Assembly: GCA_937928735.1 (NCBI GenBank)
Contig: CALFVF010000001.1
Location: 62,001-126,000, forward strand
DNA: 64,000 nucleotides
Direction: 5' to 3'
Origin: an uncultured Verrucomicrobiales bacterium
GTDB taxonomy: Bacteria; Verrucomicrobiota; Verrucomicrobiia; Verrucomicrobiales; Akkermansiaceae
Of the stretch, positions 1-64,000 are shown one piece after another. How positions within the stretch are numbered: position 1 is the first letter of the stretch; each line of letters starts with the position of its first letter. The notes below the pieces were generated by a model, which had not been told where the DNA came from, did not search any database, and saw only the letters and a list, made by a program, of their open reading frames with translations. The translations under genes and the position numbers were made by a program.

Positions 1-622
1 ATTGTCTGGTCTGCATGATTCGGAGCTCATCTTCACGGAATTTCTGCCAGCCTTCTTCTGCGTAGAAATCTTTATCGGTTTTACCGAGAGCATTTTCAGG
101 GGTGCCCGCCCCTATCCACTCAGCGAGTTGTTTATTAATGAGCACAAAGCGTGATTCTGTGTCCTTGTAGTAAATATGTAGAGGGACACTATCGAGCACA
201 GTTTTTAGCATCGAGCGCTCTTCATTGAGGGCGATTTCAGCTTCTTTTCTTTGGGAAATATCGATGGCTGATCCAGCTAGGCGGATCGCCTGACCTTGAG
301 AATCTCTCACGACAATGGCGCGGATACGCAGCCAGCAAGTTGTGCGATCGGACTTCAGAAAACGGCAGTCAATGGCAAAGAGTCGCTCCTCGGTGTCCAT
401 GAGCGCGAGTTCGAGCTCTTTGCGAAAGTCACCGACATCCTCTGCGTGGATGAGCCGCTGGGGCTGTGACATGAAGTTAGGAGCTGTTATTTCATCACAT
501 TGAATGAAGCTTAGGAATCGAGGGGAATAATAGATTTCCTCAGAGCCAACTTGCCAGTCCCAAACGCCCTCATTGGAGGCCTTTAAGACGAGTTCTAGAG
601 TTTCCTTCGCAGATTGTTCCAC
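1..622 (-). CDS. PAS-domain signalling protein, N-terminal part (gene runs off the window)
   Basis: An open minus-strand frame continues past the left edge. It encodes one complete PAS/PAC unit (Asn-Glu-Gly-Val-Trp-Asp-Trp near the start, ending in the PAC-like stretch SAIDISQRKEAE) followed by the beginning of a second PAS domain (VPLHIYYKDTESRF). Such tandem PAS modules usually precede a histidine kinase, GGDEF or EAL output domain, which lies outside the window, so the output is unknown. No ATG is in frame; the best start is GTG at 620-622. The same frame stays open upstream to the TAA stop of the symporter gene at 701-703, leaving 26 codons between that stop and the GTG. The PAS assignment is secure; the start and full function are not. 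Confidence 0.7.
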   Translation of the reverse strand, partial: MEQSAKETLELVLKASNEGVWDWQVGSEEIYYSPRFLSFIQCDEITAPNFMSQPQRLIHAEDVGDFRKELELALMDTEERLFAIDCRFLKSDRTTCWLRIRAIVVRDSQGQAIRLAGSAIDISQRKEAEIALNEERSMLKTVLDSVPLHIYYKDTESRFVLINKQLAEWIGAGTPENALGKTDKDFYAEEGWQKFREDELRIMQTRQ

Positions 623-700
623 TGTTGTAGAATGAAAGCTTGTTTTGTCTTTGAGTACAATGTTTTTGTGCTGTTTTTGGAGGAAACAAGGGTAATGCTC

Positions 701-2053
701 TTATGGGGTTTCGGAGCTGGTAGGAGCCGTGGCCTGCAAGATAGTTTCTCCCTCGCTTTTGGCAATCACCACAGCCGCGCAGCTATCACCAAAGACATTG
801 ACTGCGGTGCGGCACATATCCAGTAGGCGATCGACTGCGAATAGAGTGAGAATGGCCGCTTCTGCTCCCGGTATTTCTGTAGTCTTCATGATGATGAGAA
901 TCGCCACGAGACTTGCAGAGGGGATGCCAGCCACGCCGATACTTGTGACGAGTGCAGAGATCACCACGAGAGCTTGGGCTCCTAGACTGAGATCCACACC
1001 CATGACTTGGGCGACAAAAATCACAGCGATACACTCATAGAGAGCGGTGCCATCCATATTGACAGTAGCACCCAGGGGGAGGGTGAAGCTCGCTGTTTTT
1101 TTAGAAACGCCAGCATTGTCCTGGATAGCGCGCATGGTGATCGGAAGTGTGGCTGTCGAACTCGCCGTGGAGAACGCTGTGAGTAGTGCCGTGCGCATGG
1201 CGCGGAAATGGAGCCAAGGATTCACCTTGCCAATGACCTTAAGAAGAAAGGGGAGAATCACAAACATATGGAGTCCTAGAGCGAGTAACACGGTGATGAA
1301 ATAAGTACCGAGATGCTCAAAAATTCCCGCGCCCATCGTGTAGACTGTGTAGAGCATAAGGCCAAAAATACCGATCGGTGCTGTGAGCATGATCCACTGA
1401 GTGATGCGAATCATCACAGCATTAAGCGCCTGAAATGCCGCCTTAAGAGGATCAATCTGCTGGCTGGGTAGCTGTGTCATGGCGATACCAAGCATGATGC
1501 TAAAGACAAGGACGCCGAGGAGCTGGCCATTATCTGTAGAGGCCGAGATGATATTGGTAGGCAGCATGCGCTCCAGTAGAGACTCATTGCTTTGAGCTGT
1601 ATTGACCCTTTCCTCACTAAAGCGCTCTTTGGTGCTTTCTTGGGCTGTTGAGGCATTGGCTGAGAAGAGCTCTTGGAGCTCTGTGTTAGGTTTGCCGTCC
1701 ACCTCACCTGGTGACATAACATTGACCACAGAGAGGCCAAGTATGGTAGCGAGTAGTGTGCTGAGAGCATAAAAGCTAAGAGTCTTGAGTCCTAAGCGGC
1801 GAAATCCATCAAAGCCCGCTAAGCTCGATATACCCGATACAATGGACGACACGATGAGTGGGACAATGATCATCTTGAGCGCTCGAATAAAGAGGTCTCC
1901 CAGTGTCTTTGCCCAGCCGATAGCGGTGGTCGTGGTTTTTGTGAATTCGGAGTCTTCGCCGTGGAGGGTGCTGAAATTTCGCAGAACCAAGCCAAGCAAG
2001 ATAGCGAGTGAGAGCGAAATGAGAATTTGCCAGTGAGCGGCGAGTTTTTTCAT
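701..2053 (-). CDS. Dicarboxylate/amino acid:cation symporter (DAACS/SLC1 family)
   Basis: A 450-residue integral membrane protein of the GltP/DctA family, which moves glutamate, aspartate or C4-dicarboxylates inward with Na+ or H+. The N-terminus has a first membrane helix; the segment [16 protein letters not shown] and the C-terminal substrate site [18 protein letters not shown] (the family NMDGT motif) are intact. A hydrophilic stretch around residues 120-165, rich in Glu and Ser, matches the variable 3-4 loop region. Length is normal for the family. It is divergent from the arsenic operon, with about 100 bp between it and the putative ars operator, and is followed on the same strand by the PAS gene. 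The exact substrate cannot be read from sequence. Confidence 0.92.
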
Positions 2054-2156
2054 AGCACAGTATGCTCTGTCGCTGTGACTGAGGTCAATTCTAGATAGCC
2101 CGAGAAGCCTAATTCGAGTTCCGAAAGACGTGTTTGGTAAAACGAGCTTGATCTTT

Positions 2157-2186
2157 TCGATATTTCAACAACTATAGAAGTATCGA
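2157..2186. promoter_or_regulatory. Candidate ArsR operator/promoter
   Basis: A 10-bp inverted repeat with a 10-bp spacer: arms TCGATATTTC (2157-2166) and GAAGTATCGA (2177-2186), 9 of 10 positions complementary. ArsR/SmtB repressors bind such repeats over their own promoters. A possible -10 box TATAGA lies at 2173-2178 inside it, with a TTGATC -35-like box at 2148-2153 (19-bp spacing, slightly long). If this promoter is right, transcription would start about at the putative start codon of arsR, giving a leaderless mRNA. Confidence 0.5.
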
Positions 2187-2187
2187 C

Positions 2188-2520
2188 ATTGATTCCACAG
2201 TATCTTCTCTCGCGGCCCTAGCGCACCCAGTGCGTATTGGCGTGTTCCGCTATCTTGTGAAAGTCGCTCCTGAGGCAGTGAGTGCTGGCGAGTTAGCGCA
2301 GCACTTATCTGTGGCATCAAATACACTCTCCTTTCATCTCAAAGAGCTCCATCATGCCTCGATTGTGACATCAAGGCGCGAAGGTCGCTCCATTTTCTAC
2401 TCACTCCAGATGCAGCATGTGAATGCCCTCATGCAGTTTCTCTACGAAGACTGCTGCCAAGGTAAGCCTGAGCTCTGCCAGCCCGCGGGGGCACCGGACT
2501 GCTGTCAGAATGAATGCTGA
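2188..2520 (+). CDS. arsR: ArsR-family arsenic-responsive repressor, likely with a non-canonical ATT start
   Basis: A winged-helix repressor of about 110 residues. The core (LAALAHPVRIGVFRYLVKV, AGELAQHLSVASNTLSFHLKEL, GRSIFYSLQM) is classic ArsR. The C-terminus has a vicinal Cys pair and further cysteines (EDCCQG, ELCQ, DCCQNEC), as in C-terminal As(III)-binding ArsR proteins of the Acidithiobacillus ferrooxidans type. The first ATG/GTG/TTG in frame is GTG 2230, which would remove the conserved LAALAHP helix; the frame is open from 2152, and ATT at 2188, preceded by GAAG at 2177-2180, gives a normal N-terminus. It heads an operon with arsC, DUF6428 and an aquaglyceroporin. Family is certain; the start is inferred. 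Confidence 0.85.
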   Translation: MDSTVSSLAALAHPVRIGVFRYLVKVAPEAVSAGELAQHLSVASNTLSFHLKELHHASIVTSRREGRSIFYSLQMQHVNALMQFLYEDCCQGKPELCQPAGAPDCCQNEC

Positions 2521-2556
2521 ACCTGAAGAGAGACCAAATAGGCAAAACACAATTTC

Positions 2557-2982
2557 ATGAAAACAATATTAGTATTATGCACCGGTAATTCCTGTCGCTC
2601 GCACATGGCTGAGGGGATTTTACGCCACCTTGCTGCCGATCTCTTTGAGGTGCACAGCGCGGGCTCACAACCCGCAGGCTACGTGCACCCCATGGCCATA
2701 GCGGCACTGGAGGAGCTCGACATTGATATTTCTCAGCATAGCTCGAAGCACTTAGATGAGTTCCTTACCCAATCTGTCGATACTGTCGTGACCGTGTGTG
2801 GAAATGCCGAACAAGTCTGCCCCACCTTCCCGGGTCAGCATAATCGCTACCACTGGGGCTTTGATGATCCAGCGCATGCAGAGGGTAGTGAAGAAGAAGT
2901 GATGGCAGTCTTTCGCCGTGTGAGAGATGAAATTTATCTCACCCTCCAGGCCTATGTGCAGGGGTACCGTGAATCCAAATAA
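2557..2982 (+). CDS. arsC: Arsenate reductase, low-molecular-weight phosphatase type
   Basis: A 141-residue cytoplasmic enzyme that reduces arsenate to arsenite. The N-terminal P-loop CTGNSCRS (residues 8-15) carries the nucleophilic Cys and the Arg of the LMW-PTP fold, and residues near 87-91 (VCGNAE) hold a further conserved Cys as in thioredoxin-coupled ArsC. The family aspartate is in the DDPA segment near residue 106. It lies 36 bp after arsR and 9 bp before the DUF6428 gene, so it is co-transcribed. The thioredoxin- rather than glutaredoxin-linked mechanism is inferred from family membership. Confidence 0.93.
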
Positions 2983-2991
2983 ATCAAGAAG

Positions 2992-3444
2992 ATGACATTA
3001 AATGAACTCAAGGCCGCACTCAGTGGTCACGAAGATAAGTCCCTTAGTCTAGAGCTACCCGATGGGCAGAAAGTCCCCGCACACTACCATGTGACAGAAG
3101 TTGGCTATGTGCGAAAGGAATTCATCGACTGTGGCGGAAAGGTGCGCGTAGAGGGGAAGTGCACACTTCAAATCTGGGTGGCAGATGACATAGATCACCG
3201 AGTGAGTGTGGGGAAGTTTCTACAAATCCTCGAACATGGAGCGCCAGTCATACCAACCTGGGAGCTACCTGTTGCCCTCGAATACGAGCACCCCGTGATT
3301 TCACATTTCCCAGTGTTAGAAGTGGTGAATCTAGCAGATAGCGTGACTCTGAAAACAGAGACAATCCACACGGACTGTCTGGCCAAAGACGTCTGTGGAG
3401 TCGACCCTCAGGGTGGGTGTGATCCGAATTCTGGTTGTTGCTAG
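2992..3444 (+). CDS. DUF6428 family protein of arsenic operons
   Basis: A 150-residue soluble protein that I recognise as DUF6428, a family often found between arsR and arsC in Bacteroidota and related bacteria. Visible features are YHVTEVGYVRKEFIDCGG near residues 31-47, a histidine pair in DDIDHR, and a Cys-rich C-terminus (TDCLAKDVCG, GGCDPNSGCC) that could bind a thiophilic metalloid. Its biochemical role is not known to me; an arsenite-binding or chaperone role is only an inference from the cysteines and the operon. Its stop overlaps the start region of the channel gene by one base if GTG 3444 is used there. Confidence 0.8.
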   Translation: MTLNELKAALSGHEDKSLSLELPDGQKVPAHYHVTEVGYVRKEFIDCGGKVRVEGKCTLQIWVADDIDHRVSVGKFLQILEHGAPVIPTWELPVALEYEHPVISHFPVLEVVNLADSVTLKTETIHTDCLAKDVCGVDPQGGCDPNSGCC

Positions 3445-3446
3445 TG

Positions 3447-4256
3447 ATGGTGGGGAAGCGCGAGTTTGTAGCAGAGCTGTTAGGCACGTTCTTGCTGGTG
3501 TTCTTTGGCCTCAGTACTGTCGCTGTGGCTGTGACCTTGAATGTGCACGTGGGGCTCTTCCAAGTAGCACTTCTCTGGGGGCTTGCTCTTATTGTGGCGA
3601 TTTCTGTGGTCTCTGAGGTCTGTGATGCCCACTTTAACCCTGCCATTACATTAGCATTTGCTACGGTTTCAGGCTTTAGCTGGAGAAAGGTTCCTGCCTA
3701 TATCTTCGCGCAGTGTACGGGCTCGCTGCTCGCCGCCCTCGGGGTATACGCCTTATTCTCGGGAACCATTGAGGCCTTTGAGGAGAGCAATCATATTATT
3801 CGAGGAGAATCTGGCAGCGAACTCTCCTCGATGATGTTTGGTGAGTATTTCCCAAATCCTGCGATGGCCAGAGACATGAGTGAGCTCTCTCGCGTGACTC
3901 TGTGGCATGGATTTTTTGCAGAATTGTTAGGAACAGCTCTACTCGCCTTTGTGATCTTTACCCTCGTTGGCCAGAGGCGAGTCACTATGCCATCTTGGCT
4001 CGTTCCTATTCTCATTGGTGTGGCACTGAGTGTGATCATTGCCATTATGGCACCTCTCTCCATGGGTGGGTTTAATCCTGCGCGTGACTTGATGCCTAGA
4101 ATCGTAGCAAGTCTCACTGGTTGGGGGAAGTTACCCTTTGAGCACAATGGCAAGGGCTGGCTGACCGTGTATGTTTTAGCCCCTATTGTGGGTGCTCAGG
4201 TAGGGGCTGTTATGGCTCAGTTGGTGCGGAAGCCTTCAGAAGAAAACGTGGGCTAG
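3447..4256 (+). CDS. Aquaglyceroporin (MIP family), probable arsenite exit channel
   Basis: A six-helix major intrinsic protein of about 269 residues. Both half-helix signatures are present: HFNPAIT in the first half and FNPARDLMPR in the second. The Asp after the second NPA Arg is the mark of glycerol-conducting rather than water-only channels. ATG 3447 directly follows GTG 3444, which overlaps the TAG of the preceding gene, so translation is coupled. No ArsB or Acr3 pump is in the operon. In Sinorhizobium meliloti AqpS plays that role with ArsC; the same use here is inferred from context. Confidence 0.88.
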   Translation: MVGKREFVAELLGTFLLVFFGLSTVAVAVTLNVHVGLFQVALLWGLALIVAISVVSEVCDAHFNPAITLAFATVSGFSWRKVPAYIFAQCTGSLLAALGVYALFSGTIEAFEESNHIIRGESGSELSSMMFGEYFPNPAMARDMSELSRVTLWHGFFAELLGTALLAFVIFTLVGQRRVTMPSWLVPILIGVALSVIIAIMAPLSMGGFNPARDLMPRIVASLTGWGKLPFEHNGKGWLTVYVLAPIVGAQVGAVMAQLVRKPSEENVG

Positions 4257-4316
4257 AGAAAGAGGTTTCAGGAGAATTTAGCTTGCAGTCTCAGTGAGCT
4301 ATTTTAGCTGTAGAGC

Positions 4317-4514
4317 ATGAAGATTGTTGCGGCGATAGCTGCTCTCATTTGGCTTTGTCTGGGGGTCTGGGGTTTAAAGCAAGGTCGGCGTCTATTTGGG
4401 CCTGATGCTGACAATCCCAGCGAGACAGGAGGGGCGAGATCCTTTGGAGTCGCTCATATCATCGCTGTCTGGTTTGGCATTTTTGCCTACTTTGTCTATA
4501 TTGCCGTGAAGTGA
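4317..4514 (+). CDS. Small two-helix membrane protein, unknown function
   Basis: A 65-residue protein with two hydrophobic segments (about residues 3-20 and 45-63) joined by a polar loop holding QGRRLFGPDADNPSETGG. It starts 60 bp after the aquaglyceroporin gene on the same strand and may be the last gene of the arsenic operon or have its own promoter. I do not recognise the family. Its codon use and clear ATG start suggest it is real, but no function can be assigned. Confidence 0.55.
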   Translation: MKIVAAIAALIWLCLGVWGLKQGRRLFGPDADNPSETGGARSFGVAHIIAVWFGIFAYFVYIAVK

Positions 4515-4564
4515 TGAAGCTGTGTATGTGCAGGATGTTGTTAGAATGGTTTCTGCAAATAAAA

Positions 4565-5302
4565 TTACCGCAGGACTCTATGGAAGAGGTCGAGACTGAG
4601 GCGATAGCAGAGACTAGCTAGCTCTGGGTCATAGCGATCACCTTCGTCACGCAGAAAGGCGTGTTGACCATTGAGTTCATGCCAGCTGTATGTGATCTCA
4701 GTCTGGCTGAGAGTGTCGTAGAGATGTTTTCTGCCCTCCAGTGGAACATGGGGGTCTTGGCGTCCCCAGATAAAGAGAATTTCCCCGGAGATTTTACTTA
4801 GTTGTTCAATGGTCTGTGGTGCATTTCCTGAGGGCATGGTGGAAGAATGAATGTCTGTGGCGTAGAGGCAGCTTGTGCCTAGCACACGCGCGTGCAGAGC
4901 AGCACGGCAGGCGAGGTGACCGCCAAGACACACCCCAAAGGCGCCAACTGTGCCGTTACAGAAGCTTTGCTGGTCGATCCAGCGGATCATTGCTTCGGTG
5001 TCTGAGTCGTGATCTGTTAGTGGCTTGGTGAACTTATCCTCATTGCCCTTTTCTTTCCCTTCATCATCATAGGCGAGGACAGTACCGATGGGGTTGAGCT
5101 CATGAAAGACCTCGGGAATGATCACGACATAGCCGTGGCCTGCGAGGTAGGCCGCGGTGCGTGCGATAGGAGAGGTGATTTGAAAAATCTCTGAATAGAG
5201 AAGAATGCTGGGGAAGGCTCCAGTTGCTGTCGGGCGAATGACACTACAGCGCATGGTGCCTGTCGCTGTTTCTAAATCGGTAAAATGTTGTTGAACAGTC
5301 AT
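4565..5302 (-). CDS. Dienelactone hydrolase family protein
   Basis: A 245-residue alpha/beta hydrolase. The nucleophile elbow is GVCLGG with Cys125 in place of Ser, which is typical of dienelactone hydrolases; Asp in WGRQDPHVP and His in LNGQHAFLRDEGDRYDP complete the triad. No signal peptide is seen, so it is cytoplasmic. Enzymes of this family open cyclic dienelactones, but many members act on other esters, and no aromatic-degradation genes are nearby. It is the gene upstream of the peroxiredoxin on the same strand in sequence order, separated by about 50 bp, but each probably has its own promoter. Confidence 0.9.
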   Translation of the reverse strand: MTVQQHFTDLETATGTMRCSVIRPTATGAFPSILLYSEIFQITSPIARTAAYLAGHGYVVIIPEVFHELNPIGTVLAYDDEGKEKGNEDKFTKPLTDHDSDTEAMIRWIDQQSFCNGTVGAFGVCLGGHLACRAALHARVLGTSCLYATDIHSSTMPSGNAPQTIEQLSKISGEILFIWGRQDPHVPLEGRKHLYDTLSQTEITYSWHELNGQHAFLRDEGDRYDPELASLCYRLSLDLFHRVLR

Positions 5303-5349
5303 AGGGTGAGAGAATAGTTGGAAATGTGAGTGATTGTTAGATTGAGGGG

Positions 5350-5874
5350 CTAATCTTGATTTGCTTGTGAAGTCTGTGCTTGATGCAGAGTGTCTTGGGC
5401 TTGGCTCTTTGGTTTTGTTTTATCATCGCGCCAGATAATGTGACCATTCCGAATTAAGAAGCTGTGCCGCGCTGGAAATTTCCCAAGGTGAAGGGGCACT
5501 CCAAAGGCCTTTGCGAGTGCTCCATCTGTATCGGCGATGAGTTTGTAAGGTAGGTTGTGCTTCTGCTGGAAGGCGCGCTGTGTCTCGACATCGTCACAAG
5601 AAACTCCATAGACCTGAAGGCCTACGTTCTGTAGCTGGGCAAACTCATCACGGAGATTGCAGGCTTGCTTGACTCATCCAGGAGTGTCTGCTTTTGGGAA
5701 GAAATAGAGAAGACTCATACCGTGGTGGCAGATCAGACTGATGTCTAAGGAGTTGCCAGTATGGTCAGTGACTGTGACTGGAGGCACAGGATCCCCAGCT
5801 TTGAGTGGCTGCGACTGACTGGAGCGGCAACAAAATAAGGAGGCAAGAGAGGCAAACAGTGAGAGCTTCTTCAT
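5350..5874 (-). CDS. Peroxiredoxin (BCP/PrxQ type) with predicted selenocysteine at the peroxidatic site
   Basis: A 174-residue thiol peroxidase read through an in-frame TGA at 5674-5676. Upstream, residues 1-66 give a signal-like N-terminus, then LKAGDPVPPVTVTDHTGN and FFPKADTPG. Directly after TPG, where BCP peroxiredoxins have the peroxidatic Cys, comes TGA (residue 67), followed by VKQACNLRDEF with the resolving Cys at +5 (Cys72), exactly the BCP spacing. The frame continues with conserved family sequence (YGVSCDDVETQRAF, LIADTDGALAKAFGV, RHSFLIRNGHIIW) to TAG at 5350-5352. Selenocysteine peroxiredoxins are an established bacterial selenoprotein family. The N-terminus suggests export. Conventional callers would report only a 66-residue fragment. 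Confidence 0.88.
5640..5659 (-). other. Candidate bacterial SECIS hairpin of the peroxiredoxin gene
   Basis: Fifteen to 34 nt after the UGA, the mRNA can fold CAAUCUC against GAGUUUG (one U-U mismatch) with apical loop CGUGAU. The loop starts 22 nt after the UGA and contains a G-U step, as in known SelB-binding hairpins such as that of fdhF. Two similar hairpins follow the UGA codons of the HMA-like gene. Confidence 0.6.
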
Positions 5875-5994
5875 ACGTCCGATTAATATACAGCTTGTGC
5901 GCGTGGGGGCAAGTGATGACTGATATGGCTGTGAGATACAGAGGAAGGAAGAGAGGAGCTTGATTGTTGGAAGTTCTCTCTGTAACTAAATGGT

Positions 5995-7722
5995 ATGAAA
6001 CTTCCTGATTGGGCGAGTGAGGTCGTGGCCTCTTATGAAAGTGGGTCAGCTGGCTGCTTTGTACTACATGGTAATGTCAGTGATCGTATGCTGATAGAGG
6101 AGCCAGGTAGAACGCCTGCTCGCGCCAGTGAAGGTGGAGAGAAAGATAGCGCGGAGCCTTCTGCGGGTGATGTGCGTGCGAGTCTTGGTTCTTTGCATGA
6201 TTTCATTGAGCAGGTGATGGTCGCACGCTTTGATGTGGTACTCAGCTATGATCTGGGATTTGGCCTGAAGGTAGAGCGAGGCGGGGAAGAATTCTCTAAA
6301 TGGCCAAGTCTGAAGGAAACACCCGATCTGCCCCAGGAGCCATTGCCGGCAGTGCGCGTGATGACCCATTACCTGCAATATTGTCGTAACTTACAGGCCA
6401 TGGGCTTTGCGGCACCGAAGGTGGCGATACTAATTAAACAAGCTCATTTGGTGTGTCCGTCTATTCCGAATTTACTCAACTACGAGCTCAATGCATTGGC
6501 GGCATTGATCCGCACTTGGGCAGAAGATGATCGCCTGCAGTCCTCTGGTCAGGCGGCTTTCTTGATTTCTGAGAATTTACATGGACTCCACCCATTGATC
6601 GCGGAGTGCGCGCGCGTGTCACTTGTGGAAGTACCTCTGCCCTCACCAGAGATTCTGGAGAAAACCCTAAGACTGATGCAAGCAGGTTGTGCTACAGCGC
6701 TCTCTGAGTACACCGATAAGTTAGAGGAAGTCGCACAGCGCTTATCGGGAGCGAGCTTGAGCTCTCTGGAGTCTCTATTGCTGCGGCGTGAATATGATAA
6801 GACACCTCTGAGGGCGGCGAATCTGGTGGAGATGAAACAAGCACTAGTGGAGCGAGACTGTGAGGGGCTTATTGAATTTGTGCAATCAGATAGGACACTG
6901 GATAATGTGATTGGCCTTAGTGGGGTGAAGGCATGGCTCAGACAAGATATCGCACTCTGGCAAAAAGGCCAGTTAGATGCTCTCCCTATGGGCTATCTAT
7001 TCTGTGGACCAGTGGGCACTGGGAAGACCTATCTTGCAGAATGTCTCGCAGGAGAAGCAGCCGTGCCCGTAGTGACTCTACAGAATTTTAGAGATAAGTG
7101 GGTGGGGAGTACTGAGGCGAACTTAGAGAAAATCTTTGCACTCATCAAGGCACTGGGTCGCTGTATTGTCTTTATCGATGAAGCAGATCAGACTCTAGGA
7201 CAGCGCGAAGCCGCCAGTGGTGACTCTGGAGTCTCTAGCCGCGTGTACTCGATGATGGCTCAGGAAATGTCAGACACGCGCAATCGCGGTAAAGTCATCT
7301 GGGTGTTAGCCTCTAGCCGACCGGATCTTATCGAAGTGGATCTGAAGCGGCCGGGGAGAATTGACGTGAAGATTCCGCTTTTCCCAACACTAGATGCCCA
7401 AGAAGGCTTTGATCTCATCCGCGCTCTTCTCAAGCGCATGAAATTGGATTTAGGAAAAGAAAGCTATGCGGTGCTCAAAGGCGATATTCCAGAGCTGCTC
7501 ACCCCGGGAGCTGCGGAAGCACTCGCTGTGAAGGTGAATCGAATCCAGCGCACTTCGGAGTTAAACGTGTTAGAATCACTACAGCAGTGTCTAGAGAACT
7601 ATCGTGCTCCTGTGGCCGGGCATATCCTCAGAGAACAAATGCAAATAGCCGCCGATGAGGCGACAGATAGAACTCTCGTGCCTGATCAGGTGAGAGATAT
7701 TCTTGGTCTTGCCGAATCTTAA
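5995..7722 (+). CDS. Ycf46-like AAA+ ATPase
   Basis: A 575-residue cytoplasmic protein. The C-terminal half is an intact AAA+ module: Walker A GPVGTGKT (about residue 338), Walker B IVFIDEAD (about 395), and sensor/Arg-finger region SSRPDLIEVDLKRPGRID. The N-terminal half has a related layout without Walker motifs (LHGNVSDRM, AILIKQAHLV, VEVPLPSPEI), as in Ycf46-type proteins with a degenerate first AAA domain. The substrate is unknown; this group is not FtsH since no protease domain or membrane helix is present. It stands alone between the peroxiredoxin and tlyA genes. Confidence 0.8.
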   Translation: MKLPDWASEVVASYESGSAGCFVLHGNVSDRMLIEEPGRTPARASEGGEKDSAEPSAGDVRASLGSLHDFIEQVMVARFDVVLSYDLGFGLKVERGGEEFSKWPSLKETPDLPQEPLPAVRVMTHYLQYCRNLQAMGFAAPKVAILIKQAHLVCPSIPNLLNYELNALAALIRTWAEDDRLQSSGQAAFLISENLHGLHPLIAECARVSLVEVPLPSPEILEKTLRLMQAGCATALSEYTDKLEEVAQRLSGASLSSLESLLLRREYDKTPLRAANLVEMKQALVERDCEGLIEFVQSDRTLDNVIGLSGVKAWLRQDIALWQKGQLDALPMGYLFCGPVGTGKTYLAECLAGEAAVPVVTLQNFRDKWVGSTEANLEKIFALIKALGRCIVFIDEADQTLGQREAASGDSGVSSRVYSMMAQEMSDTRNRGKVIWVLASSRPDLIEVDLKRPGRIDVKIPLFPTLDAQEGFDLIRALLKRMKLDLGKESYAVLKGDIPELLTPGAAEALAVKVNRIQRTSELNVLESLQQCLENYRAPVAGHILREQMQIAADEATDRTLVPDQVRDILGLAES

Positions 7723-7746
7723 TAAGCCTAGTTTAGAAATACAGAA

Positions 7747-8484
7747 CTAGGAAGATTTTACTAACAGAGCGAGGAATTCTTTATTGCCATCTGTTCCTTT
7801 GATGGGGGAGTCGATGCATTCTAGCCAAGTTTGGTCGAGTTGCTCAGTGACAAAGGAGTGGATCTTGTCGACAGCTTTCTGGTGAAGCTCTGGGTCTCTC
7901 ACAATGCCGCCTTTACTAATCTCGTCACGAGCGAGCTCGAACTGAGGCTTGATGAGGCAAATAATTCGGCCTTGGTCTTTGAGAACAGAAAATAGAGGAG
8001 GGAGTATTTTTGTGAGAGAAATAAAGGAAACATCTGTGACACAGAGATCAATGGCTTCACCAATATCCTCTGGCACCATGTGGCGAGCATTGAACTTTTC
8101 TTTCACGATGACTCTGGGATCACTGCGCAGTTTCCACACAAGCTGATTGGTGCCGACATCAATCGCGTGTACCTTTGTGGCACCGCGCTGCAGCAGACAG
8201 TCTGTGAAGCCACCTGTAGAAGCTCCGCAGTCCAGGCAAGTCAGTTCAGCGGGATCGAGCTGGAAGGTGTCGAGAGCACCTTCTAGCTTAAAGCCACCGC
8301 GGCCGACATACTTCGGCTTTGTCTTCACCTTAAGCTCTGCCTCGGTGTCGACTTTCTGGCTCGGCTTGGCGACAATGTGGGTGCCTAGCAGAACTTCTCC
8401 TGCTAGAATAAGTCGCTTCGCTTGTTCTCTCGAGTCACAGAGTCCTCGAGAGACAAGTAGTGCGTCTGCGCGTTCTTTAGCCAT
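7747..8484 (-). CDS. tlyA: TlyA family rRNA (cytidine-2'-O)-methyltransferase
   Basis: A 245-residue protein with an N-terminal S4 RNA-binding domain (RADALLVSRGLCDSREQAKR) and a FtsJ-like methyltransferase domain with the SAM site CLDCGASTGGFTDCLL and catalytic-region motifs DVGTNQLVWKL and CLIKPQFE. TlyA methylates 2'-O of a cytidine in 16S (and in some species 23S) rRNA. Length is slightly short of the usual 260-270 residues but the domains look complete. It overlaps no neighbour; fabV begins 8 bp upstream on the same strand, so they probably form one transcript. Confidence 0.93.
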   Translation of the reverse strand: MAKERADALLVSRGLCDSREQAKRLILAGEVLLGTHIVAKPSQKVDTEAELKVKTKPKYVGRGGFKLEGALDTFQLDPAELTCLDCGASTGGFTDCLLQRGATKVHAIDVGTNQLVWKLRSDPRVIVKEKFNARHMVPEDIGEAIDLCVTDVSFISLTKILPPLFSVLKDQGRIICLIKPQFELARDEISKGGIVRDPELHQKAVDKIHSFVTEQLDQTWLECIDSPIKGTDGNKEFLALLVKSS

Positions 8485-8491
8485 GCGTGTG

Positions 8492-9688
8492 CTAGCTCAG
8501 AGAAGCAGGAGCGAAGAGCGAGTCTGTCTCTGCCTCGTAGTCCACACCATCGAGACCAAAGCCGAAGAGCTTAAGAAACTCTTCTTGGTAGCCTGCGAAA
8601 TCACCGAGCTCAGAGAAATTCTCATTGCTCACAGATTCCCAGGATTTAGCAACTGCGGCTTGGATATCCTCGCGCATCTCCCAGTCATCGATACGGATAC
8701 GCCCGGTCTCATCTAACTGAAGGTCATCCCCGTAGAGACGATCACGAAAGAGGCGCTCAATCTGCTCAATACAGCCTTCATGAATCCCCTTAGCTTTCAT
8801 TTCCTTATACAGAATAGAAATATAGAGAGGCACCACAGGAATCGCCGAAGAGGCCTGCGTGACTAGAGCCTTGTTCACCGATACATAGGCACTACCGCCC
8901 TTGCACTCTGTGGCTAACTTAGCACTCAGGCGCGCTGCACTGGCTTCGAGATCTTTCTTCGCACAGCCAATGGTGCCCTCAGTGTAGATCGGCCATGTGA
9001 GCTCGGGGCCAATATAGGAGTAGGCGACAGTCTTTACACCATCAGCAAGGACTCCCGCATCAGCGAGGAGATGGATCCAGAGTTCCCAGTCCTCACCACC
9101 CATCACTTTGATGGTGTGGTCGATTTCTTCCTGAGTGGCCGCTCCTATCGTCACTTCCTCAATCAGACCTTTGTCAGTATTGAGGTTTTTATTGGTGTAC
9201 TCACCACCTGTTGTTTTGAGAACGGACTTGTAGACTTCACCAGTATCAGGGCAGGTGCGGCGCGGTGACGCGAGAGAGTAGACAACGAGATCAATTGGCC
9301 CCATTTCCTCTTGGATGATTTTAAGCGCCGCAGCCTTCATCTCGTGAGAGAAGGCATCTCCATTGAGAGACTTGGCAAATAAACCCTCGGCCTGTGCCGC
9401 CTTCTCAAAAGCCGCTGAATTGTACCAGCCAGCAGAGCCAGGGCGGCGCTCACTCCCAGCTTTTTCAAAAAACAGACCTAGTGTATTCGCACCAGATTGG
9501 AATGCAGGGACGATTCGAGAGGCGAGGCCATAGCCAGTGGAAGAACCGATCACAAGTACGTTCTTAGGGCCATTTTCTAGCTTTGGCTTACTCTTCACAT
9601 AGTCGATTTGATTCTGCACATGAGCTGCACAACCATCAGGGTGAGATGTTGTGCAGATAAATCCGCGGATCTTTGGTTTGACGATCAT
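8492..9688 (-). CDS. fabV: Trans-2-enoyl-CoA/ACP reductase FabV
   Basis: A 398-residue NADH-dependent enoyl reductase of fatty acid synthesis. It starts MIVKPKIRGFICTTSHPDGC, has the Rossmann signature NVLVIGSSTGYGLASR, the YSLASPRR segment, and the active-site Tyr-x8-Lys in WPIYTEGTIGCAKKDLE. Length and motifs match FabV exactly. It probably provides the enoyl-ACP reductase activity of the cell; no other enoyl reductase is in the window. It lies just upstream of tlyA on the same strand. Confidence 0.96.
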   Translation of the reverse strand: MIVKPKIRGFICTTSHPDGCAAHVQNQIDYVKSKPKLENGPKNVLVIGSSTGYGLASRIVPAFQSGANTLGLFFEKAGSERRPGSAGWYNSAAFEKAAQAEGLFAKSLNGDAFSHEMKAAALKIIQEEMGPIDLVVYSLASPRRTCPDTGEVYKSVLKTTGGEYTNKNLNTDKGLIEEVTIGAATQEEIDHTIKVMGGEDWELWIHLLADAGVLADGVKTVAYSYIGPELTWPIYTEGTIGCAKKDLEASAARLSAKLATECKGGSAYVSVNKALVTQASSAIPVVPLYISILYKEMKAKGIHEGCIEQIERLFRDRLYGDDLQLDETGRIRIDDWEMREDIQAAVAKSWESVSNENFSELGDFAGYQEEFLKLFGFGLDGVDYEAETDSLFAPASLS

Positions 9689-9858
9689 GCAGCGAGCGTG
9701 TTCGCAGGCCTAAAAAAGTCAAGATTAGAGGCTCTCTGTGACTCGATAGAGTAAGAACTTAGCCTCAGGGGTAAGATATGGGCGGGTCAGTGTGTCTAGA
9801 GAATAGGGCCTGAGTATCGGGCGTATTTGAAAAAACAAATAAGAACCAAGAACACACT

Positions 9859-10221
9859 ATGAATCTACGTTTCGTTTCCAAAAGAATTCACGCTTATCTC
9901 GACTATCCCGTGGCCGCCAGCTTGATGGTCATGCCAGTACTATTAGGGCTCGGTGAGTCGAATCCACTAGCATTCTGGCTAGCGACTATCACGGGAGTCG
10001 CAGCATTGATCCTAACGGTATTAACAGACCATCACCTAGGGCTGATCCGAGTACTACCCTATGGATTCCACATTGCTGTGGATGCTCTAGTGGGTCTGAC
10101 CTTTGTCTTAGCTCCCACGCTCTTTGGCTTCCAGGGTGCTGATGCACTGTATTACTGGATCAATGGCGCTGCTGTGCTCTGTGTCGTGAGCCTCCATCAG
10201 CCAGAGAAGTGCACGGCGTAA
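9859..10221 (+). CDS. Small membrane protein (SPW-repeat-like)
   Basis: A 120-residue protein with about four membrane helices. It opens with RIHAYLDYP, followed by hydrophobic stretches, a TDHHLGLIRVLPYGFHIAVD motif and APTLFGF. This layout resembles small SPW-repeat/DUF-type membrane proteins of unknown function common in Bacteroidota and Verrucomicrobiota. It is followed by the YHS-protein gene about 130 bp downstream; a 12-bp direct repeat (GAGAGCGAACTC) lies in the gap near 10303 and 10320. No function can be assigned. Confidence 0.7.
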   Translation: MNLRFVSKRIHAYLDYPVAASLMVMPVLLGLGESNPLAFWLATITGVAALILTVLTDHHLGLIRVLPYGFHIAVDALVGLTFVLAPTLFGFQGADALYYWINGAAVLCVVSLHQPEKCTA

Positions 10222-10354
10222 AAAACCACCCACAAATAAAAAATAAAAAAAGTAAATCAGAGGGTAAGAAAAACCACAGCCACTGTGTCTACCCCATAAG
10301 GAGAGCGAACTCATTAAGAGAGCGAACTCTCTGACTCAATCAATAAATATAATC

Positions 10355-10804
10355 ATGAAAAAAATATACGTTCCAATTCTCGCACTACTCTTTAGCGCAA
10401 TCAATGCCTTTGCAGGTGATCTCATTAATGTCTCAGGAGCGAGTGGTATCGCACTCAATGGCTATGACACAGTCGCCTTCTTCACAGAGAAGAAGCCAGT
10501 GCATGGTGACCCAGGTATTTCTATCAAGTATCAAGGTGCTACCTACCTGTTCTCTAGCAAAGAAAATCGTGATAAGTTCGAGTCTGCACCAGCCAAGTAC
10601 GCACCACAGTACGGTGGTTTCTGTGCCTACGGAGCCTCTGTCGGCGCACTCTTCCCAGTGGATGTAGACACATGGCAGGTGAAGAACGGAAAGCTCTACT
10701 TTAATCTCAACCCAGCAATTTTAGAAGCATTTAATAAGGACTTCAAAGGCAACGTCAAGAAAGCAACAGCCAATTGGCCTGACCTAAAGAGTGAGAATAG
10801 TTAG
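10355..10804 (+). CDS. Exported YHS domain protein
   Basis: A 149-residue protein with a clear Sec signal peptide (cleavage probably after NAFA, residue 20). The rest is a YHS domain: IALNGYDTVAFFTEKKPVHGD, YLFSSKENRDKFESAPAKY and APQYGGFCAYGAS. YHS domains are small modules linked to metal-containing proteins; these periplasmic versions have no settled function. It is followed 30 bp later by an ECF sigma factor gene, so the three genes 10355-11777 may be co-expressed. A related protein lies at 14971-15447 on the other strand. Confidence 0.85.
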   Translation: MKKIYVPILALLFSAINAFAGDLINVSGASGIALNGYDTVAFFTEKKPVHGDPGISIKYQGATYLFSSKENRDKFESAPAKYAPQYGGFCAYGASVGALFPVDVDTWQVKNGKLYFNLNPAILEAFNKDFKGNVKKATANWPDLKSENS

Positions 10805-10833
10805 TACGTCTATGGTTTCATACTAATTATTCA

Positions 10834-11541
10834 ATGATGGTGACTTATCCTGTTGCTTTGGGAGGAGAACAGGGTAAGTTGCTTTTGCTGATGGATACTT
10901 GGCAAGATAGATTAGGAGAACATCACCCTGAGCGCTCAGAGGCCATTGTAGAGCTCAGAGCCATACTACTGCGTGGTTTAAAAAGCAGTCTTTCAGGTCG
11001 TCATAGAGAAGACAGTGCCAACTTAGAAGATATAGCACAGAAAGCACTGCTTAAAATTTTAGAAAACCTCGGGACTTATCAAGGCAGAGGTAAGTTCACA
11101 TCATGGGCGCTAGCCATCACAATTCGTGTTGCCTACAATGACATAAGAGCGCGACATTGGAACAATGTATCACTGGATTACCTCAAGGAACAAGCAGGTG
11201 ACTCCATACCAGAAGAGAGTGTCTCAAGTACCTCTCCAGATGTAGAAGCTCAGAAAAAAGACAGTCTAGAGCTGGTTCGTCGTATGATACAAACAGATCT
11301 CACAACACGGCAGCAAGACGTCTTACTTGCAGCACTCAATGGGATGCCACAAGAAGAGATAGCGAGTCAGATGGGAACGAACAGAAATAATGTCTACAAA
11401 TTGTTTCACGATGGGCGAAAAGCCCTAAAGCGTGCTATGGAACAAAGGGGCTATAGCAGAGATATGCTCTACGACTCACCAGATACCGGGACATATGATC
11501 AGACATACGCCCAGACATATGTAGAAGGGGGGCACTCATGA
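10834..11541 (+). CDS. ECF-type RNA polymerase sigma factor
   Basis: A 235-residue sigma-70 family protein. Region 2 is ANLEDIAQKALLKILENLGTYQGRGKFTSWALAI (about residues 66-100) and region 4 is LTTRQQDVLLAALNGMPQEEIASQMGTNRNNVYKLFHDGRKALKRAM (about 152-200). Region 4 ends in a long tail with a Tyr/Asp/Thr-rich stretch. Its TGA overlaps the ATG of the next gene (ATGA at 11538-11541), so the two are translationally coupled. Its regulon is unknown. Confidence 0.88.
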   Translation: MMVTYPVALGGEQGKLLLLMDTWQDRLGEHHPERSEAIVELRAILLRGLKSSLSGRHREDSANLEDIAQKALLKILENLGTYQGRGKFTSWALAITIRVAYNDIRARHWNNVSLDYLKEQAGDSIPEESVSSTSPDVEAQKKDSLELVRRMIQTDLTTRQQDVLLAALNGMPQEEIASQMGTNRNNVYKLFHDGRKALKRAMEQRGYSRDMLYDSPDTGTYDQTYAQTYVEGGHS

Positions 11542-11777
11542 ATGTATCTGACCAACAAGCAGAGATCGTCAAGAGCTTACTTAAGATCACAAGAGAAGAA
11601 GAGCTTAACTGCAATGAACTCCTCGAAGTGATCGGAGAGTACGCAGAAAAAAAACTCAGCGGACAACCCATCGACAAGACTCTAGAACCCGTAGAGCACC
11701 ATCTCGGTCTATGCCGCGAATGCGAAGAAGAGTACGAAGCCCTCTGCAAGGCACTACAGGATATAGAGAATCTTTGA
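11538..11777 (+). CDS. Small zinc-finger anti-sigma-like protein
   Basis: A 79-residue soluble protein with a His-x3-Cys-x2-Cys motif (HHLGLCREC, about residues 53-61) as in zinc-binding anti-sigma domains. It lacks a membrane helix, so it is only the cytoplasmic anti-sigma part. Coupled by a 4-nt overlap to the ECF sigma gene, it most likely restrains that sigma factor. The pairing is strongly suggested by position; the signal sensed is unknown. Confidence 0.72.
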   Translation: MNVSDQQAEIVKSLLKITREEELNCNELLEVIGEYAEKKLSGQPIDKTLEPVEHHLGLCRECEEEYEALCKALQDIENL

Positions 11778-12269
11778 ACGTGATTGGTACGACAGGTTAA
11801 TGCGTGAAGACGTGTGAAGAGGGATTAACTTGACTGCGCATAGGGAGGGTTGAATCTCATTAGAGTTTTAATTCCCACTTCCTAAAGTGGCACTGCATGT
11901 GTCGGTTTGTATAGATGGAGCGCGTTCATCTGCCTGATAAGGTATGGGCGAGCTTCCTGAAGCAGTTTTTCTATCAATGAAGAGTGAGTGGGGGTAGAAG
12001 TGATTGCTATTATAATTACACTGTGTTTACATTGTAATTAGTTGAATTTGTTTTATTTGTTCATGTTAGTTTTTAACTTAAGTTTGGAGTCGTTTGTTAG
12101 GTTGAAAATAAGATTTGATTTAAAATGTCTTTTTGTTGTAATTTATTGTTGGTGAGTGATTTGTGATTGCATGTTTTTAACAAGCCCCGTAATAATCCCG
12201 TAAAAATATGCAATAATAGCGTAATAATGGTGTATTTAAACGTATTTCATACTATTTTCGCTACAAGAA
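11778..12269. other. Intergenic region without a convincing gene, AT-rich in its second half
   Basis: About 490 bp between the anti-sigma gene and the tmRNA terminator. From about 12000 to 12260 the composition becomes markedly A/T-rich, with runs of T and alternating TTGTAATT-like sequence. I see no open frame of useful length, no tRNA and no repeat of the 156-bp family. It may be a decayed insertion next to ssrA, but no att duplication was found. Confidence 0.5.
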
Positions 12270-12303
12270 AAAACCCTCATAACCGTTTGGTTATGAGGGT
12301 TTT
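12270..12303. terminator. Rho-independent terminator downstream of ssrA (bidirectional form)
   Basis: A perfect 15-bp stem (12270-12284 with 12289-12303) with loop GTTT; A-tract on one side and T-tract on the other. It ends the minus-strand tmRNA transcript 26 bp after its CCA end and could also stop transcripts arriving from the left. Confidence 0.85.
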
Positions 12304-12328
12304 ATATCTAATTTCGTGTTGATTTAGA

Positions 12329-12689
12329 TGGTGGAGGCGAGGGGAGTCGAACCCCTGTCCTAGATCTTTTTCACACAAGCTTCTACATGTTTAGTCACTA
12401 GTTTGTTTTAGGAGGTTCCTAGTCTAATGACGCCTTGGAACGACCGGTTGCCCTGTTTCATCTCATTTCGCCTCGCGGACACCCCGACTTGAAACCAGCC
12501 TACATGGTTGTTATAGCGGCGGATCCTTGGTAGGCATCAGATCGGCGGCTTCGCTAGCAATTAAGCAGCGAGTGCGAGCTCGTTAGAGTCTGCAATTATT
12601 TGTTTTGAACGGCTTTTTTAAGAGGCCAACCGATCAACCTCTACATGCTGCCAGTGTTTCCAACATCCAGTCGAAACCAAGGCGCCCCC
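12329..12689 (-). ncRNA. ssrA: tmRNA (ribosome rescue RNA)
   Basis: A 361-nt minus-strand RNA. The 5' end GGGGGCG pairs with CGCCUCC before the encoded ACCA 3' end (12329), forming the tRNA-like acceptor stem with one G-U pair. The T-arm sequence with UCGA is at 12345-12356 (GGGGUUCGACUCCCC on the RNA). The 5' side has the typical GGUUUCGACUGGAU segment. The tag frame at 12561-12593 reads ADSNELALAA then TAA, the expected ending for a degradation tag. tmRNA with SmpB frees stalled ribosomes. Upstream (12690-12728) are two short palindromes, ATTGTAT/ATACAAT and AGAGACA/TGTCTCT, over the likely promoter. Confidence 0.96.
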
Positions 12690-12835
12690 ATTGTATATGA
12701 TACAATGTTTAGAGACATTGCTGTCTCTGTGGGTAGGGCCGTAGTATTCACTTGTTTGGGGATTTTGCCAATAATAAATACGTGTTGATTTTGTAAGCCC
12801 TTGCTTTCGGGGAGGATATTTTCTAGGTCAGTGGC

Positions 12836-13915
12836 ATGCCAACTCTACACGTGAATCTGGGGCAGCGCTCCTATGATGTGATTTGTGAATATGGAATGAT
12901 CTCTCAGGCTGGTGAGGAGATTCAGAAATTAGGACTAAAGGGGAAATGTGCGCTCATTACAGATGAGACTGTGTATAGTCTGTATGGTGGAGATTTAGTG
13001 AAGAACCTAGAGTCTGTGGGCTATAGGGTTTCTGTGCATGTCGTTCCTGCTGGTGAGGCGAGTAAATCACTTAGTCATGTGGAACTGCTCTGCCGAGAAA
13101 TGACTCAGGCGAGACATGATAGGCAGTCCTTTGTGGTGGCTCTGGGGGGTGGTGTTGTTGGTGATTTAGCGGGTTTTGTGGCGTCTGTGTTTTACCGAGG
13201 TGTGCCCTTTGTGCAGATACCGACAACGATTGTGTCACTTGTGGATTCTTCTGTGGGTGGTAAGACGGGGGTGAATCTTGCTGAGGGGAAGAACTTGGTG
13301 GGTGCCTTTCACCAGCCTCGACTTGTTCTGGCGGATCCAGGGACTTTGAGCACATTGGCGCCTAGAGAGTATAGGGAAGGCTATGCGGAGGTGATCAAGC
13401 ACGCGGTGATTCGAGATGCGGAGATGCTCTCGGAACTCGAAGCACTTGATCCAGAGAATAAACAGCCACCTGCGAGTCTGATTGCGCGCAATATTGCGAT
13501 TAAGGCTCGTGTGGTTGAGGAGGATGAGCAGGAGAGAAGCGGTACGAGGGCATTACTGAACTTCGGCCATACGATTGGTCACGGCATTGAGGCTTCTGTG
13601 CCCTATGGTTCGCTGCTGCATGGTGAGGCGATTTCTCTGGGTATTGTGGCTGCTCTTCGTTTATCAAAGCAGTTTGCAGGACTTAGTGAGCCCTCTGTGC
13701 AGAGAGTTGTGGATTTGCTGCAAAAATTTGAGTTGCCCGTGCAGCTACCTGAGGCTGTGTCGACGCAAACAGTCCTTGAGAAGCTCCAGAGGGATAAGAA
13801 GTTCAGTGCTGGGCAGATTCAATTCATTCTGCTCAAGGAACTGGGCTCGGCCTTCGTTTCCTCTGAGGTGGCTCAGTCAGATTTGCATGATGCGACAGAG
13901 TCTCTGAGAGACTAG
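12836..13915 (+). CDS. aroB: 3-dehydroquinate synthase
   Basis: A 359-residue enzyme of the shikimate pathway that cyclises DAHP to 3-dehydroquinate using NAD and a divalent metal. Motifs are intact: GGGVVGDLAGFVASVFYRG (NAD region), PTTIVSLVDSSVGGKTGVN, the metal-binding EVIKHAVI, NFGHTIGHGIEA and HGEAISLG. Length is normal. It stands alone; a copy of the 156-bp repeat begins 24 bp after its stop codon. Confidence 0.97.
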   Translation: MPTLHVNLGQRSYDVICEYGMISQAGEEIQKLGLKGKCALITDETVYSLYGGDLVKNLESVGYRVSVHVVPAGEASKSLSHVELLCREMTQARHDRQSFVVALGGGVVGDLAGFVASVFYRGVPFVQIPTTIVSLVDSSVGGKTGVNLAEGKNLVGAFHQPRLVLADPGTLSTLAPREYREGYAEVIKHAVIRDAEMLSELEALDPENKQPPASLIARNIAIKARVVEEDEQERSGTRALLNFGHTIGHGIEASVPYGSLLHGEAISLGIVAALRLSKQFAGLSEPSVQRVVDLLQKFELPVQLPEAVSTQTVLEKLQRDKKFSAGQIQFILLKELGSAFVSSEVAQSDLHDATESLRD

Positions 13916-13939
13916 TTTGTGGATCTCTGTCTGTTTGAG

Positions 13940-14101
13940 TTATACCAACTCAAAAAACTATCTGGTAGAATTCGCTGGATATTTGACGAGATGTCATCGT
14001 TGTCACTCATCGGAGATGCTCGCATCACCGGTGGGTTCCGCCTTGATCTCCCACCAAATCTCTTCGTGCCTTCTACCAGTTAGTTTTCCTCATTGGTATT
14101 A
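13940..14101 (+). mobile_element. 156-bp palindromic MITE-like element, copy 1
   Basis: Core 13943-14098 begins TACC and ends GGTA and is flanked by TTA on both sides (13940-13942, 14099-14101), a 3-bp target duplication. Imperfect terminal inverted repeats of about 28 bp include AACTATCTGGTAGAA at the left and its near-complement TTCTACCAGTTAGTT at the right. Inside, ACTCATCGG (14005-14013) can pair with CCGGTGGGT (14028-14036) by G-U wobbles around the inner hairpin GATG-CTCG-CATC. No coding capacity. Same orientation as the copies at 39945 and 46115. Confidence 0.85.
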
Positions 14102-14116
14102 GATCTCGCCTAGTAC

Positions 14117-14803
14117 TTAATAGACGGGTGGCTCGATGAGCTCGTCACCGACTTCCACTCCTGAGCCTTCTGGGAAGGAGCCTTTCACTGGGTTGGCGAT
14201 CGCGTTTTTCGCATCTGCGATGTACTGTACTTCGAGCCTGCCGATCACACCGTCTCCACGACGCACTGTGAGTACGCTGCCTTGGGTGACTAGGTCGAGC
14301 TCTTTGATCTCGATGACCGCGAAGTTTCCGTCTGTATTCCACTCGACGACAACGGCTTTGAGCAGGGCGTTTTTAATGAACTGAATGCGGTCAATCTGTT
14401 TTCTCTCTTCTCGGCGTAGTGTGGGGTCAGCTGTGTCAGTCTGGGCGGTGTTGGCCTCAGCAACAGCTGCTAATTGTTTGATTTTATCTTTGAGCGCTTG
14501 AATTTCTGTTTCTTGCTCAATCTCTATAGGTGTGGTGGGAGTTAGTGGGTGTGGCTGGTCTGGTGAGGTATAGCTAATCGTGGGCTGAGAGCTCGAAAGT
14601 GGGGCTGCAGAGTGATGGTTTGTGCTGTGTGGGGTAGAGCGTAACTCTGCGAGTTCGCTAGTGAGGCGTTGGTAGTCTTTTTTGAGTTGTGTAATCTCAT
14701 CAGAACGATCGGGTTCACCTTGTTGCATAAGGCCAAATGAGCCCGCTAATGCGAGGATCAATAAACCGAATGTAGCAATGAGAAGAAATTTCATCGTATT
14801 CAT
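14117..14803 (-). CDS. Membrane-anchored coiled-coil protein, unknown function
   Basis: About 228 residues from ATG 14803; an earlier in-frame ATG at 14836 would add 11 residues without improving the signal. One N-terminal hydrophobic segment (FLLIATFGLLILALAGSFG) anchors it, followed by heptad-like Glu/Lys/Leu stretches (about residues 30-55 and 95-125) separated by a Ser/Thr/Pro/His linker. The C-terminal 90 residues form a compact domain (VVVEWNTDGNFAVIEIKELDLVTQGSVLTVRRGDGVIGRLEV) that resembles small beta-rich domains found in PVC bacteria. No family name or function is recognised. Confidence 0.65.
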   Translation of the reverse strand: MNTMKFLLIATFGLLILALAGSFGLMQQGEPDRSDEITQLKKDYQRLTSELAELRSTPHSTNHHSAAPLSSSQPTISYTSPDQPHPLTPTTPIEIEQETEIQALKDKIKQLAAVAEANTAQTDTADPTLRREERKQIDRIQFIKNALLKAVVVEWNTDGNFAVIEIKELDLVTQGSVLTVRRGDGVIGRLEVQYIADAKNAIANPVKGSFPEGSGVEVGDELIEPPVY

Positions 14804-14881
14804 GGGACAATGTGTAGAAAATTTCAGAGGATTCAAAAGAACAAAGTGAATCGGCCTCAGGATTTATCTCGGTATATATAA

Positions 14882-14920
14882 ACAAAAAAGAGGGTAGAGC
14901 CACCACTGCTCTACCCTCTT
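14882..14920 (-). terminator. Rho-independent terminator of the YHS gene
   Basis: A 13-bp perfect stem (14888-14900 with 14908-14920), 7-nt loop, followed on the minus strand by a T-tract (CTTTTTTGTTT). It lies 50 bp after the stop codon of the minus-strand YHS gene at 14971. Confidence 0.85.
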
Positions 14921-14970
14921 CTAACGCTGATCTCTTGCCCGAGAGATCAAATTGGTTGTAATGAGAAATC

Positions 14971-15447
14971 TTAGTTGGTGAGTTTTGCCCACTCAGCATC
15001 TGCGGCTGCTATCTGGGCTTGATCTTGGCCTTTATTCCATTTTTTCAGGGTGTTTCCTAGTACAGGAGTGTCAAAGAAGAGGTAGAGTTTTTGATCGATG
15101 ATTTTAAATCGTTTTGGGTCGATTTTCACTTTGCCCCCTCCCTTTGCTAGGGCGTAGGCACACCAGCCTCCGTACTGGGGCTCATATTTTGATGGGTTTT
15201 TCTTAAAACTGTCTAGATTGGAAGCTGATGTGAAGTAGTAGGTGATTCCCTTGTGATTATGCGAAATCTTTGCATTTCCTTTTTGTGCATCTCCTTGAGT
15301 GAAGTAAGCCACTGGGTCATAGCCTTGTAGGGCGACGCCTTTTTTCATGTTGTAGTGATTGATTCGTGCTTCTTTTGTCTCGGCATTTAAAAAGCCTGCG
15401 GAGAAGCTAAAACTTAGTAGTAAGAATAATAGATGAATTCGAGTCAT
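14971..15447 (-). CDS. Exported YHS domain protein
   Basis: 158 residues with a Sec signal peptide (cleavage near FLNA, residue 22) and one YHS domain: GVALQGYDPVAYFTQGDAQKG, YYFTSASNLDSFKKNPSKY, PQYGGWCAYALAKGG. It is a paralogue of the protein at 10355-10804. It is divergent from the FAD oxidoreductase gene at 15587 across a 140-bp gap that should hold both promoters. Function unknown; a metal-related role is only suggested by the domain. Confidence 0.83.
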   Translation of the reverse strand: MTRIHLLFLLLSFSFSAGFLNAETKEARINHYNMKKGVALQGYDPVAYFTQGDAQKGNAKISHNHKGITYYFTSASNLDSFKKNPSKYEPQYGGWCAYALAKGGGKVKIDPKRFKIIDQKLYLFFDTPVLGNTLKKWNKGQDQAQIAAADAEWAKLTN

Positions 15448-15586
15448 GGGTGTTATTATGTCGTTGTTAAGAGCTAGAAATATGAGTTTCTAAGGGGGCC
15501 GTCTATTCCTTGGAAATAGGAAATAAAAAATTGACGGTTTGGGAATATTTGAATTTATACTACACTCGTAGTGAAAGAAGTTTAAT

Positions 15587-16957
15587 ATGGCAACTCAACC
15601 AATAATTATCATAGGAAATGGAGTGGCTGGTGCCACTGCGGCAAGGGAGATCAGGAAGAGGATGTCAGAGGTTCCTATTCTCATGATTTCCGGGGAGACT
15701 GAGCTGCACTATTCACGCACAGCTTTGATGTATGTCTTTATGGGGCATATGAATTTTGAAGATACAGAGGCTTATTCGCGTGACTTTTGGCGTAAAAATC
15801 GAATTGAGCTCAAGCAAGCATGGGTGACTTCCATACGTGGGGAAGACAAAGCGATTGAGCTTGAGAATGGTGAGGTACTTGAGTATAGTGAATTGATTTT
15901 AGCCACTGGCTCCATTCCTAACAAATTTGGCTGGCCAGGGCAAGATCTGCCAGGAGCTCAGGGGTTATACTCCAAACAAGATTTGGAGGAAGTTGAGGAA
16001 AGTGCAAAGACTGCCAAGCACGCAGTACTTGTTGGAGGTGGACTCATTGGTGTGGAAATGGCAGAAATGCTTATTAGTCGTGGTATAGGTGTCACCTTTC
16101 TTGTTAGGGAGAAGAATTTTTGGGGGAGTGTTCTGCCGTTTGAGGAGTCTCGAATGGTCGGGAAGCACATTTTAGAGCATCACATTGATCTTCGTTATGA
16201 GGACGAGCTTGTTGAAATTGTCGCTGGAGACAATGGTCGCGTAGCGAAAGTGCTGACAAAGAAGGGGAAAGAAATCCCTTGTGAAATTGTCGGGCTCACA
16301 GCAGGTGTCCGACCAAATATTGATTGGCTAAGAGACACAGAGGGTCTTGAACTTGGACGTGGTATAAAAGTCGACCACTACTTTAGAACCTCAATGCCTA
16401 ATGTATGGAGTATTGGAGACTGTGCAGAATTTACAGAGCCTCTTCCGGGACGCCGTCCAATCGAGCAAGTTTGGTACACTGGTAAGATGCAGGCTACTTT
16501 CCTGGCAGAAACTCTCAGTGGAAATGAGCGTGAGTACTCACCTGGAATCTGGTGGAACTCAGCGAAGTTCTTTGACATCGAGTATCAGACCTATGGAGTT
16601 GTCATGCCAAAGCCCAAGGAGGGCGAGGAAGTCTTCTTTTGGGAAGACCAAGAGCGTAAGCTCTCTTTTCGCGTGCACTTTGAGACAGCATCGCGCGCTG
16701 TCACTGGTGTGAATGTATTTGGCCTCAGGCACAGACACCAAGTCTGGGAGCACTGGATTAGTGAGAAAACACCAGTGACAGAAGTACTCGAACGCCTCCC
16801 AGAGGCTAATTTTGACCCTGAGTTCTTCCGCCAGGTTGAACCAGAAATTTTAGAAAAATGGAACACGCAACACCCAGACCAACAAGTGAAAGCCGCACCA
16901 GCTGCGAAAAAAGGACTGTTCTCGCAATTACTCAAAACTCTTAACATAACTAGCTAA
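15587..16957 (+). CDS. FAD-dependent NAD(P)H oxidoreductase
   Basis: A 456-residue flavoprotein of the pyridine nucleotide-disulphide oxidoreductase class without redox cysteines. The FAD site IIGNGVAGATAAREIRKR is at the N-terminus, the NAD site VLVGGGLIGVEMAEML near residue 147, and the second FAD motif VWSIGDCAEF near 273. This arrangement is that of rubredoxin/ferredoxin or nitrite-reductase-type reductases. The C-terminal 100 residues end in an Ala/Lys linker. Its stop is 4 bp before the start of the membrane Fe-S protein gene, so the two probably form one electron-transfer unit. Partner and physiological substrate are unknown. Confidence 0.85.
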   Translation: MATQPIIIIGNGVAGATAAREIRKRMSEVPILMISGETELHYSRTALMYVFMGHMNFEDTEAYSRDFWRKNRIELKQAWVTSIRGEDKAIELENGEVLEYSELILATGSIPNKFGWPGQDLPGAQGLYSKQDLEEVEESAKTAKHAVLVGGGLIGVEMAEMLISRGIGVTFLVREKNFWGSVLPFEESRMVGKHILEHHIDLRYEDELVEIVAGDNGRVAKVLTKKGKEIPCEIVGLTAGVRPNIDWLRDTEGLELGRGIKVDHYFRTSMPNVWSIGDCAEFTEPLPGRRPIEQVWYTGKMQATFLAETLSGNEREYSPGIWWNSAKFFDIEYQTYGVVMPKPKEGEEVFFWEDQERKLSFRVHFETASRAVTGVNVFGLRHRHQVWEHWISEKTPVTEVLERLPEANFDPEFFRQVEPEILEKWNTQHPDQQVKAAPAAKKGLFSQLLKTLNITS

Positions 16958-16961
16958 TTCC

Positions 16962-18350
16962 ATGATTCGAGAAAGCCATTCTATAGTACCTCCTGATCCA
17001 CAGCTAGATAAGGTCCAGCGCCTTGGTCTGTTTGCCTTGGGCATCGGCCTAGCGATGCTCTTTGGGTCTTTATTTAAATTCTTTAGCCCTCAGCTCACAG
17101 AGTCACTGTTTTGGGTGATGCTGCTACTCGTCATGGCGGGGGGATTAGTCTATGGACTCAGAACACACCTAAAGCGTCCAGCTGGGATACAGAATAATAA
17201 TATTACCAGATCTTCGATCTCCGCAAGAGGAGCCCTCGGATGGACTGTTGGTATCATTATCACAACATTTTATGTCGTGTATTATTGGTGGCCGGAGCAT
17301 ATTGAGGGCATGGTGCGGTTCTTTGATCCACTCAGTCAGTTGATCCGCTCGAAGCCCGCAGACCAGTGGTTCACCTACGGAGCATTTTATACAATTGGCG
17401 TTCTCGTGATGGGTACAAAGGCCATCGTAAAATACCGTCACTCGCGCTACCAGATTATACGGACTTGCTCCATTATTCTCTCACAGCTCTTTTTAGCCTT
17501 CCTGATTCCTTACTGGATGGAGGCATTTAATAAGCCATACTTCGCGCCTAACTACTTCTGGCCACTAGAGTATAAGGTCATGATGCCCGATAAATTTGAA
17601 AACCTCAAAGAAGCGGGTACTGTGGGACAGTTTATCTTTGGCTGGGCGGTCGTCATGATTTTACTCGTGACTCCTATCCTAACGTATTTCTATGGTAAGC
17701 GCTGGTATTGCTCATGGGTGTGCGGTTGTGGTGGTCTCGCTAACACCGCAGGTGATAGCTGGCGTCAGCTCTCCGATAAGTCCTTAAAGGCATGGAACTT
17801 TGAGCGCATTTCTATCTACACAGTCCTTGTTTTTGTCATCGTGATGACAGTCGCTGTGTGGGTGACGACAGCATTCCATCTGATACCCGAGACATCTGCT
17901 CAGCTGAGAAAAGTGTACGGCTTCTTGGTGGGTAGTGTGATGGCAGGTGTCGTCGGTACAGGATTCTATCCTATCCTAGGTACAAGGACTTGGTGTCGAT
18001 TTGGCTGCCCAATGGCTGCTGTTCTAGGGATCATACAGCGCTTCAAATCTAGATTCCGTATTACCACTAATGGAGCACAGTGTATTTCTTGTGGTAATTG
18101 CTCAAAGTACTGTGAAATGGGCATTGATGTACGCTGGTATGCTCAGCGCGGTCAGGATATCGCCAGAGCATCTTGTGTAGGTTGTGGCATGTGTTCCGCT
18201 GTCTGTCCGCGTGGTGTTCTTAACCTTGAGAACGGCCCTGTGGATCAGAGAGAAGAATACACCTTTGACCTGCTAGAAGACTTCAAATCCCGTCATAAGG
18301 AGAAAGGTGTTCAAGCTGCAAGTGCTGGGAAGCCGAAAGCAAAAGGCTGA
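16962..18350 (+). CDS. Membrane-bound 4Fe-4S protein (NapH/CcoG-like)
   Basis: A 462-residue protein with about six membrane helices, cysteine motifs in loops (WYCSWVCGCGG and TWCRFGCPMAA) and a C-terminal two-cluster ferredoxin domain (CISCGNCSKYCEMG, CVGCGMCSAVCPRG). The layout matches polyferredoxins such as NapH, NosR C-terminus and CcoG/RdxA, which pass electrons across or along the membrane. It is tightly coupled to the upstream flavoprotein, suggesting electron flow between NAD(P)H and the quinone pool or a periplasmic acceptor. Direction and partner are inferred. Confidence 0.85.
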   Translation: MIRESHSIVPPDPQLDKVQRLGLFALGIGLAMLFGSLFKFFSPQLTESLFWVMLLLVMAGGLVYGLRTHLKRPAGIQNNNITRSSISARGALGWTVGIIITTFYVVYYWWPEHIEGMVRFFDPLSQLIRSKPADQWFTYGAFYTIGVLVMGTKAIVKYRHSRYQIIRTCSIILSQLFLAFLIPYWMEAFNKPYFAPNYFWPLEYKVMMPDKFENLKEAGTVGQFIFGWAVVMILLVTPILTYFYGKRWYCSWVCGCGGLANTAGDSWRQLSDKSLKAWNFERISIYTVLVFVIVMTVAVWVTTAFHLIPETSAQLRKVYGFLVGSVMAGVVGTGFYPILGTRTWCRFGCPMAAVLGIIQRFKSRFRITTNGAQCISCGNCSKYCEMGIDVRWYAQRGQDIARASCVGCGMCSAVCPRGVLNLENGPVDQREEYTFDLLEDFKSRHKEKGVQAASAGKPKAKG

Positions 18351-18389
18351 GGCTTCTAATAGCTCTATAAGTTTTATAGAAACAATTTC

Positions 18390-18422
18390 AAAAAAGCGTG
18401 CCTCAGCGAGGTGCGCTTTTTT
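18390..18422. terminator. Bidirectional rho-independent terminator
   Basis: A 15-bp stem (18390-18404 with 18408-18422) that includes two G-U wobble pairs on the RNA, with A-tract on one side and T-tract on the other. It sits 40 bp after the plus-strand Fe-S gene and about 70 bp after the end of the converging minus-strand fbp gene. Confidence 0.85.
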
Positions 18423-18494
18423 GTGTGCGGGAGTCAGGAAGTGTCGTGGGAGTGTTTGGAAGGAATGCAGGGAGGGAGAGTGTCTGGTGTAGAC

Positions 18495-20432
18495 CTAAGA
18501 GCAAGTGCTTCGGTTCTCTGCGAGCTCTCCGTTGGCATAGGCGTCCAGTAGACTCTCTAGGGCGGTGATCTGCTGCTGGATCTGGCGGCCTTGTTCTGTG
18601 TCTTTGACTAATCGAGGGTGTTTGTATTTCCTGATTTGGCGCATCACAGGAATAATGTCTTCTCCGGTTCTGACGACAGACACTGGGTCTTTAAAGCCAT
18701 GGTGCTCGGCGAGTTGGACACAATCGGGGGTGAGCATGAGGGTGTAGCCTCGATCACCATAGGCTTCTGAGAAAGCGCCATCGATGGTGACGGCACCACC
18801 TCCATTTTTTACGGGATCTTCACCCTCTTCCACTTTGACGGGGACGTGGCCGTTGACGATGAGGCCTTCTTCTTCCACGCCCATATCTAGGCATATTTTT
18901 TGGCAGAACTGAGTGTCGTGCAGCATCTCAAACCAGGGGTTGCGACGCTCTTTGGAGAGTGCAGGGTCAGGGAGTAGTGCGGCTTCAAAGGTCGCCATGC
19001 GATCCTTACCAAAGAGTGGGGAAAGCGGCCCTGCCCACAGGTAGAAAAACCAGTCTTTGTCTTCCTGACTTGCACGGGAGCCTTGGCGGAAGGCGCGGCG
19101 AATCACGCGGTTAAATGCTTCAAATTGCTCGGGGCCTCGGTGCTCTTCTCCATCAATTTGGAGAGGCAGGTAATCACCATTTTCATCGACGGCTATGCAG
19201 GCATGAAATATGACGGCACGATCACGCACGATGGCCATCGTCCCACTATCTGCCATCCAGCGCATATGCTCCCAGAGTCTTGAGGAGGACACGAAGCTCT
19301 CCAGCAAGCGCTCCATACAATGTTGCTCTTCCTTGGAGAGTTGATTGGGATTGGCGGGATCTACGGTAGGGAAGGAGGTGTCATTGAGAGGATAGTGAAC
19401 ACCATCAATCTCTAGAGTGCCTTGCTTCCAATCCACTCTGCTGAAGACATCGCGCTCATTCATGCCCCATTCTGGGTGGCGTTGGACAATTTGACCTTCT
19501 AGTTTAAATTGAATCACGGCAATGGCCTTTTGCATGCGTGAGATGAGGAGCTCGCCGCGCTCGCCGCCGCGTTTGGGCTTAAAGTGCTCTGCGGGGTCTT
19601 CGCTGTAGACTTCCTCGACGAGTTGTTCGAGTGCCTTGGTGAGAATACCGTAACCTTCTTCGAGCTGGAACATACGGCGATAGCGTAGGGATACACGCAG
19701 GACTGTGGCGATGAGCACTTCACTGCCAAGGCACGCCCCCATCCAGTTGACATCGTGGTTTCCCCAAACTAGGGAGACATTGGGCTGCTTCATTAAGTAG
19801 TCAATGACCCAGTCTAGTCTTGCGCCACGATCACCGAGATCTCCTGCGACGACGAGCTCGTCAACGGCGAGGTTACGAATAAAGCGGCAAGTCGCGCGAA
19901 TGGCTGTGAAATCCATCTGGCGGGTGACGAGTTCTTTGAGCTGGGCTTGGAGAAAGTGCTCATGGTGACCACCGGCGGGAAAATTGAGTAAGACTTCAAA
20001 GAGTTCGCGGAATTCCTGTGGGGCGTAGTGGCGCACTAGGCTGCGGCGCTTGGTGCGTATTTCGTGGCGAATGAGATGAAACTGACGCTCAAGGGTGAGT
20101 CGCACCCAGTGGTATCTGCGTTCATTATCGTCTTGGAAGGCTACGCCTTTGAGCTGGAGCAGTTCAGTGGGGTAGTAGAGGAGGTGCAGGAATTCCTGAA
20201 TTTCTGCACTTGTCATTGTCTCACTAAATAAGCTCTCGACGAGAGGGCGTAAGCGACCAGAGGCGTTATTGATGACGTGGCGCAGCTTACGGGCTTCGCC
20301 ATGAATGTCTGAGATGACGTGGATCACACCTTTGGGCATTTCTAGCTGAGCTTTCAGATTGGCGATTTCAAAGCTAGCGGACTGCGTTGTGGGGTAGGAT
20401 TTGGCGAGAATTTCGAGTAAGAGCTGAGTCAT
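18495..20432 (-). CDS. fbp: Fructose-1,6-bisphosphatase, class III
   Basis: About 645 residues from ATG 20432 (MTQLLLEILAK); an upstream ATG at 20498 would add 22 poorly conserved residues. It belongs to the large calcineurin-like FBPase class III known from Firmicutes. Metal-binding motifs are visible: VISDIHGE, VVAGDLGDRGARLD, LVWGNHDVNWMG and IVNGHVPVK. It catalyses the gluconeogenic step fructose-1,6-bisphosphate to fructose-6-phosphate. Codons 2-7 are part of an 18-bp sequence repeated in the upstream gap at 20578-20595. Confidence 0.93.
   Translation of the reverse strand: MTQLLLEILAKSYPTTQSASFEIANLKAQLEMPKGVIHVISDIHGEARKLRHVINNASGRLRPLVESLFSETMTSAEIQEFLHLLYYPTELLQLKGVAFQDDNERRYHWVRLTLERQFHLIRHEIRTKRRSLVRHYAPQEFRELFEVLLNFPAGGHHEHFLQAQLKELVTRQMDFTAIRATCRFIRNLAVDELVVAGDLGDRGARLDWVIDYLMKQPNVSLVWGNHDVNWMGACLGSEVLIATVLRVSLRYRRMFQLEEGYGILTKALEQLVEEVYSEDPAEHFKPKRGGERGELLISRMQKAIAVIQFKLEGQIVQRHPEWGMNERDVFSRVDWKQGTLEIDGVHYPLNDTSFPTVDPANPNQLSKEEQHCMERLLESFVSSSRLWEHMRWMADSGTMAIVRDRAVIFHACIAVDENGDYLPLQIDGEEHRGPEQFEAFNRVIRRAFRQGSRASQEDKDWFFYLWAGPLSPLFGKDRMATFEAALLPDPALSKERRNPWFEMLHDTQFCQKICLDMGVEEEGLIVNGHVPVKVEEGEDPVKNGGGAVTIDGAFSEAYGDRGYTLMLTPDCVQLAEHHGFKDPVSVVRTGEDIIPVMRQIRKYKHPRLVKDTEQGRQIQQQITALESLLDAYANGELAENRSTCS
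20410..20427 (+). repeat. 18-bp direct repeat, first copy (inside fbp 5' end)
   Basis: The 18 bp at 20410-20427 recur exactly at 20578-20595, 168 bp away. The first copy is within the first codons of fbp; the second lies in the gap next to a 25-bp remnant of the MITE-like element. This looks like a rearrangement trace rather than a regulatory repeat. Confidence 0.75.
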
Positions 20433-20538
20433 TGTTTTGTGGTCGTGGGAAGTGTAATGCTGCTGGGTGGTGTCACAACAAGAAAGAGGGCTGTTCACTA
20501 ACCTCGTGGACTAGATAGGTTGACACTGGTGGTGTAAC

Positions 20539-20569
20539 TAATACCAACTCAAAAAACTAACTGGTATAA
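20539..20569 (+). mobile_element. 25-bp remnant of the MITE-like element
   Basis: The core 20542-20566 starts TACCAACTC and ends ACTGGTA, matching the left terminus of the three full copies, and is flanked by TAA on both sides (20539-20541 and 20567-20569). It appears to be an internal-deletion derivative or solo end. Nine bases further on begins the duplicated fbp fragment at 20578. Confidence 0.65.
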
Positions 20570-20603
20570 GCTGTGGTATTTCGAGTAAGAGCTGACCTGA
20601 AAT

Positions 20604-20641
20604 AAAAAAGCTTCAGGTTTATTTCACCCTGAAGCTTTTTT
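20604..20641. terminator. Rho-independent terminator of the HMA-like selenoprotein gene
   Basis: A perfect 14-bp stem (20604-20617 with 20628-20641), 10-nt loop, A6/T6 flanks. It follows the stop codon of the minus-strand gene at 20668 by 27 bp; its position shows that transcription continues past both in-frame UGA codons. Confidence 0.9.
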
Positions 20642-20667
20642 GTTATGATTCTTTTCTGTCTTGGAAC

Positions 20668-21243
20668 TTAGTTCCAGAGTTGTACTGAGTCTGCTTTGTT
20701 GACATCAAGAACTGTTACTTTTAGTCCTTTGAGAGCATTTTGCAGATCTGCTTTTGTTAGAGGCATGTCTTTGGCAAGGAATACATCCACTTGCTTGTCG
20801 ACAAATGCGACGCTGACACCATCTAATTTTTCAATAGCCACACGGGCTTTTTCATTGGTGTCTGCTCATCCACCGAGACCCTTGGTCGCGATTTGGTATT
20901 GAGCGACAGGAGAGCTGATTGTGCCTTCGGACATTTTCACGAACTTCAGGCCTTTGCCTTCGATTGCTTTTTTGACTGTGGCTTCAGAGATGGAAGCTCC
21001 GTCAGAAAGTTTAAGGCAGGCAGTTGTGCCTGAGAGACGCATGTTGTCGATGCCTTTGATTGAGGATAAGGCCGCACGGACCTTTTTCGCTGCACCTCAA
21101 CCACCCCCTGCTGACTGAACAAAAAGCACTGGTGTGCCTTGCTCTGCAACAGCTGTCGTTTTTGAAGCATCTGCACTATTAGGAAGAGCCTGGAGGACTC
21201 CTACACTCATTAGAGCAGCTACTATGCTTAGTTTAAGTTTCAT
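20668..21243 (-). CDS. Exported two-domain HMA-like protein with two predicted selenocysteines
   Basis: A 191-residue protein read through two in-frame TGA codons, at 21097-21099 (residue 49) and 20866-20868 (residue 126), to TAA at 20668-20670. A Sec signal peptide (residues 1 to about 27) is followed by two heavy-metal-associated-like domains. Domain 1 reads SAGGG-U-GAAKKVRAALSSIKGI and domain 2 reads KGLGG-U-ADTNEKARVAIEKLDGV. Counting back from the Gly-Ile/Gly-Val turn, each U sits at (domain 2) or one residue from (domain 1) the first Cys of the HMA CxxC site, and the second Cys is replaced (Ala, Thr). Each UGA is followed by a SECIS-like hairpin. The frame is clean elsewhere and has its own terminator. 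Metal or selenium handling in the periplasm is a guess from the fold. Confidence 0.85.
20836..20848 (-). other. Candidate SECIS hairpin for UGA 2 of the HMA-like gene
   Basis: Eighteen to 30 nt after the UGA the mRNA folds AGCC against GGCU with loop CGUGU; an outer CAAU/AUUG pairing can extend it across a GAAAA bulge. The loop starts 22 nt after the UGA, as in the peroxiredoxin gene. Confidence 0.6.
21068..21084 (-). other. Candidate SECIS hairpin for UGA 1 of the HMA-like gene
   Basis: Thirteen to 29 nt after the UGA the mRNA folds AAGGUC against GGCCUU (six pairs including one U-G) with loop CGUGC. The loop starts 19 nt after the UGA. Confidence 0.62.
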
Positions 21244-21402
21244 AATGAATCACTAAGAAACTAAGCCAGAATGGAGATATTTCAATGCGCAAATTCAGCA
21301 GATAGAGAAAAAAATGACAACGGGGACTTTGGGATGCCTCCAGTATCCATATTTTACTCAGAATAGATCATTGAGAGGATCATAAAGGTGAGGCGATGGC
21401 AT

Positions 21403-21433
21403 AAAAAAACGAGGCTTGTAATAAACCCCGTTT
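21403..21433 (-). terminator. Probable terminator of efp
   Basis: On the minus strand AAACGGGG pairs with CCTCGTTT (one G-U) over an 11-nt loop and is followed by a run of seven T. It lies about 70 bp after the efp stop codon. Confidence 0.7.
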
Positions 21434-21453
21434 GCTAAAAGAACTTGTGTCAG

Positions 21454-21490
21454 TAGACCTCTTTAGCCAGCAGGGCTGCTAAGAGGTCTA
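21454..21490 (-). other. Strong hairpin after efp
   Basis: Arms TAGACCTCTTTAGC (21454-21467) and GCTAAGAGGTCTA (21478-21490) pair with one bulged base. It starts 14 bp after the efp stop codon and lacks a T-tract of its own; it may protect the mRNA 3' end ahead of the terminator at 21403-21433. Confidence 0.6.
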
Positions 21491-21504
21491 CGAAGGGCAT
21501 ACGC

Positions 21505-22068
21505 TTAGGCGCGGCCTAGGTAGGAGCCGTCCTCTGTGCTGATTTTGAGCACATCTCCCGTTTTGATGAAGAGGGGAACTTGCACGACTTTGCCCGTTTC
21601 TAGTGTGGCAGGCTTTGTTGGATTATTGGCGGTGTCTCCTTTGAGGCCTTCGGCAGATTCTGTGACTTCGAGTTCCACACTGGCGGGAAGAGAGACACTG
21701 ACGGCACTACCTTCAATGAAGAGGACTTCGACTTCTTGGCCTTCTTTAAGAAATTCGCCATTTTCACCGATGAGGTCACCTTCAAAACTGATTGTTTCAT
21801 AGGTGATGAGATCCATAAAGTGGTAGCCAGATGGGTCTGAGTAGGAGAACTCGAGCTTTTGGCGGTCTGTTTCTACGATTTCGACTTTGTCACTGGAGGC
21901 GAAGCGGATGGTTTTGGTCTTCCCGGTTTGGAAAGAACGTATGGTGGCAGCTATCAGAGCATTTCCCTTACCTGGTGTGCGGTGTTCGAGGTTTAGAACG
22001 GCGCCAGTTTCACCCTCATACTTGATACACTGACCTTTTTTAACGTTTGTTGCGACTACAGATGCCAT
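21505..22068 (-). CDS. efp: Translation elongation factor P
   Basis: A 187-residue protein that helps ribosomes stalled at proline stretches form peptide bonds. The N-terminal KOW-like domain ends in the loop RTPGKGNAL with Lys34, the residue that is modified in EF-P; two OB-fold domains follow, ending in the family signature ISTEDGSYLGRA. Length is normal. Lys rather than Arg at position 34 suggests the EpmA-type lysyl or a related modification, though the modifying enzyme is not in the window. It is followed by a hairpin and a T-tract terminator. Confidence 0.96.
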   Translation of the reverse strand: MASVVATNVKKGQCIKYEGETGAVLNLEHRTPGKGNALIAATIRSFQTGKTKTIRFASSDKVEIVETDRQKLEFSYSDPSGYHFMDLITYETISFEGDLIGENGEFLKEGQEVEVLFIEGSAVSVSLPASVELEVTESAEGLKGDTANNPTKPATLETGKVVQVPLFIKTGDVLKISTEDGSYLGRA

Positions 22069-22187
22069 AATAATAAAATTTGATGTAGATGTAGTTATCG
22101 AGTGAATGGATGCGGGTCAATGGCAATCCGACTTGCCAGTGTTTCTTCTTTGAGGGAGAAATAGGAGTGTGGCTGTGTCCAATGGCA

Positions 22188-23642
22188 TTAGCTTTTTAGA
22201 ATGTCTTTCACCACATGTCCGTGGACGTCTGTGAGGCGGAAGTAGCGGCCTTGGTATTTGTAGGTGAGTCGCTCGTGGTCGATACCTAGCTGGTTGAGGA
22301 GTGTGGCATGGAAGTCGTGGACGTGAACTCCATTTTCTGCAATATTGTAGCAGAAGTCATCTGTCTTTCCGTAGCTGAGTCCTTGCTGGAAGCCTCCGCC
22401 TGCGATCCACGTGGAGAAACAAGCAGGGTGGTGATCTCTGCCGAATTTCTTCGGGTTAAAGTCACCTTGGCAGTAATTGGTGCGGCCAAACTCACCTCCC
22501 CAGACGACAATTGTGTCCTCAAGAAGACCTCTTTGCTTGAGATCCATGAGAAGGGCTGTGGAGGCCTGGTCTGTTTCTCTCGCTTGGCGGCCTATCGCTG
22601 ATTGTAAGTTACCGTGTTGATCCCAACCTTGGTGATAGAGCTGGATGAAGCGCACGCCTCTCTCACAGAGTCGCCTTGCTAGCAGGCAGTTAGCGGCGAA
22701 GGTACCTGGTGTCTTCGCGTCTTTACCATACATGTCATAGATGTAGTCAGGCTCAGAGGGTAAGTCAGTAACCTCGGGGATAGAGCTCTGCATATTAAAG
22801 GCCATTTCGTACTGGGCAATCCGGTTCTCGAGCTCGGTTTCTCCAGTACTTGCGACTCGCTCCATGTGGAGATCTCGCAGGCGGTCTAACATAAGGCGGC
22901 GTGCGCGCGTATCTGTTCCTTTTGGATTATTGAGGTAGAGAACGGCATCTTTCGCGGCTCTAAATCTCACTCCATCATGGCGACCTGGCAGGAAGCCACT
23001 ACCCCAGAGTCTGGACTGTAGTGGTTGGCCTTTTTTGTTCTTTGTAATGAGAACGACAAAAGAAGGGAGGTTTTGATTCAGTGTGCCGAGACCGTAGTCC
23101 ATCCATGATCCCATGCTGGGGCGGCCAGAGAGCATAGAACCAGTTTGTAAGAAATTAATGGCTGGGCCATGGTTAATCGCATCTGTGTGCATGGAGTGAA
23201 TCATGGTGATTTCATCCGCAATTTTTCTGTGATGAGGCATGATGTCACTCATCCACATCCCTGATTCACCGTGCTGGGAGAACTCAAATGGACTGCCGAC
23301 AAGTGGGAAGCTGGCCTGATTGCCAGACATTCCTGTTAGACGCTGTTCTCCGCGAATGGATGCTGGGAGTTCATTGCCTGTTTCCTCTACTAGTTTAGGC
23401 TTATGGTCAAAGAGATCCATCTGGGAGGGCCCTCCTGCCTGGAAGAGATAGATGACGCGCTTTGCTTTTGCAGGGAAGTGCGTGTTTGTGGTTGTTCTCT
23501 GATCAGTAAGGGATTCACTTCCTAACAGGTCTGAGAGTGCCATGCTGCCAAGGCCTGCTCCTAGCTTCGCGAGAGCACTACGGCGGGTCATCCAAGTCTG
23601 GTCGTGGCCAGTGCACAGAGGAGATTGTTGGTGAGAATTCAT
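22188..23642 (-). CDS. DUF1501 family exported protein
   Basis: A 484-residue protein with a Tat-type leader (TRRSALAKLGAGLGSMALSDLL). The family is a sulfatase/alkaline-phosphatase-like fold, abundant in Planctomycetes and Verrucomicrobia; typical segments are LFQAGGPSQMDLFDHKP, DAINHGPAINFLQTGS, RFIQLYHQGWDQHG and VWGGEFGRTNYCQG. Its biochemical activity is unknown. It lies 6 bp downstream of the DUF1549/DUF1553 gene, the usual partner, and closes the operon that begins with the sigma factor at 28852. Confidence 0.92.
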   Translation of the reverse strand: MNSHQQSPLCTGHDQTWMTRRSALAKLGAGLGSMALSDLLGSESLTDQRTTTNTHFPAKAKRVIYLFQAGGPSQMDLFDHKPKLVEETGNELPASIRGEQRLTGMSGNQASFPLVGSPFEFSQHGESGMWMSDIMPHHRKIADEITMIHSMHTDAINHGPAINFLQTGSMLSGRPSMGSWMDYGLGTLNQNLPSFVVLITKNKKGQPLQSRLWGSGFLPGRHDGVRFRAAKDAVLYLNNPKGTDTRARRLMLDRLRDLHMERVASTGETELENRIAQYEMAFNMQSSIPEVTDLPSEPDYIYDMYGKDAKTPGTFAANCLLARRLCERGVRFIQLYHQGWDQHGNLQSAIGRQARETDQASTALLMDLKQRGLLEDTIVVWGGEFGRTNYCQGDFNPKKFGRDHHPACFSTWIAGGGFQQGLSYGKTDDFCYNIAENGVHVHDFHATLLNQLGIDHERLTYKYQGRYFRLTDVHGHVVKDILKS

Positions 23643-23648
23643 AGTCTG

Positions 23649-26600
23649 TTAGTATTTGATAGTACTTGGAGCGTAGTTCCAGAGTGTGAGAATGAGGTTC
23701 GTGTAGGCTGCTAGTTCCGCTGGGTCTGTGGTGTTCTTGGGAGGGTGCTGGCCGACAGAGGTGAGCTCTTTCGCGGCTTCTGGGTCATTCTGAAAATGTG
23801 CTAGCTGCTCGGTGTAGAGCGTTTCTAAAATGGTTAATTCCTTTTGGCTAATCGTCTGACTAGTGGCGAGGCGGTAGGCCTGTGTGCAGCGCTCAGCCGT
23901 ATCCGAGTGCTTCTGGATCAAGTTCTCAGCGGTGACTCTAGCGGCTTCTACAAACTGGGGGGAGTTCAGTAGCACGAGACTCTGTAGTGGAGTCGAGGTC
24001 TGTTCGCGCTTGACTGTACATACGCTGCGCTTCGAGGCATCGAGCGTGAGCATCAGCGGGCTCGGGCCATTGACCTTCCAGTAAGTGTAGAGAGAGCGGC
24101 GGTAGAGGCTCTTTCCTTCTCCCACTAGATCTGCATCTCCACCAAGTGAGAACTCGAGGTCATAGGGGTGGACGGAGTTGCCACCCATTTGCTCAGAGAG
24201 AAGCTGGCTGGTGGCGAGGGCACTATCACGCAGCATCTCTGCGGTGAGTGAAGTGGACGGGAAGTAGGCAAGAAGGGTATTCTCTGGATCAGTTTCCTCG
24301 AGCTCGCGGTTAATCACACTACTCTGGCGGTAGGTGTGGCTGAGTACGATCTGGCTAATGAGATGGTGGAGATCCCACCCACTCTGGATAAAGTCACGGG
24401 CGAGCCAGTCGAGTAATTCTGGATGAGATGGTAGTTTCCCTTGATTACCAAAGTCCTCAGAGGTGCTGACGAGTCCCGTGCCAAAGAAGAGCTGCCAGTA
24501 GCGATTGACAGTGACTCTTGCTGTTAGTGGGTGGTTTGAGCTAGTGAGCCATTTAGCGAAGTCCAGGCGAGTGAGCTTCTTTCCTGATTGCTCCTTTGAT
24601 GGGATAGGCGGGAGAAAGCTAGGCGTGTTTGCTGAGACTTCTCTGGTGGGTTCATTGAAATTACCACGATTAAGAATGTAGGTCTTGCGTTCCTCATAGA
24701 AGCTCTCCTTCATCGTCATGATTTTAGGAATGTTATTCTCTATGGTGGAGAGTTCTTCTCTGAGAGCTTGGAGCTGTGCCGCTAGCTCGAGAGTCGTGGC
24801 ACTCACTTGTTTGGCTTTACCCTCACTGTGGAGCTGCGTGATTTGTTGAGTTGTGAGCTCTTGATCAAAGAGCTGGAATGCTTTGATTTTTGAATTTGTG
24901 AGTCCCTTATCACGGTTGATCGCTCCTAGCTCGATCTCTTCTTGTTCTTCGGGAATAGTAGTTGCTGTTAGGTAGTCGAGTGTGGTCTCTGTTTCTAGAC
25001 GCTCTCCATCCAGATACACGGAGAAGCCTTTTGCCAGAGAGCTGCCATCATAGCTGACACTGAGCTGGATCCACTGTTGAGTGGGTAGCTTCTCTTTTGT
25101 GATGATCTCTATCGCCTCTCCTGGGTAGAAGTGAGCAAGTAGGACAGAGAGCTTACCTTCTTTAAGAATCATGTGCTGGCCTCTGTACACAGCATCGAGA
25201 GTTGCCTTAGAGAAGGCATAGACCATCGCTCTCTCGTACTCAGTATCGAGATAGAGTTCAAAATGGGCGCTCCAGGGGAGGTGGCGCTTTGCTGTGGCTG
25301 CATCGCGCTTAATCTCTAGAGGAGTGTCCCCGTCAAACTGGTGAGCTTCTGCCTGTTCTGTCTGATAGCTTTCAGTAATAATAGGCTCTATATAGCTATC
25401 CTGCTGGATAGCATTTTCTAGTGCCTGTGCGTACTGTTCTTCGAGTGGCGCTATCTTGTCCTTGAGATGCTGAATCTTCACGGCATCACTCTCAGTGGTT
25501 AGACTGAGGCTTGGCGTAGGCACACTATCGACATGGAAGTAGGCGTAGACGCCAAATTCATCTATGTTAGAGAAGAAAGCTGCCATGGAGAAGTAATCTT
25601 CCTGAGTCAGTGGGTCATACTTGTGATCGTGGCATTTGGTGCATTCCATAGTGAGTCCCATGAAGGCCGTGCCCACGGTGTTCACGCGGTCTGCGATGTA
25701 GGCTTGGCGGAATTCCTCAGGGTCACTACCGCCTTCACTCTTCTGGCCATGGAGGCGGTTAAATGCTGTGGCGAGCTGGGTTTCTTGAGTGGCGTTCTCC
25801 ACCATGTCACCAGCGATCTGGTGGGTGATGAAGTCGCTGTAGGGCAAGTTATTCTGGAAAGAACGAATCACCCAGTCCCTCCAGCGCCAGACATCGCGGT
25901 CTTTATCCACTTGATAGCCGTAACTATCAGAATAACGAGCGACATCAAGCCACTCTGTGGTCATGCGCTCGGCATAGGCTTGGGTGTTAGTGAGGCGCTC
26001 GACTTCCTCTTTGTAGGCTTCAGGAGATGTGTTCGCTATGAAGTGGTCGAGCTCAGCGATGGTAGGAGGTAGTCCTGTTAGGTCAAAAGAGACTCTGCGT
26101 AGCCACTGGGCCTTAGAGGTCTCTACTGCGGGTGAGACATTGAGAGGCTCTAGCTTGTCCGCGATGAAATGATCGATGGGTGTTTTCGCAGAAGGGTGCT
26201 TGGACTTGGGCACATCGATAGAGTCAGCTAATTCTGTGAAGGCCCAGTGCTTCTGATAGACGGCTCCCTCTTTAATCCATTGGTCGAGAATGCTTTTTTC
26301 TTTCTCCGTGAGCGCGAGCTTAGACTCCGGAGGAGGCATGATCTCAGTCTTATCTGTGGAGTGAATGACATAGGAGACCTCGCTCTTTTCTGGATCACCA
26401 GGAGTGATGCCGACATAGCCGCCGAGGTCTTTGGTCGCGTACTCGAAGGAATCTAGGCGCAGGTCAGATTTATTGTTGGCCTCATCTGGGCCATGACACT
26501 TAAAACACTTATCAGAGAGAATGGGGCGGACATCGTGGACAAAGGAGATCTCACCAGCAGACAGAGACTGTAGAGTGAAGAGTGTGACCAGAAAGGAAGC

Positions 26601-26663
26601 CAGATGCGCGCCTAGGCGAGGAGGAGGGACGGGTGAAGTACCTGTGAGTGTAAGTTGCTTCAT
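23649..26663 (-). CDS. Planctomycete-type cytochrome protein with DUF1549, LamG-like and DUF1553 domains
   Basis: A 1004-residue exported protein. After the signal peptide comes a PSCyt1 cytochrome-like domain with the heme motif CFKCH (about residue 53), then DUF1549 (about residues 140-350, including [17 protein letters not shown] and [13 protein letters not shown] with a second CxxCH), a LamG-like lectin segment around residues 450-620, and DUF1553 in the C-terminal part ([21 protein letters not shown]). These proteins are thought to take part in polysaccharide use at the cell surface, but no activity is proven. It is paired with DUF1501 downstream and follows the FecR-LamG gene. Confidence 0.92.
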   Translation of the reverse strand: [1004 protein letters not shown]

Positions 26664-26742
26664 AGAGAAAGTGGATTATAAATAGCAAGTGAAAAAATGT
26701 TAGATAGCTTTGTCTGTGGAAGTAGCTGTCTACCTCATGTGA

Positions 26743-28341
26743 CTAAGGGCGGCCTTGATAGTAAAATTCTTTGATTTCAGAAGGTGAGAGGGTAGAGGAG
26801 AATATCATGAACTCATCAATCACCCCGTTAAATCCACGTACAGTTTGGTATTGTTTGGTGACATTTCGCCAATTACCGATTTCGCAGATGCCAAGCTCGA
26901 TGGCTCGCGAATCAGTGATGTTACCACGAGTGACTTCTTGGCCATTGAGGTAGTGAATGACTTCTCGAGATTCTGCGTCATAGGTGACCGCGACATGCGC
27001 CCACTGACCGAGAGTCTGGAGTCCAAGCACTGGTTTGGAGAAGATATTATTCACTGTTCCTGTATTAATACCTGCGATGAGTTCCCCTTGATTGCTCACC
27101 TGCCAGTGTAGGGCACCTTCTTTGAAGTCGTCACTGAGTAGTAGTGAGCTCAACCACTGGTCAAAACTCTCCACTCGAATCCAGGCGGTCATAGAGATTT
27201 GTTGGTACTCACCTGGTACTTTTAATCTAACACGATCGTTCACGCCACGGAAACGTAAGGCTTTCTTCTGCGGCCAGCGACCCTCTACCCATTCTGCCCC
27301 TATGATCGCTCCATGAGAAGCAGAGTGGCCGCGATTAGTGAGCTGGCGAGACCAGTGGTCTTTGTGCTCAAAATCATAGAATAGCACAAGGTCTTCTCTC
27401 TGCTGAACCTTGTTTGCGTGTGCTTTCCACTGGCTGTATGACTGCGCATCAGAGTATTGGATATGCTGCTCAATCGTGCGGTGATCGATGAAGTTTTCCT
27501 CAGAATGATAGGGCGTAATTGTACCTACGGGGTTCCATGCGCGGGCTTGACCTTCTTGGAGGGTTTCGATGATGGAGCCTTGGGTGATGAGTTCTACGGA
27601 GCCGTCATTGACGATCACGGAGCTATTTTCTGAGGTGCATACCATGGAGAAAGAGGTACCTAGGTCTCTCACTTCGAGCTCCTTGCTGTGAACAGTAAAG
27701 CCGTGAGCAATATCGGGAACTTCAACGGTGAGCTTGCCTGACTCACAGATAACATGCATGTCACTATTCACCATCAGGCGGGCGGGACCTTCGACAATCA
27801 TGATGACACCAGAGGTGAACTCGAGCTGGATGGTACCTTGATTGAGCTCAAGAGAACCTTTGGTGATGAAGTCCCCTTTGCTCAATCTCTGCTGAAGGGT
27901 ATGATCGCCAAATGTCTTTGCGACAACAGCTACGATATGATCTGGATAGTGTAGCTCAGGCTCTTTCTCTGTATGAGAGGCCTTTTGGGAATAATTGTTG
28001 TTAGGGATGGGATGTGAACTGAAGTTCCATGTCCAGAAGACTAAAGAGAGAAGAAGAAGTGCGGCAATAGATCCTGCGTAGAGGAAAAATTTACGTGCGG
28101 AATAAAATTTGTTAGAAGACTCGTTGTCTGTTTCTCTGAAGTGCTCGAGAGTAGAGAATTCGAGAGCAGAGAATTGTTCTTCTTCGATCAGCTCAATCAG
28201 GGCAGATTCATTGGCTAAAATGCTTGCATAGAGCTTCTGAGATTCTTCGGATTCTCGGAGAAGGGCTTCAAGTTTTTGGAAGTCTTCAGTAGAGATTGTA
28301 CCATCGCAGTACTGGTAGATGAGTGATTCAACTTCCTTCAT
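26743..28341 (-). CDS. FecR-domain membrane protein with C-terminal LamG domain
   Basis: A 532-residue protein: a cytoplasmic anti-sigma-like N-terminus (residues 1-80, YQYCDGTISTEDFQKLEALL), one membrane helix (about 85-108, FFLYAGSIAALLLLSLVFWTW), a FecR domain (about 135-270) and a concanavalin-like LamG domain (about 320-530). Its start overlaps the end of the sigma gene by 14 bp, so the two are coupled. By analogy with FecR/FecI it probably relays an outside signal, perhaps glycan binding by LamG, to the sigma factor. The LamG-FecR fusion is characteristic of PVC bacteria. Confidence 0.88.
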   Translation of the reverse strand: MKEVESLIYQYCDGTISTEDFQKLEALLRESEESQKLYASILANESALIELIEEEQFSALEFSTLEHFRETDNESSNKFYSARKFFLYAGSIAALLLLSLVFWTWNFSSHPIPNNNYSQKASHTEKEPELHYPDHIVAVVAKTFGDHTLQQRLSKGDFITKGSLELNQGTIQLEFTSGVIMIVEGPARLMVNSDMHVICESGKLTVEVPDIAHGFTVHSKELEVRDLGTSFSMVCTSENSSVIVNDGSVELITQGSIIETLQEGQARAWNPVGTITPYHSEENFIDHRTIEQHIQYSDAQSYSQWKAHANKVQQREDLVLFYDFEHKDHWSRQLTNRGHSASHGAIIGAEWVEGRWPQKKALRFRGVNDRVRLKVPGEYQQISMTAWIRVESFDQWLSSLLLSDDFKEGALHWQVSNQGELIAGINTGTVNNIFSKPVLGLQTLGQWAHVAVTYDAESREVIHYLNGQEVTRGNITDSRAIELGICEIGNWRNVTKQYQTVRGFNGVIDEFMIFSSTLSPSEIKEFYYQGRP

Positions 28342-28852
28342 GCCAATGTCCTTCTATACAGTGTTTGAGTTCGTGTCTGACTTTCGTGAAGAAGCGGTAC
28401 ATCGCCTTCGGCTGAGTGTTTAACTCTTCGGCGACATTCTTGATGCTCTGTTTTTTAAAATAAACAGCCTTGAGGAGTGCTTGAGACTTTGAGGGGAGCT
28501 TCTCAAAGCAGAGCTTGAGTGCGGCTTTTCTCTTATCATGTGCCTCTGAGGTGGTGACTGCTCGCTGGGCTAATTTCTCGAAGACATCGTCAGAAAAGAC
28601 GAGTCTGTCCCGAGCTTTTGACCTGCGGTATTTGAGCGCCTCAAAATAAGCGATCTTGTAGGCCCACGCGAAGAAATGAGTGCCTTGCTCGAACTCACCG
28701 TACTTATTCCAGAGGACAATACTGGTTTCTTGGAGGACTTCTTCTGCATCCTGCTGGGAGGGGAGGAGCTGGCGCAAGTAGGCACGCAAGCGATTGCTGA
28801 CTTTATTGTAGTCAGCAAAGAATTGTTTTTCGCTCTGTTTGTCTATGTCCAT
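28328..28852 (-). CDS. RNA polymerase sigma factor, PVC-type ECF group
   Basis: About 174 residues from ATG 28852 (MDIDKQSEKQFFADY); an upstream in-frame ATG at 28900 adds 16 residues of no clear homology. Region 2 is LPSQQDAEEVLQETSIVLWNKYGEFEQGTHFFAWAYKIAYFEALKYRR and region 4 is LPSKSQALLKAVYFKKQSIKNVAEELNTQPKAMYRFFTKVRHELKHCI. The DAEEVLQE and FFAWAYKIAYFEALKYRR motifs mark the Rhodopirellula/Verrucomicrobium sigma family. It heads the operon with FecR-LamG, DUF1549/1553 and DUF1501 genes and probably drives that operon. Confidence 0.9.
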   Translation of the reverse strand: MDIDKQSEKQFFADYNKVSNRLRAYLRQLLPSQQDAEEVLQETSIVLWNKYGEFEQGTHFFAWAYKIAYFEALKYRRSKARDRLVFSDDVFEKLAQRAVTTSEAHDKRKAALKLCFEKLPSKSQALLKAVYFKKQSIKNVAEELNTQPKAMYRFFTKVRHELKHCIEGHWHEGS

Positions 28853-29019
28853 GGGTAGTTCCTGTGGATGAAAATAGCAGGCACTCAGACCTTCTTTCAT
28901 TCACCAGCATAGTATAACTACCGCTCAAATGGAAATTCCCCAAGAAATCGTGATTTTTTTTAGAAAAGAAACTCAGCCGCTTCTAGAAAAGGTCACTAGG
29001 GAGAGAAAAGTCAGAGGTA

Positions 29020-29721
29020 TTATGGTTTAGAAAACACTTCGAAATTATCAAACTCAATGGTGGAGCCAGTGACAGTCATCCCGAGTTTTGTCTTAGTGGG
29101 GTGGGCGAATCCCGGTGACTTATGCTGCGCAATGAGCATTTCGTCGATATAGGCTGTCATTTCATCCCCTTGAATGATGACCTTAAGGTTGTACCATTGA
29201 GTTTTCTTTAGAGAGAGTTTTTTTGTGGTCTGTGATTGCTCTAGGCGTTGTAGATCCTCTTTGGTTAAGGCGTCTGCTTTTTTACGGTTTCGTATTTCAT
29301 GGTTCATAGCGCCACTTTTATCATCACTTATTTTGAGCGATTTCGGAGTCACGCTCACTCGGCAAATATGGGCAGCGTGGACGGATTTTTCATTTTGATC
29401 ATCAAAGACAAAGTTAAAGCGCTTTCCTCCCTGAAAGCGGAACCTGATCTTCATGGTGATCTCATTGAAATCGATATTCTTACGAATCACACATCCATGG
29501 TGGGACTCTGTTTGTTTCGCAACAAGTACTCCCTCAGAAACTGTCCACGCTTCTGAGGCAGGTGATATCGTATCATAGTGCTCCAGTGACTTGGAAGAAT
29601 CAAAGGTGTCTTTAAATAAGGCAAGCTCAGGAGCTGAGTCTTCTGCGACTGCGGGTAGGGTGTACGTGCAGGTGAGGATACTGAGAGGTAAGCCGAAGCG
29701 GAGAATGAGTTTGTGCAACAT
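29020..29721 (-). CDS. Exported DUF1080/LamG-like beta-sandwich protein
   Basis: A 233-residue protein with a signal peptide ending near AVAE (about residue 26). The rest has the pattern of a concanavalin-like jelly roll: LFKDTFDSSKSLEHY, WTVSEGVLVAKQTESHHG, ITMKIRFRFQGGKRF, WYNLKVIIQGDEMTAYID and a final IEFDNFEVF. This is typical of the 3-keto-disaccharide hydrolase (DUF1080) superfamily. The active-site residues cannot be assigned, so the role could be catalytic or sugar binding. It lies between the sigma operon and the giant TPR gene. Confidence 0.7.
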   Translation of the reverse strand: MLHKLILRFGLPLSILTCTYTLPAVAEDSAPELALFKDTFDSSKSLEHYDTISPASEAWTVSEGVLVAKQTESHHGCVIRKNIDFNEITMKIRFRFQGGKRFNFVFDDQNEKSVHAAHICRVSVTPKSLKISDDKSGAMNHEIRNRKKADALTKEDLQRLEQSQTTKKLSLKKTQWYNLKVIIQGDEMTAYIDEMLIAQHKSPGFAHPTKTKLGMTVTGSTIEFDNFEVFSKP

Positions 29722-29797
29722 GGTTTAATAAGTCTGTGTGGATTTCTCAAGGTGAGGAAGAACAAATAGTTATCAAGTAGATTCTAGCGTGAACCAT

Positions 29798-32700
29798 CTA
29801 ATCGTTGAAAAATCGAAGAACGATTCTGACTAGTATTACGAAAGCCATGATGAGCACGACAGGGTGGTTGTTTGTAAACCAGCTTGTCATCCAAGAAGGG
29901 ACTGAAGCATTGACCTTAATATTAGCCCATTTTTTGAGGTAGTGTGCAGGCTTTTTGAAAAGCTGAAAATTTCGATGTAGGGAATCTGCTGCTAAGAGAG
30001 CGTAGGCGGCGAGTGTTTTGTCATTTGGGAATTCCTCAAAGTACGGTTTGGCTTTAATGAGGGTTTGTTGCGCAGCTTCTTGGTCCTGCTCTATACCTGC
30101 TAATGCAGACTGAGTTAAATAATAAATCGTTTCGTAGTATTTGACTCCATGGCAATCGCGTATTTGGAAACCAGAGAGGCACTCTTTCGCGGTATTGTAG
30201 TCATTGAGTTTAGCGGCCATGTAAAAACCTGCACATAGACGGGTCGTTTCATTGCCCTGCCATTGAGGGAAGCGTTTGATCGACTCTTGGCGCACTTCAA
30301 AGGAAGAGTCTAAGTTATGGCTATCTAGTGCGACAGCGACGAGCATATATCCTTGTTGAGTGAGGTCATTCAGGCGTGTTTTCCAGTCTAGTGCTAATTC
30401 TATGGCAAGATCATCCACACGATGGTCTGCACAGTAATTCAAAACATGCTCATAACTGGTAGTATTGTTTTTAAATAGAGCTTTGTGTGTTTGGATAAAT
30501 TTGTCGCTTTGTTCTTTTTTAGAAGGGTGGGCATCGGGAATGATTCGGCAGAAGAAACTCAAAACAACTGAGGTGATCTTATCTGGCTGAGATGCTTTTA
30601 AGATGCGTTTAGCTGAAGAAAAAGGTCGCGAAGATCTCGCTGCTGCTGAGCCTAGGCCTTCTGCTTCTGCAGTTGTCGTGCAGAGTCCCTGAGTAAAGCG
30701 CTGCATGAGTAAACTCGCGTATTCTTTAAAGCGGCCAGCATCATCATAAACAGTGCGTAAATACTGGAAAGCTTGGGAGTCGACTTGTTGCTCTTGAAGG
30801 TCAAAAAAAGATTCTAGTTGAGGTTCTAGGTTCTTAGTTTTGGGGTTTTGGGCCAACGATAGGCGTATGCGGTCAACGGCGATCCAGCAGGAATCATGAT
30901 AGTAACTTAACTGCCGGAGAGTGGATTCGGCTGCCTCGAAGTGCTTGAGCTCGAATTCCAATAGAAGCTTGGTGCGTCCTGAGTAGAGACTGTGAGGCTC
31001 GAGCTTGAATGCTTCAGAAATGGCCTTGAGTGCTGCATGTTTATCTCCCAGACCGTCATGAGCTTCTGAGAGTGAGGACCATGAGTAGGCTGAATTCGGC
31101 GCCAGCTTAATGAGACCATTGGCGGCCTCTTTGAGATGTTCATAGGCGTTGATAGATTGAGCCCAGTCAGCGAGTTGGCTTTGTGCCCAAATGTAGTCTG
31201 GGTGTTCTTTAGCCAGAGAGTTCATCATGTCCCAAGCTTTTTCAGATTGACCCATTTGTTTGTACACCCAGGCCTCTCGACCTATGAGAACACGAGGACG
31301 AGAGCCGTGTATTTTAGCTTGGCATTGTTCGAGAGCGTCTTTGTAGTGTGCCTCTTGAGTGAGTAGAACAGCTCTTTGATCCAGTAAGTCTTCTGAGAGA
31401 GGCTGTAGTTCGATAGCTTTTTGAATAGCTTGGAGAGCCTTGTCGCTATCATTGTTTGAGTTATGTATGTTAGACTTTAATTTCCACCATCCAGGGAGTT
31501 GTTTCCTAGTTTTCTCGACATCATCGAGTAATGTTTGAAATTCTGTGGCTAGTCCGAGCTCTTGGCTGAAAGTGAGAAGGCGTTGCCAGCCCCAGGTATA
31601 GAAAGGGTTTTTACGGAGACCAGAGGCCAAGGTTTCAAAGGCGCGCTCCTTATAACCAAGTTGTTCTTCAAGGTCGGCTTTGTAGCCGTAATTAGATGGG
31701 GTGAGTGGGTTGCGCTGAATGGCTTGATCTGCAATTTCGAGAGCTTCTTTACGATGTCCCATACTCTCGAGTAAATCGATCCATTGTTGAAGGGCGGTAT
31801 CCCAGCCTGGACTTAGCTCAGCGCAGCGCTTGAAGTCATTATTGGCTTCTTCGTGCATACCAGCTAAGACATGAAACTGCGCGCTATCTAACCACGTGCG
31901 TGGAAGCAAGGGGTGGCGCGCACGGTAATCATGGGCGATTTGTTGAGCCTCTTTCAAGTCTCGGCGTTGGGATAACTCAGCGAGTAAGGTTGACCAAGTT
32001 TGCCAAAGATCAGGGCGCTCAGAGTGAAAGTGCTTGAGGTCATCGAGTCGTTGCTCGGAATCGAGAATAATAGAGCTGACTTCGCGGTAGGATAGTACAG
32101 CATCTCCGTTAGAGACTTGCTGGATGAGCTGCTCTTTGATGAACTGAAGCGCTTTGACGCGTTCGGCATATACGGGGGTTTCATCAATGAGGTCCTTGAG
32201 CGCTGAGGTATTATCAATGGAGAGTGTGAGGGCTGTTTTTAAATTGGTGAGAGATTCATCTAAGTATCCTGATTGCCGCTGAATGTAGGCGAGGGTGCTA
32301 TAGGAGAGGCTATCTTTTTTATCATAATCAAGAGCACGATTTGCTGTGGCTAGAGATGTGTCGTTTTGACCGTCTCTGAGTTGTTCAAGTGCGAGTTCAC
32401 GCAGCGCCCACAAGTGGTGGTGGTCTTGCTCTAGGATGGATTTTAGAATGGGTATGGAAGCTTTAGGCCCTTTAAACTGAATGTTCTCAGTAAGTAGTTT
32501 TTTAAGTGTTATATTATCCGGGTGTTTAGCTAACACATTTTGTAAGTGGCTGGCTGCTTCTTCTTCGCTGATTGTTTCTTCGAGCCAACTGGCAATAGCG
32601 CAATGCGCTTCGGCATCATCTGTGGAAAGAGAGGCTAATTTTTGCCATGTTTCCATGGCTACTTCACGCTTACCACAAAGTGAATAAATACGAGCAGAGA

Positions 32701-34912
32701 GCCGAAGAAAGTCGATCTCTCGCGTATGAGATTGGTTTTGAATAGACTCTAAGTGTTGGAGAGCTGTCTCTTCATGACCATGGGCGGCGAGTGTTTCGCA
32801 ACAAGTGAGCAAGGCACTGTGATCTTCAGGGAATCGAGCGAGAATCTCTCGGGCAAGATCCAGAGCTTTAGCTAAATCGATTCCCTCAAGGGCTTGCATC
32901 AAGGTGAGATGGGGGCCACTATGGATGAGACCGACTTTATTGCAGCGTTGTTGTAGGAATTCGAGGGCAGCAGGCGATTGTCTAAGCCATTGACTTGAGT
33001 GAAAGTAGCTTGAGCTATAGCCTTCATGTTCTGGGCTAGAACAGGCTGCGAAGCGTTTAAACTTTAGTGCATCTTCTTTTCTTTCCGCTCTGTGGAGTAA
33101 TCGAGCATAGCCGAAAAGTGAGCGCGAATCAGCAGGGTTTCTACGTAGTGACTGGCGAAGAAAATAGCTCGCAGAAGAATCTCTGCGCTCGTCAGAAAGC
33201 AGTAGATGACCTAGTTCGGCAGAAAAGATCGGATCAGGGTTCTTTTTTGCTAAAATAGTATTCAGTTGGTTCTCTGCCTCAGTGTATCTGTCTAGAGAAT
33301 AGAGTACGCAGTAGCGTTGGTAAGCGAGAAGCTGTGAGTCTGGGTAATGTTTTATCTGTTGATCTAATGCCTCTAATTGTTGGATGGGTTTTTCCTCATA
33401 GGAGGCTAATCGATAGAGAGCTTTCGTGTGTAAGGGAGAATGGTGAGGAGTCTTCTGAAATCGCTCTAGAGAGGTTTTTGCGGCACTGAGATCATGCTGG
33501 TCAAGGGCGAGAGCTAATGCGTGTGAGGCGTCATAGTCTAGGGCGTCTGGGAATTCGAGATCAGTGATGCAGTGTTCTTTATCGGGGGGGATAAAGAGCA
33601 TGCCGCGTGGTCCACTCACGGGGTGCTGCTGCACTAAGCCTTTCCATATAATTTCGCCATAGTGTCGGTGTGTCGGGTCTCTGAGAATGAGAAGGCCACG
33701 CCCCTCATCATAGCCAATACAGGCTTGGAGGTGAGCGTTTGTGACGTCAATGGTTGTTAGGGTGAATGGTATGCCGCGATCAATGAGAGCTTTGGCGATT
33801 TCAAAAGTCACTTTAAACTCACGAGTGATAAATCCATGTTCCTCTGCCCATGCTCTTTCTTTGTGCCAAGGTGTGCCCTCGTAACAAATGCTTTCTGCTA
33901 TATCTAAGTGATTGTGATCATGACCAAAATAGCTGGAGAGTGATGCCAGGGTAGCGGGGGCACAGGTCATATTGTGTTGGCGTATGAAGGGTACGTCTAA
34001 CTTGCGACGGGATTGTTTTTCTTTTGGTTGTTTTGCAAAGAAAGTGGCACATTTCTGCTGGAAGGAATCTGGCCTAGAGGATTGGGCGTATTGGATGAAT
34101 TTGCGAGTATCACCTGCGAGGTAGTAGAGATCCGCTCGGTGGGCGGCGATTTGCTGGTGTCCTCTCTCGCTGAGAAGTGGGCTACGCCGGACGTATTCAT
34201 CCAGTGAATTTAATGCAGGTTCAATGTCCTCACGTTCTGAATGATAGGTGAATTCTTGATAAGAGATATAAGGAGACTCATTTCGCAAGGCGGCTTGTTG
34301 GATAAAATCAAGTGACTCGCCGTCTCTCTTTAGAAGAGTAAGAAGGTGCGCGTATTGTAGAATAGGTGGCCGGTAGTGAGGGTCAAGTTGGCAGGCTGTG
34401 TTAGCTGCTTCTAGTGATTCTTCATAACGATCATCATAGTCTAGGATATAGGAGTGTTCGGTGTGTATCCAGGAAGATTGGGGCTGTAGGCTTAGTGCTG
34501 CTTCTATCTCGACATAGGCTTGAGAGAAGTCTCTTAAATTGGCGTGAAGCCTTGCGGAAAAGGCGAGTAAATCCGCTTTTGTTTCATCTTTTAGATCTTG
34601 TTTTAAATAATCACTAATCTCTAAGCTCAGCAGTGCAGCGGGCTTGTAGTGGATTCTTGTAAAGAGAGCTTGATAGTAAGCTGTATGGTTATCGGGGTAT
34701 TGCTTCCAAGCTTTGTAGTCTAGAGCAGAGGCAAGGCGTGTTCTGCCTAATGCCATGGCTAGCCTGGCGGCAGTGTACATAGCCTCATAACCAGTCCATT
34801 GCAGGAGAGGGCAGCACGGTTTTGCTAACTCGTACGCAGCAAGGTTTTCTCCTTTAGCGAGATGTGATTGGATAGACTCAATCTGGGAGCTAGTGGGTTG
34901 CTGTGACATCAT
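29798..34912 (-). CDS. 1704-residue TPR protein with embedded C39-like cysteine peptidase domain
   Basis: The longest gene of the window. An N-terminal TPR block (residues 1 to about 300) is followed by a C39-like peptidase domain (about 305-440): DVPFIRQHNMTCAPATLASLSS with the nucleophile Cys317, then HLQACIGYDEGRGLLILRDPT with the His and Asp of the catalytic triad. Many further TPR repeats follow up to about residue 1650, and the protein ends in one membrane helix (VVLIMAFVILVRIVLRFF), so it may be tail-anchored. C39 domains cut double-glycine leaders of bacteriocins or act as papain-like peptidases; here neither an ABC transporter nor a leader peptide gene is near. The target is unknown. 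Confidence 0.82.
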   Translation of the reverse strand: MMSQQPTSSQIESIQSHLAKGENLAAYELAKPCCPLLQWTGYEAMYTAARLAMALGRTRLASALDYKAWKQYPDNHTAYYQALFTRIHYKPAALLSLEISDYLKQDLKDETKADLLAFSARLHANLRDFSQAYVEIEAALSLQPQSSWIHTEHSYILDYDDRYEESLEAANTACQLDPHYRPPILQYAHLLTLLKRDGESLDFIQQAALRNESPYISYQEFTYHSEREDIEPALNSLDEYVRRSPLLSERGHQQIAAHRADLYYLAGDTRKFIQYAQSSRPDSFQQKCATFFAKQPKEKQSRRKLDVPFIRQHNMTCAPATLASLSSYFGHDHNHLDIAESICYEGTPWHKERAWAEEHGFITREFKVTFEIAKALIDRGIPFTLTTIDVTNAHLQACIGYDEGRGLLILRDPTHRHYGEIIWKGLVQQHPVSGPRGMLFIPPDKEHCITDLEFPDALDYDASHALALALDQHDLSAAKTSLERFQKTPHHSPLHTKALYRLASYEEKPIQQLEALDQQIKHYPDSQLLAYQRYCVLYSLDRYTEAENQLNTILAKKNPDPIFSAELGHLLLSDERRDSSASYFLRQSLRRNPADSRSLFGYARLLHRAERKEDALKFKRFAACSSPEHEGYSSSYFHSSQWLRQSPAALEFLQQRCNKVGLIHSGPHLTLMQALEGIDLAKALDLAREILARFPEDHSALLTCCETLAAHGHEETALQHLESIQNQSHTREIDFLRLSARIYSLCGKREVAMETWQKLASLSTDDAEAHCAIASWLEETISEEEAASHLQNVLAKHPDNITLKKLLTENIQFKGPKASIPILKSILEQDHHHLWALRELALEQLRDGQNDTSLATANRALDYDKKDSLSYSTLAYIQRQSGYLDESLTNLKTALTLSIDNTSALKDLIDETPVYAERVKALQFIKEQLIQQVSNGDAVLSYREVSSIILDSEQRLDDLKHFHSERPDLWQTWSTLLAELSQRRDLKEAQQIAHDYRARHPLLPRTWLDSAQFHVLAGMHEEANNDFKRCAELSPGWDTALQQWIDLLESMGHRKEALEIADQAIQRNPLTPSNYGYKADLEEQLGYKERAFETLASGLRKNPFYTWGWQRLLTFSQELGLATEFQTLLDDVEKTRKQLPGWWKLKSNIHNSNNDSDKALQAIQKAIELQPLSEDLLDQRAVLLTQEAHYKDALEQCQAKIHGSRPRVLIGREAWVYKQMGQSEKAWDMMNSLAKEHPDYIWAQSQLADWAQSINAYEHLKEAANGLIKLAPNSAYSWSSLSEAHDGLGDKHAALKAISEAFKLEPHSLYSGRTKLLLEFELKHFEAAESTLRQLSYYHDSCWIAVDRIRLSLAQNPKTKNLEPQLESFFDLQEQQVDSQAFQYLRTVYDDAGRFKEYASLLMQRFTQGLCTTTAEAEGLGSAAARSSRPFSSAKRILKASQPDKITSVVLSFFCRIIPDAHPSKKEQSDKFIQTHKALFKNNTTSYEHVLNYCADHRVDDLAIELALDWKTRLNDLTQQGYMLVAVALDSHNLDSSFEVRQESIKRFPQWQGNETTRLCAGFYMAAKLNDYNTAKECLSGFQIRDCHGVKYYETIYYLTQSALAGIEQDQEAAQQTLIKAKPYFEEFPNDKTLAAYALLAADSLHRNFQLFKKPAHYLKKWANIKVNASVPSWMTSWFTNNHPVVLIMAFVILVRIVLRFFND

Positions 34913-35050
34913 AAATAAATCAGTTAGATAGTGTGCTGGGCTGCACTAAAATCTATAGATCTATCACAGATGCTATGACAATCACGAAGTGTGTCTTAAG
35001 GTTTACAAAATTTCAGGTCTGATTAGAATTTTACGAAGCTTTCAACTAGG

Positions 35051-35941
35051 CTAACTCAGCTGCCGGCGTGTCAGTTTGAGGAGTTTTTGGGTGGCTTGGA
35101 TGCCTTTTACTTCGCTGATTTTTTGGCCGACATATTCGATGCCCACGTGGCCTCGGTAGCCAGCTTTTTTGACGATCTTCATGATACGGAGGTAATCTGT
35201 TTCCGTTTCTTGGCCGAGTTCGTTAAAATCCCGTGATTTCGCTGAGATTCCTTTTGCATAGGGCATGAGCTGCTTGACACCATCATAGCGGTCATGCTCC
35301 TTGAAATTACCGAAGTCAGGAAGGGCGCCACAGTTTTCCTGACCTACTTGGCCAAGAACATGAGCGAGCCACTTAGGGTTCGATGATTTACCACCGTGGT
35401 TCTCGACGAGAATATTTATACCGAGAGGTTTCGCGATGGTGCAGAGTTTCTGCATGCCATCAATGGCGAGTTTCGCCACCTCTTCATCTGTGCCTTTACC
35501 GTTTAGGTTCACACGAATAGAGTGACAGCCTAGATATTGAGCCGCTTCTAACCACGGTTTGAAGCGGTCAGCACCGTGGCTTCTTTTCGCTTCAGTGTCA
35601 GAGGCGAGTTGTCCTATGCGATCACACATGATGAGGAGGTTGCGCACGCCTTCGCCATCACAGCGATCTTTGAGTTCTTTGAGGTAGATTTTGTTAGAAA
35701 TATTATCTTCAAAGAAACGGCTGACGTATTCTACGGCATGAATGCCAAATTGATCTTTTGTGAATTTGGGGAAATCTAGATTGGTGAGTTTCCCGTCTTG
35801 CAGCATGTGACGTAGCGACCATTGAGCAAGTGAGATGTCATAGAGTGGTTGTTTTTCTTTTGTCGACTCTTTGGCGTGTGATGCGAGGGTGCTTGCAGCG
35901 AGAGTGGAGAGTGTGTTTGTGATAAATTGGCGTCTATGCAT
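35051..35941 (-). CDS. Exported sugar phosphate isomerase/epimerase-like TIM-barrel protein
   Basis: A 296-residue protein of the xylose-isomerase-like barrel superfamily with an N-terminal twin-arginine-like leader (MHRRQFITNTLSTLAAS). Barrel motifs include SIRVNLNGKGTDEE, INILVENHGGKSSNP, ALPDFGNFKEHDRYDGV and a C-terminal GYRGHVGIEYVG, with the acidic and His residues that bind a divalent metal (Glu in VENHG, Asp in PDFGN, Glu in GIEYVG). PVC genomes hold many such secreted members, linked to sugar or polyol metabolism. It lies 57 bp after the DUF1552 gene; the substrate is unknown. Confidence 0.85.
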   Translation of the reverse strand: MHRRQFITNTLSTLAASTLASHAKESTKEKQPLYDISLAQWSLRHMLQDGKLTNLDFPKFTKDQFGIHAVEYVSRFFEDNISNKIYLKELKDRCDGEGVRNLLIMCDRIGQLASDTEAKRSHGADRFKPWLEAAQYLGCHSIRVNLNGKGTDEEVAKLAIDGMQKLCTIAKPLGINILVENHGGKSSNPKWLAHVLGQVGQENCGALPDFGNFKEHDRYDGVKQLMPYAKGISAKSRDFNELGQETETDYLRIMKIVKKAGYRGHVGIEYVGQKISEVKGIQATQKLLKLTRRQLS

Positions 35942-35998
35942 AACAATAATTTGAAGATAATTTTTTAAGCAAATAGTTAAGAGAGTAATGTTAATGTA

Positions 35999-37312
35999 TT
36001 AAATATTTTGTAAACTTCTCGTGGAGTCGCCAATTCGCTGTGGATGGATATTGTATTTTTCTAGCATGGCTAAATAAAGGTTTGTCATCGGGGTGTCTTT
36101 TGGCTGACGTAGGTGGCGCCCTGGTTGTAATCCTGCTGAGCGCCCTCCTGCCAAGATGACTGGTAAGTTATCGTGGTTGTGGCGATTGCCATCACTAATA
36201 CAGCTACCGTAGACGACCATGGTGTTGTCAAGGAGGCTTGTATCTCCTTCTTTGTATTGCTGCATTTTTTCAAGAAAGTAGGCGAATTGCTCAGCGTAGA
36301 ACGTATCGATTTGTGCGAGTTTTTCCAAGTTGTCTAGTTTGCCTTTATGGTGGGAGAGGGTGTGGTGTCCTTCGTTGATGCTGATGGAGGGGAAGACTTG
36401 AGTTCCCGCTTCTCTTCCCATCATGAAGGTGCTGATTCTAGTCGTGTCTGTCTGGAAGGCTAGGAAGTTGAGATCCATCATGAGGCGCATTTTCTCAAGG
36501 TAACTGTAGTTCTCTTTTTCTGGGAGATCGAGAGAGATTTCTGCTGTATCGGTCTGTTCAAATTGCGCTGAGCGCTCGATTCGCTGCTCGATTTCGCGCA
36601 GGGACGTGAAGTACTCATCGAGCTTGTCACGATCACTGAGTGCGAGGGTTTTCTTGAGGGGTTTTGAGGTTTCCAGCACATAGTCTAAGACGCTTTTTTG
36701 ATACGCTCGGCGCTTGGCGTCTTGGGTGGCGGAGCCTGAGCCAAAGAGCTTCTCAAAGAGGGCGCGTGGACTAGTCTCGGGTGGCATGGGGGACTTTTCA
36801 TTGCGCCATGAGAGGTTATTGACGTAGGCGCAGGAATAGCCGCTGTCACAGGCTCCCGATCTGGACTCTTGGCCTGTGTAGAGTTCTAGTGAGGGGAGTT
36901 TGGTCTGGTAGCCGATTTCTTGTGCGGCGATTTGATCCACTGAAATGCCGTTCCGTATGTTAGATCCAGCTGTCTTATTGGCCTGGCAACCTGTGAGAAA
37001 TGTCGCAGAGGCTCTGGCGTGATCCCCTGCGCCGTCTCCATTGGGAAATGCTCTGTCGTGATTGAGACCACTAATGATTTGAAATTCACTCTTCAGGTGG
37101 GATAGGGGCTCTAGTGAGGTGTTTAAGGTGTAGTCTTTGCCTTCTCCGATAGGTCTCCAGCGCTCTTCATTAACACCGTTAGGAATGTAGAAGTAGGCCA
37201 TCCGAAGTGGGTTCTTTATTCCTGCGTTATCTAGATGACTTTCTGCATAACTCTCTAGATTGGGCAGGCTAAGTGAGGCGGCGAGGCCACTGAGAAATTG
37301 GCGGCGTTTCAT
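35999..37312 (-). CDS. DUF1552 family exported protein
   Basis: A 437-residue protein with a Tat-type leader (MKRRQFLSGLAASLSLP). Family segments are LRMAYFYIPNGVNEERWRP, SGLNHDRAFPNGDGAGDHARASATFLTGC, DLNFLAFQTDTTRISTFMMGREAG and MVVYGSCISDGNRHNHDNLPVILAGG. The fold is related to DUF1501 proteins; the activity is unknown. It is the regular partner of the DUF1592-type gene, whose stop lies 4 bp upstream of its start, so the two form an operon. Confidence 0.92.
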   Translation of the reverse strand: MKRRQFLSGLAASLSLPNLESYAESHLDNAGIKNPLRMAYFYIPNGVNEERWRPIGEGKDYTLNTSLEPLSHLKSEFQIISGLNHDRAFPNGDGAGDHARASATFLTGCQANKTAGSNIRNGISVDQIAAQEIGYQTKLPSLELYTGQESRSGACDSGYSCAYVNNLSWRNEKSPMPPETSPRALFEKLFGSGSATQDAKRRAYQKSVLDYVLETSKPLKKTLALSDRDKLDEYFTSLREIEQRIERSAQFEQTDTAEISLDLPEKENYSYLEKMRLMMDLNFLAFQTDTTRISTFMMGREAGTQVFPSISINEGHHTLSHHKGKLDNLEKLAQIDTFYAEQFAYFLEKMQQYKEGDTSLLDNTMVVYGSCISDGNRHNHDNLPVILAGGRSAGLQPGRHLRQPKDTPMTNLYLAMLEKYNIHPQRIGDSTRSLQNI

Positions 37313-37316
37313 CGTA

Positions 37317-39707
37317 TTATGGGTTTGGGCGTTTCATTTGGAAGGGTGTGCTCTCGCAGATGGCGAGAATAAGTTGGTGAGCGCTGTAATCGTGCTCTTG
37401 GACTTGTTTGGCTATAGCGTGAAGGGTGGGCTTGTCATAGTATTCTATGCCACGTCCTAGACTATAAGTCATTATTTTAGAAATAAGGCAATGTAGAAAC
37501 TCAGAGCGCTTGGTCTCATAGAGAATATGGCGAAGCTCTGTCGCATCCTGGAAGGTTTCCCCTGTGATGAGTTTGCCCTTTGAGTCGATAGCCTCACCTT
37601 GAGTGTGATCTCGCCAGCGCCCGATAGCATCATAGTTCTCAAAGGCGAGTCCTATGGGATCCATAAGGTTATGGCAGCCTGCGCAGTCGGGGTTTTTCCT
37701 GTGTAAGGCGAGTTGCTCGCGGAGCTTGAGAGTCTGGTCATCCGCTGCATTTTCAGAAAGGGCAGGGATGTTAGGAGGTGGGGGTGGGGCTGGAGTGTCG
37801 AGGATATTTTCGAGAATAAATTGGCCACGGAGTACGGGAGATGTGCGAAGGGGTGTGGATGTTAGGCTGAGAAGGGAGGCGTGTGTGATGATGCCGCCGC
37901 GTCTATTGTTAGGGAGTGTAGTCTTTCTAAACTGTGGGCCATCGATGCCGCGAATGTCGTAGTGGTGTGCGAGTTGGTCATTGAGGTAGGTGTAATTAGA
38001 GTCTAGTAGACGGAGTAGGTTTTTGTTGTTTTGGAAAATTTCTGTGAGATAGAGCTGTGTTTCCTCGCGCATGAGTTGGCGTAGCTCGAGAGTGGCTTCG
38101 GGGTAGAGCTGGGGGTTCGGGGTGAGTTTTTCGAGGTCGCGGAGTTTGAGCCATTGGCCAGAGAAGTTGGTGATGAATTGCTCAAATTTTTTGTCTTTGA
38201 TCATCCGAAGTACCTGCTTGCTGAGCTGGGCGCGAAGCTGACCAGTATCAGCTAGTTCTCTGAGAGTCTTGTCCGGTGTAGTGGACCAGAGAAAGTAGGA
38301 GAGGCGTGTGGCCAGCGCGTGTTCGCTGATCGGTGTAGCCCGTGTGTGTTTGTTATTGGTCTGTGTTGTGGGTTCTTCCTTGAAGAGGAAGTCGGGTGAG
38401 ATGAGGATAGCTTGCAAAGCAAGTGCGAGACCTTGCTCAAAGGTGTCGCCATTGTTAGCCGCAGTCTGAAGAAAACCTAGAAGAGGTCTGATCTCCTCAT
38501 GGGAAACTGGGCGGCGAAATGCTTTATTGGCAAAGGCAAAGAGGATTCTATGGGCATAGTCGTTATCAGATTCTGAGTGCATGCGCGCAGGGAATACTTG
38601 TGTGGCCTTTTTGGCGTGATCGAGAATGGGGCCAATGATGTTTATGTTTTCGATAAACAAGTTCCTATCGCTACCAGTCTCTGGGTCATAGTAGTCGTTT
38701 AGAAAATGAATGCTTAGAGCACGCTGCTTGTCACTTAGTTCTGTCTCTAGAGTGTAGGTTTTAGGAGCGGTTTTTTGGGCAAGGACCTCGAAGGTCTGGA
38801 GGGGGACTCCGTGGAGCTGGACTTGCATTTTTGCGTGCTCGCCGAGAGCTTCTGTCGAGTAAGCGCGGATTTCTATTCTGTATTTTCCTTGGGCGAGTTG
38901 TTTGATCGGGTAGCGAGCTTGGCCTTCTGTCATGAGCAGGTAGGCGTGATCGGTGAGGAGTCCATTGCCATCGAGTCGCTTGAGGGGAACTGTTTTGACT
39001 GGGTTTTTGTAGTGTAGGTTTTGGAGAGCTTGGCCGATGGCAGTTTCGGCGGCATTGAGGTATTTTTCGATGTGGGAAGGCGAGGTGCTGAGAGCACCAC
39101 CTATGGTGTCAAAGCCGTGGCCAGTATCATCAGGGGGGAGCAGTGCTTTGAGATTTGAGGTGACATGGAGGAGGTCTCGTAGCGTATTTTCATATTCGGT
39201 GGCATTGAGCCTACGCAGGGTGACATGACCAGGGTCTGGGTGATTCGGGTCGATTGCAAAGATTGTGCTCTCGATCCACTCGAGGACTTTCTGAGTTTCC
39301 TCAGCACTGGGCTGAGGCTTATCCTCTGGAGGCATGAGCTTGAGTGATAGATGTTCCTGAATGTGCTGCCAGGTTTTCCGCTCGGCAGTCATGGATTCGA
39401 GTGACTCATAGAGATCCAAGTCGAGCCCCCCCTCATCAGATCCATCCATATGGCACTCATAGCAATATTCAGTCAGAATGGGCAAGATCTCTGTCTGGTA
39501 GTGGCGAAAGGTCACTAAGCTCTGAGCGGAGTCACTAGGTTTCTTCTCTTGGGCAAAAATGACTGATGAGAAATGGAAGCAAAAGGCCAGCAAGCACACT
39601 GATATGGAAGAAACCACTCTGGAGAGCGCTCTGAGAAGTAAGAGCCCTAGTGAGAAGGAAGAATATCCCAGATTTGAGGGATGGGTTCTGTGTGATTCTA
39701 AATCCAT
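37317..39707 (-). CDS. Planctomycete-type cytochrome protein of the DUF1592 group (DUF1587/1592/1588/1585)
   Basis: A 796-residue exported protein. After a long hydrophobic leader it has a cytochrome-like motif (TEYCYECHMDG, about residue 85), then DUF1587 (VTLRRLNATEYENTLRDLL), a middle domain with IEIRAYSTEALG that is carbohydrate-binding-like, DUF1592 (HALATRLSYFLWSTTPDKTL), DUF1588 (PLRTSPVLRGQFILENILDTPAPPP, then DCAGCHNLMDPIGLAFENYDAIGRWR with a second CxxCH) and DUF1585 at the end. It is the first gene of the operon with DUF1552. The start Met at 39707 precedes a rather long leader; no better internal Met was found. Confidence 0.9.
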   Translation of the reverse strand: MDLESHRTHPSNLGYSSFSLGLLLLRALSRVVSSISVCLLAFCFHFSSVIFAQEKKPSDSAQSLVTFRHYQTEILPILTEYCYECHMDGSDEGGLDLDLYESLESMTAERKTWQHIQEHLSLKLMPPEDKPQPSAEETQKVLEWIESTIFAIDPNHPDPGHVTLRRLNATEYENTLRDLLHVTSNLKALLPPDDTGHGFDTIGGALSTSPSHIEKYLNAAETAIGQALQNLHYKNPVKTVPLKRLDGNGLLTDHAYLLMTEGQARYPIKQLAQGKYRIEIRAYSTEALGEHAKMQVQLHGVPLQTFEVLAQKTAPKTYTLETELSDKQRALSIHFLNDYYDPETGSDRNLFIENINIIGPILDHAKKATQVFPARMHSESDNDYAHRILFAFANKAFRRPVSHEEIRPLLGFLQTAANNGDTFEQGLALALQAILISPDFLFKEEPTTQTNNKHTRATPISEHALATRLSYFLWSTTPDKTLRELADTGQLRAQLSKQVLRMIKDKKFEQFITNFSGQWLKLRDLEKLTPNPQLYPEATLELRQLMREETQLYLTEIFQNNKNLLRLLDSNYTYLNDQLAHHYDIRGIDGPQFRKTTLPNNRRGGIITHASLLSLTSTPLRTSPVLRGQFILENILDTPAPPPPPNIPALSENAADDQTLKLREQLALHRKNPDCAGCHNLMDPIGLAFENYDAIGRWRDHTQGEAIDSKGKLITGETFQDATELRHILYETKRSEFLHCLISKIMTYSLGRGIEYYDKPTLHAIAKQVQEHDYSAHQLILAICESTPFQMKRPNP

Positions 39708-39944
39708 GGAGAGTTTATAGGAAGCTGAGCAAGTAGGTGTATTCTAAAACAATACGTGAAATGAAGCGTATTTCATTCGGAAACTCTCGATATTGGCAGT
39801 TTTCTGCTGTGTGGAGATAGTTTTAAGAAGGTTATTTGAGTGATGAGTCTTATTTAAGCATGAGAAAATGGCAGAATCTGTACAGCATTGGTGTAAAACG
39901 AGTCGTGGTTTGAAGGATGGGTTTTATGCTTTGTAGGGATGATC

Positions 39945-40106
39945 TAATACCAACTCAAAAAACTAACTGATCGAATTCGCTAGTTCTATGACGAGATGCC
40001 ATCGTTGTCACTCATCGGAGATGCTCGCATCACCGATGAGTTTCGCCTTGATCCCCTGTCAAATCTCTTCGCGCTTTCTATCAGTTAGTTTTCTTTATTG
40101 GTATAA
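39945..40106 (+). mobile_element. 156-bp palindromic MITE-like element, copy 2
   Basis: Core 39948-40103 (TACC to GGTA) flanked by TAA on both sides. This copy differs from copy 1 by paired changes: the end arms carry CTGAT and ATCAG where copy 1 has CTGGT and ACCAG, and the inner arms ACTCATCGG (40010-40018) and CCGATGAGT (40033-40041) are perfectly complementary. It lies in the gap upstream of the lipoprotein gene. Confidence 0.85.
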
Positions 40107-40147
40107 TAGTTGCTGTTTTGGAGACTTGTTGGTATTTGAGTCGCGCT

Positions 40148-40969
40148 ATGAAATTATTTTGGATTCAAATTTGGATGTCTCTGTATGTTAGTGTTAGTCT
40201 CGTTAGTTGTAGTCATTCCATGATTCACTCTTCCCCTGGTACTCTTGATTTACTAGGGAAGACAGAAGTAAGTGAACGAGCTGATGGTGGCATTGAGATT
40301 GAAGTGGAAGCAGGGAACTTTAATCAGAAAGCAGTCGCTCTAGAAGGGTTTCATTTGAAGGCCCAAAAGAAATATAAAACAGGGTCTTATGCCTATGCAT
40401 ATAATGTTCGCCAGACTGGAGAGAATAAGCATACGGGTGATGCGGGGCTGACATCGAGTATTTTAGTTGCAAATAGTAGTAGTGCTCTGGAAGCAGGAAT
40501 ATTTGCAGCGGGGACTCATTTTTTCGCTGAAGCATACAGTGGCGATACTTATGAAGTGAAAGGCTATGCGAAACCAAGGCAGAAAGTATCTCTTGCAGCG
40601 GGATCATCTGTTTACATTAACTATGTAGATTTTCCTGAACTCATTGGCAAATATGACGCGAAAGACAAAAAATTACTGAACCGCTCTATTGTGGAGGTAC
40701 TTTTGGATCTCAAACTTAATCCTGTGGCAACGAAGTCAAAAGCCCGGTACGTTCTTGATGTGACGACGCTACGTTGGGCAGCTGGCTTAGTTTCGACACA
40801 AGAGGCTACAGTGGAACTTGTCTTGAGAAAAAATAAGACAAAAAGACCAATTGCGCAGGCCTTTCTCAAAGAAAAACCAAAAGGCATTCTCCCTTCTACA
40901 AGAGATGTAGATGAGTATATTCTGACAAGAATCAGAAGAGGTTTTGATGAAATGCTTAGAGTTCAATAA
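40148..40969 (+). CDS. Lipoprotein of unknown function
   Basis: About 273 residues from ATG 40148 (MKLFWIQIW). The signal peptide ends in the lipobox LVSC, so the mature N-terminus would be lipid-modified. The mature protein is polar, with a beta-rich appearance (YAYAYNVRQTGENKHTGDAG, VYINYVDFPELIGKYDAKDKK) and a C-terminal helical stretch DEYILTRIRRGFDEMLR. I do not recognise a family. It starts 42 bp after copy 2 of the repeat, so the repeat may influence its 5' region. Confidence 0.68.
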   Translation: MKLFWIQIWMSLYVSVSLVSCSHSMIHSSPGTLDLLGKTEVSERADGGIEIEVEAGNFNQKAVALEGFHLKAQKKYKTGSYAYAYNVRQTGENKHTGDAGLTSSILVANSSSALEAGIFAAGTHFFAEAYSGDTYEVKGYAKPRQKVSLAAGSSVYINYVDFPELIGKYDAKDKKLLNRSIVEVLLDLKLNPVATKSKARYVLDVTTLRWAAGLVSTQEATVELVLRKNKTKRPIAQAFLKEKPKGILPSTRDVDEYILTRIRRGFDEMLRVQ

Positions 40970-41068
40970 TAGTAAAATTGCGCGCCACTCGATGTGGGAT
41001 TGGACTTAAAAGAAACCCATTTGGTTCATTGGAAATGATGGCGGAGCTCCTTCTACAGAAAGGCTGAA

Positions 41069-41109
41069 AAGAGTGTTTTCACGCTGAAGTAGAAGCAAAA
41101 AACACTCTT
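41069..41109. other. Inverted repeat, possible weak terminator
   Basis: Arms AAGAGTGTTTT (41069-41079) and AAAACACTCTT (41099-41109) are perfectly complementary with a 19-nt spacer. It lies between the lipoprotein and HELTH genes and may terminate the former; there is no T-run after it. Confidence 0.45.
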
Positions 41110-41154
41110 GTCAGAGCTGCTTATTTAAGACATCTTAATTAAGTTCATGACGCT

Positions 41155-42045
41155 ATGGCTCGACCCCGCAAACAGACAGCAAAAAAGCGACCCCGTGCAA
41201 ATTCACGTGCGGGTAGGGCATCGCTGTGGGGTACGATCCAGCAGGCGAATCAACGCGCCCATCAGCGTGCGAACCGACGCATGGCGAGGCGTAAGGGCTT
41301 AACCTCTAAGCATGCGGCTATTGCGGAGCTCGCCGAGCCTGATTATTCGCTGAATTATGTCGAGTTATTTTGGCGCTACGTACTTGGGCTGCTGCTACTC
41401 ATTCCCGCAGTGATTAGTACTCAGGCGATCTTTACATTGGATACCAATATAGGGCCGACTTATGACTGGATACAGCTCTTTGGTTCGCAGCAATTTGTCT
41501 GCTTTGGTGGGGGTGCATTTTTGATGTGTCTGTGGTTTTTTACCAAGTTGTTTCAAGAATACTTTCTCTATCTCTACGTGTTAGGTCATGAGCTGACGCA
41601 TGCGGTTTTCATCTATCTCTGCGGTGGAAAAGTATCAGACTTCTCCGTCACTAAGGACGGTGGTTATGTGATGACAGATAAGTCCAATATTCTCATCGCA
41701 CTCTCTCCCTACTTTGTGCCGTTTTGGTCCGTTATATTCCTCGCGGTAACTTCCTTGTTAGGTTTACTTATAGAAAGCTCTTATTTCTCACAAGTGCTGT
41801 ACTTAGGTATTGGGTGGACGTGGACATTTCACCTGCTTTGGACGCTGTGGATGATTCCCAGAGATCAGCCTGATTTGAAAGAAAATGGTACATTCTTTTC
41901 TCTCGTTGTGATCTATTTGGCAAACGTGCTAGTGGTGGCACTGCTCTTATGCACAGCTCCTGGTGGCCTCAGCTTTAAGATTTATGTCGCTCGCTGGCTG
42001 GCCTTGGCTAAGGAGTACTGGGACTGGTCGCTATCTTATCTCTAG
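41155..42045 (+). CDS. Polytopic membrane protein with HELTH metal motif (M50-like)
   Basis: A 296-residue protein. The first 70 residues are strongly basic (RPRKQTAKKRPRANSRAGR, RRMARRKG). It then has about five membrane helices. In one of them LGHELTHAVFIYLCGGKVSDFSV (His145-Glu146-x2-His149) is an HExxH zinc motif followed by Gly-Gly, as in site-2-protease-like peptidases. A second acidic ligand of the M50 family (NxxPxxxxD) is not obvious, so it may be a related or inactive protein. A plausible role is intramembrane proteolysis, but this is only suggested by the motif. Confidence 0.65.
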   Translation: MARPRKQTAKKRPRANSRAGRASLWGTIQQANQRAHQRANRRMARRKGLTSKHAAIAELAEPDYSLNYVELFWRYVLGLLLLIPAVISTQAIFTLDTNIGPTYDWIQLFGSQQFVCFGGGAFLMCLWFFTKLFQEYFLYLYVLGHELTHAVFIYLCGGKVSDFSVTKDGGYVMTDKSNILIALSPYFVPFWSVIFLAVTSLLGLLIESSYFSQVLYLGIGWTWTFHLLWTLWMIPRDQPDLKENGTFFSLVVIYLANVLVVALLLCTAPGGLSFKIYVARWLALAKEYWDWSLSYL

Positions 42046-42136
42046 AGCCTTAGTTCTTGGTAAGAAAGTTGAAGGGAGGAATTTGAGGGGAGGAATTGGC
42101 ATTGATTTCGAGTGTGGCTTTGACCATCTTTAGAGA

Positions 42137-42577
42137 ATGAAATCTCAGAGGCTCTCTATCCCACAGTATGCTATGGCGCTAGCTCATGTTGCGAGTTTGC
42201 GATCTGAGGATCCTTATCGTAAGGTAGGGGCAGCCGCTCTGGATTATGATAACCGAGTGATTGGCACTGCCTACAATGGTCTCGCTCCGGGCTTTGATCC
42301 TCCAGAAGGCTTTTGGGATGACCGTGATCAGAGACAAAAATTCATGCTGCACGCGGAAGTGAATTTATGCAGCTTATTTCGGCGGGGAGAAGCGCGTGTG
42401 ATTGCGACCACTACGATGCCCTGCACCTCGTGTATGCAGACTCTCTGTGCTTACGGGGTCGAGGAGGTATATTACTCAGAGCTCTATAAGGCATCTGATG
42501 CACCCGAAATCGCGAAGACGTATGGAGTCACACTCGAACAAGTCGCGTCCTATCCTGTGGTCACGGGAGAAATGTAG
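42137..42577 (+). CDS. dCMP/cytidine deaminase family protein
   Basis: A 146-residue zinc-dependent deaminase. The ligands are in HAEVN (about residues 73-77) and PCTSCMQTLCAYG (about 95-107), the arrangement HAE...PCxxC of deoxycytidylate deaminases, and SEDPYRKVGAAALDYDNRVIGTAYNG is the typical N-terminal segment. It probably makes dUMP from dCMP for thymidylate synthesis. The gene has no clear operon partner. Confidence 0.9.
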   Translation: MKSQRLSIPQYAMALAHVASLRSEDPYRKVGAAALDYDNRVIGTAYNGLAPGFDPPEGFWDDRDQRQKFMLHAEVNLCSLFRRGEARVIATTTMPCTSCMQTLCAYGVEEVYYSELYKASDAPEIAKTYGVTLEQVASYPVVTGEM

Positions 42578-42668
42578 TGGTGGTTTTTTTCAGAGAAATG
42601 ACGTGTTTCTGTCTGTTTATGGCTTTGACCTCGCTCCCTCAATGACCCATAAATAGACTGTGAATACA

Positions 42669-44375
42669 ATGAAGCAGTTAACGAAATATATACGAATGGT
42701 AGGCGTGGGAGCAGGAATGCTGTTGCCACTGGTGAGCTCAGCGAAAACGGTCGTTATTTCTCAGGCATCTCCCGCTGGAGGTTCCGTTTCCGAAGGGAAA
42801 ATGGAGGTTATAGGAGGCTTTAAGACCTCGAAAATTATTCTTTCAGAAATCGACCTAGATTCTGATGGAGATGCTTCTGATTCTGTCGTGCTACACTTAA
42901 AGCACCTTAACTTGAGGTGGAAAGAGAAAGAAAAGAACTTTATGTTAGGTGGCGGCAAGGGCAAAGAACTGACCGCAAAAGAGCACGCAGAATGTGCCGT
43001 TCTAATTGAAAAACTTATCTTATCCAGCGGGCGCCCTGCCCTTAAGTCAGAAACAGCGATTGCAGGGTTCCACTTGAGCGGCTTCTCAGCCAAAGACGGA
43101 GAGAGTGTGCGAGTCACAGGCATCGCAGAAGAAGAAATGGTCTACAAGCAGGCTTCTGTTTTATTAAAGGGAGGGCCTGAGAGAGCATTCTTTATAGCAC
43201 CCGGAGAGGGCTCCCAGTGGTCGCTAAAAGCCTTTGACATCACTTTGAGTGTTGAGGTGCAGGATAAGGATAAAGTAGGAGCGTTTCAAAAAGGGGAACA
43301 TTTCCAAGTGTATGGACTGAGTCGTCAGAATGGGGAAGTGTTTTCCCTCCAAGCCTCTGGCCGTGCAGATGGGTCTCAATTTCGCTTTGGCAAGGCGACT
43401 CGCACAGATTTGGGGTTTCATGCCAATGGCATGACAAAGGGAATGGATCAGGATGTGCTCTACACACTAGGGCATCGCCTTGAAAATGGAAAAGAGATCT
43501 ACATGAAATCAGCGTCTTTGTTAGATGATGCTGGAACTATTGTGAAGACTTATACTGGTGCTGGTCATGCGATCGCTGATGAAATGTCTGTGGATCGCAC
43601 AGGCAAGTACCTCGTGGCTTCCCATTATCGTAGTGGAGTGATCCAGAGCTTTCCAATTCTCGAAGATAAAACTCTAGGAAACCAGATCCAGCAATTAGAC
43701 GAAAGCCGAACCTCTGGGCATTATGTGGAATTCAGCCAAGATAACAAAAGCGTCTACATTCCCTATGTGAAAGACCAAACCGCACTCTATCAGTTTGCTT
43801 TTGATGAGACCACAGGAATGCTGAAAGCACACGACCCAAAGGACATCGGAGCTAAGGGAGGCCCGAGGCATCTCTATGCTCACCCGAGTGGAACGATGGT
43901 GTATTCGAGTAATGAGCAGCAAATGGGGGTGTCTGCCTATCGCTCTGATGAGGTAGGTCGTTTAACGCATGCACAGAGCGTGGATCCAGAAGTTTTAACT
44001 CCAGGGGAAGAAGTGAAGGCGAAGCTGAACTCATCCTTTCTCCAAGCAAGTGCGGATGGGCGTTTTTTATTTGTAGGGACAAGGGATCGATCTGACGATG
44101 ATAGAGATAGAATCACAAGCTACCAAGTGGCAGAAGACGGCTCTGTGAAAAAGGTATCGGTGGTCGCTTACCCTTATAAAATACCATGGGGCTGTGCTTT
44201 GTCACCCGATGGGAACTACCTCATCGTGAACTCAGTCGCCTTTGAACAATCTGGTGGCGTGCACCGTATTTGTGCCTTTCACATCAATCAGCAAACAGGA
44301 GCACTACGTGAAGTCGCCTCTCTGCCCATTGTTGAGCAGATGTTTTCTATCCTCTCAGTACCTAGCGTGCTGTAG
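42669..44375 (+). CDS. Exported beta-propeller protein (lactonase family) with extra N-terminal domain
   Basis: About 568 residues from ATG 42669; the frame also allows GTG 42660. A signal peptide ends near SSAK. Residues 30 to about 250 form a domain I do not recognise. The rest resembles 6-phosphogluconolactonase-type seven-bladed propellers (HAIADEMSVDRTGKYLVASHYRSG, GPRHLYAHPSGTMVYSSNEQ, WGCALSPDGNYLIVNS). Such exported propellers often have no proven lactonase activity, so the name is only a fold assignment. The gene stands alone, convergent with the PepSY gene. Confidence 0.8.
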   Translation: MKQLTKYIRMVGVGAGMLLPLVSSAKTVVISQASPAGGSVSEGKMEVIGGFKTSKIILSEIDLDSDGDASDSVVLHLKHLNLRWKEKEKNFMLGGGKGKELTAKEHAECAVLIEKLILSSGRPALKSETAIAGFHLSGFSAKDGESVRVTGIAEEEMVYKQASVLLKGGPERAFFIAPGEGSQWSLKAFDITLSVEVQDKDKVGAFQKGEHFQVYGLSRQNGEVFSLQASGRADGSQFRFGKATRTDLGFHANGMTKGMDQDVLYTLGHRLENGKEIYMKSASLLDDAGTIVKTYTGAGHAIADEMSVDRTGKYLVASHYRSGVIQSFPILEDKTLGNQIQQLDESRTSGHYVEFSQDNKSVYIPYVKDQTALYQFAFDETTGMLKAHDPKDIGAKGGPRHLYAHPSGTMVYSSNEQQMGVSAYRSDEVGRLTHAQSVDPEVLTPGEEVKAKLNSSFLQASADGRFLFVGTRDRSDDDRDRITSYQVAEDGSVKKVSVVAYPYKIPWGCALSPDGNYLIVNSVAFEQSGGVHRICAFHINQQTGALREVASLPIVEQMFSILSVPSVL

Positions 44376-44455
44376 AGCTCTGTGGAGAGTGAATTTGGTT
44401 GTGACTCGCAATCAGGAAGAAGGTGTCGCGATAAATAGAGTCTGAATGAAATCGA

Positions 44456-45970
44456 TTATCTGGCGTTGTGTTTGCCAGATTGCTTTTTACCTTTGTAGAG
44501 GATGGCGAGGCCAAAGAGGATCAGCAAGCTGAGACATCCCACAGCGACAGCTCCGACACTGTGCCTGAGAGTTGGGTGAAGTGGATCAAAGAGGTGTAGT
44601 TTATGCAGATTGATAAAGGAGAGTGTCTCGATGAGTTGGGAGGGTTTCATGCGCATCGCCATGTGAGCGTCTGAGGTGTCAACGGTGTAGTGCCAGTACT
44701 CCCGGTCTTTAAAATGAACGCGCCAGACTGGCAGGCGCTTAAAGATGAAGCCGTAGTCTTTACGGAATTCTGTGATGAGCTCAGTTTTCTCGATATCACC
44801 TGCACTGTAGCCTGAGAATTCAAGTGCTAGGGCGATCGCGAATTCTTTGTCTTCTCTCTGAGTTGTTTGATCCTGCTGCGCAGAAATGAGTTGTGTCGTT
44901 GGAGGGGCTTTTGTGCGCCAAGATTTTTTGGTAGGTTTTTTGTTAGCTGGTGCGTTGGGCGCTGGAAGACTATTGGATGTGATGCGGTAGTACCACTGTC
45001 CTTCGAGCTCTGCTAATGAGAGGCTAGTGACTTGACCTTGGGCTTCACGAAGTGCAGAGGAGATCGGTTTGGTCAGTGTGGTAGGATCACAGGCCTGTTG
45101 GCTCTGCCATGATGTTGAGTGATCGGGAATGTATTTCACAGCAATATGGTAGAGGCCGCTGAGTGAAAACATCAGATAGAAGGGGATGGTGATCATTCCG
45201 AAGAATCGGTGCAGCCGGCGGCGAGTGTTGATCTTTCTAGATGTCGATCTGTTAGATAATTCAGCAGGTCGTTTTTTTCTTAAAATATAAAGGTTAAGAA
45301 TACCGAAGAGTCCTGTGATTAGACTCAAGAAACTCACAAGCGTGATGGCACTTACACGCAGTAAGCTATGGCGCTCACCAAGAAATCCCCAGCGGTGAAG
45401 CCAGTGAAAGGCGATAGAGGCATTGCGGCGAAAGGCGTCATCAAATGTGGCCAGTCTTCCTGTGCGGAGGTCAACGACGACTTCTAACTGATCGGCTCGG
45501 TCTAATTCCACCCGATACACGGGGAGGAGCCGATTAATGTAGCTATAGCTCCCGCTGAACTCTTCGATTTTTTGTATGCGAATGAGGGGGGAAGCCGTGT
45601 CTGCTAGATAGGCGCGAGCTAATTGTTCTGCATAGAGATTCGCCCCATCTTCTATGAGTTCACCAGTTGTGGCATTATGGAAATATTGATTTTGATCAGG
45701 TGTGGTGGCGAGATAAGTCCATTGATCCTTGAGCTCAATGAGGGAGAATTGGTGGATCTTCTGGTGAGAGCTGAGTGCCTCTGCAGGTGGGAGGAGTGCT
45801 AAGTCATGAGGAATGGGGGTGGGTGGGAGGAAGCGCTTGGCAATGGTGGGTTTGAACCAATGCGACATCATGGGGTGGAGCAGGCCAGAGAGAGACCAGA
45901 GTAGCACGGGGATAGCTGTGATAATTGCTAGTTTCCTATGCCACTGGTAGATGTGTTTCTTAAAAGTCAT
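44456..45970 (-). CDS. PepSY-associated transmembrane protein
   Basis: A 504-residue protein with an N-terminal helix (YQWHRKLAIITAIPVLLWSLSGLLHP), a large periplasmic part with PepSY-like repeats, and further helices including one in the middle (VSFLSLITGLFGILNLYIL, about 195-215), one near 260, and a C-terminal one (LRHSVGAVAVGCLSLLILFGLA). His residues in the helices (HRK, LHRW, HRFFG, LHKLHLF) resemble those of PepSY iron-reductase-like proteins that reduce siderophore-bound metals. It lies next to a TonB receptor on the same strand, separated by a MITE-like element, so the two probably serve one uptake system. Confidence 0.87.
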   Translation of the reverse strand: MTFKKHIYQWHRKLAIITAIPVLLWSLSGLLHPMMSHWFKPTIAKRFLPPTPIPHDLALLPPAEALSSHQKIHQFSLIELKDQWTYLATTPDQNQYFHNATTGELIEDGANLYAEQLARAYLADTASPLIRIQKIEEFSGSYSYINRLLPVYRVELDRADQLEVVVDLRTGRLATFDDAFRRNASIAFHWLHRWGFLGERHSLLRVSAITLVSFLSLITGLFGILNLYILRKKRPAELSNRSTSRKINTRRRLHRFFGMITIPFYLMFSLSGLYHIAVKYIPDHSTSWQSQQACDPTTLTKPISSALREAQGQVTSLSLAELEGQWYYRITSNSLPAPNAPANKKPTKKSWRTKAPPTTQLISAQQDQTTQREDKEFAIALALEFSGYSAGDIEKTELITEFRKDYGFIFKRLPVWRVHFKDREYWHYTVDTSDAHMAMRMKPSQLIETLSFINLHKLHLFDPLHPTLRHSVGAVAVGCLSLLILFGLAILYKGKKQSGKHNAR

Positions 45971-46050
45971 ATCAATATTTGGCTGATCTCGGGAGAACTT
46001 GTACTTACTGGTGCTAGTGCGAAATGATTTGTTTTTCTCTCTATGTGGAA

Positions 46051-46081
46051 GTGTGACCTTCCAAGTGATAGAAGGTCACAC
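46051..46081. other. Perfect 11-bp hairpin between TonB receptor and PepSY genes
   Basis: Arms GTGTGACCTTC (46051-46061) and GAAGGTCACAC (46071-46081) with a 9-nt loop. No T-tract follows on either strand. It lies upstream of the PepSY gene and downstream of repeat copy 3 on the minus strand; a terminator, mRNA end or operator are all possible. Confidence 0.5.
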
Positions 46082-46114
46082 CCACTAGGCTAGGGGTCAT
46101 TGCATTTGGGGAAG

Positions 46115-46276
46115 TTATACCAACTCAAAAAACTATCTGGTATAATTCGCTAGATCTTTGACGAGATACCATCGTTGTCACCCACCGGAGATGCTCGCAT
46201 CACCGGTGGGTTCCGTCTTGATCTCCCACCAAATCTCTTCGCCCTTTCTACCAGTTAGTTTTCCTCATTGGTATTA
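46115..46276 (+). mobile_element. 156-bp palindromic MITE-like element, copy 3
   Basis: Core 46118-46273 (TACC to GGTA) flanked by TTA on both sides. The inner arms read ACCCACCGG (46180-46188) and CCGGTGGGT (46203-46211), complementary to each other but different at two positions in each arm from copy 2. The right-hand TTA (46274-46276) is the TAA stop codon of the TonB receptor gene read on the minus strand. Confidence 0.87.
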
Positions 46277-48382
46277 GAATCGATAGCGTAGGCCAATGTG
46301 GTAGGAGCGACCATCACCCGGGTTAATAAAGCGGGTACTGCTAGGGTCTCCAAATGTATCAGGGTTGACGACCACATCAGAGACGTGCTCTTCATCAAAG
46401 ACATTGCTAATGCCTCCAAAGAGGGTGATGTTTTCCTTAATCGCATAGCTCGCGTTCAGATCCACAACAACAAAACCATCTGTCTCAATGGTATTGGCAT
46501 TATCAACCACTAGCCCTTGGGGGAGCCAGTCAGCCGTAATGGCAGCACTCCAGCGATCTGCTTCGACGCTGAATTGACTCGCGATGACGTGGCGCGAGAT
46601 CCCTGGTATTTGGTTGTCCTCAAAGGCTCCTTCATCAAAGGTGAAGTCATTGAACTGATAACTAAAGTTCGCGCTATAGAGAATGTCTGTGTCGAGTCCA
46701 AGTAGGTTGGTTAGATTAATACTGCTAGCAGCTTCGACGCCGAAGTGGGTGGTGTCTTCATTGGTAATGGCAAAGAGCCCAGAGTTCGGAGCTGTCTCGA
46801 AGAAAATGAACTCATCACTCACATCAGAGAGGTAGACGGCGACTTCCGCGCTGAAGATATCACTCTGATGGCGAGCGCCCACTTCGTAAGTGATGGCTTC
46901 TTGTGGATCAGAAATACCGGGAGCTGTAGACTCTGAGAAGGGCGCGGCCTCAAAGCTGCGACTGATATTAGCAAAGACCTGAGTACTCTCTGTAGGGTGG
47001 TAGACATAGCCGACCTTCCCGAGGAAACCTTCTTGGTTTGAATCAAATCCGATGGAGTTTGGATCGTTTGGGCCAGCAGGTTGATCATCGGAGCCGATAT
47101 TGCGCCGACGATTGGTGAGTATGTAGCCTAGGCCTGCGATGAAATGATGTTTCTGGGCAAAGGTGGTGTCGTTTTCTAGGTAGAACTTCCAGTTGGTTGA
47201 GGTATTTTCACGATCCGTCACATTTGGGTTCACTGGGCCAAAGGGCGAGCCGATGAATTGGCTAAAACCATCCTCGTTATTTCTGCCGTACTCAAAGGAA
47301 TGGTTCACTGTGAGTTTATGATCTAGACCTGCAAAAGAGTAGTTGTGAAAACCATTGAACCCGACTTGGAAGGAATCGATATCAAAGTCTATTTTACTAT
47401 TAAAGCGCGCAGGGCCAAAGCCGATGAGGTGGTCGAAGTCGAGGTACTGGTAATTGGTGTAGAAGTTCCACAGACCATTGGCTGTTTCCCAAGTTGTCTT
47501 TTGGCCGAGTCGAACGGTGAGAAGGTCTCGATCGGTTTCTGAGTTACGCGGGGCATTGAGAAAACCAGCCGTGCCAGCTTGGCTAGGATCATCATCGAAC
47601 TCTTGCTGAGTGAGGCTTCCTGAGAGCAGCGCGTCTGAGTCACTGAGTAGACCGTAGAAGCGAGTGACTGCCTGGTCACTCCAGTGGTAGCCGATATTGA
47701 GTGTGAAATGGTCACTATTCTGGTCTTGGCGAGAGCGGAAGCCATCAGAGGTGAACTGGGTGTAGCCAGCATGCCAGTCCCAGTTGCCACTACTACCCCC
47801 ATGCTCAAGGCGTAATCGAAAGGTGTCAAAACGGCCAAACTCGACACTGGCCTCAGTGCCCTCATGGGTGAGGCCATTTTTCTGCACCAAGTTAATCGCC
47901 CCTCCGAGCTGGTTGGCTCCTTGGGCTAGGCCGTTACCACCGCGAAATGTCTCGATATGAGAAAGACTGAGTGGATCAATAGCTCGGAAATAGAAGGAAC
48001 CGTCTGCGTCATTGGCAGGAATACCATCAATGAGTAATGTGATGCCTCGGTCACCGAAGCGGCGCTGAATGCCTGAGCCCCGCACGGAGAGTCTGGTGTC
48101 ATTCCCTGTGCCATTGGAGCGAGCGTAGACTCCGGGGTCAAAGCGGAAGATATCCTGAGGCTTAATAACCTGAGTCTTCCATTCACTGGCATCAATGATG
48201 GAGCTTCCACCGGGGATCTGACGAATGGTCTCCAGCGAGCTCTCCGGAGTCGTTTCGAGAGGTAGGCTGGAAGCTTGGATCACAGTGGTATCGAGCTGCT
48301 CAGTAGAGTCGTTAATGACTTGAGCGAATGCGGTGTATGCGAGGTAGTGTGTGGAGAGAAGAGTGTAATAGATTGGTTTCAT
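46274..48382 (-). CDS. TonB-dependent outer membrane receptor
   Basis: About 702 residues from ATG 48382 (MKPIYYTLLSTHYLAYTAFAQ, a signal peptide); an earlier in-frame ATG at 48484 would spoil the leader. A plug domain (GGSSIIDASEWKTQVIKPQDIF, LLIDGIPANDADGSFYF, GANQLGGAINLVQ) is followed by a 22-strand barrel that ends in the terminal Phe typical of outer-membrane proteins (YHIGLRYRF). It belongs to the FecA-like group that imports Fe-siderophore or similar metal complexes. Neighbouring PepSY and CxxC proteins fit metal uptake. Its stop codon coincides with the target duplication of repeat copy 3. Confidence 0.92.
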   Translation of the reverse strand: MKPIYYTLLSTHYLAYTAFAQVINDSTEQLDTTVIQASSLPLETTPESSLETIRQIPGGSSIIDASEWKTQVIKPQDIFRFDPGVYARSNGTGNDTRLSVRGSGIQRRFGDRGITLLIDGIPANDADGSFYFRAIDPLSLSHIETFRGGNGLAQGANQLGGAINLVQKNGLTHEGTEASVEFGRFDTFRLRLEHGGSSGNWDWHAGYTQFTSDGFRSRQDQNSDHFTLNIGYHWSDQAVTRFYGLLSDSDALLSGSLTQQEFDDDPSQAGTAGFLNAPRNSETDRDLLTVRLGQKTTWETANGLWNFYTNYQYLDFDHLIGFGPARFNSKIDFDIDSFQVGFNGFHNYSFAGLDHKLTVNHSFEYGRNNEDGFSQFIGSPFGPVNPNVTDRENTSTNWKFYLENDTTFAQKHHFIAGLGYILTNRRRNIGSDDQPAGPNDPNSIGFDSNQEGFLGKVGYVYHPTESTQVFANISRSFEAAPFSESTAPGISDPQEAITYEVGARHQSDIFSAEVAVYLSDVSDEFIFFETAPNSGLFAITNEDTTHFGVEAASSINLTNLLGLDTDILYSANFSYQFNDFTFDEGAFEDNQIPGISRHVIASQFSVEADRWSAAITADWLPQGLVVDNANTIETDGFVVVDLNASYAIKENITLFGGISNVFDEEHVSDVVVNPDTFGDPSSTRFINPGDGRSYHIGLRYRF

Positions 48383-48724
48383 GACGTGAATCAGAAGAGA
48401 AATGAGATAGTGAAAGTATCTCCATGTTAAGTAAGGAGATAGGTGTTTCGTGGGAGCAAGAAGTCGTCTTTGGAGCAGTAGCACTAGAAGAGTGCTTTAG
48501 TGCTCACGTTACAAATGAAGGCGCTACGTACTATATGACCTCTACGAAAGTACCTCAGTGGTTTCTGGACGGCTCTATGGAGAGACGTGGAAACTCGGAG
48601 TGTAATCAGCGTGTTTTACGGGAAAGCTCAGAGATAGATCGACTCATGGAAGAAAGACACAGAGACTTACTATGTAGCCTAATGGTTTTCTTGTTTGGGG
48701 AAATAGCTCAGAGACTAAGTCGTA
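48383..48724. other. Upstream region of the TonB receptor, no convincing gene
   Basis: About 340 bp. A plus-strand frame of some 100 codons crosses it, but it overlaps the receptor start, shows no family resemblance and has no clear ribosome site, so I treat it as non-coding. A metal-responsive promoter is expected here; I could not recognise a Fur-type palindrome. Confidence 0.5.
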
Positions 48725-49273
48725 CTAGACGTAGCTGAGAACTCCCTGTGGAGGTGGAGTGGGCACCTCATGCATGTAGTCCTGAGCATAGACTAGGGTG
48801 CTGGGACTGTTCTGATGTGTCTCTGCCTTTAGAGTTGGCAGAGAGAAAGGGCGGAAGGACGAGAAACCTAGGTCTTTAGTGATGGGGAAAGACGCGCTTT
48901 TTTGAGACTCTTTCTTGGAGGAGTGATATAGAGCAGACTGCTCTTCTGCACGCACTGCAGCTGCGACTTTACAGAGACGGCAGGCATGAGTGCCATCGAT
49001 ATCCATAGTGTTCTCAATGGTTTGTTCCACAGAGCCTGTTTGGAGCCACTGAGTGGGAGCCATGGTGATCCAGGCACTAATCTGAATCAATGAAGATCCT
49101 AATCCACAAGAAATCATTACAGCAATGATGAGGAGTGGTTTCAGCAGAGCACTCAGTGCAGATTGTGTTGCTCGCGCGATTAGACGTGATGATAGAGCCG
49201 AGCGCGATGTGTGAGCCGAGCTAGATATCCAGGTCAATGGTGCTGATGGAGCTGATCTCATAAATGAGGTCAT
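48725..49273 (-). CDS. Small membrane-anchored protein with HxCxLCK motif
   Basis: Up to 182 residues; the true start may be an internal Met near residue 5. A membrane helix at about 43-68 (LLKPLLIIAVMISCGLGSS) is followed by a segment with a QISAW motif and then THACRLCKVAAAV (about 100-112). I have seen this layout (helix, AW, then HxCxLCK) in uncharacterised proteins of Verrucomicrobia beside TonB receptors. A role in metal delivery or reduction is plausible from the CxxC and the context, but unproven. The C-terminus is low in conservation. Confidence 0.6.
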   Translation of the reverse strand: MTSFMRSAPSAPLTWISSSAHTSRSALSSRLIARATQSALSALLKPLLIIAVMISCGLGSSLIQISAWITMAPTQWLQTGSVEQTIENTMDIDGTHACRLCKVAAAVRAEEQSALYHSSKKESQKSASFPITKDLGFSSFRPFSLPTLKAETHQNSPSTLVYAQDYMHEVPTPPPQGVLSYV

Positions 49274-49362
49274 TCTGTGTCAGAAGGGAATGTTCTGACT
49301 CAGTGATACTAGGCAGATAGAACTGCGCGTTTGTTTTGTCAATTCAAACTCAGGGGTTTTTC

Positions 49363-50046
49363 TTAGACTGACTGATCTGTACTTCTTAATTGTATATCTT
49401 CGATTTCGACATGAGATGGAGTTTCTAACATGTGCAGGCAAGATTGGGCAATGTCTGTGGGTGTCAGCATTTTCATGGTTTTGCGCTGGTCGGCAAGTTG
49501 CGTTTCTCGGCCTTTGAAGTAGTGATCGAGCAGAGGTGTGTCGACAAAGCCCGGAGAGATACTGCCGACGCGAATTGTACTCCGTGCGGCACGCAGCTCA
49601 GAGCGGAGCGCTTCGGTGATGGCGCGTACAGCGAACTTCGTGGGGGAGTAGAATCCTCCAGAAGGAGGAACGCGCCAGCCACTCATGCTGGAGACATTGA
49701 GAATCGAACCACCGTGGCTGAGTAGGGGAATAGCGAGCTGACAAGAAAGAGCGAGTGCGTGTACATTGACTCTCCACATTTCTTCCCACTGCTGACTGTC
49801 TCCTGAGCAGACGGGTGACATGTAAGCGATCCCTGCACAGTTAATGAGTGCGTCAATCGGACCGCACTGCTCAAAGACCTCACGGAGCTCTTCCTCGATA
49901 GAGAGATCGGCCTTGAGGAGTTTCACGGAGCTAGGGAGCTTAAGCTCCCTGCGGCTGACTCCGATGAGTTTATACTGCTTTTCTAAACATAGCTCTGCAA
50001 CTGCTGCCCCTATGCCTGAAGAGATACCTGTCAGTAAGATCGTCAT
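49363..50046 (-). CDS. Short-chain dehydrogenase/reductase
   Basis: A 227-residue classical SDR. The NAD(P) motif is TGISSGIG (residues 6-13), NAG appears in LINCAGIAY, the catalytic Ser is in NVSSMSG and the Tyr-x3-Lys pair in GGFYSPTKFAVRA. Arg residues after the first beta strand (SRRELK) suggest NADP(H) as cofactor. The substrate is unknown. It may be co-transcribed with the small CxxC protein downstream on the same strand, 89 bp away. Confidence 0.92.
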   Translation of the reverse strand: MTILLTGISSGIGAAVAELCLEKQYKLIGVSRRELKLPSSVKLLKADLSIEEELREVFEQCGPIDALINCAGIAYMSPVCSGDSQQWEEMWRVNVHALALSCQLAIPLLSHGGSILNVSSMSGWRVPPSGGFYSPTKFAVRAITEALRSELRAARSTIRVGSISPGFVDTPLLDHYFKGRETQLADQRKTMKMLTPTDIAQSCLHMLETPSHVEIEDIQLRSTDQSV

Positions 50047-50125
50047 ATTCTCAAAACTAGTGAAGAAGAAGAGAGAAGCAAGACTCGGGAGAAGAGAATT
50101 GGCCTTTAGACCATTTCATGGCTCC

Positions 50126-50156
50126 AAAAAAAAGAGGCAACCAATCTGGCTGCCTC
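50126..50156 (-). terminator. Rho-independent terminator of rpsU
   Basis: On the minus strand GAGGCAGCC pairs with GGTTGCCTC (nine pairs with one G-U) and is followed by T8. It lies 32 bp after the rpsU stop codon. Confidence 0.88.
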
Positions 50157-50187
50157 GGGATGACCTGAAAACTTAGGGAATGAAAGT

Positions 50188-50430
50188 TTAGACCTGTGCT
50201 TGTGCCTGTGCTTCTGCTGCGGCAGCGTCTTGTGAAGGGCTGGTGTAGCGGAAACGCTGCTTCTTACGCTTGGAAGCAGAACGTAATTTACGCTTAGCGC
50301 GCTGAACTGGTGTCTCGAAAGAGCGACGACGACGCATTTCCTCGAGAATGCCTTCGTTGTCTAGCATTGTCTTGAGGCGCTTGAGAGCACGATCTACTGG
50401 CTCTCCTTTTGAAAGATTTACTCCACGCAT
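50188..50430 (-). CDS. rpsU: 30S ribosomal protein S21
   Basis: 80 residues from ATG 50430 (MRGVNLSKGEPVDRALKRLKTML); a longer upstream reading (to 50499) adds residues not conserved in S21. The body RRSFETPVQRAKRKLRSASKRKKQR is the standard basic S21 tail, and the protein ends in an Ala/Gln-rich extension (AAAAEAQAQAQV) that is unusual but harmless. S21 helps base pairing between mRNA and 16S rRNA. A T8 terminator follows. Confidence 0.95.
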   Translation of the reverse strand: MRGVNLSKGEPVDRALKRLKTMLDNEGILEEMRRRRSFETPVQRAKRKLRSASKRKKQRFRYTSPSQDAAAAEAQAQAQV

Positions 50431-50645
50431 AGTATAGTGATTTACGATTAGTTTTCGGGTCGGGGCGCGCAAGCTAGGGGGAAGTGAGAGAGAAGTCAAC
50501 CGAAGAGATGAGTTTTTTCCTGTGTTTGTGCATCTATGCTTTGAGTGTGCACGGTGAGACTGTGGTAGGTGAAGGTTGAATAGAGGTCTTAAATAAGTGG
50601 ATCAGATTCTGGTCATTGAGATGCAGATAGTTTTTACTGCGCTCT

Positions 50646-51662
50646 ATGCAAAAGAGACGTTTAGGGAAAAGTGGCATAGTGGTTTCTGAAATTTGTATGG
50701 GGACGATGACTTTTGGCACCCAGTCAGATAAGAAAGAGAGCTGGGAGATCATGAATCGAGCCTGGGAGGCGGGGATTGATTTCTTTGATACAGCGGAGAT
50801 TTATCCAGTGCCACCGAGCGGCGAGCTGGCAGGTCTGACTGAGGAGTGGCTGGGAGAGTGGATGCGCGATAAGCCACGTGAGGGGGTCATTATTGCCAGC
50901 AAAATTGCCGGAGCAGCGCATGGGTGGTTTAATCCGCCAGTGCGTCATCATAAGGCAGCTCTGGATCGCGTGCATATTAGACGTGCTATAGAAGGCTCAC
51001 TTAAGCGCCTGGGGACCGACTATATTGATCTGTATCAGATTCATTGGCCAGACCATGGGATGCGGGTGTTGGATACCTTGGGTGTTTTTGAGGAGCTCAT
51101 TGGGGAGGGGAAGATTCGAGCTCTTGGGCTGAGTAATGACACGCCCTACGGTGTGATGAAAGCACTCTGGAGTGCGGATGTTGAGGGGCTGCAACCAATT
51201 GATACGATTCAGAATAATTATTCGATCAATAACCGACGCTTTGAGGATGAGCTAGCGGATGTCTGTCGGCGAGAGTCTGTGAGCCTGCTGCCCTACGCGC
51301 CCCTGGCAGGTGGTGTCTTAACAGGGAAGTATCAGCAGGAGCGCTGGCCAAAAGGTGCGCGCTACTCTGACTATAAGGCTGTGGGGCCGCGCCAAGAAGA
51401 AATGGCGAAGCGCTATGTGAATGATGCCACTGTAGTTACAGTGGAGCGATTAGAGGTGATTGCACAAGAAGCAGGGATGGATGTGGCGACTCTGGCTGTC
51501 GCTTGGAGTAAGCAGAATGACTTTGTAGCTTCCACCATTATTGGTGCGAGTAAGGTGGAGCAGCTAGAGGTCAGTCTGAAGGCTGCGGGGGTCATGCTTT
51601 CCGATGAGGTGATGGGCGCGATAGACCGAGTGAGCGCTGAGATTCCTTATCCCATGGGCTAG
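50646..51662 (+). CDS. Aldo/keto reductase (Tas-like)
   Basis: A 338-residue NADPH-dependent oxidoreductase with the TIM-barrel AKR fold. The catalytic tetrad is visible: Asp and Tyr in FFDTAEIYP, Lys in IIASKIAGAA and His in YQIHWPD; the cofactor region STIIGASKVEQL is near the C-terminus. The sequence is most like the Tas group of Escherichia coli. Its substrate is not known. It stands alone, divergent from rpsU. Confidence 0.93.
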   Translation: MQKRRLGKSGIVVSEICMGTMTFGTQSDKKESWEIMNRAWEAGIDFFDTAEIYPVPPSGELAGLTEEWLGEWMRDKPREGVIIASKIAGAAHGWFNPPVRHHKAALDRVHIRRAIEGSLKRLGTDYIDLYQIHWPDHGMRVLDTLGVFEELIGEGKIRALGLSNDTPYGVMKALWSADVEGLQPIDTIQNNYSINNRRFEDELADVCRRESVSLLPYAPLAGGVLTGKYQQERWPKGARYSDYKAVGPRQEEMAKRYVNDATVVTVERLEVIAQEAGMDVATLAVAWSKQNDFVASTIIGASKVEQLEVSLKAAGVMLSDEVMGAIDRVSAEIPYPMG

Positions 51663-51877
51663 AATGGACTAGAGGAGTGAGCTAGGGAGTGATTCTCTTT
51701 GGTAGTGAGTAGGATCTTACTGCGATAGGTGTTAAAAAATAGTTGTCTTTTTTGTCTTAAATTCAATGTGTTATGCAGATTGGATTTGGAATCCGAAGGT
51801 TTCATGATTTTTCGGATTGCAAGCTGGGCTAAGATTTCGATACTCGGCCGCCGGCTCTACTGAGCGCTCTAAAAAAT

Positions 51878-51901
51878 CGCTTGTGAAATTTTTCACAAGC
51901 G
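51878..51901 (+). promoter_or_regulatory. Perfect 24-bp palindrome upstream of the act operon
   Basis: Arms CGCTTGTGAAA (51878-51888) and TTTCACAAGCG (51891-51901) with a two-base centre. It lies 21 bp before the actA start codon in a 260-bp gap with no other feature, so it may be an operator or a hairpin in the 5' UTR of the long respiratory operon. TGTGA/TCACA half sites recall CRP/FNR-family operators. Confidence 0.6.
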
Positions 51902-51922
51902 TGTAAAAGTACCACAACTGAT

Positions 51923-52669
51923 ATGGCTAACATCTTTCCTCGCTGGACTAATATACTGCCCCTTAAGATCGCGATCTGCTTAGGTTCCATGGCATTGTGC
52001 GTGGTGGCTGGATTCTCCTATTATGGTACGCCCAAGACTCAGCGTGTCGGTTACATGCCAGATCAGCCGATTCCTTATGATCATGAGCTGCACGTCAAGG
52101 AGCTCGGTCTAGACTGTCGCTACTGTCACAGTTTTGTCGATCAGTCAGGGCACGCAAATATCCCAAGTGCGAACACATGCTGGAATTGTCACCAGCATGT
52201 GGCGAAAGGCTCAGAAAAGCTAGCGCCTCTGAGAGCCGCTCTCGGCCTGGATAAAGATCACGCTCCAATTGAGGGAGCAAAGCGCACTCCAATCCAGTGG
52301 GTGCGTGTGCATAAGACCCCTGATTACGCATTCTTTGATCACTCAGCGCACGTGAATCGTGGTGTTTCCTGTGTGAGCTGTCACGGTCAGGTGAATGAGA
52401 TGCCTGTTGTGTATCATGCGGAGTCTCTTTCCATGGAGTTCTGTCTGGACTGTCACCGCGCGCCAGAGAAGCATCTGCGTCCTCTCGAAGAAGTTTACAA
52501 CCTCGAGTATAATCCTAAAGAATACTTGGCGCAGCATCACGCAGCCCTTGGAGTGGAGGATTATGACTCAAATTGGTCAGAGAAGAAAGCTCAGCTAGAG
52601 CTTGGGCATTTACTCAAAGAAAAGTGGAGCGTGACTCCAAGAACAAGCTGCGCGACTTGCCACCACTAA
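51923..52669 (+). CDS. actA: Alternative complex III pentaheme cytochrome c subunit ActA
   Basis: A 248-residue protein with an N-terminal membrane anchor (LPLKIAICLGSMALCVVAGFSYYG) and exactly five CxxCH heme motifs (CRYCH, CWNCH, CVSCH, CLDCH, CATCH), the arrangement known for ActA. In alternative complex III (ACIII) it accepts electrons from ActB's iron-sulphur clusters and passes them to ActE or to the oxidase. It is the first gene of a plus-strand operon that runs to the end of the window; gaps are only 15-40 bp. Confidence 0.93.
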   Translation: MANIFPRWTNILPLKIAICLGSMALCVVAGFSYYGTPKTQRVGYMPDQPIPYDHELHVKELGLDCRYCHSFVDQSGHANIPSANTCWNCHQHVAKGSEKLAPLRAALGLDKDHAPIEGAKRTPIQWVRVHKTPDYAFFDHSAHVNRGVSCVSCHGQVNEMPVVYHAESLSMEFCLDCHRAPEKHLRPLEEVYNLEYNPKEYLAQHHAALGVEDYDSNWSEKKAQLELGHLLKEKWSVTPRTSCATCHH

Positions 52670-52687
52670 TTTTAATTTCCTGTTAAC

Positions 52688-55600
52688 ATGAGTAAACGTA
52701 AATGGTTTCACCCAGATGTTCCTGCTGAGGAGCTAACATCATCATTCCGTAGTGTCGGAGAGCTCGAGGATACTGCTGAGCTTCGAGCATGGGCAGGGCG
52801 TGAGTTCCCTTCTGCACTAGAGACAATGTCTGATGAGGACGATAGAGAGAGTACTCGCAGAGACTTCATGAAGGTGATGGGTGCATCAGCGGCTCTAGCG
52901 GGATTTGGTCTTGCTGCTTGTCGCCGCCCGGAGGCTCACATTGTCCCGTTTTCAAAAGCTCCTGAGTGGGTGATTCCTGGTAAGGCTCTCTACTACGCCT
53001 CATCCATGCCTTCTGCTGGTGGTGCGGTGCCATTAATGGTGACAACCTATGAAGGGCGTCCCACACTAGTCGCTCCTAATAAGCTGCATCCAGAAGTGGA
53101 CGGTACAGACGCGATGGTGGCGGCCTCGCCGCTCAATCTCTACGATCCAGCTCGTTCTCGCTATTTTCTAGCGAAGGGGGAGAAGGTGGAGCGTGCAAAA
53201 GCGCTTAAAATACTCGCAGAGTTAACTGGCAAGAAGACAGCGATCGTCTTCGGTGAGGATGTGAGTCCTACACGCGATCGTTTAGTCAAAGATTTAGATC
53301 TAGCAGGTGCGTATCAGTACGAAGCACTTGCTGGTGCAGGTCAGAAGGCGGCCCTTGCAGAAGTGTTCCAGAAAGGTGCGGCTCTTACGCACAATTACTC
53401 GAAGGCGAAGCGGATCTTGTCAGTGGATGCTGATTTCCTAGAGACAGATAAGCAGGGGCCAGTGAAAGGTTTCTACAAAGGCCGCTCACTAGCTGATAAG
53501 AACGGAGATGAGTCTCACGCGGTCGAAAAGGCAGCGAAGATGAATCGCCTCTATGTTGCAGAGCCTGCTTATAGCCTGACAGGTGGTCTTGCTGATCACC
53601 GTGCTCCTCTGGCGCCGAGCCAGGTGGGTGTGTTCTTAAGTGCTGTGGCTGCGGAATTAGGTCTGCCGTCTTACTCAAATACCTTAACTGGTGATCAGGC
53701 AGCATGGGTGAAAGCCTGTGTGAAGGATCTCAAGGCACATGATGGCTTGCTTGTACTAGGCTCTCGCTACTCAAAGGATCTGCACTTGTTAGCTCTGAGT
53801 ATCAACAAAGAGCTCGGAGCCCTAGGGAAGTCTCTCCATATTCAGGACACAAAGTCTCCATACGGAACTATAGAAGATTTAGCCGCAGCTCTAAAAGCTG
53901 GCGAGGTAGAGACAGTGATCTTTGCCACTCCTGCAAATCCCGTGCATGAGAATCCTGTCATTGATGGCACACCTCTCTGCGATATTCTTGAGAAGGTGAG
54001 TGTTGTGCACCTCGGTGAGCGCACAGATGCGACAGCGCATTGTGCAGACTTGCACATTCCTGCTGCCCATTATTTAGAAAGTTGGTCAGATACGTGCAGT
54101 ACACGTGGTCGCTACAGTGTGGTGCAGCCGATGATTATGCCGCTCTATGGTGGTGTTTCAGAGGTTGAGTTTCTTCTGGCTCTACAAGGAGATGTGGCAG
54201 ACCTCTACAATTCTCTCGAAGATGCCAAGATGGTGTCACCTGCTTACGAGGCTGTGAGAATGACTTTTGAAAAATTCGCGGGTAAGAAATACTCACAGGG
54301 GCTGCTTAAGCAGTTGCTTCGTGAAGGTTTCTGGAACGGCAAGAAGTACAAGAGTATTACGGAGACAGCGAAGCTCTCAACACCGAGCCTAGAGCTACAA
54401 AAGGCGCCGACAAAGGGTGCTTATGACTTAGTTTTTGCGACGGATGCTTCGATTCAGGACGGTCGCTACATCAACAATGCTTGGCTCCAGGAAGCACCAG
54501 ACCCGATCACGAAGCTGACTTGGGATAACTGTGTGCAAGTGTCTCCACAGACGGCAAAAGACCTCGGTCTCTACGAAGAAATCGTTGAGTTAGAGAAGGA
54601 AGAAAAGGCCTGGTGGGCGACTCTTGGCATAGATACAGACAGTAAGTATAAGACTTCAGCTGTATCAGAAGATAAGGAAGGCCCTAGTCTCGCAGCTCCG
54701 ATGTTGCGTGTGAACTGTGGAAGTCGCTCGATTGAATTACCAGTGGTGATTGGCTTTGGGCAGGCGGATAATACGCTTGTTGTTTCCCTTGGTTACGGTC
54801 AGGGCTATGATGAGCACTGGGGTGATGATTTTAAAGGTGGTTTACCAACAGGCTATGAAGGTAAGTCCATCAAGGTCTGTGATGTCAGCTCTGTGAGTGT
54901 GAATCGCGGCTTTGATGTCTACCCTCTACGTGATGGTGAAGACTACTTTGCGAGTGGGGTTTCTGCGGAAAAGGTGGATGGCTTACGCTATAAGATCGCG
55001 CGCACTCAGGAGCATCATTCGATGTATGGTCGAGCTCTTGCACGTGAGATTTCTGCGCAACCTATTGATAAGTACGGTCACGATGTTGACTTCGCCCATC
55101 AGCTCAAGAAGGTGCAAAAGCACGGTATGGACTCCCATGCTCCCGAGAATAACACGCTCTACAAACAGCAGGACATCAAGGGTAAGTCCCACCTTAGTGA
55201 TAAGATTCACCAGTGGGCGATGGCCATTGATCTCTCCTCATGCACAGGCTGTAATGCTTGCTTAGTGGCGTGTCAGGCTGAGAACAATATCCCTGTAGTC
55301 GGTAAGACTCAGGTCGCTATGGGGCGTGAAATGCACTGGATCCGTATGGATCGCTACTTTGCAGAAGCACCAGAGAAGAAGAGTGGTGATCCTAAGCCTG
55401 AGAAGAAGCATGATTCTGACTCTCTCTGGGCAAAACCACTTGAGATGATTCCTCAGCCAGTGGCCTGTGTGCAGTGTGAGTCTGCTCCCTGTGAGACAGT
55501 GTGTCCGGTGAATGCGACAGTGCATACAGAAGACGGTCTCAACAGCATGGCGTACAACCGCTGTATTGGTACTCGCTACTGTGCCAATAACTGCCCATAC

Positions 55601-56143
55601 AAAGCACGCCGCTTTAATTTCTTTGATTACAACAAGCGTAATCCTGTCATCCACAAGAACCTCTACAAGGGGCCATTTGGTGAGAAGCAGGTAGGGGAAG
55701 CTCCACATTTGCAGCGTAACCCGAATGTCACAGTGCGTATGCGCGGTGTGATGGAGAAGTGCACCTACTGTGTGCAGCGTCTCAAGGCCGCAAAAATTGA
55801 CGCCAAGAAGAACGTGAAGGACAAGGTACTTGCTGCTGGCACTTCTTCTGTGAATGTCTCAGCGGATGAGAAGACTCTGCGTATCAGCACAGGGGCTGTC
55901 AGTGTCGCCTGTCAGGACGCCTGTCCTTCAGAAGCGATTACCTTTGGTAACCTGCTTGATCCTAAAGATAAGATCCGCACAGTGAAATCTCGCAATAACG
56001 AGCTCGTCAATAAGCGCGGTTATGATCTGCTTAACTACATCGGCACATTGCCGCGTACGAGTTACCTAGCACGGGTGAAGAACCCCAATAAGGCGATGCC
56101 TGGTGGTGAGAAGGTCGGTCAAGCGACGATCCACATGCACTAA
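52688..56143 (+). CDS. actB: Alternative complex III subunit ActB (molybdopterin-like plus 4-cluster Fe-S protein)
   Basis: A 1151-residue fused subunit. The Tat-type leader is TRRDFMKVMGASAALAGFGLAAC (about residue 57). The long first part is homologous to molybdopterin oxidoreductases but lacks the cofactor, as in other ACIII. The C-terminal ferredoxin-like part (from about residue 855) has the cysteine groups CTGCNACLVACQ, CVQCESAPCETVCP, CIGTRYCANNCP and CTYC...CQDACP of four clusters. A Lys/Ala-rich insert of about 45 residues lies between the last two Cys groups. It passes electrons from ActC/F quinol sites to ActA. Confidence 0.93.
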   Translation: MSKRKWFHPDVPAEELTSSFRSVGELEDTAELRAWAGREFPSALETMSDEDDRESTRRDFMKVMGASAALAGFGLAACRRPEAHIVPFSKAPEWVIPGKALYYASSMPSAGGAVPLMVTTYEGRPTLVAPNKLHPEVDGTDAMVAASPLNLYDPARSRYFLAKGEKVERAKALKILAELTGKKTAIVFGEDVSPTRDRLVKDLDLAGAYQYEALAGAGQKAALAEVFQKGAALTHNYSKAKRILSVDADFLETDKQGPVKGFYKGRSLADKNGDESHAVEKAAKMNRLYVAEPAYSLTGGLADHRAPLAPSQVGVFLSAVAAELGLPSYSNTLTGDQAAWVKACVKDLKAHDGLLVLGSRYSKDLHLLALSINKELGALGKSLHIQDTKSPYGTIEDLAAALKAGEVETVIFATPANPVHENPVIDGTPLCDILEKVSVVHLGERTDATAHCADLHIPAAHYLESWSDTCSTRGRYSVVQPMIMPLYGGVSEVEFLLALQGDVADLYNSLEDAKMVSPAYEAVRMTFEKFAGKKYSQGLLKQLLREGFWNGKKYKSITETAKLSTPSLELQKAPTKGAYDLVFATDASIQDGRYINNAWLQEAPDPITKLTWDNCVQVSPQTAKDLGLYEEIVELEKEEKAWWATLGIDTDSKYKTSAVSEDKEGPSLAAPMLRVNCGSRSIELPVVIGFGQADNTLVVSLGYGQGYDEHWGDDFKGGLPTGYEGKSIKVCDVSSVSVNRGFDVYPLRDGEDYFASGVSAEKVDGLRYKIARTQEHHSMYGRALAREISAQPIDKYGHDVDFAHQLKKVQKHGMDSHAPENNTLYKQQDIKGKSHLSDKIHQWAMAIDLSSCTGCNACLVACQAENNIPVVGKTQVAMGREMHWIRMDRYFAEAPEKKSGDPKPEKKHDSDSLWAKPLEMIPQPVACVQCESAPCETVCPVNATVHTEDGLNSMAYNRCIGTRYCANNCPYKARRFNFFDYNKRNPVIHKNLYKGPFGEKQVGEAPHLQRNPNVTVRMRGVMEKCTYCVQRLKAAKIDAKKNVKDKVLAAGTSSVNVSADEKTLRISTGAVSVACQDACPSEAITFGNLLDPKDKIRTVKSRNNELVNKRGYDLLNYIGTLPRTSYLARVKNPNKAMPGGEKVGQATIHMH

Positions 56144-56179
56144 TTTTTAAGACTATTAACCTCATCCATTTCGGAATCA

Positions 56180-57682
56180 ATGGCTCAACAAGCAAAGACA
56201 AATCAAGCTGCCGTGTCAGGAGATACGCAAGGAGAAGTGATTCTCCCGGTGATGGAGCGCGAGAAGCTCATTCTCAATGGTCGCTCTTATAACTGGATCA
56301 CGGAGCGTATTTGCGGGATTGTGGAAAAACCACAGCCACTGATCTGGTGGCTTCTCTTCATTCCCTCCGCCATCATTGCCCTAGTGGGTGTCGTGGGTGG
56401 TTTGACTTACCTCGTCTCGACTGGTGTCGGTGTATGGGGGAATACAAACCGCACGATGTGGGGCTGGCCGATTGTGAACTTCGTGTTCTGGATTGGTATT
56501 GGTCACGCGGGAACTTTGATCTCGGCGATTCTCTTCTTAACGCGGCAAAATTGGCGAACCTCCATTAACCGAGCGGCCGAGGCGATGACGATTTTTGCGG
56601 TGTGTTGTGCGGGTATTTTCCCAGCCTTCCACGTGGGGCGCGTCTGGATGGCGTGGTTCTTGGCTCCCATTCCCAATGCGAATGCGATCTGGCAGAACTT
56701 CAAGTCACCACTTCTCTGGGACGTCTTTGCGGTATCCACTTACTTTACGATCTCTCTGATCTTCTGGTACCTCGGTATGGTGCCCGATCTGGCAACCATT
56801 CGTGACCGTGCCCGCCCGGGCTTACGCAAGTTCCTCTATGGTATCTTCGCTCTCGGTTGGCGTGGTGGTAACCGCCAGTGGAGCCACTATGAGATGGCGT
56901 ATCTCTTGCTGGCAGCACTCTCGACTCCTCTCGTGCTTTCTGTGCACTCGATTGTTTCCTTTGACTTTGCGACTTCAACAGTCCCTGGCTGGCACACGAC
57001 GATTTTTCCACCTTACTTTGTGGCAGGGGCGATCTTTGGTGGCTTTGCGATGGTGATTACTATCATGGTGCCTGCGCGCTCCATCTACGGACTCCACGAT
57101 GTGATCACGATGAAGCACATCGAGAACATGAGTAAGATCATCTTGGCCACAGGTACGATCGTTGGCTATGCCTACATCATGGAGCTCTTTGTGGCTTTCT
57201 ACGGTGGTGCAAAGTACGAGATCGAGGCCTTCAAGCTGCGTATCATGGGGCCTTACTGGTGGGCCTATGTGGCGATGATGTTCTGTAACGTGATAGCACC
57301 TCAGGCATTCTGGTTTAAGAAGTGCCGTGAGAACCTCTGGATTGTGATGTTTATCTGTATGCTGGTCAACATTGGGATGTGGTTTGAGCGTTTCGTGATC
57401 ATTGTGACCACTCTGCCGCGTATGTGGATCCCTGCAGACTGGAAGTACTATGAGGCTTCTCCTGTGGATATCATCACCTTTGTGGGTACGATCGGTATGT
57501 TCCTCACACTCTTCTTACTCTTCTTGCGCTTTTTACCTTGTGTGAACATTGCTGAGGTGAAATGGACATTGCTAGAGAGTGATGCGCACTTTGATGATAA
57601 GAAGGCGCACCCAGATAAGGGCGTGGACAAAGTTTCCGCCTACCAGTTCGAGCTCGATGAGAATCCTAATGTCGAATGCTAA
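56180..57682 (+). CDS. actC: Alternative complex III membrane subunit ActC (NrfD/PsrC-like)
   Basis: A 500-residue membrane protein with about ten helices, of the NrfD/PsrC family. It oxidises menaquinol and hands electrons to ActB. Family segments include [51 protein letters not shown] and [34 protein letters not shown]. Start ATG 56180 lies 36 bp after actB. The region around His-Ala-Gly (GIGHAG) and the buried acidic residues are where quinol binding is expected. ActF at 58985 is a paralogue. Confidence 0.93.
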
Positions 57683-57709
57683 ATCATAGAACCTTTAAGA
57701 ACTAATATT

Positions 57710-58264
57710 GTGAGTACTACAGCAAAACGTGTTTACGGTTATCTGGCTGAATTTGACAGCGCTTCTGCTCTCTACAAAGGAGCAGAGAAGGTGCGCGATG
57801 CAGGATTTAAGAAGTGGGACTGCTACTCTCCATACCCGATTCACGGGATGGATGATGCGATGGGCATGAAGCGCTCTATCTTGCCTTACTTTGTCTTTTT
57901 TGGTGGTTCAGCAGGTTTGCTCACAGGCTTTTCTTTGGCCTTTGTGACTCAGGTGCTCATCTACCCGACAGTAGTGCAGGCGAAGCCCGCGAATATTTTT
58001 ACGACAGCAGCGTTCTTCCCCATTATGTTTGAGCTCACTATTCTGTTCTCAGGCTTTACGGTTCTCTTTGGACTCTTGGGTTTGATGCAGCTACCACGTC
58101 TTAATCACCCTTTATTTGCGAGTCGTCAGTTTGCCCGCTCGACAGACGATGGTTTCTTCATCGCTGTGGAAGCGCGCGATGCGAACTTTAATCCTGAGGA
58201 AACCAAAGCTCTCTTAGAGGATGCCGGTGGTAAGAACATAGAGCTCGTTCAAGAAGAGGACTAA
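57710..58264 (+). CDS. actD: Alternative complex III subunit ActD (DUF3341)
   Basis: A 184-residue protein with two membrane helices (about residues 60-80 and 110-130) and soluble ends, starting at GTG 57710. The N-terminus VYGYLAEFDSASALYKGAEKVRDAGFKKWDCYSPYPIHGMDDAMG and the end DDGFFIAVEARDANFNPEETKALLEDAGG mark DUF3341, which stabilises the quinone-binding subunits in ACIII. It is between actC and actE with no overlap; the gene order matches ACIII operons in Bacteroidota and Rhodothermus. Confidence 0.93.
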   Translation: MSTTAKRVYGYLAEFDSASALYKGAEKVRDAGFKKWDCYSPYPIHGMDDAMGMKRSILPYFVFFGGSAGLLTGFSLAFVTQVLIYPTVVQAKPANIFTTAAFFPIMFELTILFSGFTVLFGLLGLMQLPRLNHPLFASRQFARSTDDGFFIAVEARDANFNPEETKALLEDAGGKNIELVQEED

Positions 58265-58282
58265 TCCATTTTAGCCAGACCA

Positions 58283-58954
58283 ATGCGTTATTTTTACATT
58301 ATACTAGCACTGATGGTGACTCTCGTGGTGAGCATCTTCGGTTTCCGTGGGCAGACGTTTAAGGAGACCCCTAGAAGAATTTTCCCTGACATGGATGATC
58401 AAGACAGAGTGGATGGTCAGGACTACTCCTCCTTTTTCTCAGACAGCTTTGGCTCACGCCAACCTGTAGCTAACACTCAACCACTAGGTCTGAATCCACA
58501 CGTGCCTCAAGGCTCTGTGGCGGACTTTGGTTTTGGTGATGGAGAAGGCTACTATGACACCGGTAAGCTAGACGGCTTCTGGGGTAATGGTATGCCTGAG
58601 GAACTTGCTCTCACAGAGGAGAATGTGGCGGCATTTCTGCGCCGTGGAGAAGAGCGATATGAAATTAACTGCGCGATCTGCCATGGTGACTCTGGTGATG
58701 GCAAAGGGGTTCTTTCTCACTATGAATTTCCTGCTATCGCGAATCTACGTACCTTTGAAATCACAGATGGACGTCTCTATGAGGTGATTAAGAACGGCAA
58801 GGGGCTCATGGGTGGCTACGGTCACAATGTCTCTGTACGTGATCGCTGGGCAATTGTCGCCTACGTGCGTGCTCTCCAACTCTCCGACAAAGCTAGCAAG
58901 AACGATCCAAAGTACAAAGACGCGATCGAGGCGCTCAAGCAGACGTCACTCTAA
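58283..58954 (+). CDS. actE: Alternative complex III monoheme cytochrome c subunit ActE
   Basis: A 223-residue protein with an N-terminal membrane anchor (FYIILALMVTLVVSIFGFRG), a family segment RRIFPDMDDQDRVDGQDYSSFF that marks ActE, and one heme motif CAICHGDSGDGKG with a Met ligand probably in KGLMGGYGHNV. It is a mobile-type cytochrome domain that links ACIII to the oxidase. The anchor keeps it on the outer face of the membrane. Confidence 0.92.
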   Translation: MRYFYIILALMVTLVVSIFGFRGQTFKETPRRIFPDMDDQDRVDGQDYSSFFSDSFGSRQPVANTQPLGLNPHVPQGSVADFGFGDGEGYYDTGKLDGFWGNGMPEELALTEENVAAFLRRGEERYEINCAICHGDSGDGKGVLSHYEFPAIANLRTFEITDGRLYEVIKNGKGLMGGYGHNVSVRDRWAIVAYVRALQLSDKASKNDPKYKDAIEALKQTSL

Positions 58955-58984
58955 TTATTTTTCCACCTTATTCACAACAGTCAT

Positions 58985-60574
58985 ATGGCACATCACGTCA
59001 CATCAAAGGACATTCCGGCTGAGGGCGAATCGCTCAAGGGCAGCCACGTCAATAAGATCATGTTGATCTCCACAGTCGTCTTCCTCGTCGGAGCTGTGGG
59101 ATGTCTTCTTATGTTCAATTCAGAAGATCACTTCGTTCGTAGTGGCTTCTCTTATTCTTGGCTCTTTGCCTTTGTGTACTTCTCAACTCTGTCGCTAGGC
59201 GGATGCTTTTGGGTGACACTGCATCATGTGACTAACTCTGGCTGGGGTGTGTCTGTTCGCCGCTTGATGGAGAATTTAGGCTTTGTGTTCCCATTCATGG
59301 CTCTGATGGCTCTGCCTATCTTGCTACAGCCTAAGGTGCAGAATGATTTATTCGAGTGGATCAAGCGCCACCGTGAGGTGTCCCTACTTCCTGTGAAGCA
59401 CCATGGTGAGGGTGATCATAAAATGGAAGATAAGGATAAGCATAGCTCACTGGAATCAAAGGAGCTAGAGCGTCATGCAATCGAGCATGTGGCTCTCCAG
59501 CCTGAGGGTGAATCTCATAAGGGTGAGTCAAAGTCGCACGGTAAGGAGAAAGCCTACAAGGACGCGCACCACTATCTCAGTGACCCAGAAGAAATCGCTA
59601 AGCATGTCGCTGAAAAGGAAGCAAAGCTTGCTGAGGCTGCATTCATCGTCAGTGATTCGACAACCAGTGATGCTCTTCATGGCACACATGACGCGCATGA
59701 TCACTTACTCTATGTGAAGACATTTTACATGACTTCAGGCAAGTGGATCAAGCGCATTGCTCTCATGTTCCTCTTCCTTGGCGCCGGTATTTATGTCATG
59801 CGCCGCGTGTCAATTAAACAAGACACCGATCCTAAGCCAACAGTGAAGAGACTTATCTGGAATCGTAAGTTCTCCACCATTGTGATGCCGATTTTTGCGC
59901 TCACAGTGACATTTTTTGCCTTCGATTTTGTCAAGGGACTTGACTACAAGTGGTTCTCTACCATGTACGGGGTGTATTTCTTTGCTGGGTGCGCGATTAA
60001 TTCCATGGCGGTACTCATTCTAGCTCTTACATGGCTTCGCTCTAAGGGGTACCTACAGACAGTGACTTCTGTGGAGCACTACCACGTTATGGGGAAACTC
60101 ATGCACGCCTTTGTGATTTTCTGGGCGTACGTGTCCTTCTCACAGTTTATGCTCATCTGGTATGCCAATATCACAGAAGAAACATCCTACTTCCTGCTGC
60201 GTAATACAGAGAGCTGGAACACTTGGTCTTCCATTCTCGTGTGGATGCACTTCGCACTGCCATTTGCTCTGATGCTGCACCATAAAGCGAAGAAGAAGCC
60301 AATCCTTGCGGCCGCAGCTGCTTGTTACTTACTCGTTCTCCATATTCTTGATGTCTATATCATGATTATTCCAGAGCGTGGTCCTTCTCTGACAGCTGCT
60401 GCGGGTATGGATCCACAGCTTTTCCTCAGTCACGATGCTTTCTGGGGTGATATACTAGCTTTTGTCACAGTAGGTGCCTTCTTCCTCACTGTCTTCCTCT
60501 TTAACATTCGCAGTGCACGTCTCTATCCGAACAGAGACCCTCGTATCCTAGAGTCTGCTAACCTTCATAACTAA
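58985..60574 (+). CDS. actF: Alternative complex III membrane subunit ActF with a His-rich insert
   Basis: A 529-residue membrane protein, paralogous to ActC, with about ten helices. Between the third and fourth helices there is a hydrophilic insert of about 110 residues (roughly residues 130-245) rich in His, Lys, Glu and Ser (HHGEGDHKMEDKDKHSSLES, ESHKGESKSHGKEK), which is longer than in ActF of other ACIII operons. The helices after it hold the ActF signature HVMGKLMHAFVIFWAYVSFS. The second quinone or proton-related role is inferred from the family. Confidence 0.9.
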   Translation: MAHHVTSKDIPAEGESLKGSHVNKIMLISTVVFLVGAVGCLLMFNSEDHFVRSGFSYSWLFAFVYFSTLSLGGCFWVTLHHVTNSGWGVSVRRLMENLGFVFPFMALMALPILLQPKVQNDLFEWIKRHREVSLLPVKHHGEGDHKMEDKDKHSSLESKELERHAIEHVALQPEGESHKGESKSHGKEKAYKDAHHYLSDPEEIAKHVAEKEAKLAEAAFIVSDSTTSDALHGTHDAHDHLLYVKTFYMTSGKWIKRIALMFLFLGAGIYVMRRVSIKQDTDPKPTVKRLIWNRKFSTIVMPIFALTVTFFAFDFVKGLDYKWFSTMYGVYFFAGCAINSMAVLILALTWLRSKGYLQTVTSVEHYHVMGKLMHAFVIFWAYVSFSQFMLIWYANITEETSYFLLRNTESWNTWSSILVWMHFALPFALMLHHKAKKKPILAAAAACYLLVLHILDVYIMIIPERGPSLTAAAGMDPQLFLSHDAFWGDILAFVTVGAFFLTVFLFNIRSARLYPNRDPRILESANLHN

Positions 60575-60588
60575 GATCTGATTTTTCC

Positions 60589-60882
60589 ATGGAACCAAAT
60601 CAAAGAGATACTCCGCTTCGCCGCTTTAACACCTTCTGGTGGGGCTTAGGCTTGTTTGTTGTCTTCGCTGTGGCGAGTCTGATCTTCAGCGCTGTCAGCC
60701 CAAAGTCTGAGGATGCTCAGACAGACAGAAGACGTGAGCGTACAAAGTTTAAGGCGGCTACTGTGGAATCTCAGAAAGCTGTATTAGATGCTAAGGTGCC
60801 AGTCACTGTGGTCTATGACGAGCTAGGTAAGTCGCTAGTAGCAGCGAAGCCAACTGCTTCTACAAAGCCTGTTGAACAATAA
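60589..60882 (+). CDS. Small single-helix protein of the respiratory operon
   Basis: A 97-residue protein with one membrane helix (about residues 16-35, FWWGLGLFVVFAVASLIFSA) and a hydrophilic C-terminus with a Lys/Glu-rich stretch and a tail of Ala, Thr, Lys and Pro. Such small proteins sit between act and oxidase genes in related operons and may be assembly factors or accessory subunits. I do not recognise the family. It lies 14 bp after actF and 16 bp before the CcoN-like gene. Confidence 0.65.
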   Translation: MEPNQRDTPLRRFNTFWWGLGLFVVFAVASLIFSAVSPKSEDAQTDRRRERTKFKAATVESQKAVLDAKVPVTVVYDELGKSLVAAKPTASTKPVEQ

Positions 60883-60898
60883 TTTTTCACCATTCATA

Positions 60899-62392
60899 AT
60901 GTCTACTGAATCTACTCAACAAATGGCAGAAGACGCCACACTGCGCGCAGAGATTGATCGTTCCCTGCGCCACCCAGTGATGTTTTTCTTCACTAGTGGA
61001 GCGGCCTGGTTAGCGGTCTCTCTTCTATTAGGTATCATTGCGACAGCGAAGTCCTTTGCTCCTGGTTTCTTGAGCTGTGTGGACTGCCTCACATACGGTC
61101 GTACCTTTGCAGCACACATGAATGTGCTGCTCTACGGATGGTGTGCTCAGGCTGCTTTTGGTACCATGATCTGGCTGATGTCTCGTCTGTCTCGCCAGCC
61201 TTCTCAGAGCTCAGGTGTGATTCTCACTGTTGGTCACGCGTGGAATGCAGTGATTGCCCTAGGTACGATTGGTATCCTCAGTGGAAATGGTTCAGGACAG
61301 CCTTGGATGGGATTCCCTAACTTTGTTTGGCCTTGTTTGATCGTTCTCTATGCAGCGATTGCGATTTGGTCCGTGATTCAGTTCCGTGTACGCCGTGGAG
61401 GTCACGTGTTTATCTCTCAGTGGTACATACTCGCCGCACTCTTCTGGTTCCCGTGGACTCTTCTTACCGCTCACGTCTTTATTCATGTGATTGGTGATGG
61501 GCACCCTGTGTTTGCGACAGCGATCAACGCGTGGTTCCGCTCCGGTCTCTTGTTCCTCTTCTTCACACCAATTGCGATTGCAAGTGCTTATTACCTTGCA
61601 CCCAAGGTGACAGGGAGACCTGTATACAGCTACAGCTTAGCACTCTTTGGCTTTTGGGCATTGGCAGTTGTAGGGCCTTGGGCAGGCATGCAGAAGCTCT
61701 ATGGTGCTCCGATTCCTGTCTGGCTCCAGTATGCGGGTGCCGGAGCTACGATTCTTCTATTGATTCCAGCGATTGCGGTGTCTGTGAATATTCTAAAGAC
61801 CGTATCAGCGAAAGGGGAGACAGTGGCTCATTCTCCATCTCTACGCTTTAGTGTGGCAGGTATTATTGGACTGGCGGCTACGGCACTCTTTGCCGCAGCA
61901 CTTGCTCTACCAGGCTCTATGTCACTCACGCAGTTCTCGATTGCGAGCTATGGCTTTGATATCTTCGCTCTTTATGGCTTCTTCTCGATGTGCATGTTTG
62001 GCGCGATTTACTTTATTGTTCCAAGAATTACGGGCAGAGAGTGGATCTCGACAAAGTTCATCCGAGTGCACTTCTGGTCGTCCATTTATGGTGTTGTCTT
62101 TATTGCACTATTCTGCGGATTGTTAGGGGGGTATCTTCAAGGACAAGCTGTAGAGAATTTCTCCGAGCCTTTCGCTTCCGCAATGGGACGCTATAAGATC
62201 TACACGATCGGTATGGCTATTGGCTGGGTGTTTGTCTTACTTGCGAACTTTTTCTTCTGTTTCCACCTTCTTTTGATGTGGCTTCGCCTCGGACGCCGCA
62301 GCAATCATCCGACTTTACTCAAGCATAATGCTCATGGGCAGGTGCACGGGCCAGAAGGAGATCTCGATTCTCTCCAATCTCCGACTTCTTAA
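60899..62392 (+). CDS. CcoN-like oxidase subunit I homologue lacking the catalytic metal ligands
   Basis: A 497-residue membrane protein with about 12 helices, clearly related to CcoN of cbb3 oxidases (YYLAPKVTGRPVYSYSLALFGFWAL, GRTFAAHMNVLLYGW, FGAIYFIVPRITGREW). The helix-2 His (His73, heme b ligand) is kept. The three CuB histidines are gone: their positions hold Ser215, Gln265 and Lys266. The helix-10 pair that binds heme b3 and heme b is also gone (Phe353 and Ile355 in YGFDIFALYG). It cannot reduce oxygen. A structural or electron-routing role is inferred. Start ATG 60899 is preferred to one at 60872, which overlaps the preceding gene. Confidence 0.85.
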   Translation: MSTESTQQMAEDATLRAEIDRSLRHPVMFFFTSGAAWLAVSLLLGIIATAKSFAPGFLSCVDCLTYGRTFAAHMNVLLYGWCAQAAFGTMIWLMSRLSRQPSQSSGVILTVGHAWNAVIALGTIGILSGNGSGQPWMGFPNFVWPCLIVLYAAIAIWSVIQFRVRRGGHVFISQWYILAALFWFPWTLLTAHVFIHVIGDGHPVFATAINAWFRSGLLFLFFTPIAIASAYYLAPKVTGRPVYSYSLALFGFWALAVVGPWAGMQKLYGAPIPVWLQYAGAGATILLLIPAIAVSVNILKTVSAKGETVAHSPSLRFSVAGIIGLAATALFAAALALPGSMSLTQFSIASYGFDIFALYGFFSMCMFGAIYFIVPRITGREWISTKFIRVHFWSSIYGVVFIALFCGLLGGYLQGQAVENFSEPFASAMGRYKIYTIGMAIGWVFVLLANFFFCFHLLLMWLRLGRRSNHPTLLKHNAHGQVHGPEGDLDSLQSPTS

Positions 62393-62413
62393 ATTTCACG
62401 CTATTTCTTCAAC

Positions 62414-63106
62414 ATGACTGTTAAACATTTCTTTTACGGACTCATCATTAGCTTTGCGGTGCCATGGCTACTGGTTGTTGCGATTCCCTTTGAGTCAATG
62501 CGCTCACTGGAGTCAGTAGAATTTAGCGAAGATAAAGATGAACGTACAGGTCCATACATACCCTCACGTGGTGGGCGTATGAGCAATGGCTCTCTCATCT
62601 ATGCTGCGGAGAACTGTGCGAGCTGCCACTCACAGGTGATTCGCCCGACATACGCTGGCAATGACTTATTCCGTGAAGGTTGGGCAGGAGCGAGTAAGGA
62701 TAGTCGCCGTGAGTCCAATGCCTTTGATTACCCAGGGGAAATGAATGGAGCAGGGAATGCCTTTGCCCATATTGGGGAGAGCCGTAATGGCCCTGACCTC
62801 TCCAACGTAGGCTATCGCTATGAGGGTGAGCAGGGTTACCAAGATCTTCTTGTGCGTCTCTACAATCCTAGATTATTAGAGGGCAATTATAAATCGATCT
62901 GTCAGCCGAATCCTGCTTTGTTCAAAACAGAAGATGATAAAGGGCAGGCGAATCACCGTGACACTCTCGATGTCCCTACAAAAGAAGGTAAAAAAGTAGT
63001 CCCCCGTGACACAGCTTTGACATTGGCCAATTACATTCTATCTCTACGCCGTGACGATCAGGTGCCTGATAGCATGAACTACAATCCACGTAAGGGTAAA
63101 AAGTAA
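62414..63106 (+). CDS. CcoO-like monoheme cytochrome c
   Basis: A 230-residue protein with an N-terminal anchor (FFYGLIISFAVPWLLVVAIPFESM), the heme motif CASCHSQVIRPTYAGNDLFREGW and NGPDLSNVGYRYEGEQGYQDLLVRLYNPR, all typical of CcoO/FixO. In CcoO the second heme ligand is a Met in the SxMPxY segment after the NPR motif; here the same place reads SICQPNPALF, with Cys and no Met. Another Met (DSMNY near the end, or EMNGAG) might substitute. It probably conducts electrons between the CcoN-like protein or ActE and the A-type oxidase. Confidence 0.82.
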   Translation: MTVKHFFYGLIISFAVPWLLVVAIPFESMRSLESVEFSEDKDERTGPYIPSRGGRMSNGSLIYAAENCASCHSQVIRPTYAGNDLFREGWAGASKDSRRESNAFDYPGEMNGAGNAFAHIGESRNGPDLSNVGYRYEGEQGYQDLLVRLYNPRLLEGNYKSICQPNPALFKTEDDKGQANHRDTLDVPTKEGKKVVPRDTALTLANYILSLRRDDQVPDSMNYNPRKGKK

Positions 63107-63128
63107 TTTCATTCTACACGATAATTCT

Positions 63129-63899
63129 ATGGTTCAAAAATACGCAGATTCTACAAAGCCCGATCTCGAAGAGGGGACCAATGTAGCGGCGACTCACGCA
63201 AGGCTGACAGATGCTTCTGCAGCTGCTGAGCGCGAGAAAGTGCTTCGTGAAAATGGCATGGAGCCAGTCTCACTCTGGGTAGTACTCGGCTGTTTCGCTG
63301 TTGTGCTCATTGCTGGAGGTGTGTTCTTTAAAGGGGGAAATTATTTCAATAACGCGGCGTTTGTTGCGGCAAATTACCAGCAGGGTGAAGAACCAGGTGG
63401 TGACACAGGCCCTGTGCTAGAGCCTGCGTTTAAGGCCTACATGGCAAAGGGTAAGGGTCTCTACGCGCAGAAGTGTGCGGCGTGTCATGGTGGTGACGGT
63501 AATGGTAATCCGGGCTTCCCGCCACTCACAGGTTCTGAGTACGTGGTGGATAATGCGCGCGTGGTGACGATGATTGCTCTCAACGGTGTTGCCGGACCCA
63601 TTGTGGTGAAAGGTAAGACCTATAATTCCAATATGGCTGCCCAAGCTGTGGGTCTCAATGAGTACGAACTAGCAGGTTTGATCACCTATATCCGTAACTC
63701 ATGGGGTAATGAGGGTGATGTGATGTCGATTGAACAAGCGGCAGAAATTCTGGCTGACTCGGACAGTCGCGGTGGTTCTCAGCTTTCTGGGGATGAGGCG
63801 ATCGAGATGATTCAAGATAAGTTAAAGGCTGCTCCTCTGAGTAAAGAGCAACTTGTGGATAAGAAAACAGGTATCATCGTGGATGCTACTGAAGGTTAA
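63129..63899 (+). CDS. CcoP-like membrane-anchored cytochrome c
   Basis: A 256-residue protein with a soluble N-terminus, one membrane helix (SLWVVLGCFAVVLIAGGVFF, about residues 53-72) and a cytochrome c domain with CAACHGGDGNGNPGFPPL and a Met ligand in SNMAAQA. CcoP usually has two hemes; only one is present. It resembles the short CcoP-like or caa3-type soluble cytochrome subunit, and would feed electrons to the oxidase that starts 27 bp later. The C-terminal 80 residues are acidic and without known motifs. Confidence 0.82.
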   Translation: MVQKYADSTKPDLEEGTNVAATHARLTDASAAAEREKVLRENGMEPVSLWVVLGCFAVVLIAGGVFFKGGNYFNNAAFVAANYQQGEEPGGDTGPVLEPAFKAYMAKGKGLYAQKCAACHGGDGNGNPGFPPLTGSEYVVDNARVVTMIALNGVAGPIVVKGKTYNSNMAAQAVGLNEYELAGLITYIRNSWGNEGDVMSIEQAAEILADSDSRGGSQLSGDEAIEMIQDKLKAAPLSKEQLVDKKTGIIVDATEG

Positions 63900-63925
63900 A
63901 CTAAATTTTTAAACGTATACATACG

Positions 63926-64000
63926 ATGGGCGACGACCACCATAATCCAAACTTCATTCAGAAGTATATTTTCTCCACCGATCACAAGATGATCGGAATC
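63926..64000 (+). CDS. ctaD: Cytochrome c oxidase subunit I, A-type (partial, start only)
   Basis: Only 25 codons are inside the window. They read MGDDHHNPNFIQKYIFSTDHKMIGI; the FSTDHKMIG segment is the conserved N-terminal signature of A-type heme-copper oxidase subunit I (CtaD/CoxA). So the real, catalytic oxidase of this operon lies at its right end, after the CcoN/CcoO/CcoP-like genes. The remaining gene and its subunits II and III are outside the window. Confidence 0.85.
   Translation, partial: MGDDHHNPNFIQKYIFSTDHKMIGI

Follow-up and report, generated by a model that had tools for sequence, protein, structure and literature searches.

A probable double selenoprotein with two HMA-type domains in one order of Verrucomicrobiota

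We describe a gene from an uncultured Verrucomicrobiales bacterium which, with a probability that we put at about 0.94, encodes a double selenoprotein: an exported protein of two HMA domains with one Sec in each. This estimate covers the identity of the product as a double selenoprotein and does not extend to its function; both the selenium content and the export are inferred, the latter from N-termini inspected by eye. The initial annotation had arrived at a two-Sec, two-HMA exported protein from a single sequence, and that reading is strongly supported by the double UGA, by covarying hairpins, by the presence of selA, selD and tRNA-Sec and by the predicted HMA folds.

Results

Organization of the gene

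The window, by which we mean the whole stretch of 64,000 nucleotides that was analysed, carries the gene on its minus strand at 20668..21243. The frame runs from ATG 21243 to TAA 20668 and specifies 191 aa, with UGA codons 49 (21099-21097) and 126 (20868-20866) as its sole stops; the annotation of a frame open save for these two codons was confirmed, no further internal stop being present. Sec 1 (minus strand, 21097..21099) lies in the motif GGGUGAA and Sec 2 (minus strand, 20866..20868) in LGGUADT. The Gly-rich turn described before each UGA is seen in both of the similar domains, and the loops GGGU-GAA and LGGU-ADT bear out the replacement of the second Cys by Ala and Thr.

The first 24 or so codons (minus strand, 21172..21243) form a signal-peptide-like N-terminus, MKLKLSIVAALMSVGVLQALPNSADA, recognized by eye only and falling within a region of low pLDDT (residues 1-32). 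A loose lipobox pattern occurs in 12 of 51 homologous N-termini and looks genuine by eye in six, all from the genus of the window; in these six same-genus homologues a lipobox-like Cys stands in a signal-like N-terminus, again as judged by eye. The proposal of a signal peptide and export thus has signal-like N-termini in its favour but no basis beyond visual inspection. Downstream, at 20641-20604 on the minus strand, an intrinsic-terminator-like element read from the sequence comprises a perfect 14-bp stem, a 10-nt loop and a T run, in keeping with the good terminator noted earlier; it is omitted by the terminator scanner, which allows loops of 3-8 nt. A promoter scan found none.

Homologues, distribution and selection

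Matches were found in 19 of 58 relatives searched, and the best match contains exactly two TGA codons in 19/19. A profile of 19 sequences (A1), in which the Sec columns were written as Cys to let Cys forms score too, was run against 386 genomes of the order; 54 genomes matched at E 1e-5, 50 of them with a full-length match (E <=1.3e-41, two TGA in 50/50) and four with single-domain CxxC proteins only. The seven other places listed for this sample are all single-domain frames, of which four have no stop and three carry one TGA. With one genome from the first search of relatives (G001), the 50 matches give a set of 51 full-length homologues in 51 genomes, at 27-39% identity to the window protein. 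Re-reading of the loci yielded 59 distinct matching frames, of which 51 are full-length (defined as >120 residues with two UGA); the eight dropped frames are all single-domain, and no full-length frame was excluded for a missing UGA.

The gene appears in three of the 387 genomes of a phylum sample, all members of the family of the window, and within the order the carriers fall into three families (f1, f5 and f6). The family of G040 comprises just three genomes, and all three are carriers. In the phylum and order samples up to eight first-look candidates were scored per genome, and all 18 earlier-found carriers present in the sample were recovered. Two congeners of 82-83% completeness (G003 and G008) gave no match. 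A one-protein search of genome contigs, which detects close relatives only, returned Roseibacillus persicicus alone; the named carrier is R. persicicus KCTC 12988 (L075).

Both UGAs are present in 51/51 full-length homologues and Cys is found at either site in 0/51, which answers the proposed search for Cys or Sec at both positions in related genomes. Homologues ending at the first UGA, which would have refuted the annotation, were not seen, and no full-length match lacks UGA at either site; the only Cys-containing relatives at these positions are single-domain CxxC HMA proteins. Cys counterparts are the customary aid to the discovery of bacterial selenoproteins but are no requirement. The invariant columns in the alignment of 51 are four Gly and the two Sec, and nothing else. 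Sequencing error would be an implausible source of the UGAs because two equivalent codons recur in 51 separate genome assemblies.

Summed over ten disjoint close pairs, dN/dS was 0.18 for the segment preceding UGA1, 0.15 for the segment between the two stops and 0.07 for the segment following UGA2; the last of these, made only after reading of both UGAs, is the most constrained. Comparative sequence evidence thus identifies both UGAs as conserved coding positions under selection. Since each is also accompanied by its own SECIS-type hairpin, the full product would require Sec insertion twice.

SECIS-like hairpins downstream of each UGA

In the family, hairpin 1 has its stem at +14..20/+26..32 after UGA1 and hairpin 2 at +17..23/+29..35 after UGA2, and the spacing from the UGA, as scored against the bSECIS model, is 18 and 21 nt; the 3-base shift between the sites matches the one-codon difference between the loops of the two domains. 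In the window the hairpins lie on the minus strand at 21067..21085 (loop CGUGC) and 20833..20851 (loop CGUGU). A five-base loop of the form NG[GU]NN occurs in 51/51 sequences at both sites, and this loop on a stem of at least 4 bp was present in 50/51 at each site, compared with 14/8543 at each offset for control codons taken from these genes.

Covariation was evident at both sites. At site 1, 89.9% of cells were paired, with 51 double-change cells and a covariation score of 0.397 (0.223 in shuffled data); the values for site 2 were 93.9%, 91 and 0.726 (0.278). For all three of these measures none of 500 shuffles was as high at either site, and the covariation score of slid controls reached at most 0.181 (site 1) and 0.164 (site 2). 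Pair-type counts were not above those of the shuffles, with 246/500 (site 1) and 480/500 (site 2) as high, nor did site 2 exceed the shuffles in how many of its pairs show double changes (453/500; site 1, 3/500).

The 48 nt following each UGA had a mean MFE of -12.0 (site 1) and -11.1 (site 2) versus -9.9 in other parts of the genes (Wilcoxon p 3e-6 and 0.009); an MFE of -7.5 or lower was reached in 50/51 and 44/51 sequences, and 43/51 and 44/51, respectively, include the hairpin in their MFE fold. Synonymous choice in the hairpin loop is nearly fixed: Arg is encoded by CGT in 70 and CGG in four of 74 codons (CGT makes up 20% in neighbouring frames), Ser by AGT in 24/24 (13.5% in neighbouring frames) and Gly by GGT in four. 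The bSECIS model, as given in section 5 of PMC13188914, has a loop of 3-9 nt with a G among its first two bases and a stem of 4-16 bp, 16-37 nt from the UGA and with an MFE of at most -7.5. The hairpins of the family fit this model.

The individual copies in the window speak against this fit. Their 48-nt stretches are no more stable than shuffles (z 0.01 for site 1 and -0.44 for site 2) and the MFE folds take other shapes, only the 21-nt cores folding as a hairpin; the core of hairpin 1 folds with six pairs, in hairpin 2 four pairs are followed by an A-A mismatch, and site 2 misses the -7.5 limit with a value of -4.9.

Sec machinery and genetic code

The initial annotation had named a lack of selA, selB or selC as an outcome that would refute its reading, and this outcome was observed in part. 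The genome of the window (G000) contains selA, a selD with its own UGA, and a tRNA-Sec above the gathering score that ARAGORN also calls, with anticodon tca; selB was not found in the assembly, either by family model or with the SelB of a congener as query. The gene adjoining selB in the congener was also not found in G000, in a search without a positive control. Because selB is above the cut-off in 19/20 carriers tested and the assembly is 93.9% complete in 40 contigs, an assembly gap is the likely explanation, and recent loss is not excluded. None of four genomes of a related genus without the double-UGA gene has selB.

Across the order sample, selA occurs in 47/50 carriers versus 73/336 non-carriers (Fisher p 7e-24), a value that overstates the evidence because the genomes are related and are not independent trials. 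The carriers without detected selA are G039, G605 and G725; selA was counted at E 0.001, and 5/120 genomes with selA fall below the curated cut-off. The selD gene of the same genome (L018, C18:50248-51174) is itself a selenoprotein gene with a CGGU site, and the 48 nt after its UGA lack an equivalent hairpin at the equivalent offset.

The window contains 24 stop-to-stop frames with a length of 300 codons or more, and these are closed by TAA in 14 cases, by TAG in nine and by TGA in one. SelD, a standard Sec protein, has one UGA only, at the expected CGGU site. Given this tally and the position of the SelD UGA, the code is standard with Sec decoding, as had been claimed from UGA stops elsewhere in the window, and UGA does not serve as a general sense codon. 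UGA is scarce as a terminator of the long frames of the window (1/24). A tmRNA gene with the tag ADSNELALAA lies at 12329-12689.

Protein fold and metal site

AlphaFold, supplied with the 51-row alignment, returned a model of pLDDT 85.5 in which 145/191 residues reach at least 90 and residues 1-32 stay below 50. It contains two confident beta-alpha-beta-beta-alpha-beta (HMA) domains, domain 1 spanning residues 36-110 (minus strand, 20914..21138; pLDDT block means of 94-98 from residue 41) and domain 2 residues 114-183 (minus strand, 20695..20904). A family profile (A4) matches the tandem HMA domains of CopA at E 8.4e-9, with Sec 2 aligned to the first Cys of CxxC. The best Foldseek matches are the CopA and ATP7B pairs, at a TM by query of about 0.29 and an rmsd of about 15 A over both domains; a single-domain match to CopZ has a TM of 0.78 by target at 2.1 A. 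Because the tandem matches are this poor, the structural match to the predicted model covers the single-domain fold only.

Similarity to PF00403 is weak: the window protein scores 15.8 bits (E 0.019), below the Pfam gathering score of 24.8, and 11 of 19 members scanned match at E <=0.1 (best 1.2e-7). The CxxC metal site of PF00403 is absent from both domains. At U+3, domain 1 has Ala in 33/51 and domain 2 Thr in 43/51, with Cys in 0/51 for either, and the mature chain is free of Cys in 48/51, the window protein being among the three with a single Cys. The modelled folds and the alignment to CopA therefore agree with the initial placement of UGA at the first-Cys position of the HMA site; in the model, Sec takes the place of the first CxxC Cys and the second ligand is lost.

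Single-domain relatives and origin of the tandem

Four loci (L044, L098, L100 and L101) encode signal-bearing HMA proteins of one domain whose single in-frame UGA lies in a UxxxC motif. Downstream of the UGA, an AAGUGC/GCACUU stem closes a loop of AGUCU, AGGCU or GGUCU, and this hairpin is present in the MFE fold in 3/4. These loci are likely to represent a second HMA selenoprotein family of the lineage. Five others (L096, L097, L099, L102 and L128), from families f2 and f6, encode single-domain, signal-bearing CxxC HMA proteins and are the nearest Cys relatives seen. Both groups resemble the window family in the signal-like N-terminus and the HMA domain, and differ from it in having one domain with UxxxC or CxxC.

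In a domain tree, domain 1 and domain 2 sequences fall together, apart from eight single-domain Sec and Cys relatives (support 91/95), and as separate groups they are weakly supported (67/82 and 73/3). The tree used 34 of 102 domains and few columns, and carries a long-branch warning. The hairpins of the two domains are 55% identical position by position versus 25% when shifted. These comparisons are consistent with an origin of the two domains by duplication of an HMA-UGA-SECIS unit, which we infer; the likeness of the hairpins is not proof, because coding constraint also makes hairpins alike.

Gene neighbourhood

Frames of at least 90 aa around 34 gene copies were clustered. No cluster occupies an equivalent adjoining place in more than one genus at these 34 loci, and neighbours are partly kept within a genus. 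Three clusters lie downstream of the gene in L106 and upstream in L092, one cluster is common to the L109 neighbourhood and four g9 loci, and an EF-P-like gene occurs at differing distances in the window, L111 and L115. In the window this EF-P-like gene, recognized by eye, is directly upstream on the same strand (21505-22068), an adjacency seen there only among the 34 loci. We therefore dropped the inference of an operon, there being no conserved neighbour from whose context a function could be drawn, and the gene is taken as a free-standing unit, since no neighbour is kept adjacent across genera.

Discussion

Two selenols in an HMA scaffold

We propose that Sec would be inserted at each UGA under the guidance of its own SECIS-type hairpin, giving a full-length product. 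Each domain would then offer one selenolate, the second Cys of CxxC being gone and the mature chain usually free of Cys. The two selenolates may capture a soft metal or metalloid outside the cytoplasm (e.g. Hg2+, Cu+ or Ag+); each might recruit a ligand from outside, or the two might act jointly across the domains. Such extracytoplasmic soft-metal or metalloid capture is argued from the HMA fold, the Sec at a ligand position and the exported place of the protein. It is an inference without binding data, and we put it forward tentatively, with less than even confidence. With no second thiol available, each selenol would have to work by itself, pair with an outside partner or pair with its counterpart in the other domain. 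A further and slightly more speculative possibility is that the protein is obligately a double selenoprotein, built from a duplicated HMA-UGA-SECIS unit, in which the Sec pair forms one site, as a metal clamp or an interdomain diselenide, and Cys cannot substitute.

Alternatively, the HMA fold may be a scaffold only and the role of the protein redox, with the Sec residues forming an interdomain diselenide or each reacting with peroxides or outside thiols. With no second Cys in either loop, no chelate can form within a domain, and the Thr found at U+3 in 43/51 domain-2 sites gives a UxxT motif that is also listed for OsmC-like and GPX-like selenoproteins in PMC13188914; the same review regards the majority of uncharacterised selenoproteins as redox proteins. 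Against these points, the fold is HMA and not thioredoxin-like, and Sec 2 is aligned to the first CxxC Cys of CopA. We consider a redox role nearly as likely as a metal role. Evidence from context does not decide between them, and the metal role has no conserved neighbour in its support at the 34 loci.

The double-selenoprotein reading itself faces weaker competitors. The functional form might be a short product released at UGA1 or UGA2, with full readthrough a minor, selenium-sensing form, and two UGAs within 191 codons should, by inference, cut the full-length yield. We think this improbable: constraint is strongest after UGA2, and termination at UGA1 would leave hardly anything beyond a signal peptide. 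Still harder to sustain is the view that both UGAs are nonsense mutations in a broken gene, for which the missing selB of the assembly and the single mismatch in hairpin 2 of the window could be cited. Two UGAs in every full-length homologue, dN/dS of 0.15 between and 0.07 after them, and hairpins that covary refute a decayed gene for the family, and with dN/dS below 0.2 in all three segments the earlier argument against decay holds. Reassignment of UGA, e.g. to Trp or Cys, which the rarity of UGA stops in long frames (1/24) might suggest, is the least credible and was rejected, as the long frames nearby contain no in-frame UGA and agree with Trp and Cys positions being free of UGA (without a systematic count), the UGA of SelD is at its Sec site only, and the hairpins and Sec genes would be left unexplained.

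The case for a double selenoprotein has wider bearing. It is easy to mistake a selenoprotein gene for a broken ORF, and searches built on Sec/Cys pairs miss any family that has no Cys form; there is none among the 51 homologues here. The family would combine two Sec and two SECIS-like elements in fewer than 200 codons with an HMA fold that has one chalcogen ligand per domain. The existence of a named, cultured carrier, Roseibacillus persicicus, makes double Sec decoding, the metal role and Cys intolerance directly testable.

Comparison with known systems

The N-terminal HMA pair of CopA (PDB 1p6t and 2rml) likewise consists of two tandem HMA domains, and it is the best PDB sequence match and among the best fold matches. 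CopA has CxxC thiols and the pair is part of a P-type ATPase, whereas the protein described here is predicted to be exported and free-standing with one selenol per domain, and the two domains are differently arranged (rmsd about 15 A over both). MerP belongs to the HMA-type proteins of the periplasm. A Sec-containing MerP was recorded in the GOS survey from two sequences, with no motif given (PMC2398784, Table 2), and is similar in being an HMA-type protein with Sec; in the accessible part of that paper no tandem architecture is reported for it.

No tandem-HMA selenoprotein emerged from the open literature searched, among top-ranked matches and with subscription papers outside the scope. Table 1 of a 2026 catalogue (PMC13188914), which covers 119 families and subfamilies of prokaryotic selenoproteins, has no tandem-HMA entry, and the window protein falls below every cut-off of NCBIfam release 20. 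For these reasons we consider this, as far as our searches reach, a new HMA-type double-selenoprotein family of one verrucomicrobial order, in agreement with the initial view that no characterised family was known. The nearest entries of the catalogue are NF041115 (UxxU) and a Sec P-type ATPase (UxxC), and to these may be added the Sec MerP of PMC2398784. MbdU (NF045648), described there as a metal-binding double selenoprotein, shares the possession of two Sec; unlike the window family it has a CU motif (PMC13188914), and it is not among the best 25 of 29 matched NCBIfam families. NF041115 gave the best NCBIfam match of any of 19 members scanned (E 1.2e-6) and has weak profile similarity to 16 of the 19, the window protein scoring 14.2 bits against a cut-off of 95. 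This metal-binding UxxU (seleno)protein appears in PMC13188914 under the name 'putative mercuric reductase'. It shares with the window family a metal-binding HMA-like stretch and two Sec, and differs in that its Sec residues lie together in one UxxU motif of a 74-position model, whereas in the protein described here one Sec would occupy each of two domains.
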